Of a stretch of DNA of 64,000 nucleotides, positions 1 to 64,000 are shown in pieces. This stretch comes from Streptomyces sp. NBC_00654. Its GTDB lineage: Bacteria; Actinomycetota; Actinomycetes; Streptomycetales; Streptomycetaceae. Numbering within the stretch: the first letter of the stretch is position 1; each line of letters opens with the position of its first letter. The DNA lies in contig NZ_JAPEOB010000001.1 of the NCBI RefSeq assembly GCF_026341775.1, forward strand, positions 372,001 to 436,000. Reading direction: 5' to 3'. Below the pieces are notes generated by a model. It saw nothing but the letters and a program-made list of their open reading frames with translations. It did not search any database and had not been told where the DNA came from. Made by a program: the position numbers and the translations under genes.

Positions 1-1
1 C

Positions 2-466
2 GAAGTCCTCCCCGAAGCCCAGGCCGGGGCGCGCACCGACTCCCGTACGGAGTCCCGTACGGAGCCCCCGGCGGAGGCCGGTACCGCCCCCCTGCTCCTG
101 ACCGACATCGAGGCGGCCATCCGCGCCAGTTGGGACGCCGGCACCACGACGCCGGCGCACCGGGACGCGTGGAGCCCGGAGAATCCGGCCCGCGACCAGT
201 GCGGGGTGACCGCCATGGTGGTCAATGACCTGCTCGGCGGTGAGCTGATCCGCGGCGAGGTGCACGTGGACGGCCGGCAGACGGACTTCCACTGGTGGAA
301 CCGGTTCGGGGCGGGTGTCGATATCGACCTCACCCGCGAGCAGTTCGGCCCGCACGAGATCGTCTCGGGCGGCACGGTGATCCCGAGGCCCGCCGAGTTC
401 GTCCGGCTGCGCGAGGAGTACGAACTGCTCGCCCGCCGGGTGCGGGAGCGCCTCGGACTGGGTTAG
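2..466 (+). CDS. YunG-like conserved protein, 5' truncated
   Basis: The reading frame is open from the left window edge to TAG at 464-466, so the start lies outside. About 154 residues are visible. After an acidic, low-complexity stretch with a repeated RTES motif comes a conserved block: DIEAAIRASWD, then WSPENPARDQCGVTA, then LLGGELIRGEV, then a segment with HWWNR. This block resembles the small YunG-type family of Firmicutes and Actinobacteria, whose function is unknown to me. A hairpin follows directly after the stop. The frame choice is firm because codon use and the conserved block agree. The family name is a recollection and has not been tested by search. Confidence 0.6.
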   Translation, partial: EVLPEAQAGARTDSRTESRTEPPAEAGTAPLLLTDIEAAIRASWDAGTTTPAHRDAWSPENPARDQCGVTAMVVNDLLGGELIRGEVHVDGRQTDFHWWNRFGAGVDIDLTREQFGPHEIVSGGTVIPRPAEFVRLREEYELLARRVRERLGLG

Positions 467-468
467 AG

Positions 469-503
469 GGCTGTCCCGTCATCCCCGGCGGGCGCGGGCA
501 GCC
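469..503 (+). terminator. GC-rich hairpin after the YunG-like gene
   Basis: GGCTG(t)CCCG pairs with CGGGCAGCC across a 16-nt loop, starting two bases after the stop codon and ending just before the convergent GNAT gene. There is no U-tract. The hairpin can serve both converging transcripts. Its core (475-498) recurs at 10234-10257 with one mismatch. Confidence 0.5.
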
Positions 504-507
504 GGGG

Positions 508-1356
508 TCAGCCCAGTTCCAGGCTGGTGATGCCGTACAACCCCGACCGGTCGATGACCGGCTCCGGTCCGGTGTACATACGGGCGGTGTCGAACGACGG
601 TGTCAGGCCCAGCTGTTCCGCCAGACGCATCGCCACCGGGTTGATGTCGGGGATGTCGATCGCCACGGGGGTGCCCGGCGCGGTGGCCGCGAGCGCGCTC
701 ACGAGCGCGGCGGCCACCTCCGGCGACGCGGCGTACAGGGGGCCGATGCGGGAGGCGGCCCGGCAGGGGCGGCGGACGGCGAGGCCCTGGAGTTCCCCGT
801 CGCGGACGGCGGCCAGCGCGGCATGCCCGGCGGTAGCGATCCAGGGCGCCAGGAAGCTGTCCCGGGCGGCGGGGAAGAACCGCCGGTCGTACGCGGCGAG
901 TTGCCCGAACGGCAGGGTGCGGGCATCGGTCAGGGTGACACCCGGCGGCGCGGGGACGTCCGTGGGCGGCACGCCCTCGTACCGCGCGTTGCTCCAGCAG
1001 GAACGGAAGCCGGACCTGCGGTAGTTGTCCTGCTGGGCCGGTACGCCGTCCAGCCCGACCGTGCGCCCGGAGAGACGGGCCATCCCGGCCCGCCAGACCT
1101 GGATCCCGTAGCCCTGCCCCCGGAGCGGGGGACGGGTCAGATACATGCCCAGAAAGCCGAAGCCGTCGCCGTAGCGCACGACCGAGACGGAGGAGACGGG
1201 TGCGCCGTCGAGGCGTCCGGTCAGGAAGCCGCACGGGTCCGCGGCGAAGAAGGTCCCGCTGTCGGTGAGTCCCGGGTTCCAGCCCTCGTCATGGGCCCAC
1301 GCGGCCAGGGTCGTCATGTCGTCGGCGCTCGCGGTGGTGATCTCGAAAGTCGGCAC
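508..1356 (-). CDS. GNAT family N-acetyltransferase
   Basis: A 282-residue protein with an N-terminal GNAT fold. The acetyl-CoA loop is visible as LRGQGYG, followed by a helix and YRRSGFRSCW. The second half (from about residue 150, with PFGQLAAYDRRFFPAARDSF) looks like the C-terminal domain found in two-domain GNATs of the YitI/Acetyltransf_18 type. The frame extends to a TTG at 1428, but VPTFEITTA after the GTG at 1356 is where the domain begins and is the better start; no strong ribosome site decides it. The substrate cannot be told from sequence. It stands alone and lies downstream of the leftward PAP2 gene. Confidence 0.8.
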   Translation of the reverse strand: MPTFEITTASADDMTTLAAWAHDEGWNPGLTDSGTFFAADPCGFLTGRLDGAPVSSVSVVRYGDGFGFLGMYLTRPPLRGQGYGIQVWRAGMARLSGRTVGLDGVPAQQDNYRRSGFRSCWSNARYEGVPPTDVPAPPGVTLTDARTLPFGQLAAYDRRFFPAARDSFLAPWIATAGHAALAAVRDGELQGLAVRRPCRAASRIGPLYAASPEVAAALVSALAATAPGTPVAIDIPDINPVAMRLAEQLGLTPSFDTARMYTGPEPVIDRSGLYGITSLELG

Positions 1357-1438
1357 GGACCAGACGTACCCCGTCCGGGAGCCGTTCAGCACGCGTGCCG
1401 ACGGCCTGTTCGGAGGACGTACGGGCAAGGGGGCCCGG

Positions 1439-2155
1439 TCAGCCGAAGGCGTAGGCCACGGCGGTGGCCGCGCCCAGTGCCGCGCCGGCCACGACCTGGG
1501 CGACCGAGTGGTAGCGCAGGGCCACCCGGGACCAGCACACGGCCGCGGTCAGCGTGCCGGCCGCCAGCCACCACGGGGAGTGCACCGCGGAGAGCAGGGC
1601 GACCACCGCCGAGGCGACCGCGGCGTCCACCGAGATCTTCCAGACGGTGTTGACGGTCAGCAGGACGACCGTCATCGCCCACAGGGCGAGCATCGCGAGG
1701 AGGATCCCCGTGGGCGCGTGCCCCAGCACCATGACCAGCGAGCCGGCGCCGATGGAGCCGAGGATGACGAAGAAGATCGGGGCGCGTTTGGTGCGGTCGA
1801 CGACATGGCGGTCGCCCCAGGTGCCCCGCTTGCGCTCCCATTCGATGTAGCCCGCGGGGACGAGCCCGGCGCAGAGCGCGCCGAGGAAGCCCCAGAGCAG
1901 TCCGGTCCAGTCGCCCGCGGCGGCCAGCCCGACGCCGAGCATGCCGGCCAGCAGGGTGTTGCGGGGCTGGAGCGCGTCGGTGACGGTGCGGGCCGCGGAG
2001 GCCGTGGCGGTCGCCGGGGGCGACGGGGGGACGGGGGCCGGCGGGGTGCCGGTGGGGTCCGAGGGGACCGTCGCCCGCGTTCCGGCACCGTTCCCGGTGG
2101 CACCGTTCCCGGTGGCACTGTCCCCGGCGGTGCTGTCCCCGGTGGTGGTGCTCAT
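1439..2155 (-). CDS. PAP2-like membrane phosphatase-family protein
   Basis: A 238-residue protein with a low-complexity Thr/Ser/Gly/Pro-rich N-terminus (1-60), then several membrane segments. PAP2 landmarks are present but altered. DRTKRAP stands for the first motif. WKISVDAA stands where the family usually has a His in KISxH. SRVALRYHSVAQ keeps the third-motif SRx5H but has Gln in place of the usual Asp. Catalytic competence is therefore doubtful. The ATG overlaps the stop of the upstream membrane-protein gene (ATGA), so the two are translationally coupled. It is the last gene of a four-gene leftward cassette that starts with the XRE regulator. Confidence 0.8.
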   Translation of the reverse strand: MSTTTGDSTAGDSATGNGATGNGAGTRATVPSDPTGTPPAPVPPSPPATATASAARTVTDALQPRNTLLAGMLGVGLAAAGDWTGLLWGFLGALCAGLVPAGYIEWERKRGTWGDRHVVDRTKRAPIFFVILGSIGAGSLVMVLGHAPTGILLAMLALWAMTVVLLTVNTVWKISVDAAVASAVVALLSAVHSPWWLAAGTLTAAVCWSRVALRYHSVAQVVAGAALGAATAVAYAFG

Positions 2156-3462
2156 GCTGTCCTCGCTTCCTTTCCCTGCTCCTGTGCGCACTCCGCCGTT
2201 GCTCCAGCGGACGGCAGGAGCCGGCGGACACGTGCTTCGGTGATCGTCCGGCAGGCGTCGGCGACCCGCACCAGCCGGGCCACCTCGCCGTCCTGGTCGG
2301 TGGCCGTCTCCCCGTCCTGCTCGGCGGTGTGCTGGGCCGCCACCGCGGCGGCGGGCCCGGCGGGTGCCCCGGACGCCTTGGCGGCGAGCGCGGCCCTGAT
2401 CCAGTAGGCGTCGGTCAGCGGGCCCGTCCGGCGCGGGTCCCGGGTGTCCTCGGCGGCCGCCCGCGCGGCGGCCGGGAGCAGACCGTCGGGCACGTAGTGC
2501 CGCAACTTCTCGACCGCGTCCGCGATATCGGCGGCCCACCGGTCGATCCGGAGGTCCGCGGGGGTGTCGAACCGGGTCAGCTCGCGGGCCAGCGACCCGG
2601 GCGGGTCGAAGGGCTGGTCGGGGAAGGCGGCCATCAACTCGTACCAGAGCGCGTGCAGTTTCACCTGGGCCCGCCACAGCTTCGCCCGGTGCGCGCCCTT
2701 GCTGAAGGCCGGGATCGAGGCACCGACCGCGAAGAACGCGAACAGCACCAGCTGCGCCGCCTCGGTGATCTCGTCGAACCGCAGGGCGAAGTCCTCGCTC
2801 GGCCGGTCCACCACACTGACCCACAGGAACAGGGTCCGGCTGACGGTGTAGCCGACGCCGATGAACATCGCGAAGGTCATCATCCCCAGGCCCACACGGA
2901 GATGGCGCAGCCGCGCGTCGGCGGTGGCCAGGGCCCACTGGTAGGCGCACACGGCGGAGGCGGCGCCCAGGTAGAGGTAGAAGACGCTCATGTAGAGCGT
3001 GGCGCCCCACTGTCCCGCGTGGTCGGAGACGAAACGGTCCGAGGGCACGGAGCGGTCGACGACGGTGAAGAAGAGCACGGTCAGCAGGATCAGCGTCGCC
3101 ACGGACGCCTTGGCCGCGATCTGCTGGACGAGACGGGCGAACCGGACGTGCCGGGGGACGCCGTCCGCGTCGGGGTAGCGGCCGTAGATGGCGACGATGT
3201 AGCTGAGGATGGCCAGAATCGCGATGGTCGCCGTGTAGTGCTTGATCAGTACGGCGAGGTCGGTCACGGCGCTGTTGTTGAGGCCGATACGGACGGCCCG
3301 GGTCTTGGTCCACAGGGCGACGGCGAATCCGGCGTAGCAGCCCCACAGGGCCCGTCGGCGTTTGTCCTCCTCGTCGCCCCACAGGGCTGCGGGCATGCGC
3401 CACAGGGCAACGGCCGTCATCAGGCCGGCTATCAGGTAGCCGGCGAGATCGAGGGGGGTCAC
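2152..3462 (-). CDS. MAB_1171c/DUF6545-type integral membrane protein
   Basis: A 436-residue protein with about seven hydrophobic segments in the first 270 residues (for example LAGYLIAGLMTAVALW and ASVATLILLTVLFFTVV), followed by a soluble Ala/Arg-rich tail with RARVRRLLPS-like helices. It matches the actinobacterial MAB_1171c family (putative transporter, DUF6545), whose cargo or activity is not established. An upstream extension of the frame is open, but the GTG at 3462 precedes VTPLDLAGYLIAG and has GAGGAA about 11 nt upstream, so I choose it. It couples to the PAP2-like gene by ATGA overlap and lies about 160 nt downstream of the metallopeptidase gene. Confidence 0.78.
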   Translation of the reverse strand: MTPLDLAGYLIAGLMTAVALWRMPAALWGDEEDKRRRALWGCYAGFAVALWTKTRAVRIGLNNSAVTDLAVLIKHYTATIAILAILSYIVAIYGRYPDADGVPRHVRFARLVQQIAAKASVATLILLTVLFFTVVDRSVPSDRFVSDHAGQWGATLYMSVFYLYLGAASAVCAYQWALATADARLRHLRVGLGMMTFAMFIGVGYTVSRTLFLWVSVVDRPSEDFALRFDEITEAAQLVLFAFFAVGASIPAFSKGAHRAKLWRAQVKLHALWYELMAAFPDQPFDPPGSLARELTRFDTPADLRIDRWAADIADAVEKLRHYVPDGLLPAAARAAAEDTRDPRRTGPLTDAYWIRAALAAKASGAPAGPAAAVAAQHTAEQDGETATDQDGEVARLVRVADACRTITEARVRRLLPSAGATAECAQEQGKEARTA

Positions 3463-3619
3463 GGCGGTCTTCGTTCCTCGGGGTCGGGGGTCGGGGGTCG
3501 GTTTCGGAGCGGGGCTCAGGGCACGAGGGCCGGGCACGAGGGCCGGGCGTGGGGGTCTCGCGCGGGATCACGGACGTCGGGCGGCGATGTCACGTGTCAC
3601 ATGAGTCAGGGATGCGGGG

Positions 3620-4201
3620 TCATGTGCCGTCCGTGCGTCGGAACAGGCCGCGGCGGCGGTGCGCCACGGGGCGGGACAGGGAGTTGGCCAGCCGCCCCAC
3701 CATGTCATCGGTGGTCATGTCCCTGGCCATCCGGGGGATCAGCGAGGCACCGAATTCGGCCATGCGCTCGTCATGGGTGTCGTACTGGGCGCGGGCCTGG
3801 ACCGTGCTGCCGTCCGCCCGGAACGCGTCGGCGACCGCGGGCGAGACCATCCGGGCGATCAGCGAGGTGTCGAAGACCGGGAGAAGCGTGCGGAGCTGGT
3901 CCGCGGAAAGCGTGGTTCCGTGGTCGAACCACTCATGGCACAGCTCATGCAGGATGACGTGCTGGGTCTGGTACGCGGACGGCCGCCGCCGGTAGAGCAC
4001 GAAGCTGGTGTCGCCCGCCTTCAGGCGTAGTCCGCAGGCGGCGTTGACGCGCGCCAGACGGTCCGGCATCTCGTGCAGACGGATGGTGCGGCCGCGTGCC
4101 GCCTCCATGTTCGCCACCAGCCGCGGCAGGGAGAAAGGGGTCGGGATGGGCAGGTCGGCCAGCCCCGACTCGCACTCCTTGCGCAGTTCGCGCAGAGACA
4201 T
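3620..4201 (-). CDS. ImmA/IrrE-type (M78-like) metallopeptidase domain protein
   Basis: A 193-residue soluble protein with the zinc-metallopeptidase signature HELCHEW (HExxH, about residues 84-90). The family includes ImmA, which cleaves XRE-type repressors, and the toxin-like partners of XRE genes. An N-terminal helical segment (MSLRELRKECESGL) precedes the catalytic domain, and the C-terminus is Arg-rich. It starts 14 nt after the XRE gene stop, so the two are surely cotranscribed. I infer that the XRE protein next door is its substrate or partner by analogy with ImmA/ImmR; the sequence does not prove it. Confidence 0.78.
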   Translation of the reverse strand: MSLRELRKECESGLADLPIPTPFSLPRLVANMEAARGRTIRLHEMPDRLARVNAACGLRLKAGDTSFVLYRRRPSAYQTQHVILHELCHEWFDHGTTLSADQLRTLLPVFDTSLIARMVSPAVADAFRADGSTVQARAQYDTHDERMAEFGASLIPRMARDMTTDDMVGRLANSLSRPVAHRRRGLFRRTDGT

Positions 4202-4215
4202 GGCGCTCCCGCCGC

Positions 4216-4725
4216 CTACGCTGCGGGGCCGGGGCCGGGGCCGGGGCCGGGGCCGGGGCTGCCGGTGCCGTCGCCGGTGTCCCCGTGGCCGGGGGCCCTG
4301 TCCCGGCTCCTGGTGGCGTCCTCCAGCAGGGACAGCGCGAACTGCAGCAGCTCCGGGGAGAGTCCGTCGTCGCCGATTCCCCGTCCCGCCAGCCCGCTGA
4401 TCTCCCCCGTACGCCGCTTGGCGAGGAACTGCAGCCCGGCCACGACGTCGTCGACGACGTCGGACTCCTCCTTGAAGAAGTGCCAGTCCACGCCGAACCC
4501 CAGGCCGAGCGCCTTGAGGATCTCCTCGGACGGCTGGGTGACCTTGCCGGCGAGGATGTTGGAGAAGTAGCTGTGCGAGAGCGACCCGCCGCGCTCCCTG
4601 ACCAGCTCCGCGAAGACCCGGCCCGAGATCTTCTGGCCGGGGAAGGTCTTCTCGACCATGTACTCGACCTTCTGGCGCAATGACTTCAGTTCCGGCGTGC
4701 GCTCTTCACTGTTGTCCATTGCCAT
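4216..4725 (-). CDS. XRE-family helix-turn-helix regulator
   Basis: About 169 residues. The HTH lies at roughly 10-80: VEYMVEKTF, then SGRVFAELVRERG, SLSHSYFSNILAGK, then PSEEILKALGLGFGV, the typical turn and recognition helices of actinobacterial XRE regulators that precede an M78 gene. The C-terminus ends in a Gly-Pro repeat encoded by a GGGGCC-type run near 4216-4260. The frame is open to a TTG at 4794; ATG at 4725 or 4719 is more likely, although the ribosome site is weak. It is the first gene of the cassette. A TTGCGCAA palindrome and a terminator-like hairpin lie upstream and could mediate autoregulation or attenuation. Confidence 0.75.
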   Translation of the reverse strand: MAMDNSEERTPELKSLRQKVEYMVEKTFPGQKISGRVFAELVRERGGSLSHSYFSNILAGKVTQPSEEILKALGLGFGVDWHFFKEESDVVDDVVAGLQFLAKRRTGEISGLAGRGIGDDGLSPELLQFALSLLEDATRSRDRAPGHGDTGDGTGSPGPGPGPGPGPAA

Positions 4726-4874
4726 CCGGGCCCCCACGATCACGTCCGCCGCAGAGCGCTCGGTCGTGCGCCGCGCGGTGTTCGATTCGGTCAACGGGCT
4801 CGTACTGTAACCAACCCCGACAGGGATCCCGCAGCGCGGGTGACGAAGCGGACCAATCCACTCCGGAGCCGGAA

Positions 4875-4894
4875 GTGAGCTTGCGCAAACACTC
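4875..4894. promoter_or_regulatory. Palindrome centred on TTGCGCAA, candidate XRE operator
   Basis: A perfect 8-bp palindrome (4881-4888) sits inside a partly symmetric 20-bp block, between the small-RNA terminator and the XRE gene. The position fits an autoregulatory operator; this is inference. Confidence 0.35.
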
Positions 4895-4912
4895 TACGTC
4901 ACTGTTAACTCG

Positions 4913-4956
4913 AAAAAACATGGGCAGGGGACCACGAGGGGAGTCCCTTGCCCATG
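4913..4956 (-). terminator. Rho-independent terminator with U6 tract
   Basis: Arms 4919-4932 and 4943-4956 (CATGGGCAGGGGAC and GTCCCTTGCCCATG) leave a 10-nt loop. On the minus strand the stem is followed at once by TTTTTT (4918-4913). U-tract terminators are uncommon at this GC content. Confidence 0.75.
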
Positions 4957-5091
4957 ATTCTTCGGGGTTGTCGGCGCAATGCGCGGCGAGTGCGGCGCGG
5001 CGCCCCGGTGACGCGCGGTCCCTGTCCGGTAAGCGCATCGGCGCGGGATATCCGGAGTCTTGAACTCCGTTTGTTCCGGCCGGACATGGGT

Positions 5092-5127
5092 GTAGCCCTT
5101 CACGACGGGGGATGCGTGAAGGGCTAC
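5092..5127 (-). other. Perfect 13-bp stem-loop at the predicted RNA 5' end
   Basis: GTAGCCCTTCACG (5092-5104) pairs perfectly with 5115-5127 around a 10-nt loop. The predicted minus-strand transcription start falls at the outer base of the stem. There is no U-tract on either side, so a 5' protective or regulatory structure is likelier than a terminator. Confidence 0.6.
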
Positions 5128-5133
5128 GCGTGC

Positions 5134-5162
5134 ATTATGACCCTTGCTTCACCTGGCGACAA
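5134..5162 (-). promoter_or_regulatory. Sigma70-type promoter, minus strand
   Basis: Reading leftward: TTGTCG (5162-5157), a 17-nt spacer, CATAAT (5139-5134). The -10 differs from TATAAT by one base, which is striking at this GC content. The predicted start is near 5127. Confidence 0.6.
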
Positions 5163-5178
5163 CTGACCGGTCGGTCAG
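5163..5178. promoter_or_regulatory. TetR-like palindrome abutting the -35
   Basis: CTGACCG-GT-CGGTCAG, a perfect 7-bp inverted repeat with 2-nt spacing, touches the minus-strand -35 hexamer and lies upstream of the divergent MerR-like gene. It resembles TetR-family operators. The regulator is not in the window. Confidence 0.5.
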
Positions 5179-5381
5179 CTGTGTTGAACGGCCCTCCGTC
5201 CGTCCCGCCCCCGGCGCGGGAAATCTGTTCCGGCCGCGATAGACATGGCGTTCTCGTACGATTAGGGTTTCTTGTACGGTCAAGCTAAAACAGTGGTACG
5301 CGGCAGTGGGACACCCTGGAGGCGTACGACGCCGGGCCCCCTGTCATGTGCGGCAGAACATGTGTGACAGAAGAGGTGCAG

Positions 5382-5708
5382 ATGACCCCGGAAACCCCCT
5401 CGCACGCCACCGATCGGCTCGATGACGACGACTACCCCGCGTACACCATGGGGCGCGCCGCGGAGATGATCGGTGCGACACCGGGTTTCCTGCGGGCGAT
5501 CGGCGAGGCCCGCCTGATCACCCCGCTGCGTTCCGAGGGCGGCCACCGCCGCTACTCCCGCTACCAGCTGCGCATCGCCGCCCGCGCCCGTGAGCTGGTC
5601 GACGCCGGGACACCGATCGAGGCCGCCTGCCGGATCGTCATCCTGGAGGACCAGCTCGAAGAGGCGCTGCGCCTCAACGAGGAGCTGCGCCGGCCGGCCG
5701 GCTCCTGA
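5382..5708 (+). CDS. MerR-like (BldC-type) helix-turn-helix regulator
   Basis: A 108-residue protein. The MerR-type winged helix is visible as YTMGRAAEMIGATPGFLRA, IGEARLITPLRSEGGHRRYSRYQ and LRIAARARELVDAG, followed by a helix (CRIVILEDQLEEALRLNEELRR) that could form a short dimer coil. The effector-binding domain of long MerR proteins is absent. The frame extends to 5346, but ATG 5382 has AGAGGT at proper distance. In Streptomyces this gene is commonly found beside a cold-shock protein gene and a DEAD-box helicase gene, as here, so I infer a role in that block. The 205 bp before it hold no gene on this strand. Confidence 0.8.
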   Translation: MTPETPSHATDRLDDDDYPAYTMGRAAEMIGATPGFLRAIGEARLITPLRSEGGHRRYSRYQLRIAARARELVDAGTPIEAACRIVILEDQLEEALRLNEELRRPAGS

Positions 5709-5812
5709 ACATATCTGTATTCGCGAGCACAGGATTTTGCGCAATGCGCGGGGAGGGTTTATGTTCCGCGCGGCGGAGTGATATTACGTACAGCGCTCTT
5801 CCCCTCGCATCG

Positions 5813-5821
5813 TGCTACGGT
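5813..5821 (+). promoter_or_regulatory. Extended -10 promoter of the cold-shock gene
   Basis: TGCTACGGT fits an extended -10 (TGN followed by TACGGT). No clear -35 is seen. The predicted start near 5828 leaves a leader of about 160 nt. Confidence 0.4.
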
Positions 5822-5827
5822 TGATCT

Positions 5828-5989
5828 CAGTTGCAGTTGTGGTTCCCAAAAACTTCAAGTGCTCTCGCCGGTTCTGTACCGGTGGGTGCGCTTTTGTATT
5901 TCCGGTGCTTTCCGGACGGGGTAATCATCGCGGCGACGTGGGGCTCGCACAGTGTGGGCCCACGGGCACTGCCCCGAAGGAGATATGAC
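5828..5989 (+). promoter_or_regulatory. Long 5' leader of the cold-shock gene
   Basis: About 160 nt of unusually AT-rich, non-coding DNA precede the ATG, including a CCGGT/ACCGG stem at 5869-5883 and a GAAGGAGAT ribosome site at 5976-5984. Long structured leaders are a known device of csp mRNAs for cold-dependent translation. The structure here is unverified. Confidence 0.45.
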
Positions 5990-6193
5990 ATGGCTACTGG
6001 CACCGTGAAGTGGTTCAACGCGGAAAAGGGCTTCGGATTCATCGAGCAGGACGGCGGCGGCGCCGACGTCTTCGCCCACTACTCGAACATCGCCGCCCAG
6101 GGCTTCCGTGAGCTCCAGGAAGGCCAGAAGGTGAACTTCGACGTCACGCAGGGTCAGAAGGGCCCGCAGGCCGAGAACATCACCCCCGCCTGA
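5990..6193 (+). CDS. CspA-family cold-shock protein
   Basis: A 67-residue single cold-shock domain, the usual length. RNP-1 (KGFGFIEQ) and RNP-2 (VFAHYSNI) carry the aromatic residues that bind single-stranded RNA and DNA, and [11 protein letters not shown] is the family opening. It acts as an RNA chaperone in the cytoplasm. The start is fixed by ATG after GAAGGAGAT; the open frame upstream is leader. A perfect 16-bp terminator follows 20 nt after the stop, so the gene is largely monocistronic, and the helicase gene behind it is probably reached by readthrough or its own promoter. Confidence 0.95.
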
Positions 6194-6213
6194 TCACTCA
6201 GGTTGTACTGCGC

Positions 6214-6249
6214 AGCTGGGGCCCGCACCTTGGGGTGCGGGCCCCAGCT
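6214..6249 (+). terminator. Strong hairpin terminator after csp
   Basis: A perfect 16-bp stem (6214-6229 with 6234-6249) closes a TTGG tetraloop and is followed by a T-containing stretch (CGTTGTCGTTTC). Confidence 0.8.
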
Positions 6250-6440
6250 CGTTGTCGTTTCCGGGGTACGCCTGGCGCGTCCCCGTCCGAAGCCATGTCC
6301 GGTGCGGTGATTCCCGGCGGCAGGGCTTCGTTTTCTTTTGTCATTTCATCGGCTCGTTCTTGCGATTCTGGGTGCTGTTTTCGGGCTCCCGCACAAAAAG
6401 AATCCCTCGATACGTGCCCCACATCGAGGAAAGGTTCTGC

Positions 6441-7997
6441 ATGAACCGCGAACGCGCACCCCGCACGAACGACCGATATTCCCGGACCCGCTCGGGCGGA
6501 TCCACCGGCAGCCGCACGGGAGGTGCCCCCAGGTACTCCGGCGGCGCGCCCCAGCGTTCCGGCGGCGGACCGAAGCGTTCCGGTGGCTATGGCCGCCGGC
6601 CCGCCGCGAAGCAGGGGGAATTCGCCCTGCCGGTCACCATCACTCCGGCGCTGCCCGCAGCGGCCGCCTTCGACGAGCTGGACATGCCGGCCTCGCTCAA
6701 GGCGGCTCTCGTCGCCGAGGGCATGACGGTCCCGTTCCCCATCCAGGCGGCCACCCTGCCGAACTCGCTGGCCGGCCGGGACGTCCTGGGCCGCGGCCGG
6801 ACCGGCTCGGGCAAGACGCTCGCCTTCGGCCTGGCTCTGCTGGCCCGTACGGAGGGTCGGCGCGCCGACGCCCGCCGCCCGCTGGCGCTGGTCCTCGTCC
6901 CCACCCGGGAACTGGCCCAGCAGGTCACCGACGCGCTGACCCCGTACGCCCGCTCGCTCAAGCTGCGCCTCGCCACCGTCGTCGGCGGCATGTCGATCGG
7001 CCGGCAGGCCAGCGCGCTGCGCGGCGGTGCCGAAGTCGTGGTCGCCACTCCGGGGCGGCTCAAGGACCTCATCGAGCGCGGTGACTGCCGGCTGGACCGG
7101 GTCACGATCACCGTTCTCGACGAGGCCGACCAGATGGCCGACATGGGCTTCATGCCCCAGGTCACCGAGCTGCTCGACCAGGTGAATCCGGAGGGGCAGC
7201 GGATGCTCTTCTCGGCCACTCTCGACCGCAACGTCGACCTCCTGGTCCGCCGCTACCTGCACGACCCGGTCGTCCACTCCGTGGACCCCGCGGCCGGGGC
7301 CGTGACGACGATGGAGCACCACGTGCTCTACGTCCAGGGCTCCGACAAGTACGCCACGACCACGGAGATCGCGGCCCGCGACGGCCGCGTCATCATGTTC
7401 CTGGACACCAAGCACGCCGTGGACAAGCTGACCGACCACCTGCTGCACAGCGGTGTCCGGGCGGCCGCGCTGCACGGCGGCAAGTCGCAGCCGCAGCGCA
7501 CCCGCACCCTGGAGCGGTTCAAGACCGGGCACGTTACGGTCCTGGTCGCCACGAACGTCGCCGCCCGCGGAATCCACGTCGACAACCTCGACCTCGTCGT
7601 GAACGTCGACCCGCCCAGCGACCACAAGGACTACCTGCACCGCGGCGGCCGTACCGCCCGCGCCGGGGAGTCGGGCAGCGTCGTCACGCTCGTCCTGCCG
7701 AACCAGCGCCGCGACATGACGCGCCTGATGGCGGATGCCGGGATCACCCCGCAGGTGGCCCAGGTCCGTTCCGGTGAGGCCGAGCTGAGCCGGATCACGG
7801 GTGCGCAGGCGCCCTCGGGCGTCCCCGTCGTCATCACCGCACCGCCGAAGGAGCGTTCCAGGAGCGGCGGCGGCGCGTTCATGGGCCGTGGCACCAAGCG
7901 CGGCGGCGGCGCTCCCTCGCGGGGACGCCGTCCGGGCCAGCCCACCCCGGAGGCGCGGGCGGCCGCCGCGCAGCGCCGGAACAACCGCGCCGCGTAG
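6441..7997 (+). CDS. DEAD-box ATP-dependent RNA helicase
   Basis: 518 residues. The disordered N-terminus (1-55) has Arg/Ser/Gly repeats (RYSGGAPQRSGGGPKRSGG). The core follows: Q-motif region VPFPIQAATLP, Walker A RTGSGKT (Lys125), PTRELA, TPGR, the DEAD box at 227-230, SAT, then TNVAARGIH and HRGGRTARAG of the second RecA lobe. The basic Gly/Arg-rich tail probably binds RNA. The protein unwinds structured RNA, which fits its place behind a cold-shock gene. The start ATG has GAGGAAAGG 8 nt upstream; the frame to 6252 is upstream noise. This order (csp, helicase, SCO5918-family gene) matches a block known from S. coelicolor. Confidence 0.93.
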   Translation: MNRERAPRTNDRYSRTRSGGSTGSRTGGAPRYSGGAPQRSGGGPKRSGGYGRRPAAKQGEFALPVTITPALPAAAAFDELDMPASLKAALVAEGMTVPFPIQAATLPNSLAGRDVLGRGRTGSGKTLAFGLALLARTEGRRADARRPLALVLVPTRELAQQVTDALTPYARSLKLRLATVVGGMSIGRQASALRGGAEVVVATPGRLKDLIERGDCRLDRVTITVLDEADQMADMGFMPQVTELLDQVNPEGQRMLFSATLDRNVDLLVRRYLHDPVVHSVDPAAGAVTTMEHHVLYVQGSDKYATTTEIAARDGRVIMFLDTKHAVDKLTDHLLHSGVRAAALHGGKSQPQRTRTLERFKTGHVTVLVATNVAARGIHVDNLDLVVNVDPPSDHKDYLHRGGRTARAGESGSVVTLVLPNQRRDMTRLMADAGITPQVAQVRSGEAELSRITGAQAPSGVPVVITAPPKERSRSGGGAFMGRGTKRGGGAPSRGRRPGQPTPEARAAAAQRRNNRAA

Positions 7998-8050
7998 CGG
8001 GCGGGGCCGCGCGGGCGGCCGGGCGACGGCACGGCCGGCACGGGACAGGC

Positions 8051-8083
8051 CGGCGGGGACGGGCGGGACCGCCGTCCCCGCCG
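8051..8083 (+). terminator. Hairpin after the helicase gene
   Basis: CGGCGGGGACGG pairs perfectly with CCGTCCCCGCCG across a 9-nt loop, 54 nt after the helicase stop. Confidence 0.55.
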
Positions 8084-8142
8084 ATGGTTTCGTGCCATCG
8101 GGTGCGATGGGTTTCGTACCGCCGTCTTCTCCTGGCAGTCTC

Positions 8143-8183
8143 GTACCGGCGGTCCCGTACCGGCGGTCCCGTACCGGCGGTCC
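8143..8183. repeat. 14-bp tandem repeat, about 3 copies
   Basis: Unit GTACCGGCGGTCCC at 8143, 8157 and 8171 (last copy partial), in the gap between the helicase and SCO5918-family genes. Confidence 0.85.
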
Positions 8184-8206
8184 TCCCTTGGCGGTTCCCC
8201 GCCGCC

Positions 8207-8253
8207 GGCAGTTCCCCTGGCAGTTCCCCTGGCAGTTCCCCCTGGCAGTTCCC
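8207..8253. repeat. 12-bp tandem repeat, about 4 copies
   Basis: Unit GGCAGTTCCCCT at 8207, 8219 and 8231, with a one-base insertion before the last partial copy at 8244. With the repeat at 8143 it fills most of the 292-bp gap. Confidence 0.85.
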
Positions 8254-8289
8254 GTCCGGTTTCTCTCGACCCGACCCTGTTGAGGCACC

Positions 8290-8655
8290 ATGCGCTGTGT
8301 CATCGCCCGCTTCCCCTTCGATCTGTTCAAGAACGAAGTGGAGGATTCGATGAAGGGCATCAAGCCCGAACCCGTCACCGGAGACGCCGTCGTCATCAGC
8401 CGCCGCGTCTACCCCGTCAAGCAGGTCGGGGAAGTGATCACCCGGCAGGACCGCCGTGACTTCACCGCCGCCGAGGTGACCAGGGCGCTGACCCGCCTCG
8501 GTTTCACCTGCCGTACGGCCCAGGCGGCCGTGCCCGCACCCGCGCTCACCCCGCTGGAAGCGGCGTCCGCGATGCTCGGGACGCCGGCGCCCGCACCGGA
8601 GCCGCTGCTCCCCCTCCCGGATCCGCAGCCCGCGCCGGGACTCGGCCGGATGTGA
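8290..8655 (+). CDS. SCO5918-family protein
   Basis: A 121-residue soluble protein of a small, Streptomyces-restricted family. The conserved part is residues 1-75: MRCVIARFPFDLFK, SMKGIKPEPVTGDAVVI, RRVYPVKQVGEVITRQDRRDF, then a short helical segment ending LTRLGFTC. The C-terminal 45 residues are Ala/Pro-rich and poorly conserved in kind. The function is unknown. Its regular place behind csp and the DEAD-box helicase gene suggests a part in cold or RNA metabolism, which is inference. An internal Met at residue 21 has weaker support. A long terminator hairpin follows. Confidence 0.82.
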   Translation: MRCVIARFPFDLFKNEVEDSMKGIKPEPVTGDAVVISRRVYPVKQVGEVITRQDRRDFTAAEVTRALTRLGFTCRTAQAAVPAPALTPLEAASAMLGTPAPAPEPLLPLPDPQPAPGLGRM

Positions 8656-8683
8656 GTCAGGCCGGGTCCTCCCGGTCGCTGTA

Positions 8684-8741
8684 CGTACGGGCCCCGCGGG
8701 CCGGATCGGCCATCGGGCCACCGGCCGGCGGGGCCCGTACG
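8684..8741 (+). terminator. Long hairpin after the SCO5918-family gene
   Basis: CGTACGGGCCCCGC (8684-8697) pairs perfectly with 8728-8741. Inner GGCCGG/CCGGCC bases extend the stem. Confidence 0.7.
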
Positions 8742-8892
8742 GCTGTCGGGGCCCGACAGCGGCGGCGACGACAGCGGCGGGGGCTCACACCGGCGGGGAC
8801 TCACACCGGCGGGGGATGTCGTGTAACAAGCGCACCGCCGAACGGGTGGGATCGCGCGTGTCGCCTCTGTGGACAGGGGGAGGATCGGCGGC

Positions 8893-9096
8893 ATGAAGAC
8901 CAAGCTCACCGCGCTCGGCGTGACGGTTCTCGCCGTCGTGCTGCCCGCCGCCGGAACCGCGTACGCCGACGAGACCCACACGAACGCGCACAACGGTCCT
9001 CAGGTGGCGTTGATCTCCACCGGCCAGATCGACGATCCGCTGGAGGACGTCCTGGAGCACGCGGCGGTGCTCGGCACCACGAGCGTCGTCGACTGA
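8893..9096 (+). CDS. Small secreted protein of unknown function
   Basis: 67 residues. The signal peptide is clear: MKTK, a hydrophobic core ALGVTVLAVVLPAAGTA, then AYA before DETHTN, so the mature peptide would be about 42 residues. That part is acidic and polar (HNGPQVALISTGQIDDP, LEDVLEHAAVL) and has no Cys. ATG 8893 has GGGGGAGGATCGG upstream; a GTG at 8869 is open but would spoil the signal peptide. I do not recognise the family with certainty. Its size and export resemble other small surface peptides of sporulating actinomycetes, but it shows no chaplin-type hydrophobic repeat. Confidence 0.75.
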   Translation: MKTKLTALGVTVLAVVLPAAGTAYADETHTNAHNGPQVALISTGQIDDPLEDVLEHAAVLGTTSVVD

Positions 9097-9112
9097 GACC
9101 GCAGGACGTACG

Positions 9113-10213
9113 TCAGCCGGCCGCCCCGACGCGCTTCTGCCGCGCCCAGTTCAGCCGCGGCTCCACCACGGGCCGCAGTACCCGCCGGACGGGCGGTGTG
9201 CACAGGAGGGTCACCGCCGCCGCGCCGCCGACGGTCACCGCGACCGTACCCAGGGGGGTCGAGAGGAACGGTTCGTCGTAGAGGCCCCGGTAGAGCGCGG
9301 TGCGGATGACGAAGCCGTGCAGCAGATAGCCGTAGAGGGTGCAGGTCCCGAGCGCGCTCATCCAGGACCGGCGGTTCGGCACCCAGGCGAGGAAGCACGC
9401 TCCGAGCACCACGGCACAGCCGAACAGGATCAGCGTCGCCAGCGGCCCCGCCCACGCGGGCGATCCGAGCTCCTGCGCGCTGTACTGCCGGTAGAACCAG
9501 AGCGTCGACACCCGCGGCACCGCCCAGTACGCCGCGAGCAGGGCGAGTGCGAACACCGGGACGGACAGGACACGCACCCGGGTGCCGCGCACGAGGTCGA
9601 AGTGGTGGGGCCGCAGCCGCAGGCCGAGCACGTAGAACGGCAGGAACTGGAGCATGCGCTGCACCTGCATCCCCTGGTCGATGCCCAGGGACATCGAGGC
9701 CAGAGCCGCTACCCCCAGGGCCACGGCCACCGGAGCGCGGACGGCCTGCCAGAGCGGTGTGGACAGGCGCCAGAAGAACAGGGCGGGCAGGAACCACAGC
9801 AGCCAGTAGGGGGCGAACAGCGACGGGAACACCGAGACGGCGGGGTCGCCCACGGCGCGGTGGAAGTACGCGAAGACGACGTCGAAGACGGCGTACGGGA
9901 CGAGGATCCCGGTGACCAGCTTCCACACCCGCTCGGGCCGCAGTTCGAAGCCGCGGGAGAAGTAGCCCGCGATCATGATGAACACCGGCATGTGGAAGGT
10001 GTAGACGAAGGTGTACGCCGTCTCCACCAGCCGGCCGCTGTCCGGCAGCGGCTCCCAGGCGTGGCCCATCGCCACCAGCACGATGGCCAGGTACTTCGCG
10101 TTGTCGAAGAAGTGGTCGCGCCCGGCCGTACGTCCGCCCGCGGCCCCCTTACCGGGAGCTGCGGAGCGCGGCGGCTCGGGGGCCGGTGAGGTCTGCGAGG
10201 TCAGGGAGGACAC
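9113..10213 (-). CDS. Acyltransferase-3 family membrane protein
   Basis: 366 residues. After a Pro/Ser/Gly-rich N-terminus (1-30) comes the family opening RDHFFDNAKYLAIVLVAMGHAWEP, with the conserved His in MGHAW, then YTFHMPVFIMIAGYF and about ten membrane helices, ending in a basic tail. Proteins of this family (PF01757) transfer acyl groups to sugars or lipids at the membrane, such as O-acetylation of surface polysaccharide or antibiotics. The acceptor is unknown here. It starts at GTG 10213 with AGGGTG about 9 nt upstream. The neighbouring MMPL gene is transcribed in the same direction, 51 bp upstream, so the two may form an operon. Confidence 0.85.
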   Translation of the reverse strand: MSSLTSQTSPAPEPPRSAAPGKGAAGGRTAGRDHFFDNAKYLAIVLVAMGHAWEPLPDSGRLVETAYTFVYTFHMPVFIMIAGYFSRGFELRPERVWKLVTGILVPYAVFDVVFAYFHRAVGDPAVSVFPSLFAPYWLLWFLPALFFWRLSTPLWQAVRAPVAVALGVAALASMSLGIDQGMQVQRMLQFLPFYVLGLRLRPHHFDLVRGTRVRVLSVPVFALALLAAYWAVPRVSTLWFYRQYSAQELGSPAWAGPLATLILFGCAVVLGACFLAWVPNRRSWMSALGTCTLYGYLLHGFVIRTALYRGLYDEPFLSTPLGTVAVTVGGAAAVTLLCTPPVRRVLRPVVEPRLNWARQKRVGAAG

Positions 10214-10233
10214 GCCGACACCCTAAGGGCCGG

Positions 10234-10257
10234 CCCGTGATCCCCGGCGGGCGCGGG
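10234..10257. repeat. Second copy of a dispersed 24-bp element
   Basis: Identical to 475-498 at 23 of 24 positions and likewise placed at a gene end. A shorter related motif (CTGTCCC, then GGGACAG) sits at 19347-19371. Confidence 0.55.
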
Positions 10258-10264
10258 AGAGCTT

Positions 10265-12580
10265 TCAACGGCCGTCCCGCGTCCCTTCGCCTTTCCCTCG
10301 CCTTTCCCCCTTCCCTTCCCCTCTCCCCTCTCTCCCCTCCGCTTCCAGGTGCGGCATGATCCGGTCCAGCGGGCGCGGGGTCCACCAGGCGGCCCGGCCC
10401 AGCAGGGTCATCACGGCGGGCACCAGCAGCAGCCGGACGACGGTGGCGTCGATCAGCACGCTGGCGGCCAGGCCGAGGCCGAGCATCTTCACCACGATGT
10501 TGTCGCTGATGACGAACGCCGCGAAGACGCTGACCATGATGAGCGCCGCGCAGGTGATGACGCGGGCGGTGATCTCCAGCGCGTGCGCCACGCTCGCCCT
10601 GGGGTCCCCGGTGCGCAGCCACGCCTCGTGGATGCGGGAGAGCAGGAAGATCTCGTAGTCCATGCTGAGCCCGAAGACGATGGCGAACATCATCATCGGT
10701 ACGTAGCTCTCGATCGGGACGTCCCCCGAGACCCCCAGCGCCGGGCCGCCCCAGCCCCACTGGAAGACGGCCACCACGACCCCGTACGAGGCCGCGATCG
10801 ACAGGACGTTCAGTACGGCGGCCTTGACGGCGACGAGCAGCCCGCGGAACACGACGAGGATGACGAGGAAGGCGAGGGCGACGACGACCGCGATGATCAG
10901 GGGCAGCCTGCTGGCGACGATGTCCAGGAAGTCGACCTGGGCGGCGGTCGTGCCGGTCACATAGGTGCTCGCCCCGGTGCCGGAGACGGCCTGCGGGAGG
11001 ACATCGTCGGTCAGCCGGTTCACCAGGCCGGTGGTGCGCGCGTCCTGCGGGGCGGCGACCGAGTACGCGGTGCCGGTCAGCACGTCGCCGTCCGAGGTGG
11101 CGGTGAGTGGGGTGATCACGGCGGCGTCCGGCACCCCGGTGAGCGCCTTCTGGGCCTGGTCCGCCAGCGCGGAGCGGTCGGACTGCGGGACCGCGCTCTG
11201 GTCGATCACCAGCGTCAGCGGACCGTTCGAACCGGGGCCGAAGGCGGTGGACATCAGGTCGAAGGCGCGCCGGTCGGTGAAGGACTTCGGGTCGGCGCCG
11301 TCCCCGATGTGACCGAGCTGGATGAAGAAGACCGGGAAGGCGAGGACGGCCAGGACGACCACACCGCCGCCCAGGAACCACCACGGGCGCCGCTCCACCC
11401 GCTGCGCGTACCGGTGCCAGCCGCCGTGCGCCTCCTCGCCGGGTGCCGCGTCGGTCTCCGCGACGGGGGTCCGCACCCGCAGCCGGTCGATGTGCCGCCC
11501 GATCAGCCCCAGGATGGCCGGCACCAGGGTGAGCGCCCCGATCACGGCGGTGACCACGGTGACCGCCGCGGCGAGGCCGAGCTTGCCGATGAAGCCGATG
11601 CCGGAGACCCACAGCCCGGACAGGGCGATGATCACCGTGCAGCCGGAGAACAGGACGGCCCGGCCACTGGTGGCGGCGGCGTTCCCGGCGGCGGTCAGCG
11701 GGTCCTCGCCGTCGATGAGGTTCTGCCGGTGCCGGGTGACGAGGAACAGCGCGTAGTCGATGCCGACGCCGATGCCGATCATCGTGGCGAGCGTCGGTGA
11801 GACGGTGGCGAAGGTGGCCGTGGCGGCCAGCAGCCCCAGCAGGGCCAGCCCGCACACGGCGCAGACCAGCGCGGTCACCAGCGGGAGCACGGCGGCGAGC
11901 AGACTGCCGAAGCCGATCAGGAGCACCAGGATCGCCACGCCGAAGCCGATGGCCTCGCTGGTGCGGTCGTCGGCCTCGGGCCTGGCCAGTTCGCCGAGCG
12001 GCCCGCCGTACTCCACCTCGACGCCCGCGGCCCGCAGCGGCTGGACGGCGTCGTCGACCCCGTCCAGGTACGAGGGGTCGAGGGTGGACGGCTGCACGCT
12101 GAACCGGACGGTGATGTACGCGGTTTTTCCGTCGGTGGAGAGCGGCCCGGTGTTCGGTGTGCCGGTGGGCGGCGGGGGCGGCGTCGAGCCGGACGGCGGG
12201 AGCGGGTTCTGGACCGAGAGCACGTCGGGGAGCTTCTGGAGGTCGGCGACGGCTGTGGAGACCTGGTCGCCGACCTCGCTGAGCGCCTTGGTCCCGTCGT
12301 GCAGCACCACCTGGCTGCTGTAGCCGCCGGCGGTGGGCGCGTGCGCCCTGAGTACGTCGAGGCCGTCCTGCGACTGGGTTCCGGGGAGCGAGAAGTCGTC
12401 GGAGTAGTCACCGCCGTACGCGTGCTGGAGGACCTGGAGCCCGGCGAGGGCGGCCAGCCACAGCACGAGGACGATCACGAAGTGCCGGGCGCACCATTGC
12501 CCGGTCCGGCACAGTACGCCGGTGCGGCGGTGGGCGGAGGGGCCCGGCGCCCGGGGCCCGGGGGCCTGTGTCGACGGCAT
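10265..12580 (-). CDS. MMPL/RND-family membrane transporter
   Basis: 771 residues with the duplicated RND layout: one membrane helix ([14 protein letters not shown]), a large extracytoplasmic domain with a Pro-rich insert, six helices including the first copy of [18 protein letters not shown], a second external domain, and six more helices with the second copy [18 protein letters not shown]. Both copies keep the Asp-Tyr pair typical of proton-coupled MMPL proteins. Such proteins export lipids or small hydrophobic molecules. The tail (about 25 residues) is a Glu/Gly/Arg/Lys repeat from a CCCTTCCC-type tract. ATG 12580 begins MPSTQ. Confidence 0.9.
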
Positions 12581-12798
12581 GGAGGGGGCTCCCGCTCCCG
12601 GAGAGGGGCACCTCGGGCGGGTGCCTCGGACACTCCGTATTCAAGGGCGGTTGCCGGGATGCGGCACCCCGGTGCGGGGGAACGGGTGACGGGCGGCGGG
12701 CGTGGCCGCAGGGACGCGCCGCTCCGACGGGTACCGCGACAGGTACCCCGACGGGAACCCTGACGGGTTAGCACCACCCCGGGTGTCGGGCCTGCCGC

Positions 12799-14364
12799 AT
12801 GGAAAACGGAAACACCGTCAACAACCCTTGCCACATGACGACTTGTACGCGAAAGGCCCTCCTGCTGGCTCTCTCCGCCACCGCCGTCGCCTCGGCGCTG
12901 GCCACCTCCGTCACTCCGGTGGCCCACGCCGGGCCTCGGGCCTCCCCGCCCTCCTCCCCGCCCTCCCTCGTCTGGCACGGGTGCGAGCTGCCCGACGGTA
13001 CGGCCGGTGCCGAGGGGCAGCAGTGCGCGGAGCTGCCCGTACCGCTGGACTACCGGAACCCGGACGGCCGTACGCTCACCGTCGCCGTGACCCGGCTGCG
13101 CAGCGACCGGCCCCAGGCGCGGCGCGGGACGCTGCTCGTGATCGCCGGCGGGCCGGGCGGGTCGGGCGTGGAGCGTCTCGCGCGGAAGGGGGAGGCGTTG
13201 CGGGCGGCCACGGAAGGGGCGTACGACCTGGTGAGCCTGGATCCGCGCGGCGTCGGGGGCAGCACCCGGGCCGGCTGCGGAACCGCGGACGCGGACCGCC
13301 AGTTGGTGACCCTGCGGGCCTGGCCGGGGGCGGACGGGGACATCACGGCGAACGCCGACCGGTCCCGGCGCGTCGCCGAGGCCTGTGCCCGCAACGGGGG
13401 CGAGGTCCTGCGCTCCTTCTCCACGCGGAACGAGGTCCGCGACATCGACCGGTTCCGGCAGGCGCTGGGCGAGGAGAAACTGTCGGCCTGGGGCAGCTCG
13501 TACGGGACCTATGTCGGCGCGGTCTACGCCCAGAAGTACCCGCGGCACACGGACCGTTGGGTCCTGGACAGCAACGGCGACCCGGACCCGGCGCGGGTCG
13601 CGCACGGCTGGATGCGGAACATGGCCGTGGGCGCCGCCGACCGCTTCCCGGACTTCGCGGCCTGGGCCTCGGACCCGGCCCGCGAGCAGCAGGGCCTGCG
13701 GCTGGCCGAACGGGCCGAGGACGTACAGCCGTTGGTCCTCTCCCTGGCCCGGGAGCTGGACCGGGAGCCGAGGGAGTCGGATGTGCCCGGCCTCCCGCTG
13801 ACCGGCAACCGGCTGCGGCAGGCGGTGCAGAGCGCCCTGTTCGGCGACGGCGCGTTCGCTCCGCTGGCCGGGATGATCCGGGCGGCGCTCGACCCGCAGG
13901 GGAGCCCGGTCCTGACGCCGGACCTGGTCCAGGTGGTCCCGGACGAGGACGCGGCGGTGATGGTCGCGGTGATCTGCAACGACGTGCGCTGGCCGGGGTC
14001 CGTCGCGGGGTACCGGCGGGAGGTGGCCGCCGACCGGCAGCGCTACCCGCTGACGGCCGGGATGCCCGCGAACATCACGCCGTGCGCGTTCTGGAAGGGC
14101 GCTCCGGCCGACCGCCCCACCCGGATCACCGACGAGGGCCCGTCCAACATCCTGATGATCCAGAGCCTGCGCGACCCCGCCACCCCGTACAGCGGCGCCC
14201 TGAAGATGCGCGGCGCGCTCGGGGAGCGGGCCAGGATGGTCACGGTCGGCCAGGGCGGGCACGGCATGTACCTGGGCGGCGGGAACGCGTGCGGGGACCG
14301 TACGGTCAGCGAATTCCTCGTCACCGGGCGGCGCCCGGCCCAGGACACGCACTGCGCGAACTGA
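12799..14364 (+). CDS. Secreted alpha/beta-hydrolase, tripeptidyl-aminopeptidase type (S33)
   Basis: 521 residues. The signal peptide ends near PVAHA. The oxyanion region appears as VIAGGPGGSG and the nucleophile elbow as WGSSYGTYVGA (GxSxG Ser). A C-terminal lid/TAP domain holds NDVRWPG and ITPCAFW, and the catalytic His lies in GQGGHGMYL. The family removes N-terminal tri- or dipeptides from extracellular proteins. The start is uncertain: ATG 12799 gives a long n-region, ATG 12835 (MTTCTRK) gives a classic signal peptide, and neither has a clear ribosome site. It is divergent from the MMPL gene across 218 bp of GC-rich DNA with short GGTACC repeats. Confidence 0.88.
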   Translation: MENGNTVNNPCHMTTCTRKALLLALSATAVASALATSVTPVAHAGPRASPPSSPPSLVWHGCELPDGTAGAEGQQCAELPVPLDYRNPDGRTLTVAVTRLRSDRPQARRGTLLVIAGGPGGSGVERLARKGEALRAATEGAYDLVSLDPRGVGGSTRAGCGTADADRQLVTLRAWPGADGDITANADRSRRVAEACARNGGEVLRSFSTRNEVRDIDRFRQALGEEKLSAWGSSYGTYVGAVYAQKYPRHTDRWVLDSNGDPDPARVAHGWMRNMAVGAADRFPDFAAWASDPAREQQGLRLAERAEDVQPLVLSLARELDREPRESDVPGLPLTGNRLRQAVQSALFGDGAFAPLAGMIRAALDPQGSPVLTPDLVQVVPDEDAAVMVAVICNDVRWPGSVAGYRREVAADRQRYPLTAGMPANITPCAFWKGAPADRPTRITDEGPSNILMIQSLRDPATPYSGALKMRGALGERARMVTVGQGGHGMYLGGGNACGDRTVSEFLVTGRRPAQDTHCAN

Positions 14365-14367
14365 ACC

Positions 14368-14440
14368 GGACGGGATCGGACGGGATCGGACGGGATCGGA
14401 CGGGGCTGGACGGGATCGGACGGGGCTGGACGGGATCGGG
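14368..14440. repeat. Decamer tandem repeat, about 7 copies
   Basis: Unit GGACGGGATC with GGACGGGGCT variants, directly after the hydrolase stop. No terminator-like stem is obvious in this gap. Confidence 0.85.
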
Positions 14441-14527
14441 CGGGACACGGCCGGACCGGGGCCGTCCGGACCTGACCGGGCCGGACGGGGCGGGGTGGTA
14501 ATCGGGTGATTCCGGATACTTTCTTGC

Positions 14528-14533
14528 TATACA
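14528..14533 (+). promoter_or_regulatory. -10 element TATACA of the antiporter gene, leaderless start
   Basis: The predicted start point falls on the ATG at 14540, and no ribosome site precedes it, so the mRNA is probably leaderless. No good -35 is visible. Confidence 0.4.
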
Positions 14534-14539
14534 CGAGCG

Positions 14540-15766
14540 ATGGAGCACCCCGGGACCCTCATCCTGATCATGGCCATGGCGGTCCTCGCGCCGCTGCTCT
14601 CCTATGCGGTCGGGCGCCGGTTCGCCGTCCCCATGGTCATCTTCGAGATCACGCTGGGCATCGTCATCGGACCGGATGTGCTCGGCTGGGCCCATCACGA
14701 CGCGGTCATCGACGCGCTCTCCGACCTGGGCCTGTCCATGCTGATCTTCCTGGCCGGGTACGAGATCCAGTTCGGCGCCGTCCGCGGTGACACCCTGCGG
14801 CGCTCGGGTTGGGCGTGGGTGATCTCGTTCGCGGCCGGACTCGGCGTCGCCCTGGCGCTGTCCGGGGCGGACCTCGCGAAGAGCCTCGTCATCGGCACCG
14901 CGCTCACCAGCACCGCGCTCGGCGCCGTCCTGCCGATCCTGCGTGACGCGGGGCGCCTGGAGGGCCGCTTCGGCACGGTGGTGATGGCGTTCGGCGCGGT
15001 CGGAGAGTTCGGCCCGATCATCGCGATGGCCCTGCTGTTCAGCGGCCGCAGCCCCGGGGCGGCCGGGGCGGTGCTGGCCGCGTTCGCCGTGGTCACCGCC
15101 GGGGCGGTGTTCTGGGCGATGCGGCCCCGGCCGCCGTGGTTCGCCCGGATCATCGCCCACACCCTGCACAGCAGCGGTCAGTTCGCCGTCCGCTTCGTGA
15201 TGCTGGTGCTCGCCGGGATGCTCGGCCTGTCCCATGTCTTCGGCCTGGACACCCTGCTCGGCGCCTTCGCCGCCGGGATGCTGACCCGGCTGGTGCTCCA
15301 GGGGGCGGTGCCCGACAGCAGTACGGAGATCCTCGGCCGGATCGAGGCCATGGGCTTCGGCTTCCTCGTGCCGTTCTTCTACATCGTCACCGGCATCGAC
15401 TTCGACCTCGCGGCGCTCCTGGACGGCGGCCGTCCGCTGCTGCTCCTGCCGGTCTTCCTGCTGCTCTTCCTGGTGGTCAGGGGCGGTCCGGTGTATCTGC
15501 TCGCGCCGCGTGACCTGGCGGGCGGACCCCGTCGGCCGGCTCTGGCGCTGTTCGCGTCGACCTGTCTGCCGCTCGTCGTCGCGATCACCACCATCGGCCT
15601 GGACGAGAAGGTGCTCGGAGCGGGCGAGGGCGCCGCGCTGGTCGGTGCCGCCATGGTGTCCGTGCTGACGTTCCCCCTGCTGGCCTTCCGGCTGCTGCGC
15701 CGGGGCAGGCCCGGCGAGGGGCCCGGCGCCCCGTCCCCCTCGGCGGAGGCGGCCGACCCCTGGTGA
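14540..15766 (+). CDS. Kef-type cation:proton antiporter (CPA2)
   Basis: 408 residues with about 12-13 membrane helices. The CPA2 hallmarks are PMVIFEITLGIVIGPDVLG, LSDLGLSMLIFLAGYE and a transport core with GTALTSTALGAVLPILRD, plus AFGAVGEFGPIIAMALL. There is no RCK or Trk regulatory domain, so it is the short form. It moves K+ or Na+ against protons across the membrane. The C-terminus is short and Pro/Ser-rich. The promoter -10 lies 7 nt before the ATG, suggesting leaderless translation. It lies head-to-tail with the amidase gene. Confidence 0.88.
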   Translation: MEHPGTLILIMAMAVLAPLLSYAVGRRFAVPMVIFEITLGIVIGPDVLGWAHHDAVIDALSDLGLSMLIFLAGYEIQFGAVRGDTLRRSGWAWVISFAAGLGVALALSGADLAKSLVIGTALTSTALGAVLPILRDAGRLEGRFGTVVMAFGAVGEFGPIIAMALLFSGRSPGAAGAVLAAFAVVTAGAVFWAMRPRPPWFARIIAHTLHSSGQFAVRFVMLVLAGMLGLSHVFGLDTLLGAFAAGMLTRLVLQGAVPDSSTEILGRIEAMGFGFLVPFFYIVTGIDFDLAALLDGGRPLLLLPVFLLLFLVVRGGPVYLLAPRDLAGGPRRPALALFASTCLPLVVAITTIGLDEKVLGAGEGAALVGAAMVSVLTFPLLAFRLLRRGRPGEGPGAPSPSAEAADPW

Positions 15767-15948
15767 GCGGCTCGGGGGGAGCGGGCAGCGGGGCGGAGGG
15801 AGCAGGGCGCGTGGTGGAGGGCGCGTGGCGGGTGGTGGTGCGGGAGCGTGCGGTGCGCGGGTGGTGCGGGGGCGTGCGGTGCGGGGCGCTCTCACCCGGT
15901 TGGCACGCCGCTCTGCGAAGCGCGAGGTCGGGGCGCAGGCTGGAAACC

Positions 15949-16719
15949 ATGTGGTCCCGCCGACTCGCCCCGGGCGTCCTGCTCCTGCCGCTGGCCTTCC
16001 TGGTGTTCCGGGACGCCCCGGCGGGGCTCGTCCCGCCCGCGCAGAGCGCGATCGGCCCGGTGCCGCCGCGCGGGCTGCCGCAGCCCGCGATCGTGAGCCG
16101 GGCGGCCTGGCACGCGGACGAGGCCATGGTCAAGGAGCGGCCACGCTACACGGGGGCGGCGAAGGCGGTGTTCGTCCACCACACCGGGAACTCCAACGGG
16201 TACGACTGCGCCGACGCCCCGGACCTGATCCGGGCCGTGCAGGCGGAACACATCCGGGGCGAGGGCTGGGACGACATCGGCTACAACTTCGTCGTCGACC
16301 GGTGCGGCACCATCTACGAGGGGCGCGCGGGCGGCGTCGGCCGGTCGGTGCGCGGGGCGCACACCAAGGGGTTCAACGCCGACACCGTGGGCATCGCCGC
16401 CCTCGGCAGTTTCGGCTCCGGGACGACCGTGCCGAAGGCGCTCACCGACGGGATCGCCAAGGTCGCCGCCTGGAAGCTGCGGCCCGGCATCGATCCGCGC
16501 GGGACGGTGGAACTCGTGTCGACGAACGACGAGAGCCTGTACGACAAGGGCGAGGTGGCCCGGCTGGCGGTCATCTCGGGGCACCGCGACAGCTACGGGA
16601 CCAGTTGTCCCGGTGAGGTGCTGTACGAACTGCTGCCCGTGCTGCGGGAGAAGGTGGCCGCGCTGCGCGCGAAGACCGGGCGGCAGGCCGCCACGGCCCG
16701 GCTGCGGCCCACGCTCTGA
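15949..16719 (+). CDS. Peptidoglycan recognition protein / N-acetylmuramoyl-L-alanine amidase
   Basis: 256 residues. An N-terminal hydrophobic segment (APGVLLLPLAFLVF) acts as signal or anchor. The PGRP/amidase_2 domain runs from about 45 to 235: IVSRAAW, VFVHHTGN (first zinc His), DDIGYNFVVD, IYEGRAGGVGRSVRGAHT, and VISGHRDSYGTSCPG with the second His and the Cys ligand. A triplet of zinc ligands is thus present, so hydrolysis of the amide between muramic acid and the stem peptide is likely. ATG 15949 is chosen; the frame is open to 15763 but that part has no signal-peptide character. Confidence 0.88.
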   Translation: MWSRRLAPGVLLLPLAFLVFRDAPAGLVPPAQSAIGPVPPRGLPQPAIVSRAAWHADEAMVKERPRYTGAAKAVFVHHTGNSNGYDCADAPDLIRAVQAEHIRGEGWDDIGYNFVVDRCGTIYEGRAGGVGRSVRGAHTKGFNADTVGIAALGSFGSGTTVPKALTDGIAKVAAWKLRPGIDPRGTVELVSTNDESLYDKGEVARLAVISGHRDSYGTSCPGEVLYELLPVLREKVAALRAKTGRQAATARLRPTL

Positions 16720-16791
16720 CGGCCGGGCACATGACGGCCGGGCACGTGACGAGCGGGTGCGTGACGGCCGGGTTCGTGATGACCGGGCACG
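16717..16791. repeat. 15-bp tandem repeat between convergent genes, 5 copies
   Basis: Unit TGACGGCCGGGCACG at 16717, 16732, 16747, 16762 and 16777, diverging progressively. It begins inside the amidase stop codon and ends at the PH-domain stop. Confidence 0.85.
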
Positions 16792-16794
16792 TGA

Positions 16795-17160
16795 CTACCG
16801 GGCCACGAACTGGGTCAGGATCGCCTGCACCTCGTAGATGTCGACCCCCTTGGTGAACGTCTTCTGGATCGGCGCGGCACTCCCCGAGATCCAGATCTTC
16901 AGCTCCGCGTCCAGGTCGAACGTCCCGGCCGTCTCCACCGCGAAGTGCGTGATGCTGCGGTACGGGACGGAGTGGTACTCCACCTTCTTGCCGGTGATCC
17001 CCTGCTTGTCGACGAGAAGGAGCCGCCGGTCGGTGAACAGGATGGTGTCGCGTATCAGCTGATACGCGGCGTGCACCTGCTCGCCCTGGCCCAGGAGCCG
17101 TGCGTAATCCTGCTGCGCCTTGCCCTGGTTGACCGTGTGCGCGTTGCCGAACAGTGCCAT
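16795..17160 (-). CDS. Bacterial PH-domain protein (DUF1696/bPH_1 type)
   Basis: 121 residues forming one bacterial pleckstrin-homology fold: LLGQGEQVHAAYQLIRDTILFTDRRLLLVDKQGITGKKVEYHSVPYRSI and HFAVETAGTFDLDAELKIWI are its beta strands, with a C-terminal helix. Short stand-alone bPH proteins such as YvbH are cytoplasmic; the ligand is unknown. It starts at ATG 17160 with GGGGGC upstream. No operon partner is seen; it converges on the amidase gene. The 145 bp upstream hold a promoter-like AT-rich stretch (CTACGTTATTACGC) and CCGTAC repeats. Confidence 0.85.
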   Translation of the reverse strand: MALFGNAHTVNQGKAQQDYARLLGQGEQVHAAYQLIRDTILFTDRRLLLVDKQGITGKKVEYHSVPYRSITHFAVETAGTFDLDAELKIWISGSAAPIQKTFTKGVDIYEVQAILTQFVAR

Positions 17161-17305
17161 GGAGGCCCCCGTCTTCCTATGTCTCAGGTGTCCGAGTCGG
17201 ACGATCTTCCTACGTTATTACGCACTTGTCGGGGGTCCTGGTTCCCTTCCGGCACGAGCACCCGTTGCCGTACCCGTACCCGTACCCGTTGCCGTACCGG
17301 CGCCG

Positions 17306-19285
17306 TCACAGCGTCACGATCGTCACCTCGGTCGCCTTGACGCTCGTCCAGACCTCCGTGCCGTCGGCGATCCCGAGTTCGGCGGCGGCCTGCGGGGTGA
17401 TCTCCGCGACCAGGTCCGGTGCTTCGGGCGAGGTGATCAGCAGGCGCAGCCGGCTGCCGCTGCCGGTGATCTCACGGACGGTGCCGGGCCAGACGTTGCG
17501 GGGGCTGCCGCTGGGCCGGTCCCGGTGTACGGAGACGGCTTCCGGCGCGATGATCGCGAGCGCCTCGGTGCCCGCGGGGAGCGGGTCGGCGACGACGAGG
17601 AGCCCGCCGCCGGGCAGGGCGAGGCCGTCGGCGGCGGCGGTACCGGGCCAGGCATTGCGGCCGAGCATGCGCGCGACCCACGGGGAACGGGGGTTCCGGG
17701 CCACCTCACCGGGCGGCTCGTCCTGGAGCGCACGGCCCTCTTCGAGGACGAGGACGCGGTCGGCCAGCGAGACCGCCTCGACCGGGTCGTGGGTGACGAT
17801 CAGGCAGACCCCGCCGAAGTCCGCCAGGTGGCCGCGCAGGGTGTGGCGTACCTGGGCGCGGGTGGTCTGGTCGAGGGCGGCGAGCGGTTCGTCCAGCAGC
17901 AGCAGCCGGGGGCGCGCCGCCAACGCCCTTGCCAGGGCGACGCGTTGGGCCTGGCCGCCGGAGAGCTGGGCGGGCTTTCGGTGGGCGAGGTGGCCGACGC
18001 CGAGCCGGTCGAGCCAGGCCTGTGCCTCGCGCCGGGCCTCGCTCCGGGCGACCCCGTGGGCGCGGAGCCCGTACGCCGTGTTCGTCAGGGCGCTCAGGTG
18101 CGGGAAGAGGGCCCCGTCCTGGGGTACCCAGGCGACGCCCCGGCGGTGCGGGGGCAGGGCCGTGACATCGGTGTCCCCCAGGCGCAGTTCGGCGTGGGCG
18201 CGGGGGGTGAGCCCGAGAAGGGCCCGCAGCAGCGTGGTCTTGCCCGCGCCGTTGGGGCCGACGACCGCGATGGTGGTACCCGGGCCGGCGTCCAGGGCCA
18301 GGGTGGTGAAACCGGTGACCTCGGCCCGGAGCGGCCAGCGCTCCCGCGGCCCGGGGGGCGGCGCGGGGACCGGCGCGGGGAGCCGGCCGGGCACGGGACC
18401 GGGGAGCGCGCCGGGCGGCGGACCGGCGGGATCGCGCGTGTCGGGTACGGCCTTCGGCGGACGCGGGCGGTCGCCGCCGCCCGGCGTACCGGTCCAGCGG
18501 CCGCGCAGCGCGACGAGGACGGCCATGGCGATGGCGAGCAGCAGCAGGGAGACGGAGGTGGCGGCCTCGGGGGAGTCCTGGAGCAGCAGATACACCTGGA
18601 GGGGCAGCGTCTGTGTGGTGCCGGGGAGATTCCCGGCGAACGTGATGGTGGCGCCGAACTCGCCGAGCGCCCGCGCCCAGGTCAGCGCGGCCCCGGCGAT
18701 CAGTCCGGGGGCGACCATGGGCAGCGTGACGGTGAGGAACACCCGTAGCGGCGAGGCGCCGAGGGACGCCGCGGTCTCCTCGTAGCGGGGGCGCAGACCG
18801 CCCAGCGCGCCTTCGAGGCTGATGACGAGGAACGGCATTGCGACGAACGTGGCGGCGAGCACCGCCCCCGAGGTGTGGAAGGGCAGTGTGATGCCGAAGG
18901 TGTCCTCCAGCCAGGGGCCGAGCAGCCCGCGCCGGCCGAAGGCCAGGAGCAGCGCCACCCCGCCGACCGTGGGAGGCAGGACCATCGGCAGCAGGACCAG
19001 CGAGCGGACGAACGCCTTGCCGGGGAAGGGCACCCGGGCCAGCAGCCACGCCAGCGGCACCCCGAGCACGAGCGACAGCCCGAGCGCCCACAGCGACACG
19101 AGGAGCGACAGCCTGAGTGCCTGGGTGGTCCCCTCGGAGGTCAGGTGCGCGCCGAGGTCGCCCCAGGACGTGCGGGCCAGGATGCCGATCAGCGGCATCA
19201 TCAGGAACGCCACGGCAAGCAGCGCGGGCACGGCCAGGACGAGCGGGGCGCGGGAGCCCGGCGCGTGGCCGCGGAGACGTTTCAT
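17306..19285 (-). CDS. Fused molybdate ABC transporter, permease plus ATPase (ModB-ModC)
   Basis: 659 residues join two normally separate subunits. Residues 1-245 are a ModB-type permease with six helices and the EAA loop GASPLRVFLTVTLPMVAPGLIAG. A Pro-rich linker (about 250-295) follows. The ATPase has Walker A GPNGAGKTT, signature LSGGQAQR, Walker B LLLLDEP and the switch His in VTHD, and ends with a TOBE/MOP-like domain (about 560-659) that binds molybdate. The frame is open to 19357, but ATG 19285 (MKRLRG) starts the permease. It sits 119 bp behind modA, with a nested hairpin between. Confidence 0.9.
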   Translation of the reverse strand: MKRLRGHAPGSRAPLVLAVPALLAVAFLMMPLIGILARTSWGDLGAHLTSEGTTQALRLSLLVSLWALGLSLVLGVPLAWLLARVPFPGKAFVRSLVLLPMVLPPTVGGVALLLAFGRRGLLGPWLEDTFGITLPFHTSGAVLAATFVAMPFLVISLEGALGGLRPRYEETAASLGASPLRVFLTVTLPMVAPGLIAGAALTWARALGEFGATITFAGNLPGTTQTLPLQVYLLLQDSPEAATSVSLLLLAIAMAVLVALRGRWTGTPGGGDRPRPPKAVPDTRDPAGPPPGALPGPVPGRLPAPVPAPPPGPRERWPLRAEVTGFTTLALDAGPGTTIAVVGPNGAGKTTLLRALLGLTPRAHAELRLGDTDVTALPPHRRGVAWVPQDGALFPHLSALTNTAYGLRAHGVARSEARREAQAWLDRLGVGHLAHRKPAQLSGGQAQRVALARALAARPRLLLLDEPLAALDQTTRAQVRHTLRGHLADFGGVCLIVTHDPVEAVSLADRVLVLEEGRALQDEPPGEVARNPRSPWVARMLGRNAWPGTAAADGLALPGGGLLVVADPLPAGTEALAIIAPEAVSVHRDRPSGSPRNVWPGTVREITGSGSRLRLLITSPEAPDLVAEITPQAAAELGIADGTEVWTSVKATEVTIVTL

Positions 19286-19324
19286 GACTGGCTGACCCCT
19301 GGTCCCGTCCTCGAAGTGCGTTGT

Positions 19325-19395
19325 GCGGGCTGCCCGTTGCTGAAGACTGTCCCTCATCCCTGGCGGGACAGCCTCATGGTGGCCGGGCAGCCCGC
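19325..19395 (-). promoter_or_regulatory. Nested stem-loop between modA and the ModB-ModC gene
   Basis: Outer arms GCGGGCTGCCCG (19325-19336) and CGGGCAGCCCGC (19384-19395) are perfect 12-mers. An inner CTGTCCC/GGGACAG stem lies at 19347-19371. In an operon this may lower transporter expression relative to the binding protein, or protect modA mRNA. Confidence 0.6.
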
Positions 19396-19403
19396 GACGG
19401 CGG

Positions 19404-20213
19404 TTACGGCTGCTGGAAGCCCGCGCCCTGGAGGATCTTCCGGGCCTCCGGCGTGGACAGCCAGGCGACGAACGCCGCTGCCGCCTCCGTGTGCTCGGAG
19501 GCCTTCAGGGTGGCGGCCGGGTAGGAGGCGACGGCGTTCTGCTCGTCGGGGATCTCGATCGCGTCGACCTTGCCGGTGGCCGTGGCGGCGTCCGTCCTGT
19601 AGACGAGCCCCGCGTCGGCCTCGCCCAGCTCGACCTTGCTGAGGACGGCGCGGACGTTGGGCTCCTGGGAGACCGGCTTCACGTCGATCTTCTGCGCGTC
19701 CAGGATCTGCTTGCCGTACCGGCCGACGGGCACCTCGGGGGCGGCGAGGACGACCTTCAGATCGGTGTCGGCGAGGTCCTTGAGGTTCTCGATCTTCTCC
19801 GGGTTGCCCTCGGCGGTGGCGATGACCAGGCGGTTCCTGGCGATCACGGTCGGGGTACCGGTGTCGGAGGCCAGCGTGTCCATCGTCCTGGTGTCGGCGG
19901 TGACCAGCACGTCGGCGGGGGCACCCTGCTTGACCTGGGCGGCCAGCTCCTGGGAACCGGCGAAGGAGAACGTGACCTTCGTGCCCGGGTGGGACTTCTC
20001 GTACGCGGCGCCCGCCGTCGTGAAGACATCGGTCAGCGAGGACGCGGCCAGCACCGTCAGATCGGCCTTCGGGGCGCCCGAGGCGGAACCGGTGGCCTTG
20101 GCGCTGTCGTCCGCGGCCCTGTCGTCACTGCCGCAGGCCGTCAGCGGCAGCAGCAGGGCGGCCGTCGCGGCGGCGGCGACGGTGGCGCGGCGTCCGGTGA
20201 ACAGGGGAGACAT
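19404..20213 (-). CDS. modA: Molybdate-binding lipoprotein ModA
   Basis: 269 residues. The lipoprotein signal ends [11 protein letters not shown], with the lipid-attached Cys at about residue 27. The mature protein starts with a Ser/Ala-rich linker, then [18 protein letters not shown], a hallmark of ModA with the Ser residues that coordinate the oxyanion. [26 protein letters not shown] and AGLVYRTDA complete the periplasmic-binding fold. It captures molybdate or tungstate outside the membrane for the fused transporter downstream. The regulator gene lies upstream in the same direction, 244 bp away. Confidence 0.93.
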
Positions 20214-20320
20214 GAGGTCGGGCTCCTTGGGTGCGTACGGAGGTGCCGTACGCGGTCGGCGGATGGTGGACGCCTTCCGGACGGGGACGGCGCGGCGGGT
20301 GCGGGACGGCGAGCGGGTGC

Positions 20321-20430
20321 GGGTGGTGCGTGCGTGCGCGTGGTGCGTGCGTGCGAGAGGTGCGTGCGTGCGAGAGGTGCGTTCCGGGCGGTACGGGGCG
20401 TGCGCGTGGTGCGCGGGGTGCGTGCGCGCG
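20321..20430. repeat. GTGCGTGC-rich repeat tract upstream of modA
   Basis: Alternating purine-pyrimidine GTGCGTGC units and a 17-bp direct repeat with GAGAGGTGCGTGCGTGC fill the gap between the regulator and modA. Such tracts can adopt Z-DNA. No promoter is evident inside it. Confidence 0.65.
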
Positions 20431-20457
20431 GGCGCCGATGGCCGGTGCGTACCTGTG

Positions 20458-20853
20458 TCAGGTCCGGTCGATGTGCACGCTGGTCGACTTCACGCGGGCG
20501 GTGGCCCGCATACCGACTTCGAGGCCCAGTTCCTCGACGGCTTCCCGGGTGAGCAGCGAGACGAGCCGGTGCGGTCCGGCCTGGATCTCGACCTGGGCCG
20601 CCACATCGCCGAGCTTGACGGCGGTGACGATGCCGGGGAAGGCGTTGCGGGCCGAGGTGTACGGGGCCTCCTCCTCGCCGTTGCCGCTCTGGCCGACCTC
20701 GATCGAGAAGGCGGCCAGATCCCGGCCGTCGATCAGCCGCCGGCCCGCTTCGTCGCGATGGGTCGCGACCCGTCCGGCGTCCGCCCAGCGTCGGGCGGTG
20801 TCGGGGCTGACGCCGAGCAGACGTGCCGCCTGGCCGATTGTGTAGGACTGCAT
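20458..20853 (-). CDS. HTH-TOBE molybdate-responsive regulator
   Basis: 131 residues. The N-terminal MerR/excisionase-like HTH ([26 protein letters not shown], about 4-30, continuing to GRDLAAF) joins a single TOBE/MOP domain (about 60-131: [46 protein letters not shown]). The domain pair is that of small molybdopterin- or molybdate-sensing regulators found next to mod genes, a compact counterpart of ModE. ATG 20853 follows a promoter whose start point lies at the ATG, so translation is probably leaderless. The frame to 21003 is upstream DNA. Confidence 0.85.
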
Positions 20854-20860
20854 GTGCGAC

Positions 20861-20907
20861 ACGCTAGGGCGATCTGGCTCGCATACGCAATTGTCTGGAC
20901 GATTGTC
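20861..20907 (-). promoter_or_regulatory. Promoter and repeats of the mod regulator
   Basis: Leftward: TTGCGT (20890-20885), 18-nt spacer, TAGCGT (20866-20861), predicted start at the ATG. Two ATTGTC repeats at 20890-20895 and 20902-20907, 12 bp apart, overlap and flank the -35 and are candidate autoregulatory sites. Confidence 0.45.
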
Positions 20908-21039
20908 CATGGCAGATGCGGTTCGGTCGGTGGAACGGACGAAGTCCGCGGCGCGCCGGGTCCCCGGGCGCGCGCCGGAGCCGACGGCCTCGCCGTACGT
21001 CACCCCACCCGGCCGGTGTGCCCGGGTGTTCCGGACGCC

Positions 21040-21165
21040 CCGGAGACCGCCGGAACACCCGGATCAGACACTCGGAGACTGTGCCGGAACACCCGGAACA
21101 GCGCCCGGAGACCGCCGGAACACCCGGAACGGCGCCCGGAACACGCGGAACGGCGCCCGGCCCCC
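21040..21165. repeat. CCGGAACACCCGGA-type imperfect repeats
   Basis: The 346-bp gap between the mod regulator and the VOC gene holds at least four copies of CGGAACACCCGG or CGGAACRGCGCCCGG. I see no gene in it. Confidence 0.7.
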
Positions 21166-21199
21166 CCCGGAACCGGTGCGCCGTCCTCCCGTACGTCCG

Positions 21200-21997
21200 T
21201 CAGGTCACGGGCGTGAGCTCGGGCATCTCGCCCTTGACCGTCACGACGTCGATCACGGCGAAGGTCGCGCCCTGCGGGTCGCTGAGCGCGGCGAACCGGC
21301 CGAAGGGGCTGTCCATCGGCCCGAACCGCAGCACTCCGCCGCGCTCGGTCGCCTTCGCCACCGCCGCGTCGCAGTTCTCGACGGTGAAGTACACGCTGAC
21401 GTACGGCGGAGCCTCGGGCGGGAACTCGTCGCCCATCTTCATCCGCCCCAGGACCGGTTCGTCACCGAGGTCGAACACCCGGTAGTCGATCGCGGCGTCC
21501 TTCATCTGCTGCATCCGGTAGGGGAAGACGCCGGCGAGGAAGGCGTCCGACTTCTCGGGCTCCCGGGTGAAGACCTCGGCCCAGCAGTAGGCGCCGGGTA
21601 CGGCGGTCGCCTCGAACCCCTCGTGGGTGCCGGCCTGCCACACGCCGAAGACGACCCCGCTCGGGTCGCGGGCCAGCACCATCGTGCCGAAGTCGCCGAC
21701 CGTCATCGGCTCCATCAGCACCTCGCCCCCCTGGGCGCGGATCTTTCCGGCGGTCGCCGCCGCGTCCGGCGACGCGAGGTACAGACACCAGGCGGAGTGG
21801 CCTTCCGCGCCGGGCATCGGAGGGACGACGGCGGCCACCGCCTTGCCGTCGGCGTACGCCTGCGTGTAGTTGCCGTACTCCGAAGCGGACTCGCCGAACG
21901 TCCAGCCCAGCACGTCTCCGTAGAAGCTCTTCGCGCCTTCGATATCGGCGAACATCGCATCCGCCCAGCACGGTGTTCCCTCAGGTTGTACAGCCAT
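21200..21997 (-). CDS. Two-domain VOC (glyoxalase/bleomycin-resistance fold) protein
   Basis: 265 residues with two VOC domains. Domain 1 (about 5-125) runs GTPCWADAMFADIEGAKSFYGDVLGWTF to DPSGVVFGVWQ. Domain 2 (about 130-255) runs GAYCWAEVF to SDPQGATFAVIDV. Duplicated VOC proteins of this length are common in Streptomyces and usually act as metal-dependent enzymes or drug binders; the substrate is unknown. Its promoter region (22046 onward) shares 153 bp with the divergent GNAT gene. ATG 21997 has AAAAGAG upstream. Confidence 0.87.
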   Translation of the reverse strand: MAVQPEGTPCWADAMFADIEGAKSFYGDVLGWTFGESASEYGNYTQAYADGKAVAAVVPPMPGAEGHSAWCLYLASPDAAATAGKIRAQGGEVLMEPMTVGDFGTMVLARDPSGVVFGVWQAGTHEGFEATAVPGAYCWAEVFTREPEKSDAFLAGVFPYRMQQMKDAAIDYRVFDLGDEPVLGRMKMGDEFPPEAPPYVSVYFTVENCDAAVAKATERGGVLRFGPMDSPFGRFAALSDPQGATFAVIDVVTVKGEMPELTPVT

Positions 21998-22138
21998 GGT
22001 TCTGACTCTTTTCCGTCGGTCGGGTGGTCCCGCCCCGCACTGCCACGCTAGCCAGCCCCCCGTCCCTCCGCGCGCCGAGCGGCCTCCCTGGCACTATTGC
22101 TCTAGTGCATAAAATGATGACGCTAGTTCAAAGTGGTC

Positions 22139-22144
22139 TACACT
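22139..22144 (+). promoter_or_regulatory. -10 element TACACT of the GNAT gene
   Basis: TACACT predicts a start at 22151, exactly the ATG, and no ribosome site is present, so a leaderless mRNA is likely. Upstream, two CTAG-ended half sites (22102-22125) form a loose palindrome. Confidence 0.35.
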
Positions 22145-22150
22145 CTCGCC

Positions 22151-22801
22151 ATGCCTGCGACCACTCCTCGGCCCGTGACCCTGACCGGGCGCCATGTCGG
22201 CCTCGTGCCGTTGACGATGGACCACCTCGACGACCTCTTCGCGGCCGGTGGCCGGGACGAGGAGGTGTGGCGCTGGCAGGGCGGCCCGGCGCCGCTGACG
22301 CCGGGCGAGCTCGGAGCCAGACTCGCGGACCTGCTCGAAGCCGCGGACCGGGGTACGTATGTCCCGTTCGCCGTCATCCACCGCGAGAGCGGCCGGGCGG
22401 TCGGCTGGACGACGTACATGGATGTCGAGGAGCAGCACGAGCGTCTGGAGATCGGCTGGACCTGGTACGGGCGCGCGTACTGGCGGTCGCCGGTCAACAC
22501 CGAGGCGAAGCTGCTCCTGTTGACCCATGCCTTCGAGGAACTGGGCATGGGGCGCGTGCAGTTGAAGACCGACCACCTCAACGAGCGCTCGCAGGCCGCG
22601 ATCGCCCGCCTCGGTGCCCGCCGGGAGGGGGTCCTGCGCCGCCACCGGCTCCGCCACGACGGGACCTGGCGGGACACCGTCTACTTCTCGCTGCTCGCCG
22701 AGGAGTGGCCCGCGGCCAAGGCCCGCCTCGCCGCGCGTCTCTACGGAGCCGGGTCCCCGGAGAGCGGCGGCACGATCGCCCCGAAGCGCACGAGCGTCTG
22801 A
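22151..22801 (+). CDS. RimJ/RimL-type GNAT acetyltransferase
   Basis: 216 residues. The GNAT fold of the ribosomal-protein acetyltransferase type is visible: LTGRHVGLVPLTMDHLDDLF, FAVIHRESGRAVGWTTYMD, EIGWTWYGRAYWRSPVNTEAKLLLL in the acetyl-CoA site, and LKTDHLNERSQAAIARLGARREG, the signature of the RimJ group. The substrate is unproven. I choose ATG 22151 rather than the GTG at 22133 because of the promoter position. The last 61 bp overlap the 3' end of the oxidoreductase gene on the other strand, so the two transcripts collide or are antisense to each other. Confidence 0.85.
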   Translation: MPATTPRPVTLTGRHVGLVPLTMDHLDDLFAAGGRDEEVWRWQGGPAPLTPGELGARLADLLEAADRGTYVPFAVIHRESGRAVGWTTYMDVEEQHERLEIGWTWYGRAYWRSPVNTEAKLLLLTHAFEELGMGRVQLKTDHLNERSQAAIARLGARREGVLRRHRLRHDGTWRDTVYFSLLAEEWPAAKARLAARLYGAGSPESGGTIAPKRTSV

Positions 22802-24021
22802 CGCAGCCCGGACATCGGTACGGAGACGATGTCGCCGCCCCGGTCCGCGGACAGGGCCGCGAGCGCGCCGGCCGCCTGCCCGGTCGCCATGGCCGTGGCC
22901 TGGACGCGGAGCGCGGAGTTCGCCGCCTGGTCGGACCCGACGCAGCGCCCCGCGACCACGGCGTACGGGTTGGCGGCCGGGACCATCGCGTCGCGCGGCA
23001 CGGTCGGGACCACGCCGTGGCGGAGATGGGTCTTGGCGACCCCGTCGCCGTCCGGCCGGTGGATGTCGATCGGGTAGAAGCTGTGGCACACCGCGTCGGG
23101 CCGGTTGCGGCCGGTGAGATAGTCCTCGCCGGTCACCTCGGTCCGGGCGTCGATCGTGAGGCTCTCGCGGACACCGACCTCCGCCGCGCGGAAGTCGAGC
23201 CGGACGGCTTCGAGGCCCGGCAGGGTGCGCAGGAACCGGTAGATCCGCAGGATCGCGGCCCCGCCCGCGAGCTCCGCGGCCGTACGGCCCTCGCTGGTCG
23301 CGCCGTCGATCCCGACGAGATGGATCGCGTTCTCGCCCCGCTTGTCCAGGAACGGCAGCAGGGGCCGCCCCCGGGAGCCCAGGTCCGCCGGGTGCAGCGC
23401 CCCCGACCCGATCGCCTCCGCGCAGCGGCGGTCGAGCTCGTCCCGGTCCAGGGAGGCGACGTCGTAGCCGGACAGCCGGATGTCGATGGTGCCGGGCTGG
23501 CGCTCCGGATTGCGCCTGCGCGGCAGTCCGGCGAGGCCGATCGCGTCCGCGTCGCCGGAGCAGTCGACCAGCCGCCGGGCCGTGACCGGTTCGAGCCCGT
23601 CCTTGCCGCACAGCTGGATCTCCCACAGCTCACCGGTCCACCGCACCGAGGCGGGCATCGTGTGCAGGCGCAGGTCGATCCCGCGGTGCTGGACCTCCTC
23701 CATGAGGAGCGCGCCGTACAGCGGTGCGTTCAGCCGCACCTGACGCCGCCAGTGGGGGCGGTCGTCGTCGGAGAAGTCCGGCAGCTCCTCGCCGCTCAGC
23801 TCGACGGCCCTGCACACCAGGTCCCAGCCGATACCGGCGATCACCTGCTCTCCCCATGCGTGGAAGAGCCCGGGGAACGCGATGTTCGCGTAGGTGGTGG
23901 TGCCGCCGAGTCCGGCGTTCTTCTCGACCAGCAGCGTGCGGGCGCCGAGGCGGGCGGCCTGGACGGCGGCCGGGACCCCCGAGGGGCCACCGCCTATGAC
24001 AACGATGTCGTACCTGCGCAT
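22741..24021 (-). CDS. FAD-dependent oxidoreductase
   Basis: 426 residues. The Rossmann dinucleotide motif is at the N-terminus (VVIGGGPSGVPAAVQAARLG), then EKNAGLGGTTTYA. The middle holds RRLVDCSGDADAIGLAGL, the family's D-G-D-type FAD contact, and GRCVGSDQAANSALRVQATAMATGQAAGALAAL near the end matches the FAD_oxidored type. Members are often in sugar or carbohydrate loci under LacI-family control, which fits the operator directly upstream. The substrate is unknown. The start MRRYD follows GAGAGATCC. The 3' end overlaps the convergent GNAT gene by 61 bp. Confidence 0.87.
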   Translation of the reverse strand: MRRYDIVVIGGGPSGVPAAVQAARLGARTLLVEKNAGLGGTTTYANIAFPGLFHAWGEQVIAGIGWDLVCRAVELSGEELPDFSDDDRPHWRRQVRLNAPLYGALLMEEVQHRGIDLRLHTMPASVRWTGELWEIQLCGKDGLEPVTARRLVDCSGDADAIGLAGLPRRRNPERQPGTIDIRLSGYDVASLDRDELDRRCAEAIGSGALHPADLGSRGRPLLPFLDKRGENAIHLVGIDGATSEGRTAAELAGGAAILRIYRFLRTLPGLEAVRLDFRAAEVGVRESLTIDARTEVTGEDYLTGRNRPDAVCHSFYPIDIHRPDGDGVAKTHLRHGVVPTVPRDAMVPAANPYAVVAGRCVGSDQAANSALRVQATAMATGQAAGALAALSADRGGDIVSVPMSGLRQTLVRFGAIVPPLSGDPAP

Positions 24022-24045
24022 GGATCTCTCGCACCTCTGTCGGGG

Positions 24046-24065
24046 GGATTGATTCGTTTCAATCC
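24046..24065. promoter_or_regulatory. LacI-family-like operator
   Basis: GGATTGATTCGTTTCAATCC is a 20-bp palindrome with a central CG and 8 of 10 paired positions, 25 bp upstream of the oxidoreductase start. It has the TTGAAACG form of Streptomyces LacI-type sites. No LacI gene is in the window. Confidence 0.6.
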
Positions 24066-24135
24066 TAGCGACGAAGGCGCGCCGGGACGAGGGGCGTGCG
24101 GGCCGCCGGGCGGATGATCCGTCCCGGCCGGCCTC

Positions 24136-24336
24136 TCATCGGTGGGCCCGGTGCTCGGTCCGTGCGTCGTCCACGAGGTGGTCGGCGCAGTCCGGGTTCC
24201 GGCAGGGACCGGGACCCCAGACGGGGACGAAGATCCCGAGGGTCTTGTGCCGTTTCAGTTCGGTCGCGACGGGCTGCTTGCAGGTCGGACACATGAAGGC
24301 GGCCTGCCGCTGCATCTCACGCTCATTGCTGGCCAT
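24136..24336 (-). CDS. Small zinc-ribbon protein
   Basis: 66 residues with two Cys pairs: CPTC near residue 16 and CRNPDC near 48, the arrangement of a zinc ribbon. The rest is polar and basic: MASNEREMQRQAAF, HKTLGIFVPVWGPG, then an acidic-His-rich end. There is no membrane segment. ATG 24336 has GGTGAGGTT directly upstream, while the open frame up to 24444 lacks such a site. The function is unknown; it may bind nucleic acid or a protein partner. It lies between the oxidoreductase and TerC genes on the same strand. Confidence 0.72.
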   Translation of the reverse strand: MASNEREMQRQAAFMCPTCKQPVATELKRHKTLGIFVPVWGPGPCRNPDCADHLVDDARTEHRAHR

Positions 24337-24424
24337 AACCTCACCATAAGCCTGGCTGGATTGTTTGAAAAGTTTTTTCCTCGCCTTTGCCGGCACGGGG
24401 TTTCGTCCGCCGGGTGGGCGCCCC

Positions 24425-25399
24425 TCAGGGTTCTGGATCCGCACGGGAGTTCCCCTTGGAGTTCCCTTCGGGCGGGCGGCGCAGGCTCAGCACCACCGAC
24501 ACCGTCAGGACCACGACGATGACCGCCAGGCTCAGCGGCGAGGGAATCTCCGGGACGTCCTCGCTGATCATCTTGTGGGACGCCTGGAGGATCAGTTTGA
24601 CGCCGATGAAGGAGAGGATGATCCCGAGCCCGTGGCTCAGGTAGTGGAACCTGTCCAGGAGGCCCGCGAGCATGAAGTACAGGGCCCGCAGTCCCAGAAT
24701 GGCGAAGGCGTTGCTGGTGTAGACGATGAACATCTCGTCGCTGACCGCGAGCACCGCCGGCACGCTGTCGACGGCGAAGACCAGGTCGGCGGCCTCGATC
24801 GCGGCGACGACGGCGAGCAGGGGGGTGCCGACCCGCCGGCCCGCCTCCTTGACGGTGAATTTCGCACCGGCGTATTCGTCCCGGACCGGAATCACTTTGC
24901 GCAGCAGGCGTACGGCGAGGCTCTTGCCCGGGTCGAAGGTTTCTTCTTCTCCCCTGAGGATTTTATAGGTGCTGTAGAAAAGGATGGCCGCGAAGACAAA
25001 GAGCACGGCGGTGAAACGTCCGACCACCGCGACGCCGAGGGAGAGGAATATCCCGCGAAATACGAGCGCACCGAAGACGCCGAAGAAAAGGACGCGGTGC
25101 TGATAGGCACGGGGCACCCGGAAATACGCGAAGATCAGGGCGAAGACGAACAGGTTGTCGACCGACAGGCTCTTCTCCAGCAGCCACGCGGTGGTGTATT
25201 CGGTTCCGGCGGTCGGCCCGAGGACCAGGAACACCACCCCGCCGAACACCAGCGCGAGGCTCACCCACAGCCCGCTCCAGAGGGCAGCTTCCCTGAAGCC
25301 GATGACATGGGTGTCGCGGTGCGCCAGGAGGTCGATCACCAGCGCCACGACCACGGTCGTGGCGAACGCCCCCCACAGCCACAGCGGTACGTCGAGCAT
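24425..25399 (-). CDS. TerC-family integral membrane protein
   Basis: 324 residues and about nine helices. TerC signatures are EKSLSVDNLFVFALIFAYF, HRVLFFGVFGALVFRGIFL and AADLVFAVDSVPAVLAVSDEMFIVYTSNAFAILGLRALYF, which carry the intramembrane Asp residues thought to handle metal ions. TerC/Alx-type proteins act in tellurite resistance, manganese efflux or metal loading of exoenzymes; which applies here is unknown. The C-terminus is basic and Pro/Asn-rich. No other ter gene is in the window. ATG 25399 begins MLDVPLW. Confidence 0.9.
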   Translation of the reverse strand: MLDVPLWLWGAFATTVVVALVIDLLAHRDTHVIGFREAALWSGLWVSLALVFGGVVFLVLGPTAGTEYTTAWLLEKSLSVDNLFVFALIFAYFRVPRAYQHRVLFFGVFGALVFRGIFLSLGVAVVGRFTAVLFVFAAILFYSTYKILRGEEETFDPGKSLAVRLLRKVIPVRDEYAGAKFTVKEAGRRVGTPLLAVVAAIEAADLVFAVDSVPAVLAVSDEMFIVYTSNAFAILGLRALYFMLAGLLDRFHYLSHGLGIILSFIGVKLILQASHKMISEDVPEIPSPLSLAVIVVVLTVSVVLSLRRPPEGNSKGNSRADPEP

Positions 25400-25464
25400 G
25401 TGGGCGACCCCGGATCGGTCGCGAGAGGTGGATGGGGTCCTGTCCTACGAGTGTGCGCCGGGGG

Positions 25465-25511
25465 CCCGCGTCCCGCGCGTCGGCGGACCGCGCGGGCACG
25501 CGGGACGCGGG
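25465..25511 (-). terminator. Terminator of the phosphoribosyltransferase-hydrolase gene
   Basis: A perfect 13-bp stem (25465-25477 with 25499-25511, CCCGCGTCCCGCG) starts 4 nt after the leftward stop codon. Confidence 0.75.
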
Positions 25512-25514
25512 GGC

Positions 25515-26867
25515 TCAGCCGCGTCCCCCGGCGGCCGGGAGAAGGTGCCCGGTGAACCAGTCCCGGGCCAGGTCCGCGACCCGGTCCAGCGCGCCCGGCT
25601 CCTCGAAGAGATGGCTCGCCCCCGGGACGATCTCCAGTCGGTTCTCGCAGGTCAGCCGCTCGCCGGCCTGCTGGTTGAGCGCGAGCACCGTTGTGTCGAG
25701 GCCGCCCACGACAAGGAGTGTCGGAGCGCGTACGTCACCGAGCCGGCTCCCGGCGAGGTCGGGCCGGCCGCCCCGCGAGACCACCGCGCCGATGTCCGCG
25801 CCCGCCTCCGAGGCGGCCCGCAGCGCCGCCGCCGCTCCGGTGCTCGCCCCGAAGTAGCCGATCGGCAGCGCCACCCGGGCGCGCAGCAGGCGGGTGGCCT
25901 CCGACAGGCGCCCGGCCAGGGTCCCGATGTCGAAGACATGCCCGTGGTCGGCCGCCTCCACGGGGGTGAGCAGATCGAACAGGAGCGTGCCCAGGCCCGC
26001 TTCGTTGAGGGACGCCGCGACCGATCTGTTGCGCGGGCTGTGGCGGCTGCTGCCCGAGCCGTGGGCGAACATCACGACCGCGCCGGCGCCGTCCGGCAGG
26101 ACGAGATCCCCGGTCAGCTCGATGCCGCCCGTCCCGGCCGGCCCGCCCGAGCTGGGCGCGCCGCCCACGGCCAGCCGCACCTCTTCCGTACGCACGGCCG
26201 GCGGGCGCGTGGACCGGGGGCGCAGGGGCCGGTCCGCCGCCGCCCGTGCCAGCAGGGCGACGACCTCGTCGTCGGAGGTCTGGGAGAAGTCGCGGTACCA
26301 CTCGCCGACGGACGAGAACGGCTGCGGCGCGGCCAGGCACACCACCTCGTCCACCCCTTCGCGCAGCCGCGCGACGGCGTCCGGCGGGGCCACCGGAACG
26401 GCCAGGACGACGCGTGCCGCGCCCTGTGCCCGTACGACCGCGCAGGCGGCCCGAGCGGTGGAGCCGGTCGCGATCCCGTCGTCGACCACGATCACCGTCC
26501 GGCCCTCCAGCGCCCGGCGCGGACGGCCGTCACGGAACCGGTGCGCCCGCCGTGCGAGCTCCGCCGACTCGGTGCGCTCGACCGCGGCGAGATCCTCCTC
26601 CGTCACGCCCGCGCGGCGGACGATGTCCTCGTTGAGGACCCGTACCCCGTCCTCGCCGATGGCGCCGAATCCCAGCTCCCGGTGGTACGGGACGCCGAGC
26701 TTGCGGACGACGATCACATCGAGCGGTGCGCCCAGCTCCCTGGCCACCTCGTACGCCACCGGGACTCCGCCGCGGGGCAGGCCCAGGACGACGGGACGTT
26801 CTTCCTTCCACCGCCGGAGGGCATGGGCGAGCCGCAGTCCGGCGTCCGTGCGATCGGTGAACAGCAC
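25515..26867 (-). CDS. Phosphoribosyltransferase fused to a dienelactone-hydrolase-like domain
   Basis: 450 residues in two domains. Residues 1-205 are a type I phosphoribosyltransferase: VVLGLPRGGVPVAYEVARELG and the PRPP loop VIVVDDGIATGSTARAA. From about 225 comes an alpha/beta-hydrolase: VMFAHGSGSSRHSPRN (oxyanion), GYFGASTGAAAAL (nucleophile elbow GASTG), and HLF with the likely catalytic His near 420. The fusion is known in actinobacteria, but its chemistry is unsettled; the two sites may act on one nucleotide-linked or ester substrate. The start is GTG 26867 with GGGGGTG about 9 nt upstream. Confidence 0.85.
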   Translation of the reverse strand: MLFTDRTDAGLRLAHALRRWKEERPVVLGLPRGGVPVAYEVARELGAPLDVIVVRKLGVPYHRELGFGAIGEDGVRVLNEDIVRRAGVTEEDLAAVERTESAELARRAHRFRDGRPRRALEGRTVIVVDDGIATGSTARAACAVVRAQGAARVVLAVPVAPPDAVARLREGVDEVVCLAAPQPFSSVGEWYRDFSQTSDDEVVALLARAAADRPLRPRSTRPPAVRTEEVRLAVGGAPSSGGPAGTGGIELTGDLVLPDGAGAVVMFAHGSGSSRHSPRNRSVAASLNEAGLGTLLFDLLTPVEAADHGHVFDIGTLAGRLSEATRLLRARVALPIGYFGASTGAAAALRAASEAGADIGAVVSRGGRPDLAGSRLGDVRAPTLLVVGGLDTTVLALNQQAGERLTCENRLEIVPGASHLFEEPGALDRVADLARDWFTGHLLPAAGGRG

Positions 26868-26975
26868 GATGGGTCACCCCCAGCGAGGGCGGACGGAGGC
26901 CACGTACGTACACACCACGCAGTACGTGCCTACCTCGACGCAACCCCGTTCGCGGCCGTTCCGCAACTCCGGACC

Positions 26976-26992
26976 GGGCCGGTGTCCGGCCC
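26976..26992 (-). terminator. Short hairpin after the enoyl-CoA hydratase gene
   Basis: GGGCCGG-TGT-CCGGCCC, a perfect 7-bp stem with a 3-nt loop, 12 bases downstream of the leftward stop at 27004. Confidence 0.5.
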
Positions 26993-27003
26993 GCCGGAAG
27001 CCC

Positions 27004-27825
27004 TCAGCGCATCGGTACGACCCCGGCCCCGGTCCCGCCGGTGTCACGGGGGCGCCGGGTCGCGGCGGCGACGGAGGCCATGAGTTCGGCGTCCAGGAAG
27101 GACGGATCGGCCAGCCGGGTCGCGGAGGCGTAGGAGCTGAGCAGGGCCTTGGTGACGCGCAGGGCGGCCTCGGGGCGGCGGACGACGGGCTTGGCCCAGG
27201 CGCTGACGGCCTCGTCGAGGGCGTCCTCGGGCACGACGCGCTGGAGGATCGACAGGCTGTACGCCTCGGTGGCGTCGAAGGCCCGTCCGGTGAGGATCAG
27301 CTCGCGGGCGCGGGCGGCGCCGACCTCGTGGATCAGCCGGGGCAGCACGCCGCCCCACGCGGTGGGCAGGCCGAGGGCCAGCTCCGGCAGCCGGAATCCG
27401 GCGGTGTCGGCGCCGACCCGCAGGTCGCAGGCGAGGGCCAGGGCCAGCCCGGCGCCGATGGCCTTGCCCTGGACCCGGGCGATGGTGACGGCCCGGCTCC
27501 CGGAGAGCGCCTCGCAGACGCGGCGGGCCTTGTCCCCGGCGAGCCGGATGCCGCGCCCGGTCGGGTCCTCCTCCAGCCAGTCGGCGAACTCGGTCCGGTC
27601 CCCGCCCAGACAGAAGTCGTCCCCGGCACCGCTGAGCACCAGCACCCGTACGTCGGGGTCCGGTGCGGCCAGGACCTCCAGGAGGTCGTCCAGCATCGCC
27701 TCGGTGACCGCGTTGCCGGTGGCGGGGCTGTTCAGCTCCACGCGCAGGACGGGGCCCTCGCGCACGGTGCGTACGGTGCCCGGCCGGCCGTAGGGGGTCA
27801 GGAAGTCGGGGAGGGAGAGCCTCAT
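27004..27825 (-). CDS. Enoyl-CoA hydratase/isomerase family protein
   Basis: 273 residues with the crotonase fold. It opens VLRVELNSPATGNAVTEAMLDDLLEVLAA. The CoA oxyanion-hole region is SGAGDDFCLGGDRTEF, and KAIGAGLALALACDLRVGADTAGFRLPELALGLPTAWGGV is the second conserved block. The general-acid Glu of true hydratases appears as LPELALG. It acts on acyl-CoA thioesters. ATG 27825 overlaps the P450 stop by ATGA, so it is coupled to the CYP154-like gene, an arrangement that suggests the P450 substrate may be a fatty or polyketide-like acyl chain. This is inference. A hairpin follows. Confidence 0.88.
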   Translation of the reverse strand: MRLSLPDFLTPYGRPGTVRTVREGPVLRVELNSPATGNAVTEAMLDDLLEVLAAPDPDVRVLVLSGAGDDFCLGGDRTEFADWLEEDPTGRGIRLAGDKARRVCEALSGSRAVTIARVQGKAIGAGLALALACDLRVGADTAGFRLPELALGLPTAWGGVLPRLIHEVGAARARELILTGRAFDATEAYSLSILQRVVPEDALDEAVSAWAKPVVRRPEAALRVTKALLSSYASATRLADPSFLDAELMASVAAATRRPRDTGGTGAGVVPMR

Positions 27826-29078
27826 GCCGTCACGCTCATCGAGGTCACCCGCCGGAAGACCATGCGGGAGGCGTAGTCGGGTGGTGCGGCGGCGCGCAGG
27901 GCCGGGAAGCGGTCCAGCAGCGCGGTGAGCAGCGTACGGGCCTCCAGGCGGGCGAGCGCCGCGCCCAGGCAGTAGTGCACACCGCCGCCGAAGGTGAGGT
28001 GGCCGCCGCCGCGCAGGATGTCGAAGGTGTCGGGGTCCTCGTTGCGCCGGGGGTCGTGGTTGGCGGCCCCGTACAGGACGTGGACCATGCTGTCCTTCGC
28101 GATCGGGACTCCGGCCAGGACGGTGTCCTCGGCGGCGATCCGGCTGTTGATGTGTATGGGCGGGTCGTACCGCAGGACCTCGTCGATCGCCGCGTCGATG
28201 TGCTCGGGGTGCTCCCGCAGCCAGGCCCACCGGCCGGGCTCCTCCAGCAGCAGCGCCACCATGGACGACAGCAGGGTCGCGGTGGTCTCCAGCGAGGCGA
28301 TGGTGACGAACATGGTGAGGCGGTAGAGGACCTCGTCCGCCGTCTCACGGTCGGGTTCGAGCCCGTCCCAGGTGTGGATCCAGCCGGTCAGGACGTCATC
28401 GCCGGGAGCGGCACGGCGCCGCGCGACCAGGTCGGTGAAGTACGCGCGCAGTTGCGCCGTCGCCTCGGCGGACACGGCGAGCTGGCTCCTGGTGGGCAGC
28501 AGCTCCTGGGCGTGCACCTGGTTGTGGGTGATCTCCAGGATGTGCGGATGGTCCTCGGGCGGGATGCCCAGCCAGGAGCCGATGGTGCTGATCGGGAGCT
28601 GTTCGCTGACGGTGCTGACGAGGTCGGCCTCGCCCCACCGGAGCTTGTCGGCCAGCTCGTCGAGGAGGCGGGTGACATGCCCCTCGACCTGCGGGGCCAG
28701 CCGCTCGATGGTCGAGCGGTCGAAGAGGTTGCCGAGGCTGCGGCGCTGGCAGGTGTGCGCGGGGGCGTTGAGGCGGGAGAGGGTCTTGGTCATCTCCTGG
28801 GTGGCGACCGCGTCCCAGCGCCCGGTGTCGTCCTGGCGTTCCTGCCAGGCGAAGTCGGGCGCCAGCCAGTGGCGGCCGCGCAGCACCTGGCTGCACGCGT
28901 CGAAACCGGTGACGAAATAGCCGTTCCACGGAGCGCGGACGACGTCCCCCATGGCGCGCAGTTCACCCAGGAGCGGGTACGGGTCGGCCTGGCCCTGGGG
29001 GGAGTGCAGGCGTCGCAGGAGCGAGATGAGAGCACGGCGGTCGGCGGGGGGCGTCCCTATGCCACTGATAGCGCTCAC
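27822..29078 (-). CDS. Cytochrome P450, CYP154-like
   Basis: 418 residues. All core P450 features are intact: I-helix ASLETTATL with the paired Thr, ExxR at 300-303 (EVLR followed by YDPP), and the haem loop FGGGVHYCLGAALAR with Cys370. It therefore looks catalytically competent. In actinomycete conservons a CYP154 gene commonly follows a CYP157 gene, as here. GTG 29078 has AAGGAACTC upstream. It probably has its own regulation, since 232 bp of repeat-bearing, AT-richer DNA separate it from the CYP157-like gene. Electron donors are not encoded nearby. Confidence 0.88.
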   Translation of the reverse strand: MSAISGIGTPPADRRALISLLRRLHSPQGQADPYPLLGELRAMGDVVRAPWNGYFVTGFDACSQVLRGRHWLAPDFAWQERQDDTGRWDAVATQEMTKTLSRLNAPAHTCQRRSLGNLFDRSTIERLAPQVEGHVTRLLDELADKLRWGEADLVSTVSEQLPISTIGSWLGIPPEDHPHILEITHNQVHAQELLPTRSQLAVSAEATAQLRAYFTDLVARRRAAPGDDVLTGWIHTWDGLEPDRETADEVLYRLTMFVTIASLETTATLLSSMVALLLEEPGRWAWLREHPEHIDAAIDEVLRYDPPIHINSRIAAEDTVLAGVPIAKDSMVHVLYGAANHDPRRNEDPDTFDILRGGGHLTFGGGVHYCLGAALARLEARTLLTALLDRFPALRAAAPPDYASRMVFRRVTSMSVTA

Positions 29079-29221
29079 GCAGAGTTCCTTGACCTAGGCT
29101 CCGGGTTACCGCCTGAACCTACCCCTCCGCATATCTCCGCCAAGCGTCGATCTTTGTTGCCCCCGTCACATGCAAAAGTCGTGAATGCCCTTTGTCATAT
29201 GCGAATAGCGATATGGGCACT

Positions 29222-29279
29222 CACTCATCGATGGCGTACGCACTCATCCGCGTACGCCCTTACTCAAACGCGCACTCAT
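29222..29279 (-). promoter_or_regulatory. Direct repeats upstream of the CYP154-like gene
   Basis: CACTCAT occurs at 29222, 29241 and 29273, with a related TACTCAA at 29261. Steps of 19-20 bp put three of them on one face of the helix. GCGTACGC palindromes at 29234 and 29250 lie between. These look like binding sites for an activator of the P450 and hydratase pair. Confidence 0.4.
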
Positions 29280-29310
29280 ATGTGCGCTCAATTGCGCGTC
29301 GGCCGCCCGC

Positions 29311-30705
29311 TCACACCCGGAAGACGTCGAGGAACGAGCTCCACCAGCCCTTGGGCTTCTTGTGCGACTCCGCAGCGTGATGATGCGGGACCGCGGAGTT
29401 GGGGGCCGGCTGCGCGGCAGGCTGTGCGGCCGGTCGTGCGCCGGGGGCGGTGCCGCGTGCGGCGGTCGGGCTGAAGCGCACCGGCAGGGAGACCAGGGCC
29501 CGGTGGAACGGGCCCGGCCGCCACTCGACGCCCGAGGCCTGCACGGCCAGGGTGAGGTCCGGCACCGTGTTGAGGATCTTCTCGATCGCGGTGAGGGCGA
29601 TGAGCTGCGCGGGCGACTTGGCCGGGCAGACATGGGGGCCCGCACCCCAGGCCAGATGGGCGCCCTTGCTCAGGGTCTGGCGGGCGCCGGTGAGCGCGGG
29701 GTCGCTGTTCGCGGCGGCGAAACTGATCAGGACCGGGGTGCCGGCCCGCAGGGTCACCCCGTCCAGGTCGATGTCCTGGATCGGGTAGTGCGTCGCGTAG
29801 TTGGCGATGGGCGGGTTGTTCCACAGCACGTCGTCGAGCGCGTCCTCGACGAGCATCCCGGTACCGCGCCGCTCCGGCCCCGGGCCGGAGGCGTCCCCGG
29901 CCAGCAGGAGCAGCAGCGCGTTGGCGATGAGATTGCGCTCCGGCTCCACGCCCGCGCCCATCAGCATGACGAGCTGGTCCTTGAGTTCCTCGTCGCGCAG
30001 GCCCGCCGGGTGCTGGATGAGCCAGGAGGTGATGTCCTCGCCCGGCTGGCGGCGCTTCAGCGCGACCAGCTCCATCAGGCATTCCGTCAGTTCCGCGTTG
30101 GCCCGCAGGACGTCCTCGCCGTCGAAGATGGCGGACATGCCGCGGGTCAGCCGGTCACCGATGTCACCGGGGCAGCCGAACAGCTGGTTGAACAGCAGCA
30201 GCGGCAGGAGCTTGGCGTACTCGCCCAGCAGGTCGGCGCTGCCGCGCTCGATGAACTGGTCGATGAGGTAGTCACCGATGCGCTCGACGTCCCGGCTGAG
30301 GCGGCTGGAGCTCAGGCGCCCGAGGCTCTCGGTCACCGCCTTGCGCAGCCGCAGGTGCTCGGCGCCGTCCGTGAACAGGCAGTTGGGCCGGTACGCCATC
30401 ATCGGCAGCACCGGGCTGTCGAGCGGCACCCGGCCCTCGCGCAGCGCGGCCCACCGGCGCGAGTCGCGGGGGAAGAGCGCCGGGTTCTGCAGAACCCGGA
30501 GCGCGGCCTCGTGCTGCACGACGAGCGTGGCCTCCACCCCGGGGGCCAGCTCGATCGGCGAGGCGGGCCCGTTCGCGCGGAACGCGTCGTACACCCGGTG
30601 CGGGTCGGACGCGAACTCCGGCCCGTAGAGCGAGCTCTGCCCCTCCTGGTGCATGGGGCACCCAGCGGGGGCGCTGTACGGGGTGGCTCCCGGCTGAGAG
30701 TCCAT
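29311..30705 (-). CDS. cvnE: CYP157-like P450 of the conservon (cvnE), lacking ExxR
   Basis: 464 residues. The haem Cys360 sits in WGAGPHVCPAKS, but the usual ExxR of helix K is replaced by DVLW at 292-295 and the I-helix Thr pair is missing (GAGVEPERN). Loss of ExxR is documented for the CYP157 family, so this places the protein there. The N-terminus has CPMHQEGQSS, and the C-terminus a Pro/Ala/His-rich tail ending KGWWSSFLDVF. Whether it binds oxygen or acts as a redox-silent sensor partner is unknown. ATG 30705 has GAGGAAT upstream. It is the fifth gene of the conservon, 55 bp after cvnD. Confidence 0.85.
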   Translation of the reverse strand: MDSQPGATPYSAPAGCPMHQEGQSSLYGPEFASDPHRVYDAFRANGPASPIELAPGVEATLVVQHEAALRVLQNPALFPRDSRRWAALREGRVPLDSPVLPMMAYRPNCLFTDGAEHLRLRKAVTESLGRLSSSRLSRDVERIGDYLIDQFIERGSADLLGEYAKLLPLLLFNQLFGCPGDIGDRLTRGMSAIFDGEDVLRANAELTECLMELVALKRRQPGEDITSWLIQHPAGLRDEELKDQLVMLMGAGVEPERNLIANALLLLLAGDASGPGPERRGTGMLVEDALDDVLWNNPPIANYATHYPIQDIDLDGVTLRAGTPVLISFAAANSDPALTGARQTLSKGAHLAWGAGPHVCPAKSPAQLIALTAIEKILNTVPDLTLAVQASGVEWRPGPFHRALVSLPVRFSPTAARGTAPGARPAAQPAAQPAPNSAVPHHHAAESHKKPKGWWSSFLDVFRV

Positions 30706-30760
30706 GTGTGATTCCTCGGTGTGATCGCGGGGCTCCGCGGAGCCCCGGGCGGAAGGGAGG

Positions 30761-31351
30761 TCAGGCCGCGTGCGCGAGAAGGTGCCGGACCAGGGTGATC
30801 AGTGCCTGTGCTGACGAGTTCCGGTCCCGGGCGTCGCAGTACACGACCGGGGTGTCGGGCAGCAGGTCGAGCGCCTCGCGCAGCTCGGCCTCGGCGTGCT
30901 GGGACTGCTGGTCGAAGCTGTTGACCGCGACCGCGTACTCCAGGCCGTACGTCTCGACCAGGTCGATGACCGGGAAGGTGTCCGCCAGACGGGCCGGGTC
31001 GACCAGGAGCAGGGCGCCGAGCGAGCCCCGCGCCATGTCCTCCCACAGCTCCACGAAGCGCTGCTGGCCGGGCGTACCGAACAGGTACAGGACCAGCTCG
31101 TCGCTCAGGGTCAGCCTGCCGAAGTCCAGCGCGACCGTGGTGGTCTTCTTGTCGGGCGCGCCCCGGAGATCGTCGATGTGCGCCCCGGCCTGCGTCATCC
31201 GTTCCTCGGTGCGCAGCGGGGTGATCTCGGAGAGAGTGCCGATGAGCGTCGTCTTGCCCACGGCGAAGTGTCCGACGACGAGGATCTTCGCCGCACGCTG
31301 CACCGCGTCCGGCACATACATGTTCTCAGCCGAACCGGACCTGGAGTCCAT
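30761..31351 (-). CDS. cvnD: Conservon small GTP-binding protein CvnD
   Basis: 196 residues. G1 is GHFAVGKTTL, G3 sits in ALDFGRL, and G4 is the altered AVNSFD in place of NKxD. The effector region (RTEERMTQAGAHID) is typical of the conservon GTPases, which resemble the eukaryotic-type Ras/Arl switch proteins. It cycles between GTP and GDP at the membrane with CvnA, CvnB and CvnC. ATG 31351 (MDSRSG) overlaps cvnC by 26 bp and has GAGGTG at good distance. Downstream is the CYP157-like gene. Confidence 0.93.
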   Translation of the reverse strand: MDSRSGSAENMYVPDAVQRAAKILVVGHFAVGKTTLIGTLSEITPLRTEERMTQAGAHIDDLRGAPDKKTTTVALDFGRLTLSDELVLYLFGTPGQQRFVELWEDMARGSLGALLLVDPARLADTFPVIDLVETYGLEYAVAVNSFDQQSQHAEAELREALDLLPDTPVVYCDARDRNSSAQALITLVRHLLAHAA

Positions 31352-31700
31352 GCAACACCTCTTCGAGGATCTTCCTGTCAACGAGTTGGGCCGGTGGCGG
31401 GGCCTTGCGGCGGAGCAGATGCCCCTGTTCCGCTAAATCCTTCAGCAGCAGGCGCGCCACTCCGACGGGCAGCTCCAGATGCCCCGCCACCTCGGCCACC
31501 GACAGATAGCCGCCCGAGCACAGCTCCCAGATCGCCCGGACCTCGGGGCTCTGGTTCGGCGGCGGTGCCGCGTCCGGGGCGAGCGTGACCAGGGTGACGA
31601 GGGAGAGGTCCTCCGCGGCGGGCAGCCCGCGCCCGCCGGTGATGACATAGGACCGGACGAACCCGCTGCTGACCTGCTGCTCCTCGCCCGGCGCCGTCAT
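31326..31700 (-). CDS. cvnC: Conservon protein CvnC (DUF742), carries a TTA codon
   Basis: 124 residues, DUF742: FVRSYVITGGRGLPAAEDLSLVTLVTL, then a winged-helix-like part (IWELCSGGYLSVAEVAGHLELPVGVARLLLKDLAEQGHL). It is thought to link CvnB to the GTPase. Codon 89 (Leu) is TTA, at 31436-31434, read from the minus strand. In Streptomyces TTA is read only by the bldA tRNA, so full translation should depend on development. ATG overlaps the cvnB stop (ATGA), and the 3' end overlaps cvnD. It is the only in-frame TTA I found among the called genes. Confidence 0.93.
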   Translation of the reverse strand: MTAPGEEQQVSSGFVRSYVITGGRGLPAAEDLSLVTLVTLAPDAAPPPNQSPEVRAIWELCSGGYLSVAEVAGHLELPVGVARLLLKDLAEQGHLLRRKAPPPAQLVDRKILEEVLHGLQVRFG

Positions 31701-32101
31701 GCGTCGCTTCCCGCGTTCTGGCGGGGAGGAGTGGTCATCGCCTTCCCCAGCGCGGTGACCTGCTGCTGCATACGGAAGGACATGGCCTCCATGTCCACGT
31801 CGGCCGCGGCGGTCGCCGCGAGGTAGGCGCCGGCGCCCGCCGCGATCAGGAAGATCCAGCCGTCCTCGTACTCCAGGAGCGTCTGCCGCCAGCGCCCGGG
31901 GGACTGGGTCCCGATGAAGGGGGCGACGGCCCGGCTGAGCGACTGCATGGAGCTCATGGCCGCCGCGACGGTCTCCGCGTCGTCCCGGCCGATCTCACTG
32001 GAGTTGGCCAGCAACAGGCCGTCGGCGGACACGAGGATCGCGTGCCGTGCGCCGGGTACCTGGAGTACGTCGTTCAGTACCCACGAGAGATCGGGGTTCA
32101 C
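31697..32101 (-). CDS. cvnB: Conservon roadblock/LC7 protein CvnB
   Basis: 134 residues, one roadblock/LC7 domain: MNPDLSWVLNDVLQVPGARHAILVSADGLLLANSS, then SMQSLSRAV, then AAGAGAYLAATAAADVDMEAMSFRMQ. Roadblock proteins act as co-regulators of small GTPases, here CvnD. Its ATG overlaps the cvnA stop and its stop overlaps cvnC, so the operon is translationally coupled throughout. It is cytoplasmic or membrane-associated through CvnA. Confidence 0.94.
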   Translation of the reverse strand: MNPDLSWVLNDVLQVPGARHAILVSADGLLLANSSEIGRDDAETVAAAMSSMQSLSRAVAPFIGTQSPGRWRQTLLEYEDGWIFLIAAGAGAYLAATAAADVDMEAMSFRMQQQVTALGKAMTTPPRQNAGSDA

Positions 32102-33315
32102 TGGATCTCGGGTCCTTCCATCGTCGTCGTGTCACGCCCGGACCGCGTACCGCGCTGGAACGCACCCAGCCGGGAAGCGGACTCCTCGTTGCTGCGGGCC
32201 GGCCCGGAGTCGGTCGACGGCACCGCTGACACGGGGCTCTTGCGGCGACGCTTGGGCAGACCGCCGGCGGTGGTGACCGGTCCCGCGTACTGCGGGGCGG
32301 CCTCCGGCAGCGGGGCGGCCGGCGGGAACAGCGGAGTGGGCGGCGGCGTGGGGGTCCGGTGCCGGGAGAACTCCGACGCGTCGTGCGTGGGGGCGTCGGG
32401 GGCCGGGGGCACCTCGCTGGTGAGAAGCTCGTCGGGCAGAAGAACCACCGCGCGTACGCCTCCATAGGGGGAAACGGAGTCCACCGAGATCTTGAACCCG
32501 TAGCGGGCGGCCAGCATGCCGGAGACGGCGAACCCGAACTGCGGCGGGATGCCCAGGCTGGAGACGCTGATCGCCGCCCGGGGCGAGAGGAGGTCCGCCG
32601 CGCGGTCCTTCTCCTCCTGGCCCATGCCGAGTCCGGCGTCGTCCACGATGAGGCAGACGCCGGTGGGGACGGCCTGGATGTTGATCTCCACCGGGGTGCC
32701 GGGGGCGGAGTAGTTGGTGGCGTTGGCCAGCAGCTCTGCGAGGACCACGGCCACCGGCTCGACGGCCTTGCTGACGACCGAGAAGTTCACCTGTCCGTTG
32801 ACGCGCACCCGGTCGAACTGCCGGATCCGCCCCTGGGCGCTGCGGGCCACGTCGAAGACCGAGGCGACGGTCTCCCGGCGGCCGAGCCAGCCGCCGCACA
32901 GTACGGCGATGCCCTGGGCGCGCCGCCCGAACTGGCTGTTGGCGTGGTCGATGGCCATCAGGTCGGCGAGCATCCCGGGGTCGTCGCCGTACTTGTGCTG
33001 GGCCTTCTCCAGGACCACCTGCTGCTCGTCCGCGAGACCCTGGAGGGTACGCACGGCGGCCTTGAGGACGGCCTTGGTCTCCTCCTCGGCGTCCTTGCGG
33101 ACCTCGGAGAGCTCCGAGGCGTGCCGGTGGAGCAGGCTGTTGTGGGCGACATGGAGCTCGTCGCGCTGCCGGAGCAGCGTGTCGCGTTCCTTGCGGAGTT
33201 CGGAGTTGTGTCTGCGCAGTCTGATGTTGGTCGTGCGAGCCCGCAGAACGGCACCCACAGCGACCAGTGCTACGACAACCAGTGCCCAGAAGACAGGGCC
33301 CTGCGGAAATGTCAT
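32098..33315 (-). CDS. cvnA: Conservon sensor kinase-like protein CvnA
   Basis: 405 residues. One N-terminal membrane helix (VFWALVVVALVAVGAVLRA) is followed by a coiled coil and a dimerisation-like helix set, then the HATPase_c domain: AELLANATNYSAPGTPVEI (N-box), IVDDAGLGM (G1) and GFAVSGMLAARYG (G2 region). A conventional phospho-acceptor His box is not visible, as is usual for CvnA. The C-terminal 100 residues are Pro/Ser-rich and disordered. ATG 33315 (MTFPQG) has GAAGTGAG upstream and removes a non-helical extension that is open to 33474. It initiates the leftward conservon. Confidence 0.92.
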   Translation of the reverse strand: MTFPQGPVFWALVVVALVAVGAVLRARTTNIRLRRHNSELRKERDTLLRQRDELHVAHNSLLHRHASELSEVRKDAEEETKAVLKAAVRTLQGLADEQQVVLEKAQHKYGDDPGMLADLMAIDHANSQFGRRAQGIAVLCGGWLGRRETVASVFDVARSAQGRIRQFDRVRVNGQVNFSVVSKAVEPVAVVLAELLANATNYSAPGTPVEINIQAVPTGVCLIVDDAGLGMGQEEKDRAADLLSPRAAISVSSLGIPPQFGFAVSGMLAARYGFKISVDSVSPYGGVRAVVLLPDELLTSEVPPAPDAPTHDASEFSRHRTPTPPPTPLFPPAAPLPEAAPQYAGPVTTAGGLPKRRRKSPVSAVPSTDSGPARSNEESASRLGAFQRGTRSGRDTTTMEGPEIQ

Positions 33316-33487
33316 GAGACTCACTTCAAGTGCCATGGCTGGAAGACGGTGTGACACTCCCTCAGGCGGTGCGCGGGTCCGGACTCGCCGAGTCGCGGTG
33401 TGCACCTCTTGGGAAGGCCCCTCCGAACGTGGGGCCGAGGAATTCATCCCTCCCGGAATGCCCCCATACACCATCAGCCCACTGGAA

Positions 33488-33527
33488 GTAAGATGATCTT
33501 ACCACTGGGGTGATGGCTAAATGTCAA
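33488..33527 (-). promoter_or_regulatory. Conservon promoter with palindrome over the -10
   Basis: Leftward: TTGACA (33527-33522), an overlong 20-nt spacer, TAAGAT (33501-33496). The palindrome GTAAGATGATCTTAC (33488-33502) covers the -10. The AT content is exceptional here. The predicted leader is about 170 nt. The wide spacer plus a bound palindrome suggests activator-dependent control. Confidence 0.5.
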
Positions 33528-33607
33528 GACAGCCACGCCAGTTGCCTTCCATGCGGAATGTTCACACGGCGCCCGACAAGGCAGACAACGCGGACACAGC
33601 CGATTTC

Positions 33608-36600
33608 TCACGGGGAAACAGGGGCATCTCCGGGGCCGGACACGGGGCCGGACACGGGGCCCGGGGCGCCCCCGGCGGTGGCCCGGCAGCCGGATCCCGG
33701 GCCCGGTGCCACCGGCCGTACCGCGTGCCGGGCGAGCGGGTTGGCGAGCGCGTTTCGGGGGTCCCCGGCCCGGTCGATCGCCGACTCGACGGCGGCGATC
33801 CGGTCGGCCAGCAGGCCGAGCGCCGCGACGGCGCGCGTGAGCGGATCGCCCTCCGGGCCGCCGAGCGTCCTGGCGCGCACATGGGCGGCCTTGACCTCGG
33901 CCCAGCGGGCGGACTGCGCGGGGGTGAGCGTGGAGCGCAGTTCGGCGAGCTTGAGGAGGTTGGCCTCGGCGCCGGTGGTGAGGGTCTGGGCCTCGCCGGT
34001 GTAGTGGTCCTCGATGACGGCGGCGAGTTCCGCGTCGTTCATCACGGGGTCGACGCGTGCGGCGATCCTGTTCATGTTGCGGTAGGAGCCCTGCAGCTGG
34101 AACGGGGGCTCGGTGCGTGTGGCGTCGGGCTGCGCGGCGGAGGCGATGTAGGCCGCGTTGACCGCCAGGACGGTGGCCCGCGCGGTGAGCAGGTGCCGCA
34201 GCACGGCGAGGACCCGCTCCCGCTCGGCCGGGGTGCCCGGGTGGCCGAGCCGGTCGGCGCGTGCGGTGGGGTCGCCCTCCGCGAGGCGTACGAACAGGTC
34301 GAGGTCGGCGCGGTCCCGCCCGGCGAGCGGAGCGAGGACGGCGTTGGAGGTCAGGGCGTTCTCGATGAAGCTGAACGCGAAGGCGTCCTCCTTGCCGGTG
34401 AGGACGTCGCCGAGATTCCAGACGTCGGCCCGGTTGGCGAGCATGTCGGGGATGCGGAAGCGCCGGCCGGCCTCGGTGTAGGGGTTGCCCGCCATACAGA
34501 CGGCGAAGCGCTTGCCCCGCAGGTCGTAGGTGCGGCTTCGGCCCTCGCGGACGCCCTCCATCCGGCGGGTGGTGTCGCACAACGAGATGAACTTCTGGAG
34601 GAGTTCGGGCGAGGTGTGCTGGATGTCGTCGATGTGGAGCAGGGTGTTGTTGCCGGTCTCCAGCGCGAAGTTGATCTTCTCGACCTCCCGGCGGGCGGTG
34701 GCGTTGGGGGCCTCGGCGGGGTCCAGCGAGGTCACCGTGTGCCCGAGGGCCGGGCCGTTGACCGTGACCAGGACCAGTCCGAGCCGGTCGGCGACGTACT
34801 CCATGAGCGTCGTCTTGCCGTAGCCGGGCGGTGAGATGAGCAGCAGCAGGCCATGGGTGTCGGTCCGCCTGCTCTCGCCGGTGGTGCCGAGCTGCTTGGC
34901 GAGGTTGTCGCCGATGAGGGGGAGGAAGACCTCGTCGAGGAGACGGTTGCGGACGAAGGCGGACATCACCCGGGGGCGGTACTCGTCGAGGCGCAGACGG
35001 GCGTGCTCGGCGGCGACGAGCGCGGCCCGCCGACGCTGGTAGTCACGGAATCCGGCCGCGTCCCGGGTGGTGAAGTCCCGTGTCCGGGCGAGCACTTCGT
35101 CGATACGGAGGGTGAGCCGGCGGCCGGTGACGCGCGGGTGGGTGCCGAGCAGCCCGTCGACCGTCTCGGACAGGGGCGCCTTCGCCTCGTACCGGTCGAG
35201 CCCCGGGCAGAGTTCGAGGGCCACCGCCTCCGCGAGGTCCTCGGGCGCGGCGGGCCCGCCGGTCGCGGCGGTGAACGAGGCCAGCCAGGCCTCGACGAGC
35301 TGACGCCGGTCGGCCAGGGAGTCCAGCGCCGCCAGATCCTCGTCGTAGGCGCCGCCCGCCGCACGGCGGAACGCGTCGAGCAGGGTGCGGGCGGCCGCGC
35401 TCGTGGCGAAGCCGTCCGGCCCGCGGGTCAGCTCCTCGAAGAGGTACTCGGCGGCGAGGTCCATGGCGGGACCGCCCATGGCGGTGGCCAGCTCGGTCCG
35501 CAGGCCCTCGATCGCGGGGGAGGGTCCGAACGCGGCGCGGGCGCGGGCCAGCGAGGTCATGCGCCGCAGCCAGGACGCGCGGCCCGGCCCGGTCGTGCCG
35601 TGCGCCCAGAACAGCTGGGCCTCGGCGCGTGCCGAGGGCGGGTAGCGCAGCAGTCCCGCGCCCTCGTGCAGGCGCAGCAGCGCGCCGAGGATCGCGGTGG
35701 CGTCGTGGTCGTGGACACCCCGCTCGTAGCCCTCGTCGTAGGCGGCCTCGGCGGCGCTCCGCACGAGGGCGGGCAGGTCGGCCCCGGCCAGGGCCTCGGG
35801 CCCGTGCTCGGTGAGCAGGCGTACGGCGAGGTATTCGGCGCGGTAGACACCGTCGCTCTCGGACGGCAGCGACCGGCCCCAGTAGGGGCGGGTGGCCGCG
35901 AACTCCGGGTCGGTGACGGGTGAGCGGTAGTCGGTGCCGGTGAGGGCGAAGGCGAGCCCGTCGTCCTGCGGGACCAGGGTGAGTTCCAGGGACTGGGTGT
36001 TGACGGCGAACCGGTGCCGGCCCAGGCGCACCGTCCGGCCGCCGTCCGCGTACAGCTCGGTGCGGTCGCGCAGCGCGCGGGCGGCCTCCTGCCGGGCCGC
36101 CTTGAGCCGGCCTTCCAGCTCCCCGGCCCGCACCTCCTCGCCCAGCCCGCGCAGTTCCTCGGCGATCCGGCGGATCCGCGCGGTCATGGGGTCGGAGGCG
36201 AAGTAGGTGCTGACCGCGTCGGCATCGGCCAGCGTCGCCGCCCGGCGGGTGACGGTCTCCAGCACCCGGACGGCCGAGGTCGCCAGCCGCTCGGCGCGGC
36301 GGGAGCGGTCGTCCCGAAGGGTCTGCGCGCGCGCCGAGAACGCCTCGTACACCTCGGTGCGCTTGGCACCGAGGTCGGTGAGGAAGGTGTCGGAGTCCGC
36401 GAACCGGGACTCCAGGTTCTCCAGCTGGAGCAGCAGCCCGGCGAGCTGCCGCTCGCAGCCGTCCGGAGTGTCCGCGGCGGCGAGCGCACCCGTGACGGAC
36501 TGGCCGAACAGGGCGGATTCCGCGGCGAATTCGGCCCGGCCCTCATGGACGCGGAGTTCCCGGCGGCGGGCGTCGAGCAGGGCGCGGGACCGGTTGACCC

Positions 36601-38596
36601 CGCCGAGCACCTCGGCGATCCGCTCCAGGACGGAGGTGCGCAGGGTGGCATCGCCGATGTCGAGCCCGGCCACCACCTCGGTGACGGTCCGCAGCCCCTC
36701 GGCCCGTTCGTCCAGCCGCGCGGCGATCGGCTCCGCCGCGGCGACGGTGCCGATGGCCCCGGCCTCCTCGGCGAGCCGGTCGATGTCCTCGTGGAAGTCG
36801 GCGAAGGCGTCCTCCCGCTCCAGGAACGCGACGGCACGCCGTGCGAGGGACGCGATGTCGGCGTCGGTCGCGGCGGCCACTTCGTCGATGCGCCCGGTGT
36901 CCGCGTACCGCATCTCCTTGAGGGTGAGCAGCTGTCCCTGTGCCCGCCGCAGCGCGGTCAGCCGGTCCACCCAGCCGGCGGCGCCGTCGGGTACCTCCCC
37001 GCGGACGCGGCGTACCAGCGAAGCGATGGTCCCGGCGGATTCCTCCAGCGCCTCGGCGGCCCGGCGGGTCAGCGCCGTCACGGTCTCGAACTCGGACAGC
37101 ACCTGCTCGGCCGTGGCCCGTACCTGGTCCAGCGGTGTGCGCAGATCACCGGCCTCCGGGTCACCGAGCCAGTGGTAGCGGTCCCCGGCCCGTACGCAGG
37201 CGGTGACGAGCGTCCCGTACACCCCGGTGGTGGGTTCCGTCCCGGACACGCCGCGGGCGATCGAGAGGCAGTCGGAGATGCCCCGCACCAGGTCCGCGTT
37301 GCCGATGCGGGACAGGGCGCCGGTGCCGGGGGTCCGCGCGGCGGCGTGGGTGTCGGAGACGAACGGGGAGCGCCACCGCTGGACGGGGTGCACCCGGGAC
37401 GGCTCGTCGGACCCGTCGCGCAGCACCAGGAGCGTGCCGTCGTCGAAGAGCGCGTGGCCGTAACAGGAGACCGGTGTGGCGACGGCCTTGCGGATGATGT
37501 TGTACGGGAGGAGAAGGCTGCGGCCCGCGAGCCGGGCGCGGAACTCGTACAGCACGTCCTCGCCGTTCGGCGAGCGCACCGTCCGCTCGAACTCCATGGC
37601 CTCGTCGCCGGACGCGTCGTCGGCGTGGGCTCCGGTGTCGAACGTCTTCGCCTCGCCGGAGGTGAGGTAGTAGCCGCCGGGGAAGACGACCCCCTGGTCC
37701 TCGGGAAGACGACGGCACGCCTGGCCGATGCCGTCGAGCCGCGTCACGGTCCCGGTGACGCCGTTGAAGACGAGGTGGCGCCGCCGCTCCTCCTTGTACG
37801 GGCGCACGCGCAGCAGGACCAGCGGCCCCACCCGCGCGTACTCGATCTCGGCGTCGGCGAGCGACTGGAGGGGGTCGTCGACCGGCTCCGAGTGGATCCC
37901 CTCGCCCGTCCCGGTGTCGTCCACGCTCTTCACGGTGAGCGTGCCGCCGACCGTGGCGACGAACACCTCGCCGCCGATGGACACATGCGGGTGGCGGCCC
38001 AGGACATGGTCCTCACGGGTGGCGGCGGTCCACTCGACGTCGTGCGACGGGGGCAGGACATGGTCCCGCTCACCACGGGCGTCCAGGAACGCGGCCCTGC
38101 CGTCCGCGTCCAGGGTCCACCGCAGGACGCGGATGTCGTCGCTCTTCTCCCCGGTCCGGAAGACGGCGAGGAGTTTCCCCTCGACGTGCCGGAGCCTCAG
38201 CAGCCGGGCCTCGCGGAAGTAGCGGTACAGGGCGGCGAACTCCCGCCGGAACGCGGGGTCGTCGAGCAGACCGGGAACGGCGTCCTCGGGGAGCCGCTCC
38301 AGATCGCGGTCGTGCAGGGCGAAGACATCGCCCACCGCCGTTCCGGGCCGCGGACCCGGGGACACGTTGTGGCCGAGGAGCAGCCGGTCCCCCACGGCGA
38401 CGATGTCACGGGGCACGGACGGCTGCCCGGTGCGCAGGTTCCCGGTGCCCGCCAGGGCCAGCTCGGTGGAGCCGAACTCCTCGGTGCGGCGGGCGTTGAG
38501 CGCCTCGGCCCGGCGGGCCAGCTCGCCGGCCTGCGCGCCGAGCCGGTCCCGCAGCACCTCGTAGGTACCCGCGTCCATGGCGGACGTGCTGTTCAT
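33608..38596 (-). CDS. Giant AAA ATPase, 'DNA repair ATPase' (DUF3686) family
   Basis: 1662 residues. The N-terminal half contains a beta-rich, DUF3686-like region (for example VGDRLLLGHNVSPG, FRTGEKSDDIRVLRW, FPGGYYLTSGEAKTFD), then long coiled coils (about 560-830). The AAA module is in the C-terminal third: Walker A SPPGYGKTT with Lys1261, Walker B LLHIDDIQ, then CMAGNPYTEAGRRFRIPD and an Arg-rich sensor region, MoxR-like in style. The last 40 residues are a Gly/Pro/Val/Ser repeat. It probably remodels a protein or membrane complex. Its stable neighbours are flotillin and NfeD-like genes. ATG 38596 has GGGAG 8 nt upstream. The repair role is a database label only. Confidence 0.85.
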   Translation of the reverse strand: MNSTSAMDAGTYEVLRDRLGAQAGELARRAEALNARRTEEFGSTELALAGTGNLRTGQPSVPRDIVAVGDRLLLGHNVSPGPRPGTAVGDVFALHDRDLERLPEDAVPGLLDDPAFRREFAALYRYFREARLLRLRHVEGKLLAVFRTGEKSDDIRVLRWTLDADGRAAFLDARGERDHVLPPSHDVEWTAATREDHVLGRHPHVSIGGEVFVATVGGTLTVKSVDDTGTGEGIHSEPVDDPLQSLADAEIEYARVGPLVLLRVRPYKEERRRHLVFNGVTGTVTRLDGIGQACRRLPEDQGVVFPGGYYLTSGEAKTFDTGAHADDASGDEAMEFERTVRSPNGEDVLYEFRARLAGRSLLLPYNIIRKAVATPVSCYGHALFDDGTLLVLRDGSDEPSRVHPVQRWRSPFVSDTHAAARTPGTGALSRIGNADLVRGISDCLSIARGVSGTEPTTGVYGTLVTACVRAGDRYHWLGDPEAGDLRTPLDQVRATAEQVLSEFETVTALTRRAAEALEESAGTIASLVRRVRGEVPDGAAGWVDRLTALRRAQGQLLTLKEMRYADTGRIDEVAAATDADIASLARRAVAFLEREDAFADFHEDIDRLAEEAGAIGTVAAAEPIAARLDERAEGLRTVTEVVAGLDIGDATLRTSVLERIAEVLGGVNRSRALLDARRRELRVHEGRAEFAAESALFGQSVTGALAAADTPDGCERQLAGLLLQLENLESRFADSDTFLTDLGAKRTEVYEAFSARAQTLRDDRSRRAERLATSAVRVLETVTRRAATLADADAVSTYFASDPMTARIRRIAEELRGLGEEVRAGELEGRLKAARQEAARALRDRTELYADGGRTVRLGRHRFAVNTQSLELTLVPQDDGLAFALTGTDYRSPVTDPEFAATRPYWGRSLPSESDGVYRAEYLAVRLLTEHGPEALAGADLPALVRSAAEAAYDEGYERGVHDHDATAILGALLRLHEGAGLLRYPPSARAEAQLFWAHGTTGPGRASWLRRMTSLARARAAFGPSPAIEGLRTELATAMGGPAMDLAAEYLFEELTRGPDGFATSAAARTLLDAFRRAAGGAYDEDLAALDSLADRRQLVEAWLASFTAATGGPAAPEDLAEAVALELCPGLDRYEAKAPLSETVDGLLGTHPRVTGRRLTLRIDEVLARTRDFTTRDAAGFRDYQRRRAALVAAEHARLRLDEYRPRVMSAFVRNRLLDEVFLPLIGDNLAKQLGTTGESRRTDTHGLLLLISPPGYGKTTLMEYVADRLGLVLVTVNGPALGHTVTSLDPAEAPNATARREVEKINFALETGNNTLLHIDDIQHTSPELLQKFISLCDTTRRMEGVREGRSRTYDLRGKRFAVCMAGNPYTEAGRRFRIPDMLANRADVWNLGDVLTGKEDAFAFSFIENALTSNAVLAPLAGRDRADLDLFVRLAEGDPTARADRLGHPGTPAERERVLAVLRHLLTARATVLAVNAAYIASAAQPDATRTEPPFQLQGSYRNMNRIAARVDPVMNDAELAAVIEDHYTGEAQTLTTGAEANLLKLAELRSTLTPAQSARWAEVKAAHVRARTLGGPEGDPLTRAVAALGLLADRIAAVESAIDRAGDPRNALANPLARHAVRPVAPGPGSGCRATAGGAPGPVSGPVSGPGDAPVSP

Positions 38597-38813
38597 GGTG
38601 ATGGCTCCCTGCGGATACGTACGTGCCCGGACGGTCGGACCGGGGGGCGGGGTGGGGGCGGGACGGGGTGGTGCGGCCGGCCCCGTGCGGTGCGGCCGGC
38701 CCCCGTGAGGCGCGGCCGCAGTGGACGTGACGGGCCGTGAGGGGCCGTGGTGGGCAGTGGCGGGCCGTGGCGGCCGCCCGGCCGTGGCGGCCGTGCGGCT
38801 CGGCTCCCCGGCC

Positions 38814-40925
38814 TCAGATCCCCTTGGCCCCGGCCGCCGCCGCCCCGGCCCCGTTGAGGCCGACCCCCAGCTCCGCCAGCGGTACATCGGCGAGACCCAG
38901 CTGCCCGGCCTTCTCCAGCAGCTCACGCAGCGGCCCGGACTGGGCGCCACCGGACTTCATCAGCTTCATCAGCAGGGCCGACACCGTCAGATTCCGTACG
39001 TCGGCGGTGGATACGGAGCCGAGCACGCGGGTCATGTCCTCGGTGAAGTCGGACGTGCCGTCCAGCCAGTTCTTCCCCAGCGCCTGCGCGGTGTCGGAGT
39101 TCTGGACGAAGGCGTCGACGCTCCTGCCGAGCGAGATGGAGGAGACGAGCCGGTCGAAGAAGACGGACTCGCCGCCGACGATGCTGATGTCGGCGCTCTC
39201 CAGGCCGGTCGCGATCACCGTGGCCTGCGCCTCGGCGACCTGGCGCTGGGTGTCGAGCCCGGCCAGCCGGATCTCCTTCTCCGCGTCCAGCCGCAGCCGG
39301 TACTCCTCGTGACCGCGCGAGGCCTCGTCCAGCGCCGCCATCGCGGCCGCCTTCTCGGTGAGCCCCGCCGCCTCGGCCTTCAGCTTCTCGCCGATGACCG
39401 CCGCGTCGGCCGCCGCCTGCGCCAGCGTGCCCTCCGCGACCGCCAGCGCCTTGAGCCGGGACCCCTCGGCCTCCGCCCGCAGCCGGGCGGACGTGGCCTC
39501 GGCCTCCGCGAGGCCCGCCTTCTCGATGACGTCGGCCTCCTTCTCCCGTACCTGCACGGCGGCGAGTCCGGGGGCCGCCGCCTCCGCCTGGGCGCCCTCG
39601 GCCAGCCGCAGCTTGGCCCGTGCGTCCAGTTCGGCCGACTTCACCCGGGCCTCGGCGAGGGTGAGCTCCTCGGCGGCCCGGTGCACGGCCGCCTGCTCCG
39701 CGGCCTCCGCCGCCTTGATGTCCTTGACCAGCAGTTCCTGCGCCTCGGCCTCGGCGGCGATCACGATCGCCTGACGGTTGCGCTCGGCCTCCTCCACGGC
39801 CCGCAGCTTCTTGATCGACTCCTCCTGCTCGGCGACCGTACGGTCCACCGCGACCCGCTCGCGGATCACCTCGGCGATGTCCCGGCGCTCCGCCTCGACC
39901 TCCTTCTCGGCGGAGATACGGCGCAGCTGGGTCTCCCGCTCCCGGGCGATGACCTCCAGCAGCCGGTCCTTCTCGATGCGCTCGCTCTCGATGGCGATGA
40001 CCCGCTCGCGGTTCTTCTCGGCGACCGCGACCTCGCGGGCCTGGTTCTCCCGCTGGATACCGAGCTGCTCCTCGGTCTTGAGGAAGGCGGCCTGCGCCCG
40101 CAGCCGCTGCTCCTCCTGCACCTGCGAGGTCTCGGCCTCCTCACGGGCCCGGACGGTCTCGATCTCACGGCGCTGCTTGATCTCGGCATCGGCCTGACGC
40201 CGCTCCAGCTCCAGGATGGCCTCCCGGGCGTCGACGTTCTGCCGGGTGATCTCCTTCTCCTCCGTGCGCTGGAACTCATTGGTGCGCACATGCTCGATCG
40301 CCGTCAGTTCGGTGATCTTGCGGATGCCCTGGGCGTCCAGGATGTTGGTGGCGTCCAGCTGCTGGAGCGGTGTCTGCTCCAGGTAGTCGATGGCCGCGTC
40401 CTCCAGGCTGTAGCCGTTCAGATCGGTGCCGATGACCTGGATGATCCGGTCCCTGAACTCGTCGCGCTTGGTGTACAGATCCGTGAAGTCGAGCTGCTTG
40501 CCCACGGTCTTGAGCGCCTCGGAGAACTTGGCGTTGAACAGCTCCTGCAGCGTCTCCTTGTCGCTCGCCCGCGCCGTGCCGATGGCCTGGGCGACCTTGA
40601 TGACGTCCTCGACGGTCTTGTTGACGCGGACGAAGAACGAGATCCGGATGTCGGCACGGATGTTGTCGCGGCAGATCAGTCCGTCCCGTCCGGTCCGGCT
40701 GATGTCGATGGTCTTGACGGCGATGTCCATCGTCTCGGCCTTGTGCAGCACGGGCAGCACGACCTGCCCGGTGAAGGTGACGTCGACCTTCCGCATCTTG
40801 GAGACGATCAGTGCCTTGCCCTGCTCGACCTTCCGGAAGAGCCGGCTGACGACGAGGAGCAGGGCGACGGCGATGAGCAGGACAACGGCGATGAGCACGC
40901 CGACGCCCAAGGAGATGGCATCCAT
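38814..40925 (-). CDS. Flotillin-like SPFH protein (YqiK type)
   Basis: 703 residues. An N-terminal membrane helix (VGVLIAVVLLIAVALLLVV) precedes the SPFH/PHB domain (about 30-210, with GQVVLPVLHKAETMDIAVKTIDI). Next comes a very long Glu/Ala/Arg coiled coil (about 215-590) and a short C-terminal domain containing FDRLVSSISLGRSVDAF. Flotillins scaffold membrane microdomains. The NfeD-like gene 136 bp upstream is the usual partner. The protein probably oligomerises at the cytoplasmic face and recruits the giant ATPase encoded next. ATG 40925 begins MDAISLG. Confidence 0.92.
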   Translation of the reverse strand: MDAISLGVGVLIAVVLLIAVALLLVVSRLFRKVEQGKALIVSKMRKVDVTFTGQVVLPVLHKAETMDIAVKTIDISRTGRDGLICRDNIRADIRISFFVRVNKTVEDVIKVAQAIGTARASDKETLQELFNAKFSEALKTVGKQLDFTDLYTKRDEFRDRIIQVIGTDLNGYSLEDAAIDYLEQTPLQQLDATNILDAQGIRKITELTAIEHVRTNEFQRTEEKEITRQNVDAREAILELERRQADAEIKQRREIETVRAREEAETSQVQEEQRLRAQAAFLKTEEQLGIQRENQAREVAVAEKNRERVIAIESERIEKDRLLEVIARERETQLRRISAEKEVEAERRDIAEVIRERVAVDRTVAEQEESIKKLRAVEEAERNRQAIVIAAEAEAQELLVKDIKAAEAAEQAAVHRAAEELTLAEARVKSAELDARAKLRLAEGAQAEAAAPGLAAVQVREKEADVIEKAGLAEAEATSARLRAEAEGSRLKALAVAEGTLAQAAADAAVIGEKLKAEAAGLTEKAAAMAALDEASRGHEEYRLRLDAEKEIRLAGLDTQRQVAEAQATVIATGLESADISIVGGESVFFDRLVSSISLGRSVDAFVQNSDTAQALGKNWLDGTSDFTEDMTRVLGSVSTADVRNLTVSALLMKLMKSGGAQSGPLRELLEKAGQLGLADVPLAELGVGLNGAGAAAAGAKGI

Positions 40926-41061
40926 GGTGAAGTCCTAGCGGTGGAGGTGCGGCGAAGGTCGCCGGAAGTGGGAGAAGGCGCCGGGGTCCGGGGGGTCCGC
41001 GGTGTTCCGGTACGTACTGCGGTGGTCCGGTGCGGTGTTCCGGTGCGGTCCGGGCGGACGC

Positions 41062-41685
41062 TCAGGCGGCGGTACGTGGATCGAGCGCCGCGTCGTAGGG
41101 CGCGACCCAGAAGAACTCGCCGTCGTCGTCGTAGGCGTACAACAGCCCCGTACTGCCCCGCGTCAGCGTGGCCGCGAGGTCCTCGCCGAGGCGGCGGACC
41201 TGGACGAGGGCGGTGGAGCCGTCCGTCGCGGCGACCTCCGCCTGGCCGAACGCACCGTCCACCCGTCCCGTGCGGATGGTGCAGGTCTGCCCGATGAAGT
41301 CTTCCCGGGACGGCCCGGGTTCATCGGGGAAGAGCCTGGCCAGTGGTCGTACGAGCTGCCGGGTGAGCCACCAGGACAGGAGCAGCGAGCCGAGGAGGAC
41401 CCCGGCGGCGAGGGCGGCGTGGGCCGGTCCGGCGAGCCCGGCGCGATGCAGGGCCAGCGTCCCGGCCAGGCCGGTGAACCAGGCGAGGCCGGTCATCAGG
41501 GAGGCCCCCACCGTGACCGGCACCCCGTCGGCGATGCCCAGCGCGGTGCCGGGCAGGTCCCCCTCGAAGCTGTCGTGCTCGGCGGCACCGAACAGGACCA
41601 GCAGCCAGAAGGCCACGACCACGACGAGCGCGGCGCTGAAGAGTGAGGCGGGAAATCCGAACGCGGCATCAAGGAATTCGCCCAC
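41062..41685 (-). CDS. NfeD-like / OB-fold membrane protein (YqiJ type)
   Basis: 207 residues. An N-terminal helix (FSAALVVVVAFWLLVLFG) is followed by two more membrane segments (LMTGLAWFTGLAGTLAL, AALAAGVLLGSLLLSWWL). From about 125 an OB-fold (FIGQTCTIRTGRVDGAFGQAEVAATDGSTALVQVRR) matches the soluble domain of NfeD/YqiJ proteins, which pair with flotillins. GTG 41685 has AGGGGG upstream; the frame continues to 42153 but without protein-like composition. It is first in the leftward operon with flotillin and the ATPase. Confidence 0.83.
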   Translation of the reverse strand: MGEFLDAAFGFPASLFSAALVVVVAFWLLVLFGAAEHDSFEGDLPGTALGIADGVPVTVGASLMTGLAWFTGLAGTLALHRAGLAGPAHAALAAGVLLGSLLLSWWLTRQLVRPLARLFPDEPGPSREDFIGQTCTIRTGRVDGAFGQAEVAATDGSTALVQVRRLGEDLAATLTRGSTGLLYAYDDDGEFFWVAPYDAALDPRTAA

Positions 41686-41830
41686 TGTTCCGCCCCCTAC
41701 GTCCGTGACTTCCGTCGGCGGGGACGCCGGTACGGCCCCGCTCCGGGATGTCACCGCTTCCGCGTTCCGGCAGCGGTACTGTCCCTCGCGCTCCCCACGG
41801 CCATCCTGGCAAAGGGGCACGATTGTTCGC

Positions 41831-41849
41831 ATTGCCGGAGTCCGGCAAT
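41831..41849. promoter_or_regulatory. 19-bp palindrome in a divergent promoter region
   Basis: ATTGCCGGA-G-TCCGGCAAT is a perfect inverted repeat with a single central base. It lies in the 453-bp gap between the NfeD-like operon and the haloperoxidase gene, where I see no other gene. It is a candidate operator for either side. Confidence 0.5.
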
Positions 41850-42138
41850 CTTTACGCGTCCTTGATGCCGGGTCGTGCCAGTGGTGGAATGGCCGTGTTC
41901 CTCCCGTTCCGGCGCGGAGGGGCGGGGCGGCGGACGCCGTGCCGTGCGGCGAGGTGTCGGACGCGTTACCGGCGCGAACGGCCGCGCGCGGTCGCGAAGG
42001 GGCGCGGACAGGCGGGGCGCGGGCAGGAGGGCGACGCGCTGCGGCGTTCGGCTCATGGAGTCCGGGCCACGGCGGTTGATCTTGATCCCGCGCTCCCGGC
42101 GGTGCTACTTCGGCTCTACCGAACCAAGGGAGAGCGCC

Positions 42139-43581
42139 GTGCGCCAACTTCACCCCCTTTCGTCCCGCCTTTTCCCCCGTGCGTCGCGTTCCGTCCGTGC
42201 GCGGCTACGAGCCGCCGCCGTCGCCGGCCTCGCGGTCCTCGCGGTCGTCACCGTCCCCGTGCAGGCGCCTCCGGCCGCGGCCGGAGGGCACCGTCCGGCC
42301 GCCGCGGCGGACCCCGCGGCGGACCCTGCGGCGATCCGTGACTGGAACGTCATCGCCACCGAGACGATCAGCGCCAACCTCGGCGCCACCCGCCCCTCCG
42401 GGCAGGTGGCGCTCTGGCACGGGTTCGTCTCCGCCGCCGTCTACAACGCCGTGGTCGGCATCCAGGGCACCTACGCCCCGTACAAGTGGAAGGAGCGCGG
42501 GCCCGCCGGCGCGTCCCCCGAAGCGGCGGCCGTGACCGCCGCGCACCACGTCCTGCTCACCTGCTTCCCGCCCTCGCGGGCGAGCCTCGACACCGCGTAC
42601 GCCGCCTCCCTGGACAAGATCCCCGCAGGCCCGGCGAAGGACCGGGGCGTGGCCTTCGGGGAACGGGCCGCCGCCCACCTCATGGAGCTGCGCGAGGGCG
42701 ACGGCCGGTTCGCGGACGTGCCCTTCACGATGCCGCCCGCGCCCGGCGTCTGGCGCCCCACCGCACCCGCCCGGCTGCCCTTCATCGACACCTGGCTCGG
42801 CAGGCTCCGGCCGCTCCTGCTCACCTCGCCCGGCCAGTTCCGCCCCGGACCGCCGCCCGCCCTGCCCTCGGCCCGCTACGCGCGGGACGTGAACGAGGCG
42901 AAGAGCATGGGAGCGAAGACCGGCTCGGGCCGAACGGCGCACCAGACCGGGACCGCCCTCTTCTTCGGGGGCAATCTGCTGGTCCAGGTCCAGTCGGCCC
43001 TTCGGGACCATGCCGCCCGGCACGGCCTCGGCATCGCGGAGACGGCGCGGCTGTTCGCCGCGGCGAACACCGCGGCGGCCGATGCCGCCATCACCGCGTG
43101 GGACTCCAAGCTCCAGTACGGCTTCTGGCGGCCGGTCACCGCGATCCAGCTCGCCGGGACCGACGGCAACCCCGCGACGGAGGCCGACCCGCAGTGGGAG
43201 CCGCTGCTCGTCACACCCCCGCATCCCGAGTACGTCAGCGGCCACGCGACGGTCGCGGGTGCGGTGATGCGGGCGGTCACCGGAGTCCTCGGCACCTCAC
43301 GGGTCGACCTCGACGTCCCCTCCGAGATCACCGGCACCACACGGCACTACGAGTACGCCGACCAGTTCAACGAGGACATGATCGACGCCCGTGTGTTCGG
43401 CGGGATCCACTTCCGTACCTCGGACATCACCGGATGCCGGGTCGGCGACCGTATCGGCGGCTGGGCGCTGGCCCACTACTTCCGGCCGCTGGACCGGGGG
43501 GACGCGCAGGCGTCGGCACGGCCGGCGGGCCCCGACCGCGCCGCCCGGCCGAACTGTCCGGGTGAACTGTCCGGGCGGTGA
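42139..43581 (+). CDS. Vanadium-dependent haloperoxidase-family secreted protein
   Basis: 480 residues. A twin-Arg-poor signal peptide (residues 1-45, core AAAVAGLAVLAVVTVP) is followed by an Ala/Asp-rich stretch. The vanadate pocket motifs are complete: KLQYGFWRPVTAI, PEYVSGHATVAG with Ser-Gly-His, and DARVFGGIHFRTSD with the Arg and axial His. The protein is therefore a PAP2-superfamily haloperoxidase or acid phosphatase. The halide is unknown. The GTG start has AAGGGAGAG 4 nt upstream. A bidirectional hairpin follows. No natural-product cluster is evident beside it. Confidence 0.87.
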   Translation: MRQLHPLSSRLFPRASRSVRARLRAAAVAGLAVLAVVTVPVQAPPAAAGGHRPAAAADPAADPAAIRDWNVIATETISANLGATRPSGQVALWHGFVSAAVYNAVVGIQGTYAPYKWKERGPAGASPEAAAVTAAHHVLLTCFPPSRASLDTAYAASLDKIPAGPAKDRGVAFGERAAAHLMELREGDGRFADVPFTMPPAPGVWRPTAPARLPFIDTWLGRLRPLLLTSPGQFRPGPPPALPSARYARDVNEAKSMGAKTGSGRTAHQTGTALFFGGNLLVQVQSALRDHAARHGLGIAETARLFAAANTAAADAAITAWDSKLQYGFWRPVTAIQLAGTDGNPATEADPQWEPLLVTPPHPEYVSGHATVAGAVMRAVTGVLGTSRVDLDVPSEITGTTRHYEYADQFNEDMIDARVFGGIHFRTSDITGCRVGDRIGGWALAHYFRPLDRGDAQASARPAGPDRAARPNCPGELSGR

Positions 43582-43583
43582 CG

Positions 43584-43616
43584 CCGGGAACGCCCCATGA
43601 CCGCCGGGGCTCCCGG
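43584..43616. terminator. Hairpin between convergent genes
   Basis: CCGGGA plus GCCCC (43584-43596) pairs with GGGGC plus TCCCGG (43606-43616), with a two-base bulge. It serves the haloperoxidase gene and the CU044_5270-type gene. Confidence 0.6.
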
Positions 43617-43636
43617 CCTCCCGTGCTCTTCGGCCG

Positions 43637-44743
43637 TTACGCCGTCGTCGGCGCCGGGGTCTCACCGGCGCGGCCGACCGCGGCCCTGGTCAGGACGGCG
43701 GAGGAGCCGACCACGGTCCCGGCCGGCCCGGCGTCGCCCGCCTCGGTGAGGACGGTGCGCTCACCGAGGAACGCGTACGTGGTCCGGTCGAAGATCCACT
43801 GTGTCTGCTGTCCGTGCGACGTACGGGCGACGGCGACGCCCTTGCGGCCCGCGGCGTCGGTGGCCGTGTCGACCACCGTGACCCCGGGGATCTTCCCGGC
43901 GGCCGCGTAGAGTGCGGCGCCGACCCGCGGCGGCGCCCAGGTCTCGGCCAGCAGGTCACCGATCGCGGTGAACGCCCGCTGGTCCGGGTCCTGGCCCGAT
44001 CCGCTGGTCTCCTCGCGGATCAGCTTCAGCAGGGCGTCGGGGTCGGTGGGCAGCGATGCGACGTACGCGTGGGTCGGGTCGCTGATCGACGGCCCGCTCC
44101 CGGACAGCGTGCTCGGCCGGGGCTTCGCTCCGGGGCCTTCGAGGGAGTGGACCGGTGTGCCGGCCTCGGCGCCGAGCCGGCTGTCGGGCTCGCCCTCCTC
44201 GCGCAGCAGTCCGGGGCGGCTGCCGTCGGCGGACAGCCACACCTGCCGGGAGTGCGCGGGAGGCAGGGTCACCGGGCCGCCGCCCGCGCTCTGTCCGGCG
44301 TACGCGACCTTGCTCTCGATGTACACGAACCGGTCGTCGGCGACGGCCTGCCGCTTCTCCCCGCCGGCGGCGAGCGCGATGCGGTCCAGGAGCCGGGCCG
44401 CCTCCGGCGCGGCGGGGGAGGCGCTCACGACGTCGGGGGTGCCGCGGCCGGGGGTGTCCGTGAGGTTCACCGCGACGACGCCGCCGACCGCCAGCGCGCA
44501 GGCGATGGCCGGTACCAGGAACCGGACCGTACGCCGACGCGGGCGCGGGGCGCGGGCGGTGGCGGCGTTGGCGGTGACGGACTCTTCGGTACGGGCGGTC
44601 TCGCGCAGCATGGCTTCCTTCAGCATCAGTTCACGGTCGGCGCGCAGGCCGGGGACCGGCGGCGCGGGCAGCAGGGCGGTGAGGCCGAGGCGTTCGGCCT
44701 CCTCGGTCCGGTGGTCCGGACGGGGCCGCGAGGGGGTGTTCAT
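43637..44743 (-). CDS. CU044_5270-family membrane protein, probable anti-sigma partner
   Basis: 368 residues. The cytoplasmic N-terminus (about 70 residues, LKEAMLRETART) leads to one membrane helix (FLVPAIACALAVGGVVAV) and a large external domain containing VYIESKVAYAG, REEGEPDSRLG and TQWIFDRTTYAFLGERTVL. The family is regularly encoded right after an ECF sigma factor, and the topology fits a sigma-sequestering sensor, although no zinc anti-sigma motif is visible. ATG 44743 overlaps the sigma stop (ATGA), so the products are made in balance. The external domain probably senses an envelope cue. Confidence 0.82.
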   Translation of the reverse strand: MNTPSRPRPDHRTEEAERLGLTALLPAPPVPGLRADRELMLKEAMLRETARTEESVTANAATARAPRPRRRTVRFLVPAIACALAVGGVVAVNLTDTPGRGTPDVVSASPAAPEAARLLDRIALAAGGEKRQAVADDRFVYIESKVAYAGQSAGGGPVTLPPAHSRQVWLSADGSRPGLLREEGEPDSRLGAEAGTPVHSLEGPGAKPRPSTLSGSGPSISDPTHAYVASLPTDPDALLKLIREETSGSGQDPDQRAFTAIGDLLAETWAPPRVGAALYAAAGKIPGVTVVDTATDAAGRKGVAVARTSHGQQTQWIFDRTTYAFLGERTVLTEAGDAGPAGTVVGSSAVLTRAAVGRAGETPAPTTA

Positions 44744-45417
44744 CCGAGGTTCTCCTGGGTCAACGGCGGGACGGCCGGGAAGCGGCCCGGTCCGGGCCTG
44801 TCGGGGGTGGCGGAGGGGGCTCTGCCCCCTGCCGCGGGCGGCCGGTCGGCTCCGGGGCCGGCGGCGCGGGCCCCTGACCTGGCGGCGCGGGTCTCCTCGG
44901 CGGCGAGTTCGCGCAGCCGGGTCCGGGCGCGGGACAGCCGTGAGCGGACGGTGCCGACCGGTACGCCGAGCGCGTCGGCGGCGGCCGCGTAGTCCAGACC
45001 GGCCCACACCACGAGGGTGAAGACCTCCCGGTCACGGCGCCGCAGGCGGGCGAGCGCGGCGTGCGCGGCGCGCAGTTGCTCGGTGTCGGCGAGATGCGTG
45101 ACGAGATCGTCGGCGAAGTCCGGGACCGCGTCGCGTTCCGGGGCGCGGGCGAGCGCGATCTCGCGGCGTCGCCGTGCGCGTGCGCCGCGGCGCATGATGT
45201 TGGTGGCGATTCCCAGCAGCCACGGGCGCAGACTGTCCCCGTCGGGGCGGAGTTTCTCCCGTCCGCGCCATGCCTCCAGGAAGGTCGCCGAGACGACGTC
45301 CTCGGCTTCCGCCCAGTCGCCGGTCACCCGCAGGGCATAGCGGTACAGCACCTGGGCGTGCTCGTCGTACAGCTCTGCCAGGGCGTCGCGGTCCCCGCGG
45401 CGGAAACGGTTCCTCAT
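44740..45417 (-). CDS. ECF-type RNA polymerase sigma factor
   Basis: 225 residues. Region 2: FRRGDRDALAELYDEHAQVLYRYALRVTGDWAEAEDVVSATFLEAW. Region 4: LRRRDREVFTLVVWAGLDYAAAADALGVPVGTVRSRLSRARTRLRE with the recognition helix. Region 3 is absent, as in ECF factors, and the C-terminal 45 residues are Gly/Ala/Pro-rich. The frame is open to 45477, but the predicted transcription start near 45428 rules out the GTG at 45435 and supports ATG 45417. The promoter is a mirror image of the promoter for the divergent exported-protein gene, so autoregulation by this sigma is likely. Confidence 0.92.
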   Translation of the reverse strand: MRNRFRRGDRDALAELYDEHAQVLYRYALRVTGDWAEAEDVVSATFLEAWRGREKLRPDGDSLRPWLLGIATNIMRRGARARRRREIALARAPERDAVPDFADDLVTHLADTEQLRAAHAALARLRRRDREVFTLVVWAGLDYAAAADALGVPVGTVRSRLSRARTRLRELAAEETRAARSGARAAGPGADRPPAAGGRAPSATPDRPGPGRFPAVPPLTQENLG

Positions 45418-45430
45418 GAGTGATTCCACA

Positions 45431-45462
45431 CTCTGCACTGCCACCTGCGTTGCGGGAGTTCC
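45431..45462 (-). promoter_or_regulatory. ECF-type promoter of the sigma factor gene
   Basis: Leftward: GGAACTCC (45462-45455), 14 nt, CAGTGCAGAG (45440-45431). The GGAAC core is a classic ECF -35. The identical elements with the same spacing face the other way at 45550-45581. Confidence 0.7.
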
Positions 45463-45484
45463 CGTGACGTGGACCACAGGGGCC

Positions 45485-45522
45485 GGCCGGGACGTCGTGG
45501 ACGCGGCCGGGACGTCGTGGAC
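45485..45522. repeat. 20-bp direct repeat between divergent ECF promoters
   Basis: GGCCGGGACGTCGTGGAC occurs at 45485 and 45505. Each copy includes the palindrome GACGTC. It sits midway between the two mirrored promoters. Confidence 0.75.
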
Positions 45523-45549
45523 CCGGCCGGTGGTGTGGCGCGGCTCACA

Positions 45550-45581
45550 GGAACTCCGGGGCCCGGCGGCGCAGTGCAGAG
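45550..45581 (+). promoter_or_regulatory. ECF-type promoter of the exported-protein gene
   Basis: GGAACTCC (45550-45557), 14 nt, CAGTGCAGAG (45572-45581). The predicted start coincides with ATG 45583, so translation may be leaderless. Confidence 0.7.
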
Positions 45582-45582
45582 C

Positions 45583-47160
45583 ATGAACAGTTCATCCGTA
45601 TCCCGCCGGAGCGCCCTGCGGACCCTGGCCGTCGCCGTCGCCCTGACCGCCGGCGCCGCCCCGCTGTGGGAAGCCACCGCCTCCGCCGCCGCGTCCGCCG
45701 CGGAGCCGACGACGTACACCCTCACGATCACCCACCTCGACCGCACCGGCGCCCGAACGGCGGACTACGCCACCAACGTCACGGGAATCTCCGGTCCGGG
45801 TGCCGAGGAGACGGTCCATCCGTACGACGCCTCCGGCACGACCACCGTGCGGCTGCCCCGGGGCCGGTACCTGCTGGACAGCTCCCTGACCACGGGGAAG
45901 GAGGGGGACGGTACGGACTGGATCGTGCAGCCGCGCCTGGACCTCGACCGCGACACCGAGGTCACCGTCGACGCGCGGACCACCGCCCCCGTCGACGTAC
46001 GGCCGCCCGACCGCTCGGCGGGCTTCCTGCACAGCGCGATGTTCGTCCGGGTCACCCACGACGGGGTCACCCGGGACGCCAACCTGATCAACTCCACGCC
46101 GGACCTGCGCGTCGCGCACCTGGGCCCCGACAGCGAACCCGGCTCGGTCCGGCAGTGGTTCGACGCGTACTGGAGCGCCGGCGCCGCCGACTACGCGCTC
46201 GGCTACACCTTCACCGGCCCCCGTGCCCTGACCGGGCTCACCCGGCACCCCGCGCGGCGGGACCTGGCGACTCTGCGGGCGCGCGGCGCGGCCCGGCCGG
46301 GTACGGACGGAGCCGCCTCCCTCGACCTGCAGCCGAGCGCCGGACCGACCGTCGGGCTCTCCCGGCGGCTGGCGGCCCCCGGCACGGCCACCTCCTACGT
46401 GACACCGGAGCGCGGCACCTGGGACCTCACCTACACCGCCCCGGGTGCGCCCGGCGCGCGGCCGAACCGCTACGCCGCCGACGGCATCGCCGTACGCGCC
46501 GGGCGCACGACCACCCACACCTTCGACAACGCCGTCTTCGGCCCCGACCTCACCGGCCGCCCCGGTGTCGTACGCCAGGGCGACCGCCTCACCGTCGATG
46601 TCCCGCTGCTCGCCGACGGCGACGGCCATGTGCCGTCGGCACCGTCGTACGGAACGGCCCGCACCACGCTGCACCGCAACGGTGTGCGCGTCGGCTCCCG
46701 GACGGACGCCCCCGGAAGGGCCGCGTTCACCGTGCCGCCGGGGAACGCGGCGTACCGCCTCACCAGCACGGTGGACCGCGAGGGCGCGCCCGGCACCGCC
46801 ACACGGGTGACCTCCGTGTGGACGTTCACCTCGGGCACGACGGCCGGACCGGTCCCGGTCCCGGTGAGCGCCGTGCGGTTCTCGCCCGCGCTCGACCCGG
46901 CCGGCACGGCGCCGGCGAACGCGGCCCTGCGTGTTCCGGTCACCGTGCAGGGTGCCGGGGCCGGCGGGTACGTCAGCACTCCGGCGGTTTCGGTCTCCGT
47001 GGACGGCGGCACCACCTGGACCCGGGTACGGGTCGAGCGCGGCGCCGTCACGATCCGCAATCCGCGTGCGGGCAAGGGCGTCTCGCTGCGCGCCGAGCTG
47101 ACCGACACCCGGGGGAACACGCTCACCCAGACGATCATCGACGCCTACCGGACGGCGTGA
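45583..47160 (+). CDS. Exported protein, twin-arginine signal, function unknown
   Basis: 525 residues. The signal peptide has SRRSALRTLAVAVALTAG, a twin-arginine motif, with cleavage near ASA. The mature protein is beta-rich, with repeated Ig-like or C-terminal-protease-like modules (TYTLTITHLDRTGA, RYLLDSSLTTG, AAFTVPPGNAAYRLTSTVDR, SVSVDGGTTWTRVRVERG). It resembles the non-catalytic C-terminal part of Streptomyces subtilisin-type proteases, but no catalytic triad is present. It begins 165 bp from the divergent sigma gene and shares its promoter sequence, so I infer it is a target of that sigma factor. Confidence 0.8.
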   Translation: MNSSSVSRRSALRTLAVAVALTAGAAPLWEATASAAASAAEPTTYTLTITHLDRTGARTADYATNVTGISGPGAEETVHPYDASGTTTVRLPRGRYLLDSSLTTGKEGDGTDWIVQPRLDLDRDTEVTVDARTTAPVDVRPPDRSAGFLHSAMFVRVTHDGVTRDANLINSTPDLRVAHLGPDSEPGSVRQWFDAYWSAGAADYALGYTFTGPRALTGLTRHPARRDLATLRARGAARPGTDGAASLDLQPSAGPTVGLSRRLAAPGTATSYVTPERGTWDLTYTAPGAPGARPNRYAADGIAVRAGRTTTHTFDNAVFGPDLTGRPGVVRQGDRLTVDVPLLADGDGHVPSAPSYGTARTTLHRNGVRVGSRTDAPGRAAFTVPPGNAAYRLTSTVDREGAPGTATRVTSVWTFTSGTTAGPVPVPVSAVRFSPALDPAGTAPANAALRVPVTVQGAGAGGYVSTPAVSVSVDGGTTWTRVRVERGAVTIRNPRAGKGVSLRAELTDTRGNTLTQTIIDAYRTA

Positions 47161-47398
47161 GGGACTGACGGTCCGGGGGCGGACCCGTGCGGCGGCGCGC
47201 CCGGACGGGCCCGCCCCGGACGGGTCCGGACGCCCGTCCCCGGACCGCCCCGTCCCCGGACCACGTACGCCGTGATACCCACCTGATACACAGCCGCGCG
47301 ATGCCCGAAGCCTTCCCCTGACGGGCCGGAAGCGCGCCTCCCGGAGGCTGGGGGACGTACCCGACCCCCGGCGTACGAGAGGTTGGGAGGCACATGCC

Positions 47399-48460
47399 GT
47401 GCTGAGTTCTCCGGAGGCTTCCGCGCCCGCTACGAAACCCGGGCCCGCTACGGAACCCGCGCCCGCTACGGAACCCGCGCCCGCTACGGAACCCGCGCCC
47501 GCCATGGAACCCGGGCCCGCGACCGCCGGGCGTCGCACCACCGGCCCCCGGCGGGACGGTGTACTGCTCGCCGCCACCGCGCTGCTGTGCGCGGCGCTGA
47601 TGGCGCTGCACGGGCAGATCCCGAACACCGTCGGCCATCTCGGCAGCCTCTTCCAGACGCTGCTGCCCTGGACCGGGCTGAGCGTTCCCGTCCTGCTGGT
47701 GTCGGCGGCCCTCCGCCGCTCCCGGTTCGCGGCCGTGGCGGTGCTCGCGCCCGCCGCGGTGTGGGTGACGCTCTTCGGCGGCATGCTCACCGACAAGGGC
47801 TCCGCCGGCGGCGACCTGACAGTGGTCAGCCACAACGTGGACGAGGGCAACACGGACCCGGTGGGGACCGCCCGCGGCCTCGCCGCCGCGGACGCCGACC
47901 TGCTGGCACTGGAGGAGCTGTCGCAGGAGGCCGCGGACGTCTACCGGCGCGAGCTGGCCCCCGGCTACCCGCACCACGCGGTGATCGGCGGGGTCGGCCT
48001 GTGGAGCAAGTACCCGCTCAAGGACGTGGCGGCGGTGCCGATCATGCCGTGGACCCGCGCGATACGGGCCACGGCCCTGACGCCGAAGGGGCCCGTCGCC
48101 GTCTACGCCGCCCATCTCGCGTCGGTACGGGTCCACCCGGTGGCCGGGTTCACCGCGGGCAGGCGCAACGACGCGGCCCGGGAGCTGGCCGCGGCGCTGC
48201 GGGCGGAACGCTCGCCCCGTGTCGTGGTGGTGGGCGACTTCAACGGCACGTTCCAGGACCGGGCGCTGGCCCCGGTGACCTCCCGGCTGCGCTCCGCGCA
48301 GCGGGAGGCCGGCGACGGGTTCGGCTTCAGCTGGCCCGCCGCGTTCCCGGTGGTCCGCATCGACGACATCCTCGTGAGGGGGATGGAGCCGGTCTCCTCC
48401 TGGAACCTGCCCGCCACCGGCAGCGACCACCTCCCCGTGGCGGCCTCCCTGCGCCTGTGA
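47399..48460 (+). CDS. Endonuclease/exonuclease/phosphatase-family membrane protein
   Basis: 353 residues. The N-terminus holds about five PATEPA hexapeptides encoded by an 18-bp DNA repeat. Three membrane helices (about 55-130) precede the EEP domain: VVSHNVDEGN, LALEELSQEAADVYRRE, VVVVGDFNGTFQD with the Asp-Phe-Asn metal and catalytic site, and ATGSDHLPV with the catalytic His. It probably hydrolyses phosphodiesters or phosphomonoesters outside the membrane. The GTG start has GGGAGG upstream. The 238 bp before it hold GC-rich repeats and a promoter-like CCTGATACAC stretch. Confidence 0.85.
   Translation: MLSSPEASAPATKPGPATEPAPATEPAPATEPAPAMEPGPATAGRRTTGPRRDGVLLAATALLCAALMALHGQIPNTVGHLGSLFQTLLPWTGLSVPVLLVSAALRRSRFAAVAVLAPAAVWVTLFGGMLTDKGSAGGDLTVVSHNVDEGNTDPVGTARGLAAADADLLALEELSQEAADVYRRELAPGYPHHAVIGGVGLWSKYPLKDVAAVPIMPWTRAIRATALTPKGPVAVYAAHLASVRVHPVAGFTAGRRNDAARELAAALRAERSPRVVVVGDFNGTFQDRALAPVTSRLRSAQREAGDGFGFSWPAAFPVVRIDDILVRGMEPVSSWNLPATGSDHLPVAASLRL
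47425..47514. repeat. 18-bp coding repeat in the EEP gene
   Basis: The unit GCCCGCTACGGAACCCGC begins at 47425, 47443, 47461, 47479 and 47497. It encodes PATEPA. Copy number may vary between strains. Confidence 0.85.
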
Positions 48461-48560
48461 AACGCCCCGCGCCCCGCACCGGCCCGGGGGGTGGCGGACA
48501 CCGCCCCGCGCCTCGCGCCCCGCGCCCCGGACCCCCGACTGACTACGATGCGAGGGACGA

Positions 48561-49322
48561 ATGACCCATGACGGCCAGGTAGGTGCGGTGTCGGAAGCCC
48601 GGGTCCCGGACCCAGTCAGCGTGCTCGTCGTCGAGGACGACGCCACCATCCGCCGGGCCGTCCAGCTCGCCCTGGAACGCTACGGCTACCAGGTCACGGT
48701 GGCCGCCGACGGGCTCAGCGGGCTGGAGGCCTTCCGCGCGGGCGGGCACGATCTGCTGATCCTCGATGTGATGCTGCCCGAGCTCGACGGGATCGGTCTG
48801 TGCTACCGGATCCGTGAGGCGAGCCTCGTCCCGGTCCTGATGATGTCGGCGCGCGGCGACGCCCTCGATGTGGTCGCCGGTCTGGAGGCGGGCGCCGACG
48901 ACTATGTGATCAAGCCCGTCGACACCGCCGTCCTGGTCGCCCGGATCCGCGCCCTGCTGCGCCGCGCCACCTTCGAGCCGCCCGCCGCCGGCCCGGCCCG
49001 GCCCGGGGGCGGCAGCGGCGCCCGGGTCCCCGACGGGCTGCTGGTCTTCGGCGACCTCAGCGTGGACACCCTCGGCATGGTGGTGCGCCGGGCGGGCGAG
49101 ACCGTACCGCTGGCCCCCACCGAACTGCGTCTGCTGCTGGAGTTCGCCGCCTCCCCCGGCACGGTGCTGGACCGCCGCCACCTGCTGCGCGAGGTGTGGG
49201 ACTACGGCTGGGAGGGCGACACCCGCGTCGTGGACCTGTGCGTGCTGCGCCTGCGCAAGAAGATCGGCGGCGCCCGGATCGAGACCGTCCGCGGCTTCGG
49301 CTACAAACTCGTCCGCGGCTGA
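48561..49322 (+). CDS. OmpR-type response regulator, CseB-like
   Basis: 253 residues. The receiver domain has VLVVEDDATIRRAVQLALERYGYQV with Asp26/27, phospho-Asp69 in LLILDVMLPELDG and Lys118 in VIKP. A Gly/Pro linker leads to the winged-helix DNA-binding domain (VPLAPTELRLLLEF, RRHLLREVWDYGWEGDTRVVDLCVLRLRKKIG). Sequence style matches CseB, partner of the envelope-stress kinase CseC, although no sigE gene sits beside it. ATG 48561 has GAGGGACG upstream and a TACGAT -10 at 48544; a GTG at 48588 with AGGTAGG is an alternative. The kinase gene follows 5 bp after the stop. Confidence 0.9.
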   Translation: MTHDGQVGAVSEARVPDPVSVLVVEDDATIRRAVQLALERYGYQVTVAADGLSGLEAFRAGGHDLLILDVMLPELDGIGLCYRIREASLVPVLMMSARGDALDVVAGLEAGADDYVIKPVDTAVLVARIRALLRRATFEPPAAGPARPGGGSGARVPDGLLVFGDLSVDTLGMVVRRAGETVPLAPTELRLLLEFAASPGTVLDRRHLLREVWDYGWEGDTRVVDLCVLRLRKKIGGARIETVRGFGYKLVRG

Positions 49323-49327
49323 CCGCC

Positions 49328-50575
49328 GTGCGCTTCGTCAACCCCCTCTCCCTGCGCTGGAAGATCGCCGCGCTGACCGCCGCCGCCTGCTGCGCGGTCG
49401 CCGCCGTGATCGGCCTGCTCGTCCACGACGAGACCCGGGAGCGGGGGCTGCGGGTGGGGCGGGAACGGGTCTCGGCCGCGCTGGCCGCCGCGGAGAGGGA
49501 GTACACCCGGACGGGGAAGCGGCCGCCCAGCGCCGACCTCATGGCGCCGGACGCGCTGCCCGCGCCGCTGGCGCGGGACCTGGCCGCTCAGGCGCGGGAG
49601 GGCGGGACCTACGGCATCTGGTACGACGTCGAGGACCCCAACTGGTACTGGATGTGGGGGGCCGTGGCCGTCGGGGACGAGGTCCTGGTCGTACGGACGG
49701 ACATGAGCACCGAGGTGCGCGGCCTCCAGCTCCTGGACCGCAGCATCCTCACGTCCGTACTCGCCGCCCTCGCCGTCGTCGTCCCGCTCGCCGCCCTGGC
49801 GGCCGAACCGGTCAACCGGCGCCTGCGGCACGGCGCCCGCACCGCCCGGATGATCGCCGACGGCGACCTCGACGCCCGCATCGGCCGCACCGGACGGACC
49901 CGCGACGAGATCACCGAGATGTCGGCGGCCGTCGACGGGATGGCCGGGGCCCTGCAACGCAGGCTGGAGAACGAGCAGCGCTTCACCGCCGATGTCGCGC
50001 ACGAGCTGCGCACCCCGCTGATGGGCCTGGTCACCGCCGCCGGGCTGCTCCCGGAGGACGACGAGGCGACGGAGCTGGTACGGGACCGGGTGCGGGCGCT
50101 GCACGGGCTGATCGAGGACCTGCTGGAGATCTCCCGCCTCGACGCGGGTGCCGAGCGGGCCCGGCTCGACCCGGTGCCGCTGGGCGAACTGGTCGCCGAC
50201 GTGGTGCGCCGCACGGCGACGGACACCCGGGTCACCGCCGGGGACGCCCGGGTGGTGGAGACCGACCCGCGCCGGGTGGAGCGTGTCGTGGTCAACCTCG
50301 TCACCAACGCCCACCGGCACGGTGCCGCGCCCGTCGAGGTCACCGTCACCGGTGCCCGCGTCGTCGTACGCGACCACGGGCCGGGCTTCCCCGCCGCGCT
50401 GCTCGACCAGGGCCCGCAGCGCTTCCGCACCGGCGCGAGCGAGCGCGGGTACGGCCACGGTCTGGGGCTGACCGTCGCGCAGGGGCAGGCAGGGGTCCTC
50501 GGGGCCCGGCTCACCTTCGCCAACGCTCCGGACGGGGGCGCGGTCGCCACCCTCGACCTGGACCCCGCCGCCTGA
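49328..50575 (+). CDS. Sensor histidine kinase, CseC-like
   Basis: 415 residues. The first helix is LTAAACCAVAAVIGLLV. The external sensor domain (about 40-140) includes GTYGIWYDVEDPNWYWMWG. A second helix (VLAALAVVVPLAALA) leads to a HAMP domain, the H-box FTADVAHELRTPL with His225, the N-box VNLVTNAHRHG and the G-boxes VRDHGPGFP and RGYGHGLGL. It autophosphorylates on envelope cues and passes the phosphate to the preceding regulator. GTG 49328 lies 5 bp after the regulator stop, so the two are cotranslated. The Trp/Tyr-rich sensor segment is typical of CseC-type proteins. Confidence 0.9.
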   Translation: MRFVNPLSLRWKIAALTAAACCAVAAVIGLLVHDETRERGLRVGRERVSAALAAAEREYTRTGKRPPSADLMAPDALPAPLARDLAAQAREGGTYGIWYDVEDPNWYWMWGAVAVGDEVLVVRTDMSTEVRGLQLLDRSILTSVLAALAVVVPLAALAAEPVNRRLRHGARTARMIADGDLDARIGRTGRTRDEITEMSAAVDGMAGALQRRLENEQRFTADVAHELRTPLMGLVTAAGLLPEDDEATELVRDRVRALHGLIEDLLEISRLDAGAERARLDPVPLGELVADVVRRTATDTRVTAGDARVVETDPRRVERVVVNLVTNAHRHGAAPVEVTVTGARVVVRDHGPGFPAALLDQGPQRFRTGASERGYGHGLGLTVAQGQAGVLGARLTFANAPDGGAVATLDLDPAA

Positions 50576-50713
50576 GGACGGCCGGCTCCGCCACCCCGGC
50601 GGGCACGGGGCCGCGCGTCTCGCCAGAATGGACCGGCAACACCGGCCGCCCACGGGGGAGTCCGCGCGGACCCGGCACCGGGCGGCCCGGCCGGGCGCGG
50701 GGGAGGAGACGAT

Positions 50714-51376
50714 GTGCAGGCACCGTCCACGGTGAACCAACTGCTGGGGCTCGTAGTGTTCCTGGTCCCGGGGATGACGTATCAGTTCCTGCGCGAACGA
50801 TGGCGCGGCCCCGTGCCCGGCGAGGCGGAACTCGGGACGCGGATCCTGCGGGCCGTCACCGCGGGCGTGGCGCTGAACGGTGTGTACGCCGTGATCGCCG
50901 GTCCCGCGCTCGTCGGCGCGTGGCGGAGGGTGGAGCGCGCGGGGCTGAGCGGTCCGGTGGCCGAACGGCCCCGGACGGCGGGGCTGTGCGCCCTGCTGCT
51001 CTTCCTCGTCGTACCGGCGGCCGCGGCGGCCGCCGTGTCGTACGGGGAGCGGCGGCGCGCCCGTTCCGTGTACCGGCCGGTGCCGAGCGCGTGGGACTAC
51101 GCCTTCGGTGTCCGGGCCGACAGCGGGCCGCGCTATGTGCGTGCGCGGCTGAAGGACGGGACCTGGGTCGGCGGCTGGTTCGGGGAGCGGTCCTACGCCT
51201 CCGGCTATCCGAGCGAGCCGGACCTCTACCTCCAGTCGTCCTACCGGATGGGCGCGGACGGCTCGTTCGGGCCACGGGTCGAGGGCACGGACGGGATCTA
51301 TCTGCGGATGGCGGACGTTGACCTGGTGGAACTGGTCAATGCCCCCGAAGGGAGCGGACATGACGGCACAGGATGA
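50714..51376 (+). CDS. DUF6338-family membrane protein
   Basis: 220 residues. Two to three N-terminal helices (LLGLVVFLVPGMTYQFL, VTAGVALNGVYAVIAGPAL, LLLFLVVPAAAAAAVSY) precede a soluble C-terminal domain with VPSAWDYAFG, RLKDGTWVGGWFG, ASGYPSEPDLYLQ and a final MADVDLVEL. The pattern fits the DUF6338 family, whose function is unknown; some members occur in defence-type loci, which I note only as context. The GTG start has GGGGAGGAG upstream. It overlaps the next small gene by 17 bp. Confidence 0.78.
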   Translation: MQAPSTVNQLLGLVVFLVPGMTYQFLRERWRGPVPGEAELGTRILRAVTAGVALNGVYAVIAGPALVGAWRRVERAGLSGPVAERPRTAGLCALLLFLVVPAAAAAAVSYGERRRARSVYRPVPSAWDYAFGVRADSGPRYVRARLKDGTWVGGWFGERSYASGYPSEPDLYLQSSYRMGADGSFGPRVEGTDGIYLRMADVDLVELVNAPEGSGHDGTG

Positions 51377-51548
51377 CGAACTGACGGCGTGGGAGCGGGA
51401 CTTCCTCGACGGCGGTTCGGAGCCGCGCGGCTATCAGCCCAAGGCGGCGGGCGATGTGCCCGGGGAGCCCGCCGCGCCGCCGCCCGGTGCGGCGGGCCCG
51501 TCCGCGCGGCCGGACCCGCCGCCGGCGCCGGAGGGCTCCGACGCGTAG
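51360..51548 (+). CDS. Small acidic/Pro-rich protein coupled to DUF6338 gene
   Basis: 62 residues: MTAQDDELTAWERDFLDGG, then a Pro/Ala-rich tail with no membrane segment. ATG 51360 lies inside the end of the DUF6338 gene, with GGGAG at the right distance, so translation is coupled. I do not recognise the family. Its size and overlap suggest an accessory subunit of the DUF6338 membrane protein. The gene ends 36 bp before the convergent unknown gene, with a hairpin between. Confidence 0.62.
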   Translation: MTAQDDELTAWERDFLDGGSEPRGYQPKAAGDVPGEPAAPPPGAAGPSARPDPPPAPEGSDA

Positions 51549-51579
51549 ACGGCCCCCCGCCGGTCGGCGCGTGGCCGTC
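51548..51579. terminator. Hairpin between convergent genes
   Basis: GACGGCC (51548-51554) pairs with GGCCGTC (51573-51579) over an 18-nt loop. Confidence 0.45.
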
Positions 51580-51584
51580 TCCCC

Positions 51585-52139
51585 TCAGTGCTTGATCATG
51601 TTCAGTTCGTAGCCCGCCTGTTGGAGCCGGACGGCCGTCTGCTGGATGTCGTCGTTCCGCAGCTCGCGCCAGGTGTCGAGCAGGGCCTGGAAGGGGGCGA
51701 GGAGCGGCGGGTTCTCGTAGTGGGCCGGGGTGCCCCAGTGCGGGATGACGGTGGGCGCGCCGGACTCGCCGTCGGGGCCCCATTCGATGTCGTACGGGTG
51801 CCAGTGCAGCGTGTGCTGCTCGAAGTCCGCGTCGAGCAGGGCGATACCGGTCGCGAAGTGGTCGCCCGGCAGCTCCAGCGCGGTGCGCATGTCGCAGTCC
51901 TCCCAGGCGACGAGGAGATGTGTCGCCATGAGCACCGACGGGAACTGCCCGAGGTCCGTGATCGCCGTGACGGCGTCGGCGCCCCGGTAGAAGGGCCGGC
52001 AGGAGACGAATCCCACGTACGGCTTGTCCATGTCCTCGGCCACCATGTGCACCTGCGGCGGGAGGCACATCCCGTGGTCGCGCAGCAGCGTGTCGCTGAC
52101 ATCGAGAAGGCTGTCGAAGAGGAAAGCGGTAGCTGACAT
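51585..52139 (-). CDS. Conserved-looking soluble protein of unknown function
   Basis: 184 residues, no signal peptide or membrane helix. Its composition is ordinary and well coded, with many aromatic and acidic residues: LLDVSDTLLRDHGMCLPPQVHMVAEDMDKPYVGFVSCRPF, THLLVAWEDCDMRTAL, LHWHPYDIEWGPDGES. I do not recognise the fold. It is divergent from the CHAT protease gene with only 60 bp between starts, so the two share a regulatory region. This makes it a candidate partner, for example a substrate or inhibitor of the protease. The start ATG is at 52139. Confidence 0.7.
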   Translation of the reverse strand: MSATAFLFDSLLDVSDTLLRDHGMCLPPQVHMVAEDMDKPYVGFVSCRPFYRGADAVTAITDLGQFPSVLMATHLLVAWEDCDMRTALELPGDHFATGIALLDADFEQHTLHWHPYDIEWGPDGESGAPTVIPHWGTPAHYENPPLLAPFQALLDTWRELRNDDIQQTAVRLQQAGYELNMIKH

Positions 52140-52199
52140 AAGATCAGCTTAGGTGTGTGCAAGGGGTGTTGGCCGGGTGATCGGTGAGGGGGGCCGCGC

Positions 52200-55100
52200 A
52201 TGCGGGAGCGGTGGACGAGGGCGCTGCGGTCCAGGATCGCCGGTTCCGGAGGGCCGTACGGTCTCCTCGATCCGGGCGCCCTGACCGAGGCGGTGGAACT
52301 CTTCGCCGCGACGACGGAGACGTACGACATCGTCGAGACCTGTCACCTCGCGGGGATGCTGCACTGGCACCGTGCGACGGCCCTCGCCGACGAGCGGTCA
52401 CTGCCCGAGGTCCGGACCGCCATGGCGCTGCTGGTCCTGGTGAGCCGGGCCGGGACCGGTCTTCCGCTCCCGGACCAGGTGCCGGTGTTCCCGGCGCATC
52501 TGATGATCCGGGGCGGCGAACCCACCTGGGAGGACCTTCTGGAGGTCCTGGGCCTGCGGTTGGAGGAGGGGACGGACGCGCACACCGCCCGGGTCGCGGT
52601 CGCCGCCGGCCGCAACGCGGTGGCCGACGCGCTCGGCGACCCCGCCCGGCTGTCCGGACGCCTGCGCGTCCTCGGCATCGCGTGGCAGCGCCTGTTCGAG
52701 CAGACCGGCGAGACGGCCGCGCTGGAACAGGCGGTCTCGGTCGCCCGCAGCGCCGCGGCGCAGGCGTCCCCGGAGAGCGGGGACCGGACGATGGCCCTGC
52801 ACAACCTGGCCGACGCGCTGCGCGTCCTGTCCGAGCGGACCGGCGACATCGCCCACCTCCGCGAGGCCGTCACCATCGGGCGGGAGGTCGTCGCCCACCA
52901 GGACCGGGCCGTGGCCGGGGACAGGCGCCACCTCGCCCTCACCGGGCACGCCGACTCGCTGCGGATGCTGTACGAGCGCACGGACGACGCCGCCGTCCTG
53001 GACGAGGCACTCACGGTCAGCGCCGCCGCCCTGGACTCCGTGGCGGAGCACGAGGAGCCCCCGGCGGCCGTCCTGGTGAACTCCTCCATCCTGCTGCGGT
53101 GCGCGTTCGAGAGCACGGGGGACACGGCCGTGCTGCACGACGCCCTCACCATGGCGCGGCGCGCGGCCCGGTCGGCGCGGCCCGGCACACCGGGCCGACA
53201 GATCAGCCGGTACAACCTCGGTTCCCTGCTCCAGGTCCTCGCGGCCCGCACCGGTGACCTGGACGCGCTCGACGAGGCCATCGAGAACGTACGGGCCGTC
53301 GTCCACGACACGCCCCCCGGCCATCCGGACGGCCCGCTCTACCGCTCGACCCTCGTCGGACAGCTGCACGAGCGCTTCGTACGGGCCGGGGACGCGGAGG
53401 CCCTGGACGAAGCGGTGGATCTGGGCCGGCAGGCGGTGGAGGCGACTCCGGGGGACCACCCCCAGCGGTGGATGCACCTGGCGAACCTCGCGGTCTGTCT
53501 GAAGGCCAGGGCGGACCGCACCGACGACCTCGGGGCCCTGCGGCTGGCCATCGGGACCGGACGCCGGGCGGCCGAGGCGGCCGTCGGAACGGGCCGCCAC
53601 GGGGCCGCCGCGCTCTCGAACCTCGGCAACGCGCTCCGTCTCCTCCACCACCGCACCGGCGACACCGCCGCGCTGGAGGAGGCGGTCTCGGTCTGCCGCG
53701 CGGCGGTCGCCGGGACCGGCGAGGACCACGCCTACAGGTCGCAGTGCGAGTTCAACCTCGCCATGGTGCTGAGCGAGCCCGGCCTGCGCACCGACGGCGC
53801 GGGTCCGGCCGAGGAAGCGGGTCCGGTCGACGGCGCGGGTCCGGCCGAGGAGGCGGGTCCGGTCGAGGAGGCGGTGCGGCTGCTGGAGAGCGCCGCGTCC
53901 AGGAGCACCGCCCCGACCGGGGTCCGGGTGTCGGCCGCCCGGGAGTGGGGCGCCCTCGCCGCACGCGGAGGGGACCACGAGGACGCGGCCCGCGGCCTCG
54001 CGCTCGGCGTGGGGCTGCTGCCGCGCCTCGCCGCCCGCGGTCTGCCGCGCGCCGACGCGGCACGGTGGATGGCCGAGTACGGGCGGCTGGCCGGGGACGC
54101 CGCGGCCTGCGCGCTGGTCGTGGGCCGGCCGGAGCAGGCCGTCGAACTGCTCGAAGTGGGCCGCGGTGTCCTGCTGGCCCAGGTACTGGAGTCCCGTACG
54201 GACCTCACGGAACTGCGCGAGCGCGCCCCGCACCTGGCCTCCGGCTTCGACCGCATCTGCGCCCGGCTGGACGGCGACGGCTCCCCCGACGCGGTCCTGG
54301 ACATCGCGGCGGGCACCCCCGCGGAGGACGACCCGGACCGCCGCCGCGCCCTCGCCCAGGAGCTGGACGCCCTGGTCGCCGACATCCGGACCCTGCCCGG
54401 CCTGGAACGGTTCCTGCTGCCGCCCCGGGCCGCCGCGCTGACCGCCGAGGCGTGCGACGGCCCCGTGGCCGTGGTCAACGTCAGCCACCACCGCTGCGAC
54501 GCGCTCATCGTGACCGCGGAAGGCATCCAGGTCTGCGAGCTGCCCCGGCTGGACCTCGACGAGATCCACAGCCGGCTCGGCTCCCTCCAGAGCCTGCTGG
54601 GCGGAATCGGCGGGCTCGACGCCACGGGGCGCCGGGAGGCGGAGCACGGCCTGGCGGCCGGGACGCTGCCCTGGCTGTGGGACACCGTCGCCGGTCCGGT
54701 GCTCGACCGCGTCGGCTTCACGGGGCCCCTGGACGAGGACGCCGCGCGCCGCCTGTGGTGGGTCCCCTGCGGTCCGCTGGCACACTTCCCGCTCCATGCG
54801 GCGGGCCACCACCTGGAGGCGCCCGCCGAGGGCGTGTCCCGGCGCACGGTCATGGACCGGGCGGTGTCCTCGTACACCCCGACGGTACGGGCCCTGGCCC
54901 ACGCCCGGTCCCTGCGCGCCGGTCAGCGGGCGGCGTCCGGGGAGTCGCGCGGCCCGCTGCGCGCACTGGCGGTCGCCATGCCGCAGACTCCGGGAGCGGC
55001 GGAACTGCCGGGCGCCGAGCGCGAGTACGAGCATCTGGCCCGGCTGCTGCCCGCGGTCGACGAACTGGTCGCGCGGGACGCCACCCGCGCGTCCGTGCTG

Positions 55101-55550
55101 TCCCGGCTCCCCACCCACCCCTGGGTGCACTTCGCCTGCCACGCCGGTACGGACCCCGCCGACCCGTACCGCGGCCACCTGCTGGTCCACGACCACGCCC
55201 GCCACCCGCTGACCGTCCTGGACATCTCCCGACTGCGCCTGGAATCCTCCGAGTTCGCCTTCCTTTCCGCGTGCAGCACCGCGGCGACCACGCCCGAGCT
55301 GGCGGACGAGTCGATCCATGTGGCGACCGCGTTCCAGCTCGCCGGCTTCCCGAACGTCGTCGGCACCCTGTGGCAGGTCGACGACCGGATCGCCGCCGGG
55401 ATCGCCGAGCACATCTATACGGGGCTCGCGGCCGACGGGTTCGACTCCGCGCGCGCGGGGGAGTGCGTCCACCGGGCGACACGGCTGATGCGGGACCGCT
55501 ACCCCCGGTTCCCGACGCTGTGGTCCGCCCATCTCCACATGGGGGTCTGA
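52200..55550 (+). CDS. CHAT-domain cysteine protease with helical-repeat sensor
   Basis: 1116 residues. Residues about 100-700 are TPR-like helical repeats, many starting RTGD and ending with LEEAVSVCRAAV-like helices. A 36-bp DNA repeat (53793-53864) encodes an acidic GPAEEAGPV stretch inside. The CHAT domain is at about 800-1110, with catalytic His981 in HFACHAG and Cys1025 in FLSACSTA, both intact. CHAT proteases are caspase-like effectors often coupled to signalling NTPases. ATG 52200 begins MRERWTR. The ATPase gene begins 39 bp after the stop, so the two are cotranscribed. Confidence 0.9.
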   Translation: MRERWTRALRSRIAGSGGPYGLLDPGALTEAVELFAATTETYDIVETCHLAGMLHWHRATALADERSLPEVRTAMALLVLVSRAGTGLPLPDQVPVFPAHLMIRGGEPTWEDLLEVLGLRLEEGTDAHTARVAVAAGRNAVADALGDPARLSGRLRVLGIAWQRLFEQTGETAALEQAVSVARSAAAQASPESGDRTMALHNLADALRVLSERTGDIAHLREAVTIGREVVAHQDRAVAGDRRHLALTGHADSLRMLYERTDDAAVLDEALTVSAAALDSVAEHEEPPAAVLVNSSILLRCAFESTGDTAVLHDALTMARRAARSARPGTPGRQISRYNLGSLLQVLAARTGDLDALDEAIENVRAVVHDTPPGHPDGPLYRSTLVGQLHERFVRAGDAEALDEAVDLGRQAVEATPGDHPQRWMHLANLAVCLKARADRTDDLGALRLAIGTGRRAAEAAVGTGRHGAAALSNLGNALRLLHHRTGDTAALEEAVSVCRAAVAGTGEDHAYRSQCEFNLAMVLSEPGLRTDGAGPAEEAGPVDGAGPAEEAGPVEEAVRLLESAASRSTAPTGVRVSAAREWGALAARGGDHEDAARGLALGVGLLPRLAARGLPRADAARWMAEYGRLAGDAAACALVVGRPEQAVELLEVGRGVLLAQVLESRTDLTELRERAPHLASGFDRICARLDGDGSPDAVLDIAAGTPAEDDPDRRRALAQELDALVADIRTLPGLERFLLPPRAAALTAEACDGPVAVVNVSHHRCDALIVTAEGIQVCELPRLDLDEIHSRLGSLQSLLGGIGGLDATGRREAEHGLAAGTLPWLWDTVAGPVLDRVGFTGPLDEDAARRLWWVPCGPLAHFPLHAAGHHLEAPAEGVSRRTVMDRAVSSYTPTVRALAHARSLRAGQRAASGESRGPLRALAVAMPQTPGAAELPGAEREYEHLARLLPAVDELVARDATRASVLSRLPTHPWVHFACHAGTDPADPYRGHLLVHDHARHPLTVLDISRLRLESSEFAFLSACSTAATTPELADESIHVATAFQLAGFPNVVGTLWQVDDRIAAGIAEHIYTGLAADGFDSARAGECVHRATRLMRDRYPRFPTLWSAHLHMGV
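53793..53864. repeat. 36-bp coding tandem repeat in the CHAT gene
   Basis: Two copies, at 53793 and 53829, differ by one base and are each built of related 18-bp halves. They encode acidic GPAEEAGPV and GPVDGA segments. Confidence 0.8.
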
Positions 55551-55588
55551 CAGGTGCGGGTGACACGGGGTGTGTGAAAGGAGTGCGG

Positions 55589-57505
55589 ATGGCTGAGGGG
55601 CCGGTCCTCGCGGACCTGCATTTCGGACGTGAGGACGCCGAACGGGACGTGACGGAGGGGCTGTTGCTGCGCGGCGGGTTCCTGCCCAACGCGGCCTACC
55701 GCGCGGCGGTGAGCGGGCGGAAGATGCTGATCATCGGCCGCAAGGGTTCCGGCAAGAGCGCCATCTGCATGCGACTGGCGGCCGACGGGACGCACCACAC
55801 CGGCAAGGCCCTCATCACTCCGGACGAGGCGGCCGGCGAGGAGATCCGGCGCTTCGAACTGCAGGGGCTGCCCGGGGACTCGGCCAAGGCGCTGATCTGG
55901 CGGTACGTGTTCGCCGTGCACGCGGCACGCCACCTGGTGACCCATGCCAAGGAGGCGCACGGCCGCAGGCCCGACGCGGTGAAGGCGCTGGCCCGGTTCC
56001 TGAAGCAGAACGACGAGCTGCCCGGCGGCCGGCTGGCCGACCGGCTGGCGCAAGGGGCCAGGGGCCTGCAGACGTCCCTGTCCCTGGAGGCGTTCGGCGT
56101 CAAGGCGAGCATGGACATGGCCCGCTCGCCGTCGGAGGGCGCCCGTGCGGCGGCCCAGCTGGAGGTGGTCGAGCAGGGGGTGGCCGCCGCGCTCGACGAG
56201 CTGGCCTGCGACGGCGCGCACGGCCCCCTGCTGCTCATGGTCGACCAGCTGGAGCAGGTGTGGTCGGCCGAGCCGGACAGCAACTCCCTGGTGATCGGGC
56301 TGCTGTTGGCGGCGAAGCACGCCGCCGGGCTCTACGGGCGGTCCGTGCGGTTCCTGTTGTTCCTGCGCGCGGACATCTATGACTCGCTCTCCTTCGGGGA
56401 GGGCGACAAGTTCCACGGTGACGAACTGCGCATCGTCTGGACACCGCAGGCCCTGCGGGAACTCGCCCTGGCCCGCGCGCGGGCCTCGGCGGGCGCGGAG
56501 CTGACCGGGGAACAGCTGTGGCGGGAGATCTTCCCGGCGACCGTGGGCGACGAGGACACGGCGCGGTACCTCTTCAGCCGGTGTCTGCCGAGGCCCCGGG
56601 ACGCCATCCAGTTCCTCAACCTCTGCCAGGAGACGGCCTCACTGGTCCACGGCCGGGACCGGATCACGGAGGCGGACGTCCTCCAGGCGGGACGGCAGTT
56701 CTCCGCGTGGAAGCTCAAGGACCTGGCGATGGAGTACCTGGTCGCGCACCCCTTCCTCAAACACCTCTTCCCGCTCTTCCAGAACACCGGCTACGTCGTC
56801 ACCCGCGCCGCGCTCAGCATCCGCTACGAGGCGGCGGCCGAGACGCTCCACCGGCTGTTTCCCGCGTACGCGGACGCGCTGACGCTCCCCGGAGTCGTCG
56901 ACATCCTGTACGGGGTGGGCTTCCTCGGGGTGCGGCGCGGGAACGACGTGGTGTTCGCGGGCGACGACGACCTTCCGGCGCAGCCGCACGAGACGGAGTT
57001 CCACGTCCATCGCTGCTTCCGGGCGGCGCTCGGTGCCACCAGCGCCATCGACCTCCGTACCTACGAGCCGCTCCTGACGGGCTCCCGTGTCACCTCGGGC
57101 AGCGTCGGCCCCGCAGGGCCGGCGACCACGGCCGTCAATCGTGACCGGCGGCTGCTGGGGGAGCTCGGCCGCTCCTGTCACTCCGTCCTCAACCAGGTCG
57201 GCCGGGCGGTGACGCTGGGGCACGACGCCCGGGACGAGATCACCGAACGGATCAGCCGTGTGCTCGACGACGCCAACGGCTTCCCGCCGGACGAGGGCAG
57301 CGCGCCCCCCTTCGACGTGGAGGACCATCTCCTCGCCACGGCCCACTACTTCACCGCACTCGCCGTACAGCTCCTCGCCAGCGGACTGGACGACACGGCG
57401 GGCGGCGCCGGAGGCGTGGCGCACCGCCTGGAGGAGGAGGCCCGGCGGCTGAGGCTCCTGGCGGGCGGATCGTACGGCAGCTCGGGCAACTCGGGCGGTC
57501 CGTGA
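55589..57505 (+). CDS. P-loop ATPase of the Sll1717 type
   Basis: 638 residues. The opening LHFGREDAERDVTEGLLLRGGF and Walker A IGRKGSGKSA (residues 49-58) define the Sll1717-like P-loop family. Walker B is LLLMVDQLEQVW with Asp219, followed by FLLFLRADIYDSL and a lid with RPRDAIQFLNLCQE. The second half is helical with no catalytic signature. There is no membrane helix. These STAND/KAP-like NTPases often act as switches. ATG 55589 has GAAAGGAG 5 nt upstream. It follows the CHAT gene and precedes the kinase gene, which points to a shared pathway. A hairpin overlaps its stop. Confidence 0.85.
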   Translation: MAEGPVLADLHFGREDAERDVTEGLLLRGGFLPNAAYRAAVSGRKMLIIGRKGSGKSAICMRLAADGTHHTGKALITPDEAAGEEIRRFELQGLPGDSAKALIWRYVFAVHAARHLVTHAKEAHGRRPDAVKALARFLKQNDELPGGRLADRLAQGARGLQTSLSLEAFGVKASMDMARSPSEGARAAAQLEVVEQGVAAALDELACDGAHGPLLLMVDQLEQVWSAEPDSNSLVIGLLLAAKHAAGLYGRSVRFLLFLRADIYDSLSFGEGDKFHGDELRIVWTPQALRELALARARASAGAELTGEQLWREIFPATVGDEDTARYLFSRCLPRPRDAIQFLNLCQETASLVHGRDRITEADVLQAGRQFSAWKLKDLAMEYLVAHPFLKHLFPLFQNTGYVVTRAALSIRYEAAAETLHRLFPAYADALTLPGVVDILYGVGFLGVRRGNDVVFAGDDDLPAQPHETEFHVHRCFRAALGATSAIDLRTYEPLLTGSRVTSGSVGPAGPATTAVNRDRRLLGELGRSCHSVLNQVGRAVTLGHDARDEITERISRVLDDANGFPPDEGSAPPFDVEDHLLATAHYFTALAVQLLASGLDDTAGGAGGVAHRLEEEARRLRLLAGGSYGSSGNSGGP

Positions 57506-57512
57506 CCGCCCG
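57492..57512 (+). terminator. Hairpin overlapping the ATPase stop codon
   Basis: CGGGCGGT (57492-57499) pairs perfectly with ACCGCCCG (57505-57512) across a 5-nt loop that includes part of the stop. It may partly separate the kinase gene from the CHAT-ATPase transcript. Confidence 0.5.
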
Positions 57513-57614
57513 CGACGCGCGAGGGACGGGTGATACTCGTCAACGGGTTCCGGGCCCGGCCCTCATGGCGCGGCGGCGGTCCGGCAGCGGGGGAGGCGAC
57601 GGGGGAGGCAACGG

Positions 57615-59111
57615 GTGAAGGGTGTACTGCTCGCCGAGCGGTTCCGGATCGGGGACCGGCTGGGCGCGGGCGCCATGGGGGAGGTCTGGTCGGCGCTGGA
57701 CGAGCGGATGCGGCGCGAGGTGGCGGTCAAACTCGTCCACGCGCAGTTCGGCATGGGCGAGGACGAGACGCAGGCCAGGTTCCAGCGCGAGGTGCAGCTG
57801 GCGGGGCGGCTCTCCCACCGCAACATCGTCACCGTGCACGACTGGGGCGAGGTGCCGGTGGGCGGGCGCCAGACCCTCTACCTCGTGATGGAACTCGTCC
57901 CCGGCGTCTCCCTCCGCCAGAGCCTCAAGGAGGCCGGCCCGCCGTGGCCGCTCGCCGTCGGATGGGCCGTGCAGATCGCCGACGCGCTGCACGCCGCGCA
58001 CCGCCGGGGCGTCATCCACCGGGACATCAAGCCCGCCAACGTCCTGCTGACGCCCGAAGGCACGGTCAAGGTCCTCGACTTCGGGGTCGCGAAGTTCATG
58101 GGCGACACCATGAGCGTCCACGAACTCACCGTCACCGGCGCCCTGCTGGGCTCCCCGCCGTACATGTCCCCGGAACAGGCCCACGGCGTACGGGAGATCG
58201 ACCACCGCAGCGACCTCTACTCCCTGGGCTGCCTGCTCTACCACGCGGTGACCGGCCGGCCGCCGTTCACCAGCCGGGTGGCGCTGGCGGTGCTCCGGAT
58301 GCAGATGGAGGACATCCCGACCCCGCCCGGCCATCTCGTCGCGGGCGTTCCCGCCGCGCTGAACGACCTCATCCTGAAACTGCTCGCCAAGCGCCCCGAG
58401 GACCGGCCGGCGGACGCCGCAGCCGTCCACGACGCCCTGAGCACACTGCTCGTCGACGAGGCCGTCGCGATGCCCGGCGCCGACATTCTGGGCATCGCGC
58501 AGCTGGAGCGGGCCGATTCGGTCACCGGACGGCTGCTGAACAAGTCGTGGCAGCTCTGGCAGGGGACGCTGCGGCAGACCACCGACCGACGCGAGGAGGC
58601 CGAGGCGGTCGCCGAGTCGGCCCGCGCTGAGGCGGAGTCGGCCCGCGCGGAGGCCCTGGAGGAACTGCACCGGAGCCGCACGGACGCCGAACGGCTGCTG
58701 GACGCGGCCGCGGCGCAGGCGCAGGAGGTCACCAAGCACACCGATCAGATCCGCCGCAGGGCGGAACAGCGGCTGGAGGAGGCGTCCTGGAACGCGGAGG
58801 CCACGCTGGAGCGCGCCCGTATCGAAGCCGGACGGATCCGGGCCGAGGCGGAGGGCCTGCTCGCCGGGGCGAAGGACGAGGCCGCCCGCGTACGCGCCGC
58901 CCTCCGGCAGGACCTCGCGGCCCCACCCAGGCCGGTCGCGTCGGACACGGGGTCCCCCTTCGGCTTCGAACTGGTGCGACGGGGCTACGACCGGGGCCAG
59001 GTCGACGACCGCATCACCAAGCTCGTGGCCGACCGGGACAGCGCGCTGAACCGCATCATCGCCCTGGAACGCCGCATCGAGGAGCTCTACCCTCCGCAAC
59101 AGCAGATGTGA
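57615..59111 (+). CDS. Ser/Thr protein kinase with DivIVA-like coiled-coil tail
   Basis: 498 residues. The Hanks-type kinase domain (about 10-275) is complete: GAGAMGEVW glycine loop, Lys39 in VAVKLVH, HRDIKPAN with Asp137, VLDFGVAK with Asp155, and SPEQ. From about 320 to 440 is an Ala/Glu/Arg coiled coil. The last 50 residues (FELVRRGYDRGQVDDRITKL, then a helix) match the DivIVA-type motif that targets curved membranes and the hyphal tip. No membrane helix or PASTA repeat is present. The start is GTG 57615 with GGGGGAGG upstream. It lies 109 bp behind the ATPase gene. Confidence 0.9.
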   Translation: MKGVLLAERFRIGDRLGAGAMGEVWSALDERMRREVAVKLVHAQFGMGEDETQARFQREVQLAGRLSHRNIVTVHDWGEVPVGGRQTLYLVMELVPGVSLRQSLKEAGPPWPLAVGWAVQIADALHAAHRRGVIHRDIKPANVLLTPEGTVKVLDFGVAKFMGDTMSVHELTVTGALLGSPPYMSPEQAHGVREIDHRSDLYSLGCLLYHAVTGRPPFTSRVALAVLRMQMEDIPTPPGHLVAGVPAALNDLILKLLAKRPEDRPADAAAVHDALSTLLVDEAVAMPGADILGIAQLERADSVTGRLLNKSWQLWQGTLRQTTDRREEAEAVAESARAEAESARAEALEELHRSRTDAERLLDAAAAQAQEVTKHTDQIRRRAEQRLEEASWNAEATLERARIEAGRIRAEAEGLLAGAKDEAARVRAALRQDLAAPPRPVASDTGSPFGFELVRRGYDRGQVDDRITKLVADRDSALNRIIALERRIEELYPPQQQM

Positions 59112-59124
59112 GGGTCCACGGCCG

Positions 59125-59270
59125 GTGGGGCAGGGTTCCCCTGCCGGTCCGGCAGGGCTCTACGGGCTGTCGGGCAGGGGTTCAGCGGCCCGTCCGGCAG
59201 GGGCCTTCCACGCTCGGTCCGGCAGAGGTTCCACGGCCTGCCCGGCAGGGCTCTACGCCCCGTCCGGCAA
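59125..59270. repeat. Degenerate 22-25 bp repeat after the kinase gene
   Basis: About six units centred on GTCCGGCAGGG fill the gap and run into the end of the next, convergent gene. No open frame is favoured. Confidence 0.65.
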
Positions 59271-60425
59271 CCGGAGCCCCGTGCAGTTCCCGCGTCGCAC
59301 CTGGTCCTTCGCGAACGCGGTCACGTACGCGCTGAGCAGCATGCTCCGCTCCTTCCGCTCGGCGGCTGTCGGGGGCTCGGACTTCCCGCCCTTCACCCGG
59401 TGGGGATAACCCTCGCCCCAGTGCGCGGCGAAGCCGGCCTGCTCACCGCCGCACTCGGCGACGGCCCACGCGCGCTGGTCATTCAGCGCGGGCTGCCAGG
59501 CGGCGCCCGCGTCCCCCGGCGGCAGGTCGGGTCCCCAGCTGCTCGTGGGCAGTCCCGTGCCCCAGTCCCCGCGCCACCCGGTGAGTTCGACGACGGGCCT
59601 GCCCCGCGGTTCGCCGTCGCTCCGCGCGGTGGCACCGCCGTCCGCCGCCGGTGCGTACAGGGTGCACCGGCCGACAACTCCGCCGTCGGCGACGGCGATA
59701 CGGACCCTTCCGCCACGCCCCTCCGCCGGGATCCGCGTGGTGGCGAGGGCGTCGCAGGCGGTGCCCTTCGCCTCGGCGAGGGGCACATGTCCGCCCGTGT
59801 CCGGCACCGCCCCGTGCTCCGGCGCGGGCAGCGGCTCGCCACCGCAGCCGAGCTTCTCGGTCACCGCGTTCGTCATCCGCACCGCGATCCGCAGCATGGC
59901 CGCCTTCTCCGCGCGGCTCTTGGCGAAGTAGGTCCAGGTGCCCACCAGAAGACGACGGTGCTCCCCGGGCGGTCCCTCGCGCCTGTCCGGGCATTCGGGC
60001 ATCAGATAGACGAGGCTGTCCTCGGTCTCGAAGCCGGGCAGCCCGCCCGGCAGCACCGCGTGCGGCGGATAGGAGCGGGCGACGTACGACAGCTTCTCGT
60101 CCCGGGCCCGCCCGCCCGGGTAGGCGTCGACGGCGACCACGACCTTTCCCTGGTCGCTCGTCAGCACGCAGTGGTACCGGCCGAGTTCCCCGTCGAGGGA
60201 CTCCTGCTCCGCGCCGAGGCGGACGCCCGCGCGTACGGTCTCCAGATCGGCGCCGGTCAGCTCGCCCCCGCACGCCTCACGCGCCAGCCACCACTGCTTC
60301 ACCGGTGCCCGGACGGAGAACGCGACGATGACCAGTACGGCCAGCACACAGCCCGAACCCCACAGCCACCCGCGGTGCTGCCGCGCCCAGTTGCCCACCT
60401 GTTCCCCCGCTTTCCCGTACGTCAT
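59253..60425 (-). CDS. Membrane-anchored protein of unknown function
   Basis: 390 residues with a single N-terminal helix (WGSGCVLAVLVIVAFSV) and a large extracytoplasmic part containing several Cys residues (REACGGEL, YHCVLTS, MPECPDRR, EKLGCGGE, AKGTACDAL, GRCTLYA, AVAECGG, NCTG), enough for about four disulfides. A segment ALAT-RIPAEGRGGRVRI and WRGDWGTG are also distinctive. I do not recognise the family, though similar proteins are common in Streptomyces. ATG 60425 has ACGGGG upstream within a 13-bp repeat. It converges on the kinase gene. Confidence 0.75.
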   Translation of the reverse strand: MTYGKAGEQVGNWARQHRGWLWGSGCVLAVLVIVAFSVRAPVKQWWLAREACGGELTGADLETVRAGVRLGAEQESLDGELGRYHCVLTSDQGKVVVAVDAYPGGRARDEKLSYVARSYPPHAVLPGGLPGFETEDSLVYLMPECPDRREGPPGEHRRLLVGTWTYFAKSRAEKAAMLRIAVRMTNAVTEKLGCGGEPLPAPEHGAVPDTGGHVPLAEAKGTACDALATTRIPAEGRGGRVRIAVADGGVVGRCTLYAPAADGGATARSDGEPRGRPVVELTGWRGDWGTGLPTSSWGPDLPPGDAGAAWQPALNDQRAWAVAECGGEQAGFAAHWGEGYPHRVKGGKSEPPTAAERKERSMLLSAYVTAFAKDQVRRGNCTGLRLPDGA

Positions 60426-60460
60426 CCCCGTACGTCATCCCCGTACGCGATCTCCGTACG
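60414..60460. repeat. 13-bp tandem repeat at a gene start
   Basis: CCCGTACGTCATC at 60414 and 60427, a diverged copy at 60440 and a partial at 60453. The repeat duplicates the ribosome site and ATG of the unknown membrane-protein gene, in different frames. Confidence 0.8.
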
Positions 60461-60474
60461 AGTATGCGACCCGG

Positions 60475-61383
60475 TTAAGGGTTGTCCCGCAGGCGGCCGG
60501 TGACGGTGGCGAGGGCCTGCGAGAAGCCGCGTACGCGTGCGGTCTCGTGGCCCCGGCGCCGGACCAGGCCGAGGTAGGAGTCGGGGAGCCCGGTGACGGG
60601 GACGAAGGTGATCTCGCGGCGGCCGTAGTAGTCGGCGGTGGGACGGCAGAGAAGCAGGGAACCGCGGTCCGCCCGCACGAGGGCCAGGCCCTCCTGCAAC
60701 GTGGCCACCGTGGGCCCGACGGGGATGGCGAGCCCCTCGGGGGTGGTGTCCGGGGCCTGCGCGCGGCGCCAGTATTCCGGCGCCGCGCCTCGGACGCTGA
60801 TGAGCGGGCAGGCGGCGAGTTCCTCGGCGTCCAGACTGTCGCGAGCCGCGAAGGGGTGCCGGGGGGAGACCGCGAGAGTCTGCGGTTGTGCGGAGAAGAC
60901 CTGTCCGACGACGAGCTCGCTCTCCTCGACCGGCATCAGGACCACCGCCGTGTCGACCTCGCGCCGCAGCAGCGGACCGAACGGGTCGGAGAAGGCGATC
61001 TCCACCAACTCGGTGGCACAGTCGGGATGTTCCTTCTGGAACAGCGCCAGGGCCTCCATCACGTCGTTGTTGACCGTGCCCTGGAAACCGAGGCGCAGGA
61101 GCCCGCCACCGCCCGCGGCCACGGCGCGGACGTCGTCGAGCGTGGTGTTGATGGCGTCGAAAGCGGGGCGCAGGCCCCCGTACAGCTGCTCGCCGAGAGG
61201 AGTGAGCCGTACGCGACGGCTGGTGCGTTCCACGAGCCGGGCGCCGACCCTGTTCTCCAGGGTGCGCAGCAATTGGCTCACGCGGCTCTGCGACACGTAG
61301 AGACGTTCCCCGGCCCGGCCGAAATGGAGTTCTTCGGCGAGGGCGAGGAATGCCTCCAGTTCGCGGGTCTCCGGAGTGCCCAC
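60475..61383 (-). CDS. LysR-family transcriptional regulator
   Basis: 302 residues. The winged HTH is at residues 5-65 (ELEAFLALAEELHFGRAGERLYVSQSRVSQLLRTLENRVGARLVERTSR). The effector domain with the periplasmic-binding fold runs from about 90 (LLRLGFQGTVNNDV to SYLGLVRRRG). It starts at GTG 61383 with GGGGAGGAG upstream. It is divergent from the MFS exporter gene with 129 bp between, and an inverted repeat there is a strong candidate binding site. I infer that it controls the exporter in response to a small molecule, as LysR neighbours usually do. Confidence 0.9.
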   Translation of the reverse strand: MGTPETRELEAFLALAEELHFGRAGERLYVSQSRVSQLLRTLENRVGARLVERTSRRVRLTPLGEQLYGGLRPAFDAINTTLDDVRAVAAGGGGLLRLGFQGTVNNDVMEALALFQKEHPDCATELVEIAFSDPFGPLLRREVDTAVVLMPVEESELVVGQVFSAQPQTLAVSPRHPFAARDSLDAEELAACPLISVRGAAPEYWRRAQAPDTTPEGLAIPVGPTVATLQEGLALVRADRGSLLLCRPTADYYGRREITFVPVTGLPDSYLGLVRRRGHETARVRGFSQALATVTGRLRDNP

Positions 61384-61433
61384 GGGTCTCCTCCCCTCGG
61401 ACGGCGGACCGGTATGTCCGGCACCGCCAGTCT

Positions 61434-61464
61434 ATCGATCCATGAGCCCGGCTAATGAATCGAT
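61434..61464. promoter_or_regulatory. LysR-type inverted repeat
   Basis: ATCGATCCAT (61434-61443) and ATGAATCGAT (61455-61464) match at 9 of 10 inverted positions across an 11-nt spacer, in the divergent LysR/MFS region. Confidence 0.6.
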
Positions 61465-61512
61465 GAGGGATTCGCCGTTGTTCCGGCGGCCGGCGGTCTG
61501 TTGTCTGGAGGC

Positions 61513-62718
61513 ATGACGCAGGCAGAGGAATCCGTACGGACGGCGGACACACGGGAACGTTCCGGGGCGCGGGGCCGGCTGGGGGTGGTGGCGCTGGCCG
61601 TCGGTACGTTCACCGTGGTCACCTCCGAGATGCTGCCCGTGGGGCTGCTCACCCCGATGAGCGGTTCGCTCGGGGTGTCCGAGGGCACGGCCGGTCTCAC
61701 GCTGACGATCACGGGGCTCGTCGCGGCGGTCTCCGCGCCCCTGCTGATCTCCGCCGGGGGCCGGCTCGACCGGCGCGTGGCGCTCTGCGCCCTGGCGGCC
61801 GTGCTGATGATCGGGAACCTGGGCGCGGCCTGGGCCCCCGGCTTCGGTGTCATGGTCGCGGCGCGGGTGCTGGTCGGGATCGCGATGGGCGGGTTCTGGG
61901 CGATAGCGGCGGGGCTGGCGGTACGCCTGGTGCCGGAGAGGTCGGTCGCCGCCGCGACCTCGCTGGTCTTCAGCGGCATCGCCGTGGCCTCGGTGCTGGG
62001 CATCCCGGCCGGGGCGTACGCCGGGGCCCTCGCCGGCTGGCGCGCCGCCTTCGTCGCGGCCGCCGCCCTGGCACTCCTCGTACTGGTCGCGCTGGCCGTC
62101 CTCCTGCCGCCGCTGCCCGCGGAGCGGCCCGCGCCGCTGGGCGACGTGCTGCGGCTGCTCGGCAACGCCCGTATCCGCACCGGCCTGGCCGTCGTCGTCC
62201 TCCTGGTCACCGGCCACTTCGCCGCGTACACCTACGTCCGGCCGGTCCTGGAGGACGTCTCCGGGGCGGGCGAGGGCCTGATCGGCACGCTGCTCCTGGT
62301 CTACGGAGCCGCGGGTGTCGCCGGGAACTTCCTCGCGGGCGCCGGTGCCGCCCGCTCCCCCCGCAGGACCCTCCTGGTGATCGCCACGGCCCTGACGCTC
62401 ACTGTCGTCCTTCTCCCGGCGCTGGGCGGATCACTCCTGGCAGCAGGCGCGCTGATGGCCGTGTGGGGCCTCACCTACGGCGGGGTCTCGGTGAGCACCC
62501 AGACCTGGATCCTGGCCGCGTCCCCCGAAGCCCGCGAGGGCGCGTCCTCCCTGTTCGTCGGGGCGTTCAACGGCGCCATCGCCCTGGGCGCGCTGCTGGG
62601 CGGCCTGGTGGCGGACGGTATCGGCACCACGGCGGTGATGTGGCTGGGGGCGGCCCTGGCGGCCGGAGCGGCGGTGACGACGGCGACGGGCCGGGCGCCG
62701 GCGGGTACGAGGCGCTGA
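61513..62718 (+). CDS. MFS exporter (DHA1/AraJ-type)
   Basis: 401 residues with 12 membrane helices: VVALAVGTFTVVTSEMLPVGLL as helix 1, GRLDRRVALCALAAVLMIGN with the loop 2-3 Arg-rich signature, then GIAMGGFWAIAAGLAVRLVP. DHA1-type exporters move drugs or sugars out by proton antiport. The substrate is unknown. ATG 61513 has TGGAGG 4 nt upstream; a TTG at 61501 is less likely. It is divergent from the LysR regulator. It ends before a collagen-like GPP repeat in the intergenic DNA. Confidence 0.9.
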   Translation: MTQAEESVRTADTRERSGARGRLGVVALAVGTFTVVTSEMLPVGLLTPMSGSLGVSEGTAGLTLTITGLVAAVSAPLLISAGGRLDRRVALCALAAVLMIGNLGAAWAPGFGVMVAARVLVGIAMGGFWAIAAGLAVRLVPERSVAAATSLVFSGIAVASVLGIPAGAYAGALAGWRAAFVAAAALALLVLVALAVLLPPLPAERPAPLGDVLRLLGNARIRTGLAVVVLLVTGHFAAYTYVRPVLEDVSGAGEGLIGTLLLVYGAAGVAGNFLAGAGAARSPRRTLLVIATALTLTVVLLPALGGSLLAAGALMAVWGLTYGGVSVSTQTWILAASPEAREGASSLFVGAFNGAIALGALLGGLVADGIGTTAVMWLGAALAAGAAVTTATGRAPAGTRR

Positions 62719-62750
62719 CGACGACGAGTCACGAGGCCACCTCCTCCCCC

Positions 62751-62840
62751 GGACCACCAGGACCACCAGGACCACCAGGACCACCAGGACCACCAGGACC
62801 GTCCGGGCCGTCCGGGCCGTCCGGGCCGTCCGGGCCGTCC
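62751..62840. repeat. 9-bp tandem repeat, 10 copies
   Basis: Five copies of GGACCACCA, then GGACCGTCC and four copies of GGGCCGTCC, between convergent genes. In one frame it would read as collagen-like Gly-Pro-Pro/Gly-Pro-Ser triplets, but no start or ribosome site supports a protein. Confidence 0.85.
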
Positions 62841-62865
62841 GGGGGAGGGGCTTCGGGCAGGGCGA

Positions 62866-63723
62866 TCAGGGGTTGCCGGCGCCGTAGCTGTAGTCGGAGA
62901 CGACCGTGTCATCGGCGTCGCGGAGGTGGGCGGTGTCGCCCTTGTCATTCCAGAGGGGGCGTCCGCTGCCGTAGGTGAAGCCGCCCCACTCGGGGTGGAC
63001 TTCGTTGGTGTAGATGCGGATCCGCTGACCGGGCTGGAGCACGGTGGCCGGCGGGAAGGTGAAGTTCTGGCCGGGGTCGTCGGCGAAGAGGGTCCAGCCG
63101 GAGATGTCGGCGGATGCCGTGCCCTGGTTCACGATCTCGACGTACTCGTCCGCCTGAGTGCGCTTGACCTGACCCTTGGAGCGGACGTCGGCGATGACCA
63201 CGTCCGGCCTGCCCACGCGGGACAGCACCGCGACGATGTCGGCGCTGTTGGCACCGTTCTCCGGGCTGATGAACTTGTTGACGATCTGGCCGTTCTGCTT
63301 GAAGCCGGTGATCACGACGGCGTACTCCTCGCCGTCGATGGTCACGCTCTCCGGGGACACCCGAGTGGGCAGGTCGACCTCGTCGTCGGGGGTCGGGCCG
63401 TCATTGGGCGTCTCGAAGTGGTGGAAGCGGAAGCTGAATTGGCGGTCGGCGTCGTCCTCCTCGAACCGGATGCGTACCGCGAGATCGACATCGAACTGGT
63501 TGTTCGCCCCGCCCTGGATCGGGAAGTTCTGGTGGGTGAAGGTCCCCAGGGTGAATTCCGTGCCGCCGACCTTCACTTCGGTCGTGCCACCGGCGAACCG
63601 GTAACCGCTCTTGCCTCCGCCGACGGGAACACCCCAGGTGACGTTGTCGGTGGAGAGACCCGAGAGGTTGGGCGGGGCGGGGCTGACAGCCGTCCAGGTG
63701 CCGGACGCCGTGACTGTGGACAT
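62866..63723 (-). CDS. Lamin-tail-domain protein with choice-of-anchor-K-like region
   Basis: 285 residues. The N-terminal half resembles the choice-of-anchor K domain (GGTEFTLGTFTHQNFPI, VRIRFEEDDADRQFSFRFHHFETPN). The C-terminal 110 residues are a lamin-tail domain (VIADVRSKGQVKRTQADEYVEIVNQG, ISGWTLFADDPGQNF, then PGQRIRIYTN and GFTYGSG). No signal peptide is seen at the chosen start. LTD proteins often act at the cell surface or bind DNA. ATG 63723 has GAGGGAGAT about 10 nt upstream; the frame to 63966 is the regulatory region. It converges on the MFS gene. Confidence 0.83.
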   Translation of the reverse strand: MSTVTASGTWTAVSPAPPNLSGLSTDNVTWGVPVGGGKSGYRFAGGTTEVKVGGTEFTLGTFTHQNFPIQGGANNQFDVDLAVRIRFEEDDADRQFSFRFHHFETPNDGPTPDDEVDLPTRVSPESVTIDGEEYAVVITGFKQNGQIVNKFISPENGANSADIVAVLSRVGRPDVVIADVRSKGQVKRTQADEYVEIVNQGTASADISGWTLFADDPGQNFTFPPATVLQPGQRIRIYTNEVHPEWGGFTYGSGRPLWNDKGDTAHLRDADDTVVSDYSYGAGNP

Positions 63724-63841
63724 GTGCAAGATCTCCCTCTTCGGCCGGGCGCTTCCGGCAGGGGTAACCGCCCTTGCTGCGAAAGCAGTTGATGGAGGCG
63801 GAGGTGCACCGAAACCCCAGTGCCAGTACACCTCCGCAGAC

Positions 63842-63887
63842 CGTCTGCGAATCGTCTGCAGAGCCGCCTGCGAACTGTCTGCCGAAC
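63842..63887. promoter_or_regulatory. Helically phased direct repeats upstream of the lamin-tail gene
   Basis: CGTCTGC, CGTCTGC, CGCCTGC and TGTCTGC begin at 63842, 63853, 63865 and 63876, in steps of 11, 12 and 11 bp, each followed by a GA-rich base set. A weaker fifth unit lies at 63831. The block is 119 bp upstream of the ATG. The remaining bases to 64000 hold no gene I can support. Confidence 0.55.
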
Positions 63888-64000
63888 AGCGTCCGGGAAC
63901 CATCCCGCCGGCCACTTCGACGGACCGGCGTTCCCGCCAGGACACCGTGTCCGCCCTGCGAGGCACCGTAATCCGGTCATTTACGAGGTGGCCGCGACCG

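Follow-up and report, generated by a model that had tools for sequence, protein, structure and literature searches.

The window, the whole 64,000-nucleotide stretch of Streptomyces DNA that was analysed, contains a divergent pair of genes, one for a sigma factor and one for an exported protein. The sigma gene (44740-45429, minus strand) encodes an ECF sigma factor of 229 amino acids, in which Sigma70_r2 (residues 16-85) and Sigma70_r4_2 (residues 116-168) scored above the Pfam cut-offs and region 3 gave no Pfam match, residues being numbered for a protein scanned from 45417. Its stop codon overlaps, as ATGA, the start of a second gene on the same strand (43637-44743), whose 368-amino-acid product belongs to the CU044_5270 family (NF038083, 230.8 bits against a cut-off of 100). 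This -1 overlap was found in 52 of the 56 named loci with such a frame downstream of the sigma gene. No known anti-sigma domain was matched in the CU044_5270-family protein in Pfam. The structural model predicts two cytosolic N-terminal helices and an outer domain that may be RseB/MucB/LolA-like, and we consider the protein a candidate membrane anti-sigma factor.

On the other side of the intergenic region, the exported protein (525 amino acids; 45583-47160, plus strand) had no Pfam or NCBIfam match. Its model is all-beta (mean pLDDT 87), and the Foldseek rows were mostly Ig/FN3-type chains with low TM-scores, suggesting a chain of Ig/FN3-like domains. A short orthologue, 52-72% identical over most of its length, was found in 10 other genomes of the 199 searched, one copy being cut by a stop, while many genomes encode proteins of about 1100 amino acids that match at 34-42%. 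The sigma factor was present in all 10 tested genomes with the short orthologue.

Three neighbouring regions, all on the plus strand, were also noted. A VanJ-like protein of the endonuclease/exonuclease/phosphatase family lies at 47399-48460, its NCBIfam VanJ score of 328.7 falling far below the 700-bit cut-off. The frame at 41875-43581 matched vanadium chloroperoxidase, in its second helical domain, weakly and below the cut-off, and 48561-50575 holds adjacent frames that look like a response regulator and a histidine kinase, judged from their translations only.

Mirrored promoter elements between the two genes

The sequence GGAACTCC-N14-CAGTGCAGAG occurs twice in the intergenic region, once facing the sigma gene (45462-45431, minus strand) and once facing the exported-protein gene (45550-45581, plus strand). 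The mirrored elements and their identical spacing are as the earlier note had described them; the two spacers differ and are unrelated to each other. Across the whole 9.6-Mb genome the exact sequence was found only at these two sites, and allowing up to three mismatches gave 14 sites, compared with 4 for the reversed pattern. The window has one inverted pair of the 18 fixed bases no more than 250 bp apart, and 100 window-sized sequences simulated with a first-order Markov model also yielded one, so that from the window alone the mirrored pair is roughly a 1-in-100 event. The mirrored promoters are secure because comparative data, and not window statistics, settle that they are real.

The -35 element GGAAC is located at 45458-45462 (minus strand) on the sigma side, where it is conserved in 42/42 orthologues, and at 45550-45554 (plus strand) on the exported-gene side, where it is conserved in all 31 aligned orthologous promoters. 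The corresponding -10 elements read CAGTGC in both cases. In the copy facing the exported gene (45572-45577, plus strand) the G and the last C are present in 31/31 promoters and the T in 30/31. In the sigma-facing copy (45435-45440, minus strand) CAG and the last C are found in 42/42 orthologues and the T in only 20/42. Because the 42 sigma orthologues fix only CAG and the final C, the -10 element is best read as CAG..C and not as the whole ten-base stretch that the two copies share here.

A single sigma factor very likely recognises both ECF-type promoters, each of which faces one of the genes, as the earlier note had suggested: both sides are conserved, and the pair stays matched where the genes are separated. 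In two genomes (G161 and G184) the sigma and exported-protein genes lie apart and the motif is retained at both. At a further locus (L017) the -10 elements are CAGTTC and CAGTAC, both shifted from CAGTGC within the same genome.

The search that had been proposed for finding other members of the regulon, GGAAC-N17-CAGTGC, proved unselective, with 8 genome matches against 13 for the reversed pattern. Six of the 8 lack both a palindrome upstream and a start codon at the expected offset, and the two in the window have both. Combining the palindrome with the -35 element and omitting the -10 element gave no genome enrichment beyond this locus (4 matches, 2 in the control).

Between the promoters, two tandem 20-bp units (45484-45523) are identical at 19/20 positions. 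The earlier note had pointed out this repeat, which does exist, and had proposed that with its GACGTC it might bind an additional regulator; the repeat is not conserved among related loci. As a conserved operator it was rejected: when the 300-bp upstream regions of 69 related sigma genes were compared with its unit, no match exceeded 16/20, a value reached at one locus. GACGTC in a few related loci looked incidental, and the 20-bp repeat itself is probably incidental too.

A composite unit of palindrome, promoter and start codon

One base upstream of each -35 element lies a conserved Crp-type palindrome, GTGrC-N4-GTCAC, which falls outside the 18 fixed bases and had been overlooked in the earlier note. 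The sigma-side box, GTGGTCCACGTCAC, is at 45464-45477 (minus strand; GTG in 41-42 and TCAC in 42 of 42 orthologues), and the exported-side box, GTGGCGCGGCTCAC, is at 45535-45548 (plus strand; GTG in 31/31, then T in 26, C in 31, A in 31 and C in 30 of the 31). In the 42 sigma orthologues the conserved unit is TGTG-N7-TCAC-N-GGAAC-N17-CAG-N8-GTG. T-47, G-46, the TCAC that begins at -38, GGAAC, CAG, C-6 and GTG are each present in 42/42 and the box's opening G in 41/42, with about 0.1-0.6 bits at the bases upstream of the box. These orthologues were picked by protein, with no DNA pattern or position imposed; they are a subset of 69 named loci chosen by amino-acid start pattern, and the remaining 27 include box-less ones.

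A divergent exported homologue was present in 35 loci, 31 of which have the whole unit with equal spacing and an open frame. In two of the other four (L175 and L176) the unit is present and the frame is broken, in L117 the start is one base further away, and L151 departs from the unit. For this set the spacing, AAC of the -35 element and CA of the -10 element were imposed, with G or C allowed as the first base of the -35 element; the letters of the box were left free.

Searching 392 genomes of the same genus with the composite pattern gave 72 matches in 46 genomes, and the reversed control gave 0. In each of the 72, which comprise 71 distinct contexts, an ATG or GTG follows the C of CAG at a distance of 11 nt. 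The genes that follow the 71 distinct matches encode the sigma factor (42), the exported protein (23) or an acyltransferase-like protein (2), and in the other 4 the frame is broken, short or unmatched and begins like the sigma or exported gene. The acyltransferase-3-like genes, at L077 and L205 (frame broken in L205), are preceded by a boxed promoter with the start offset and are a possible further target. Paralogous sigma clades with a start offset of 12 also exist. Two one-mismatch matches elsewhere in the genus (L010 and L011) were set aside as chance, having by eye neither box nor start codon.

The constant offset bears on where the sigma gene begins. A GTG in frame with the sigma gene (45427-45429, minus strand) lies 11 nt downstream of the C of CAG, the offset at which the exported gene has its ATG (45583). 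The codon at this position is GTG in 42/42 sigma orthologues, and on the exported side it is ATG in 30/31 and GTG in 1/31. The earlier note had read the layout as placing the start of the sigma gene at 45417, which these data do not support. The start is probably the GTG at 45429, with ATG 45417 an internal methionine, since seven related sigma genes (L095, L096, L098, L099, L102, L105 and L106) carry the GTG in this position and lack an ATG as codon 5. With the offset fixed in 72/72 matches there is no room for a ribosome-binding leader, and the prediction that both mRNAs are leaderless, transcription beginning at the start codon, is well supported. In S. lividans leaderless mRNAs account for about 20% of ORFs, according to PMC6742748. 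Among the 71 distinct matches the sigma genes all start with GTG (43) and the targets all with ATG (28), with no exception, a split for which any significance test would be inflated by relatedness. It is possible that the split sets a translational ratio.

With the start codon's first base as reference, the palindrome spans -48 to -35 and is centred at -41.5. This would be the class II Crp position, provided that the transcript begins with the start codon. The S. coelicolor Crp ChIP-chip consensus, GTG(N)6GNCAC (Gao et al. 2012, as quoted in PMC10033298), is matched by the sigma-side box, and the exported-side box is one base off. The same paper reports that band shifts with Streptomyces Crp failed. 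The genome encodes six cNMP-binding proteins, among them a Crp orthologue; the best resembles M. tuberculosis CRP, with a nearly identical helix-turn-helix/recognition-helix stretch. Crp is a likely candidate for the protein that binds the palindrome.

Among 98 sigma genes placed in a tree, the box is present in 79; of the 19 scored as lacking it, 15 group in a single clade, in which GGAAC is retained. The tree was a quick one with many unsupported forks, and L101 counts as box-less only since its -35 reads GGAAG. Because this clade of 15 keeps GGAAC, the box appears to be a module separable from the promoter. At the L117 locus two -35 elements face each other across a single palindrome, as expected of a symmetric dimer site, which makes this locus the divergent unit in its smallest natural version.

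Proposed mechanism, alternatives and related systems

The reading we favour, with a probability of about 0.66, is that a self-activating ECF sigma factor drives its own operon and an exported Ig-like protein from leaderless promoters that combine ECF and Crp elements. The intergenic region would then hold two copies of a composite promoter, TGTG-N7-TCAC-N-GGAAC-N17-CAG-N8-[A/G]TG, in which the sigma factor recognises GGAAC and CAG. It would transcribe its own operon, comprising the sigma gene and the CU044_5270-family anti-sigma candidate, as well as the exported Ig-like gene, and with initiation at the start codon both mRNAs would be leaderless. The palindrome at -41.5 would be bound by a dimer of the Crp family, for which the Crp universal in Streptomyces is the likeliest candidate, and this dimer would act as a class II activator touching sigma region 4. 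The RseB/LolA-like outer domain of the anti-sigma candidate would sense an envelope cue and release the sigma factor, Crp would bring in a metabolic cue, and full activity would require both inputs. Several points weigh against this reading: the exported-side box fits imperfectly, box plus -35 element is not enriched at other places in the genome, some paralogous clades have an offset of 12, and the band shifts with Streptomyces Crp in PMC10033298 failed. Conservation of the sequence, its spacing, the offset of the start codon, the co-occurrence of the genes and the presence of a Crp orthologue are direct observations; from them we infer the sigma-promoter pairing, the transcription start, Crp binding, activation over repression and the anti-sigma function. 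Dependence of both promoters on the sigma factor is well supported, and its probable self-activation is deduced from the matched promoters only.

The palindrome might instead be an operator for a repressor or some other regulator, of Crp/Fnr type or an unrelated dimer, placed beside the same ECF promoters; the second input would then switch the unit off or read a different signal. GTGAC-N4-GTCAC is a generic dimer site, the genome encodes six cNMP-binding proteins, and a protein bound beside the -35 element could block sigma region 4. We nevertheless judge this unlikely, as the one-base gap to the -35 element is fixed, the centre at -41.5 is the geometry of a class II activator, and the sigma-side box fits the Crp consensus quoted in PMC10033298. 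We give considerably less weight to the idea that no separate protein is involved and that the promoter itself reaches upstream to include the palindrome, with the sigma factor or the alpha subunit reading it. The box does track GGAAC at a constant distance in many members, but it is symmetric with a variable middle, the box-less clade of 15 retains GGAAC-N17-CA, and the single copy in L117 serves both directions. Equally improbable is that some other sigma factor uses these promoters and that the neighbouring sigma gene is only its target. Cross-talk is conceivable, the box and GGAAC also preceding paralogous sigma genes, but the -10 elements on both sides changed together in L017, and the exported and sigma genes co-occur in 10/10 genomes tested.

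A stronger form of the composite Crp and ECF reading, that this whole group of sigma factors has obligate two-input promoters, at which initiation would require a Crp-type class II partner bound one base upstream of the -35 element, is offered tentatively and is itself doubtful. If true, envelope sensing by the RseB/LolA-like anti-sigma candidate would be coupled to cAMP or a different metabolic signal; the mRNAs would be leaderless, and the fixed start-codon split, with GTG for the sigma factor and ATG for the target, would determine the output ratio. The prevailing view of ECF sigma factors is that of one-signal switches set by their anti-sigma factors, and a conserved Crp-type site locked to the ECF -35 element across a sigma family would turn many of them into two-signal gates. 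The rule of box, -35, -10 and start codon would make regulons and true start codons readable from sequence. A function is also suggested for the CU044_5270 family, so far uncharacterised. In the literature searched, largely without subscription papers, no description was found of Crp sites at ECF promoters or of CU044_5270. Targets for several S. coelicolor sigma factors, obtained by RIViT-seq, are given in PMC9205884. Compared with the S. coelicolor Crp sites of Gao et al. 2012, as quoted in PMC10033298, the boxes here differ in their fixed position beside an ECF -35 element.

The palindrome is of the GTG-N8-CAC type found at class II Crp promoters and, if +1 is the start codon, is likewise centred at -41.5. 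To our knowledge class II Crp-dependent promoters use the housekeeping sigma factor, whereas the -35 element here is ECF-type. Autoregulated operons of an ECF sigma factor and its anti-sigma factor include E. coli RpoE-RseA-RseB and S. coelicolor SigE and SigR. The present system resembles them in its sigma regions 2 and 4, its GGAAC -35 element, its probable self-activation and a membrane anti-sigma factor, here a candidate, in the sigma operon. It differs from them in having CAG at -10 rather than a CGTC/GTT-like element, in the dimer box that abuts the -35 element and in the leaderless mRNA predicted on both sides. A further difference is that the anti-sigma candidate would itself carry the RseB/LolA-like domain as a fusion. 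The possible likeness of this domain to RseB, MucB, LolA and LppX comes from the structural model, and here the domain would be part of a transmembrane protein.
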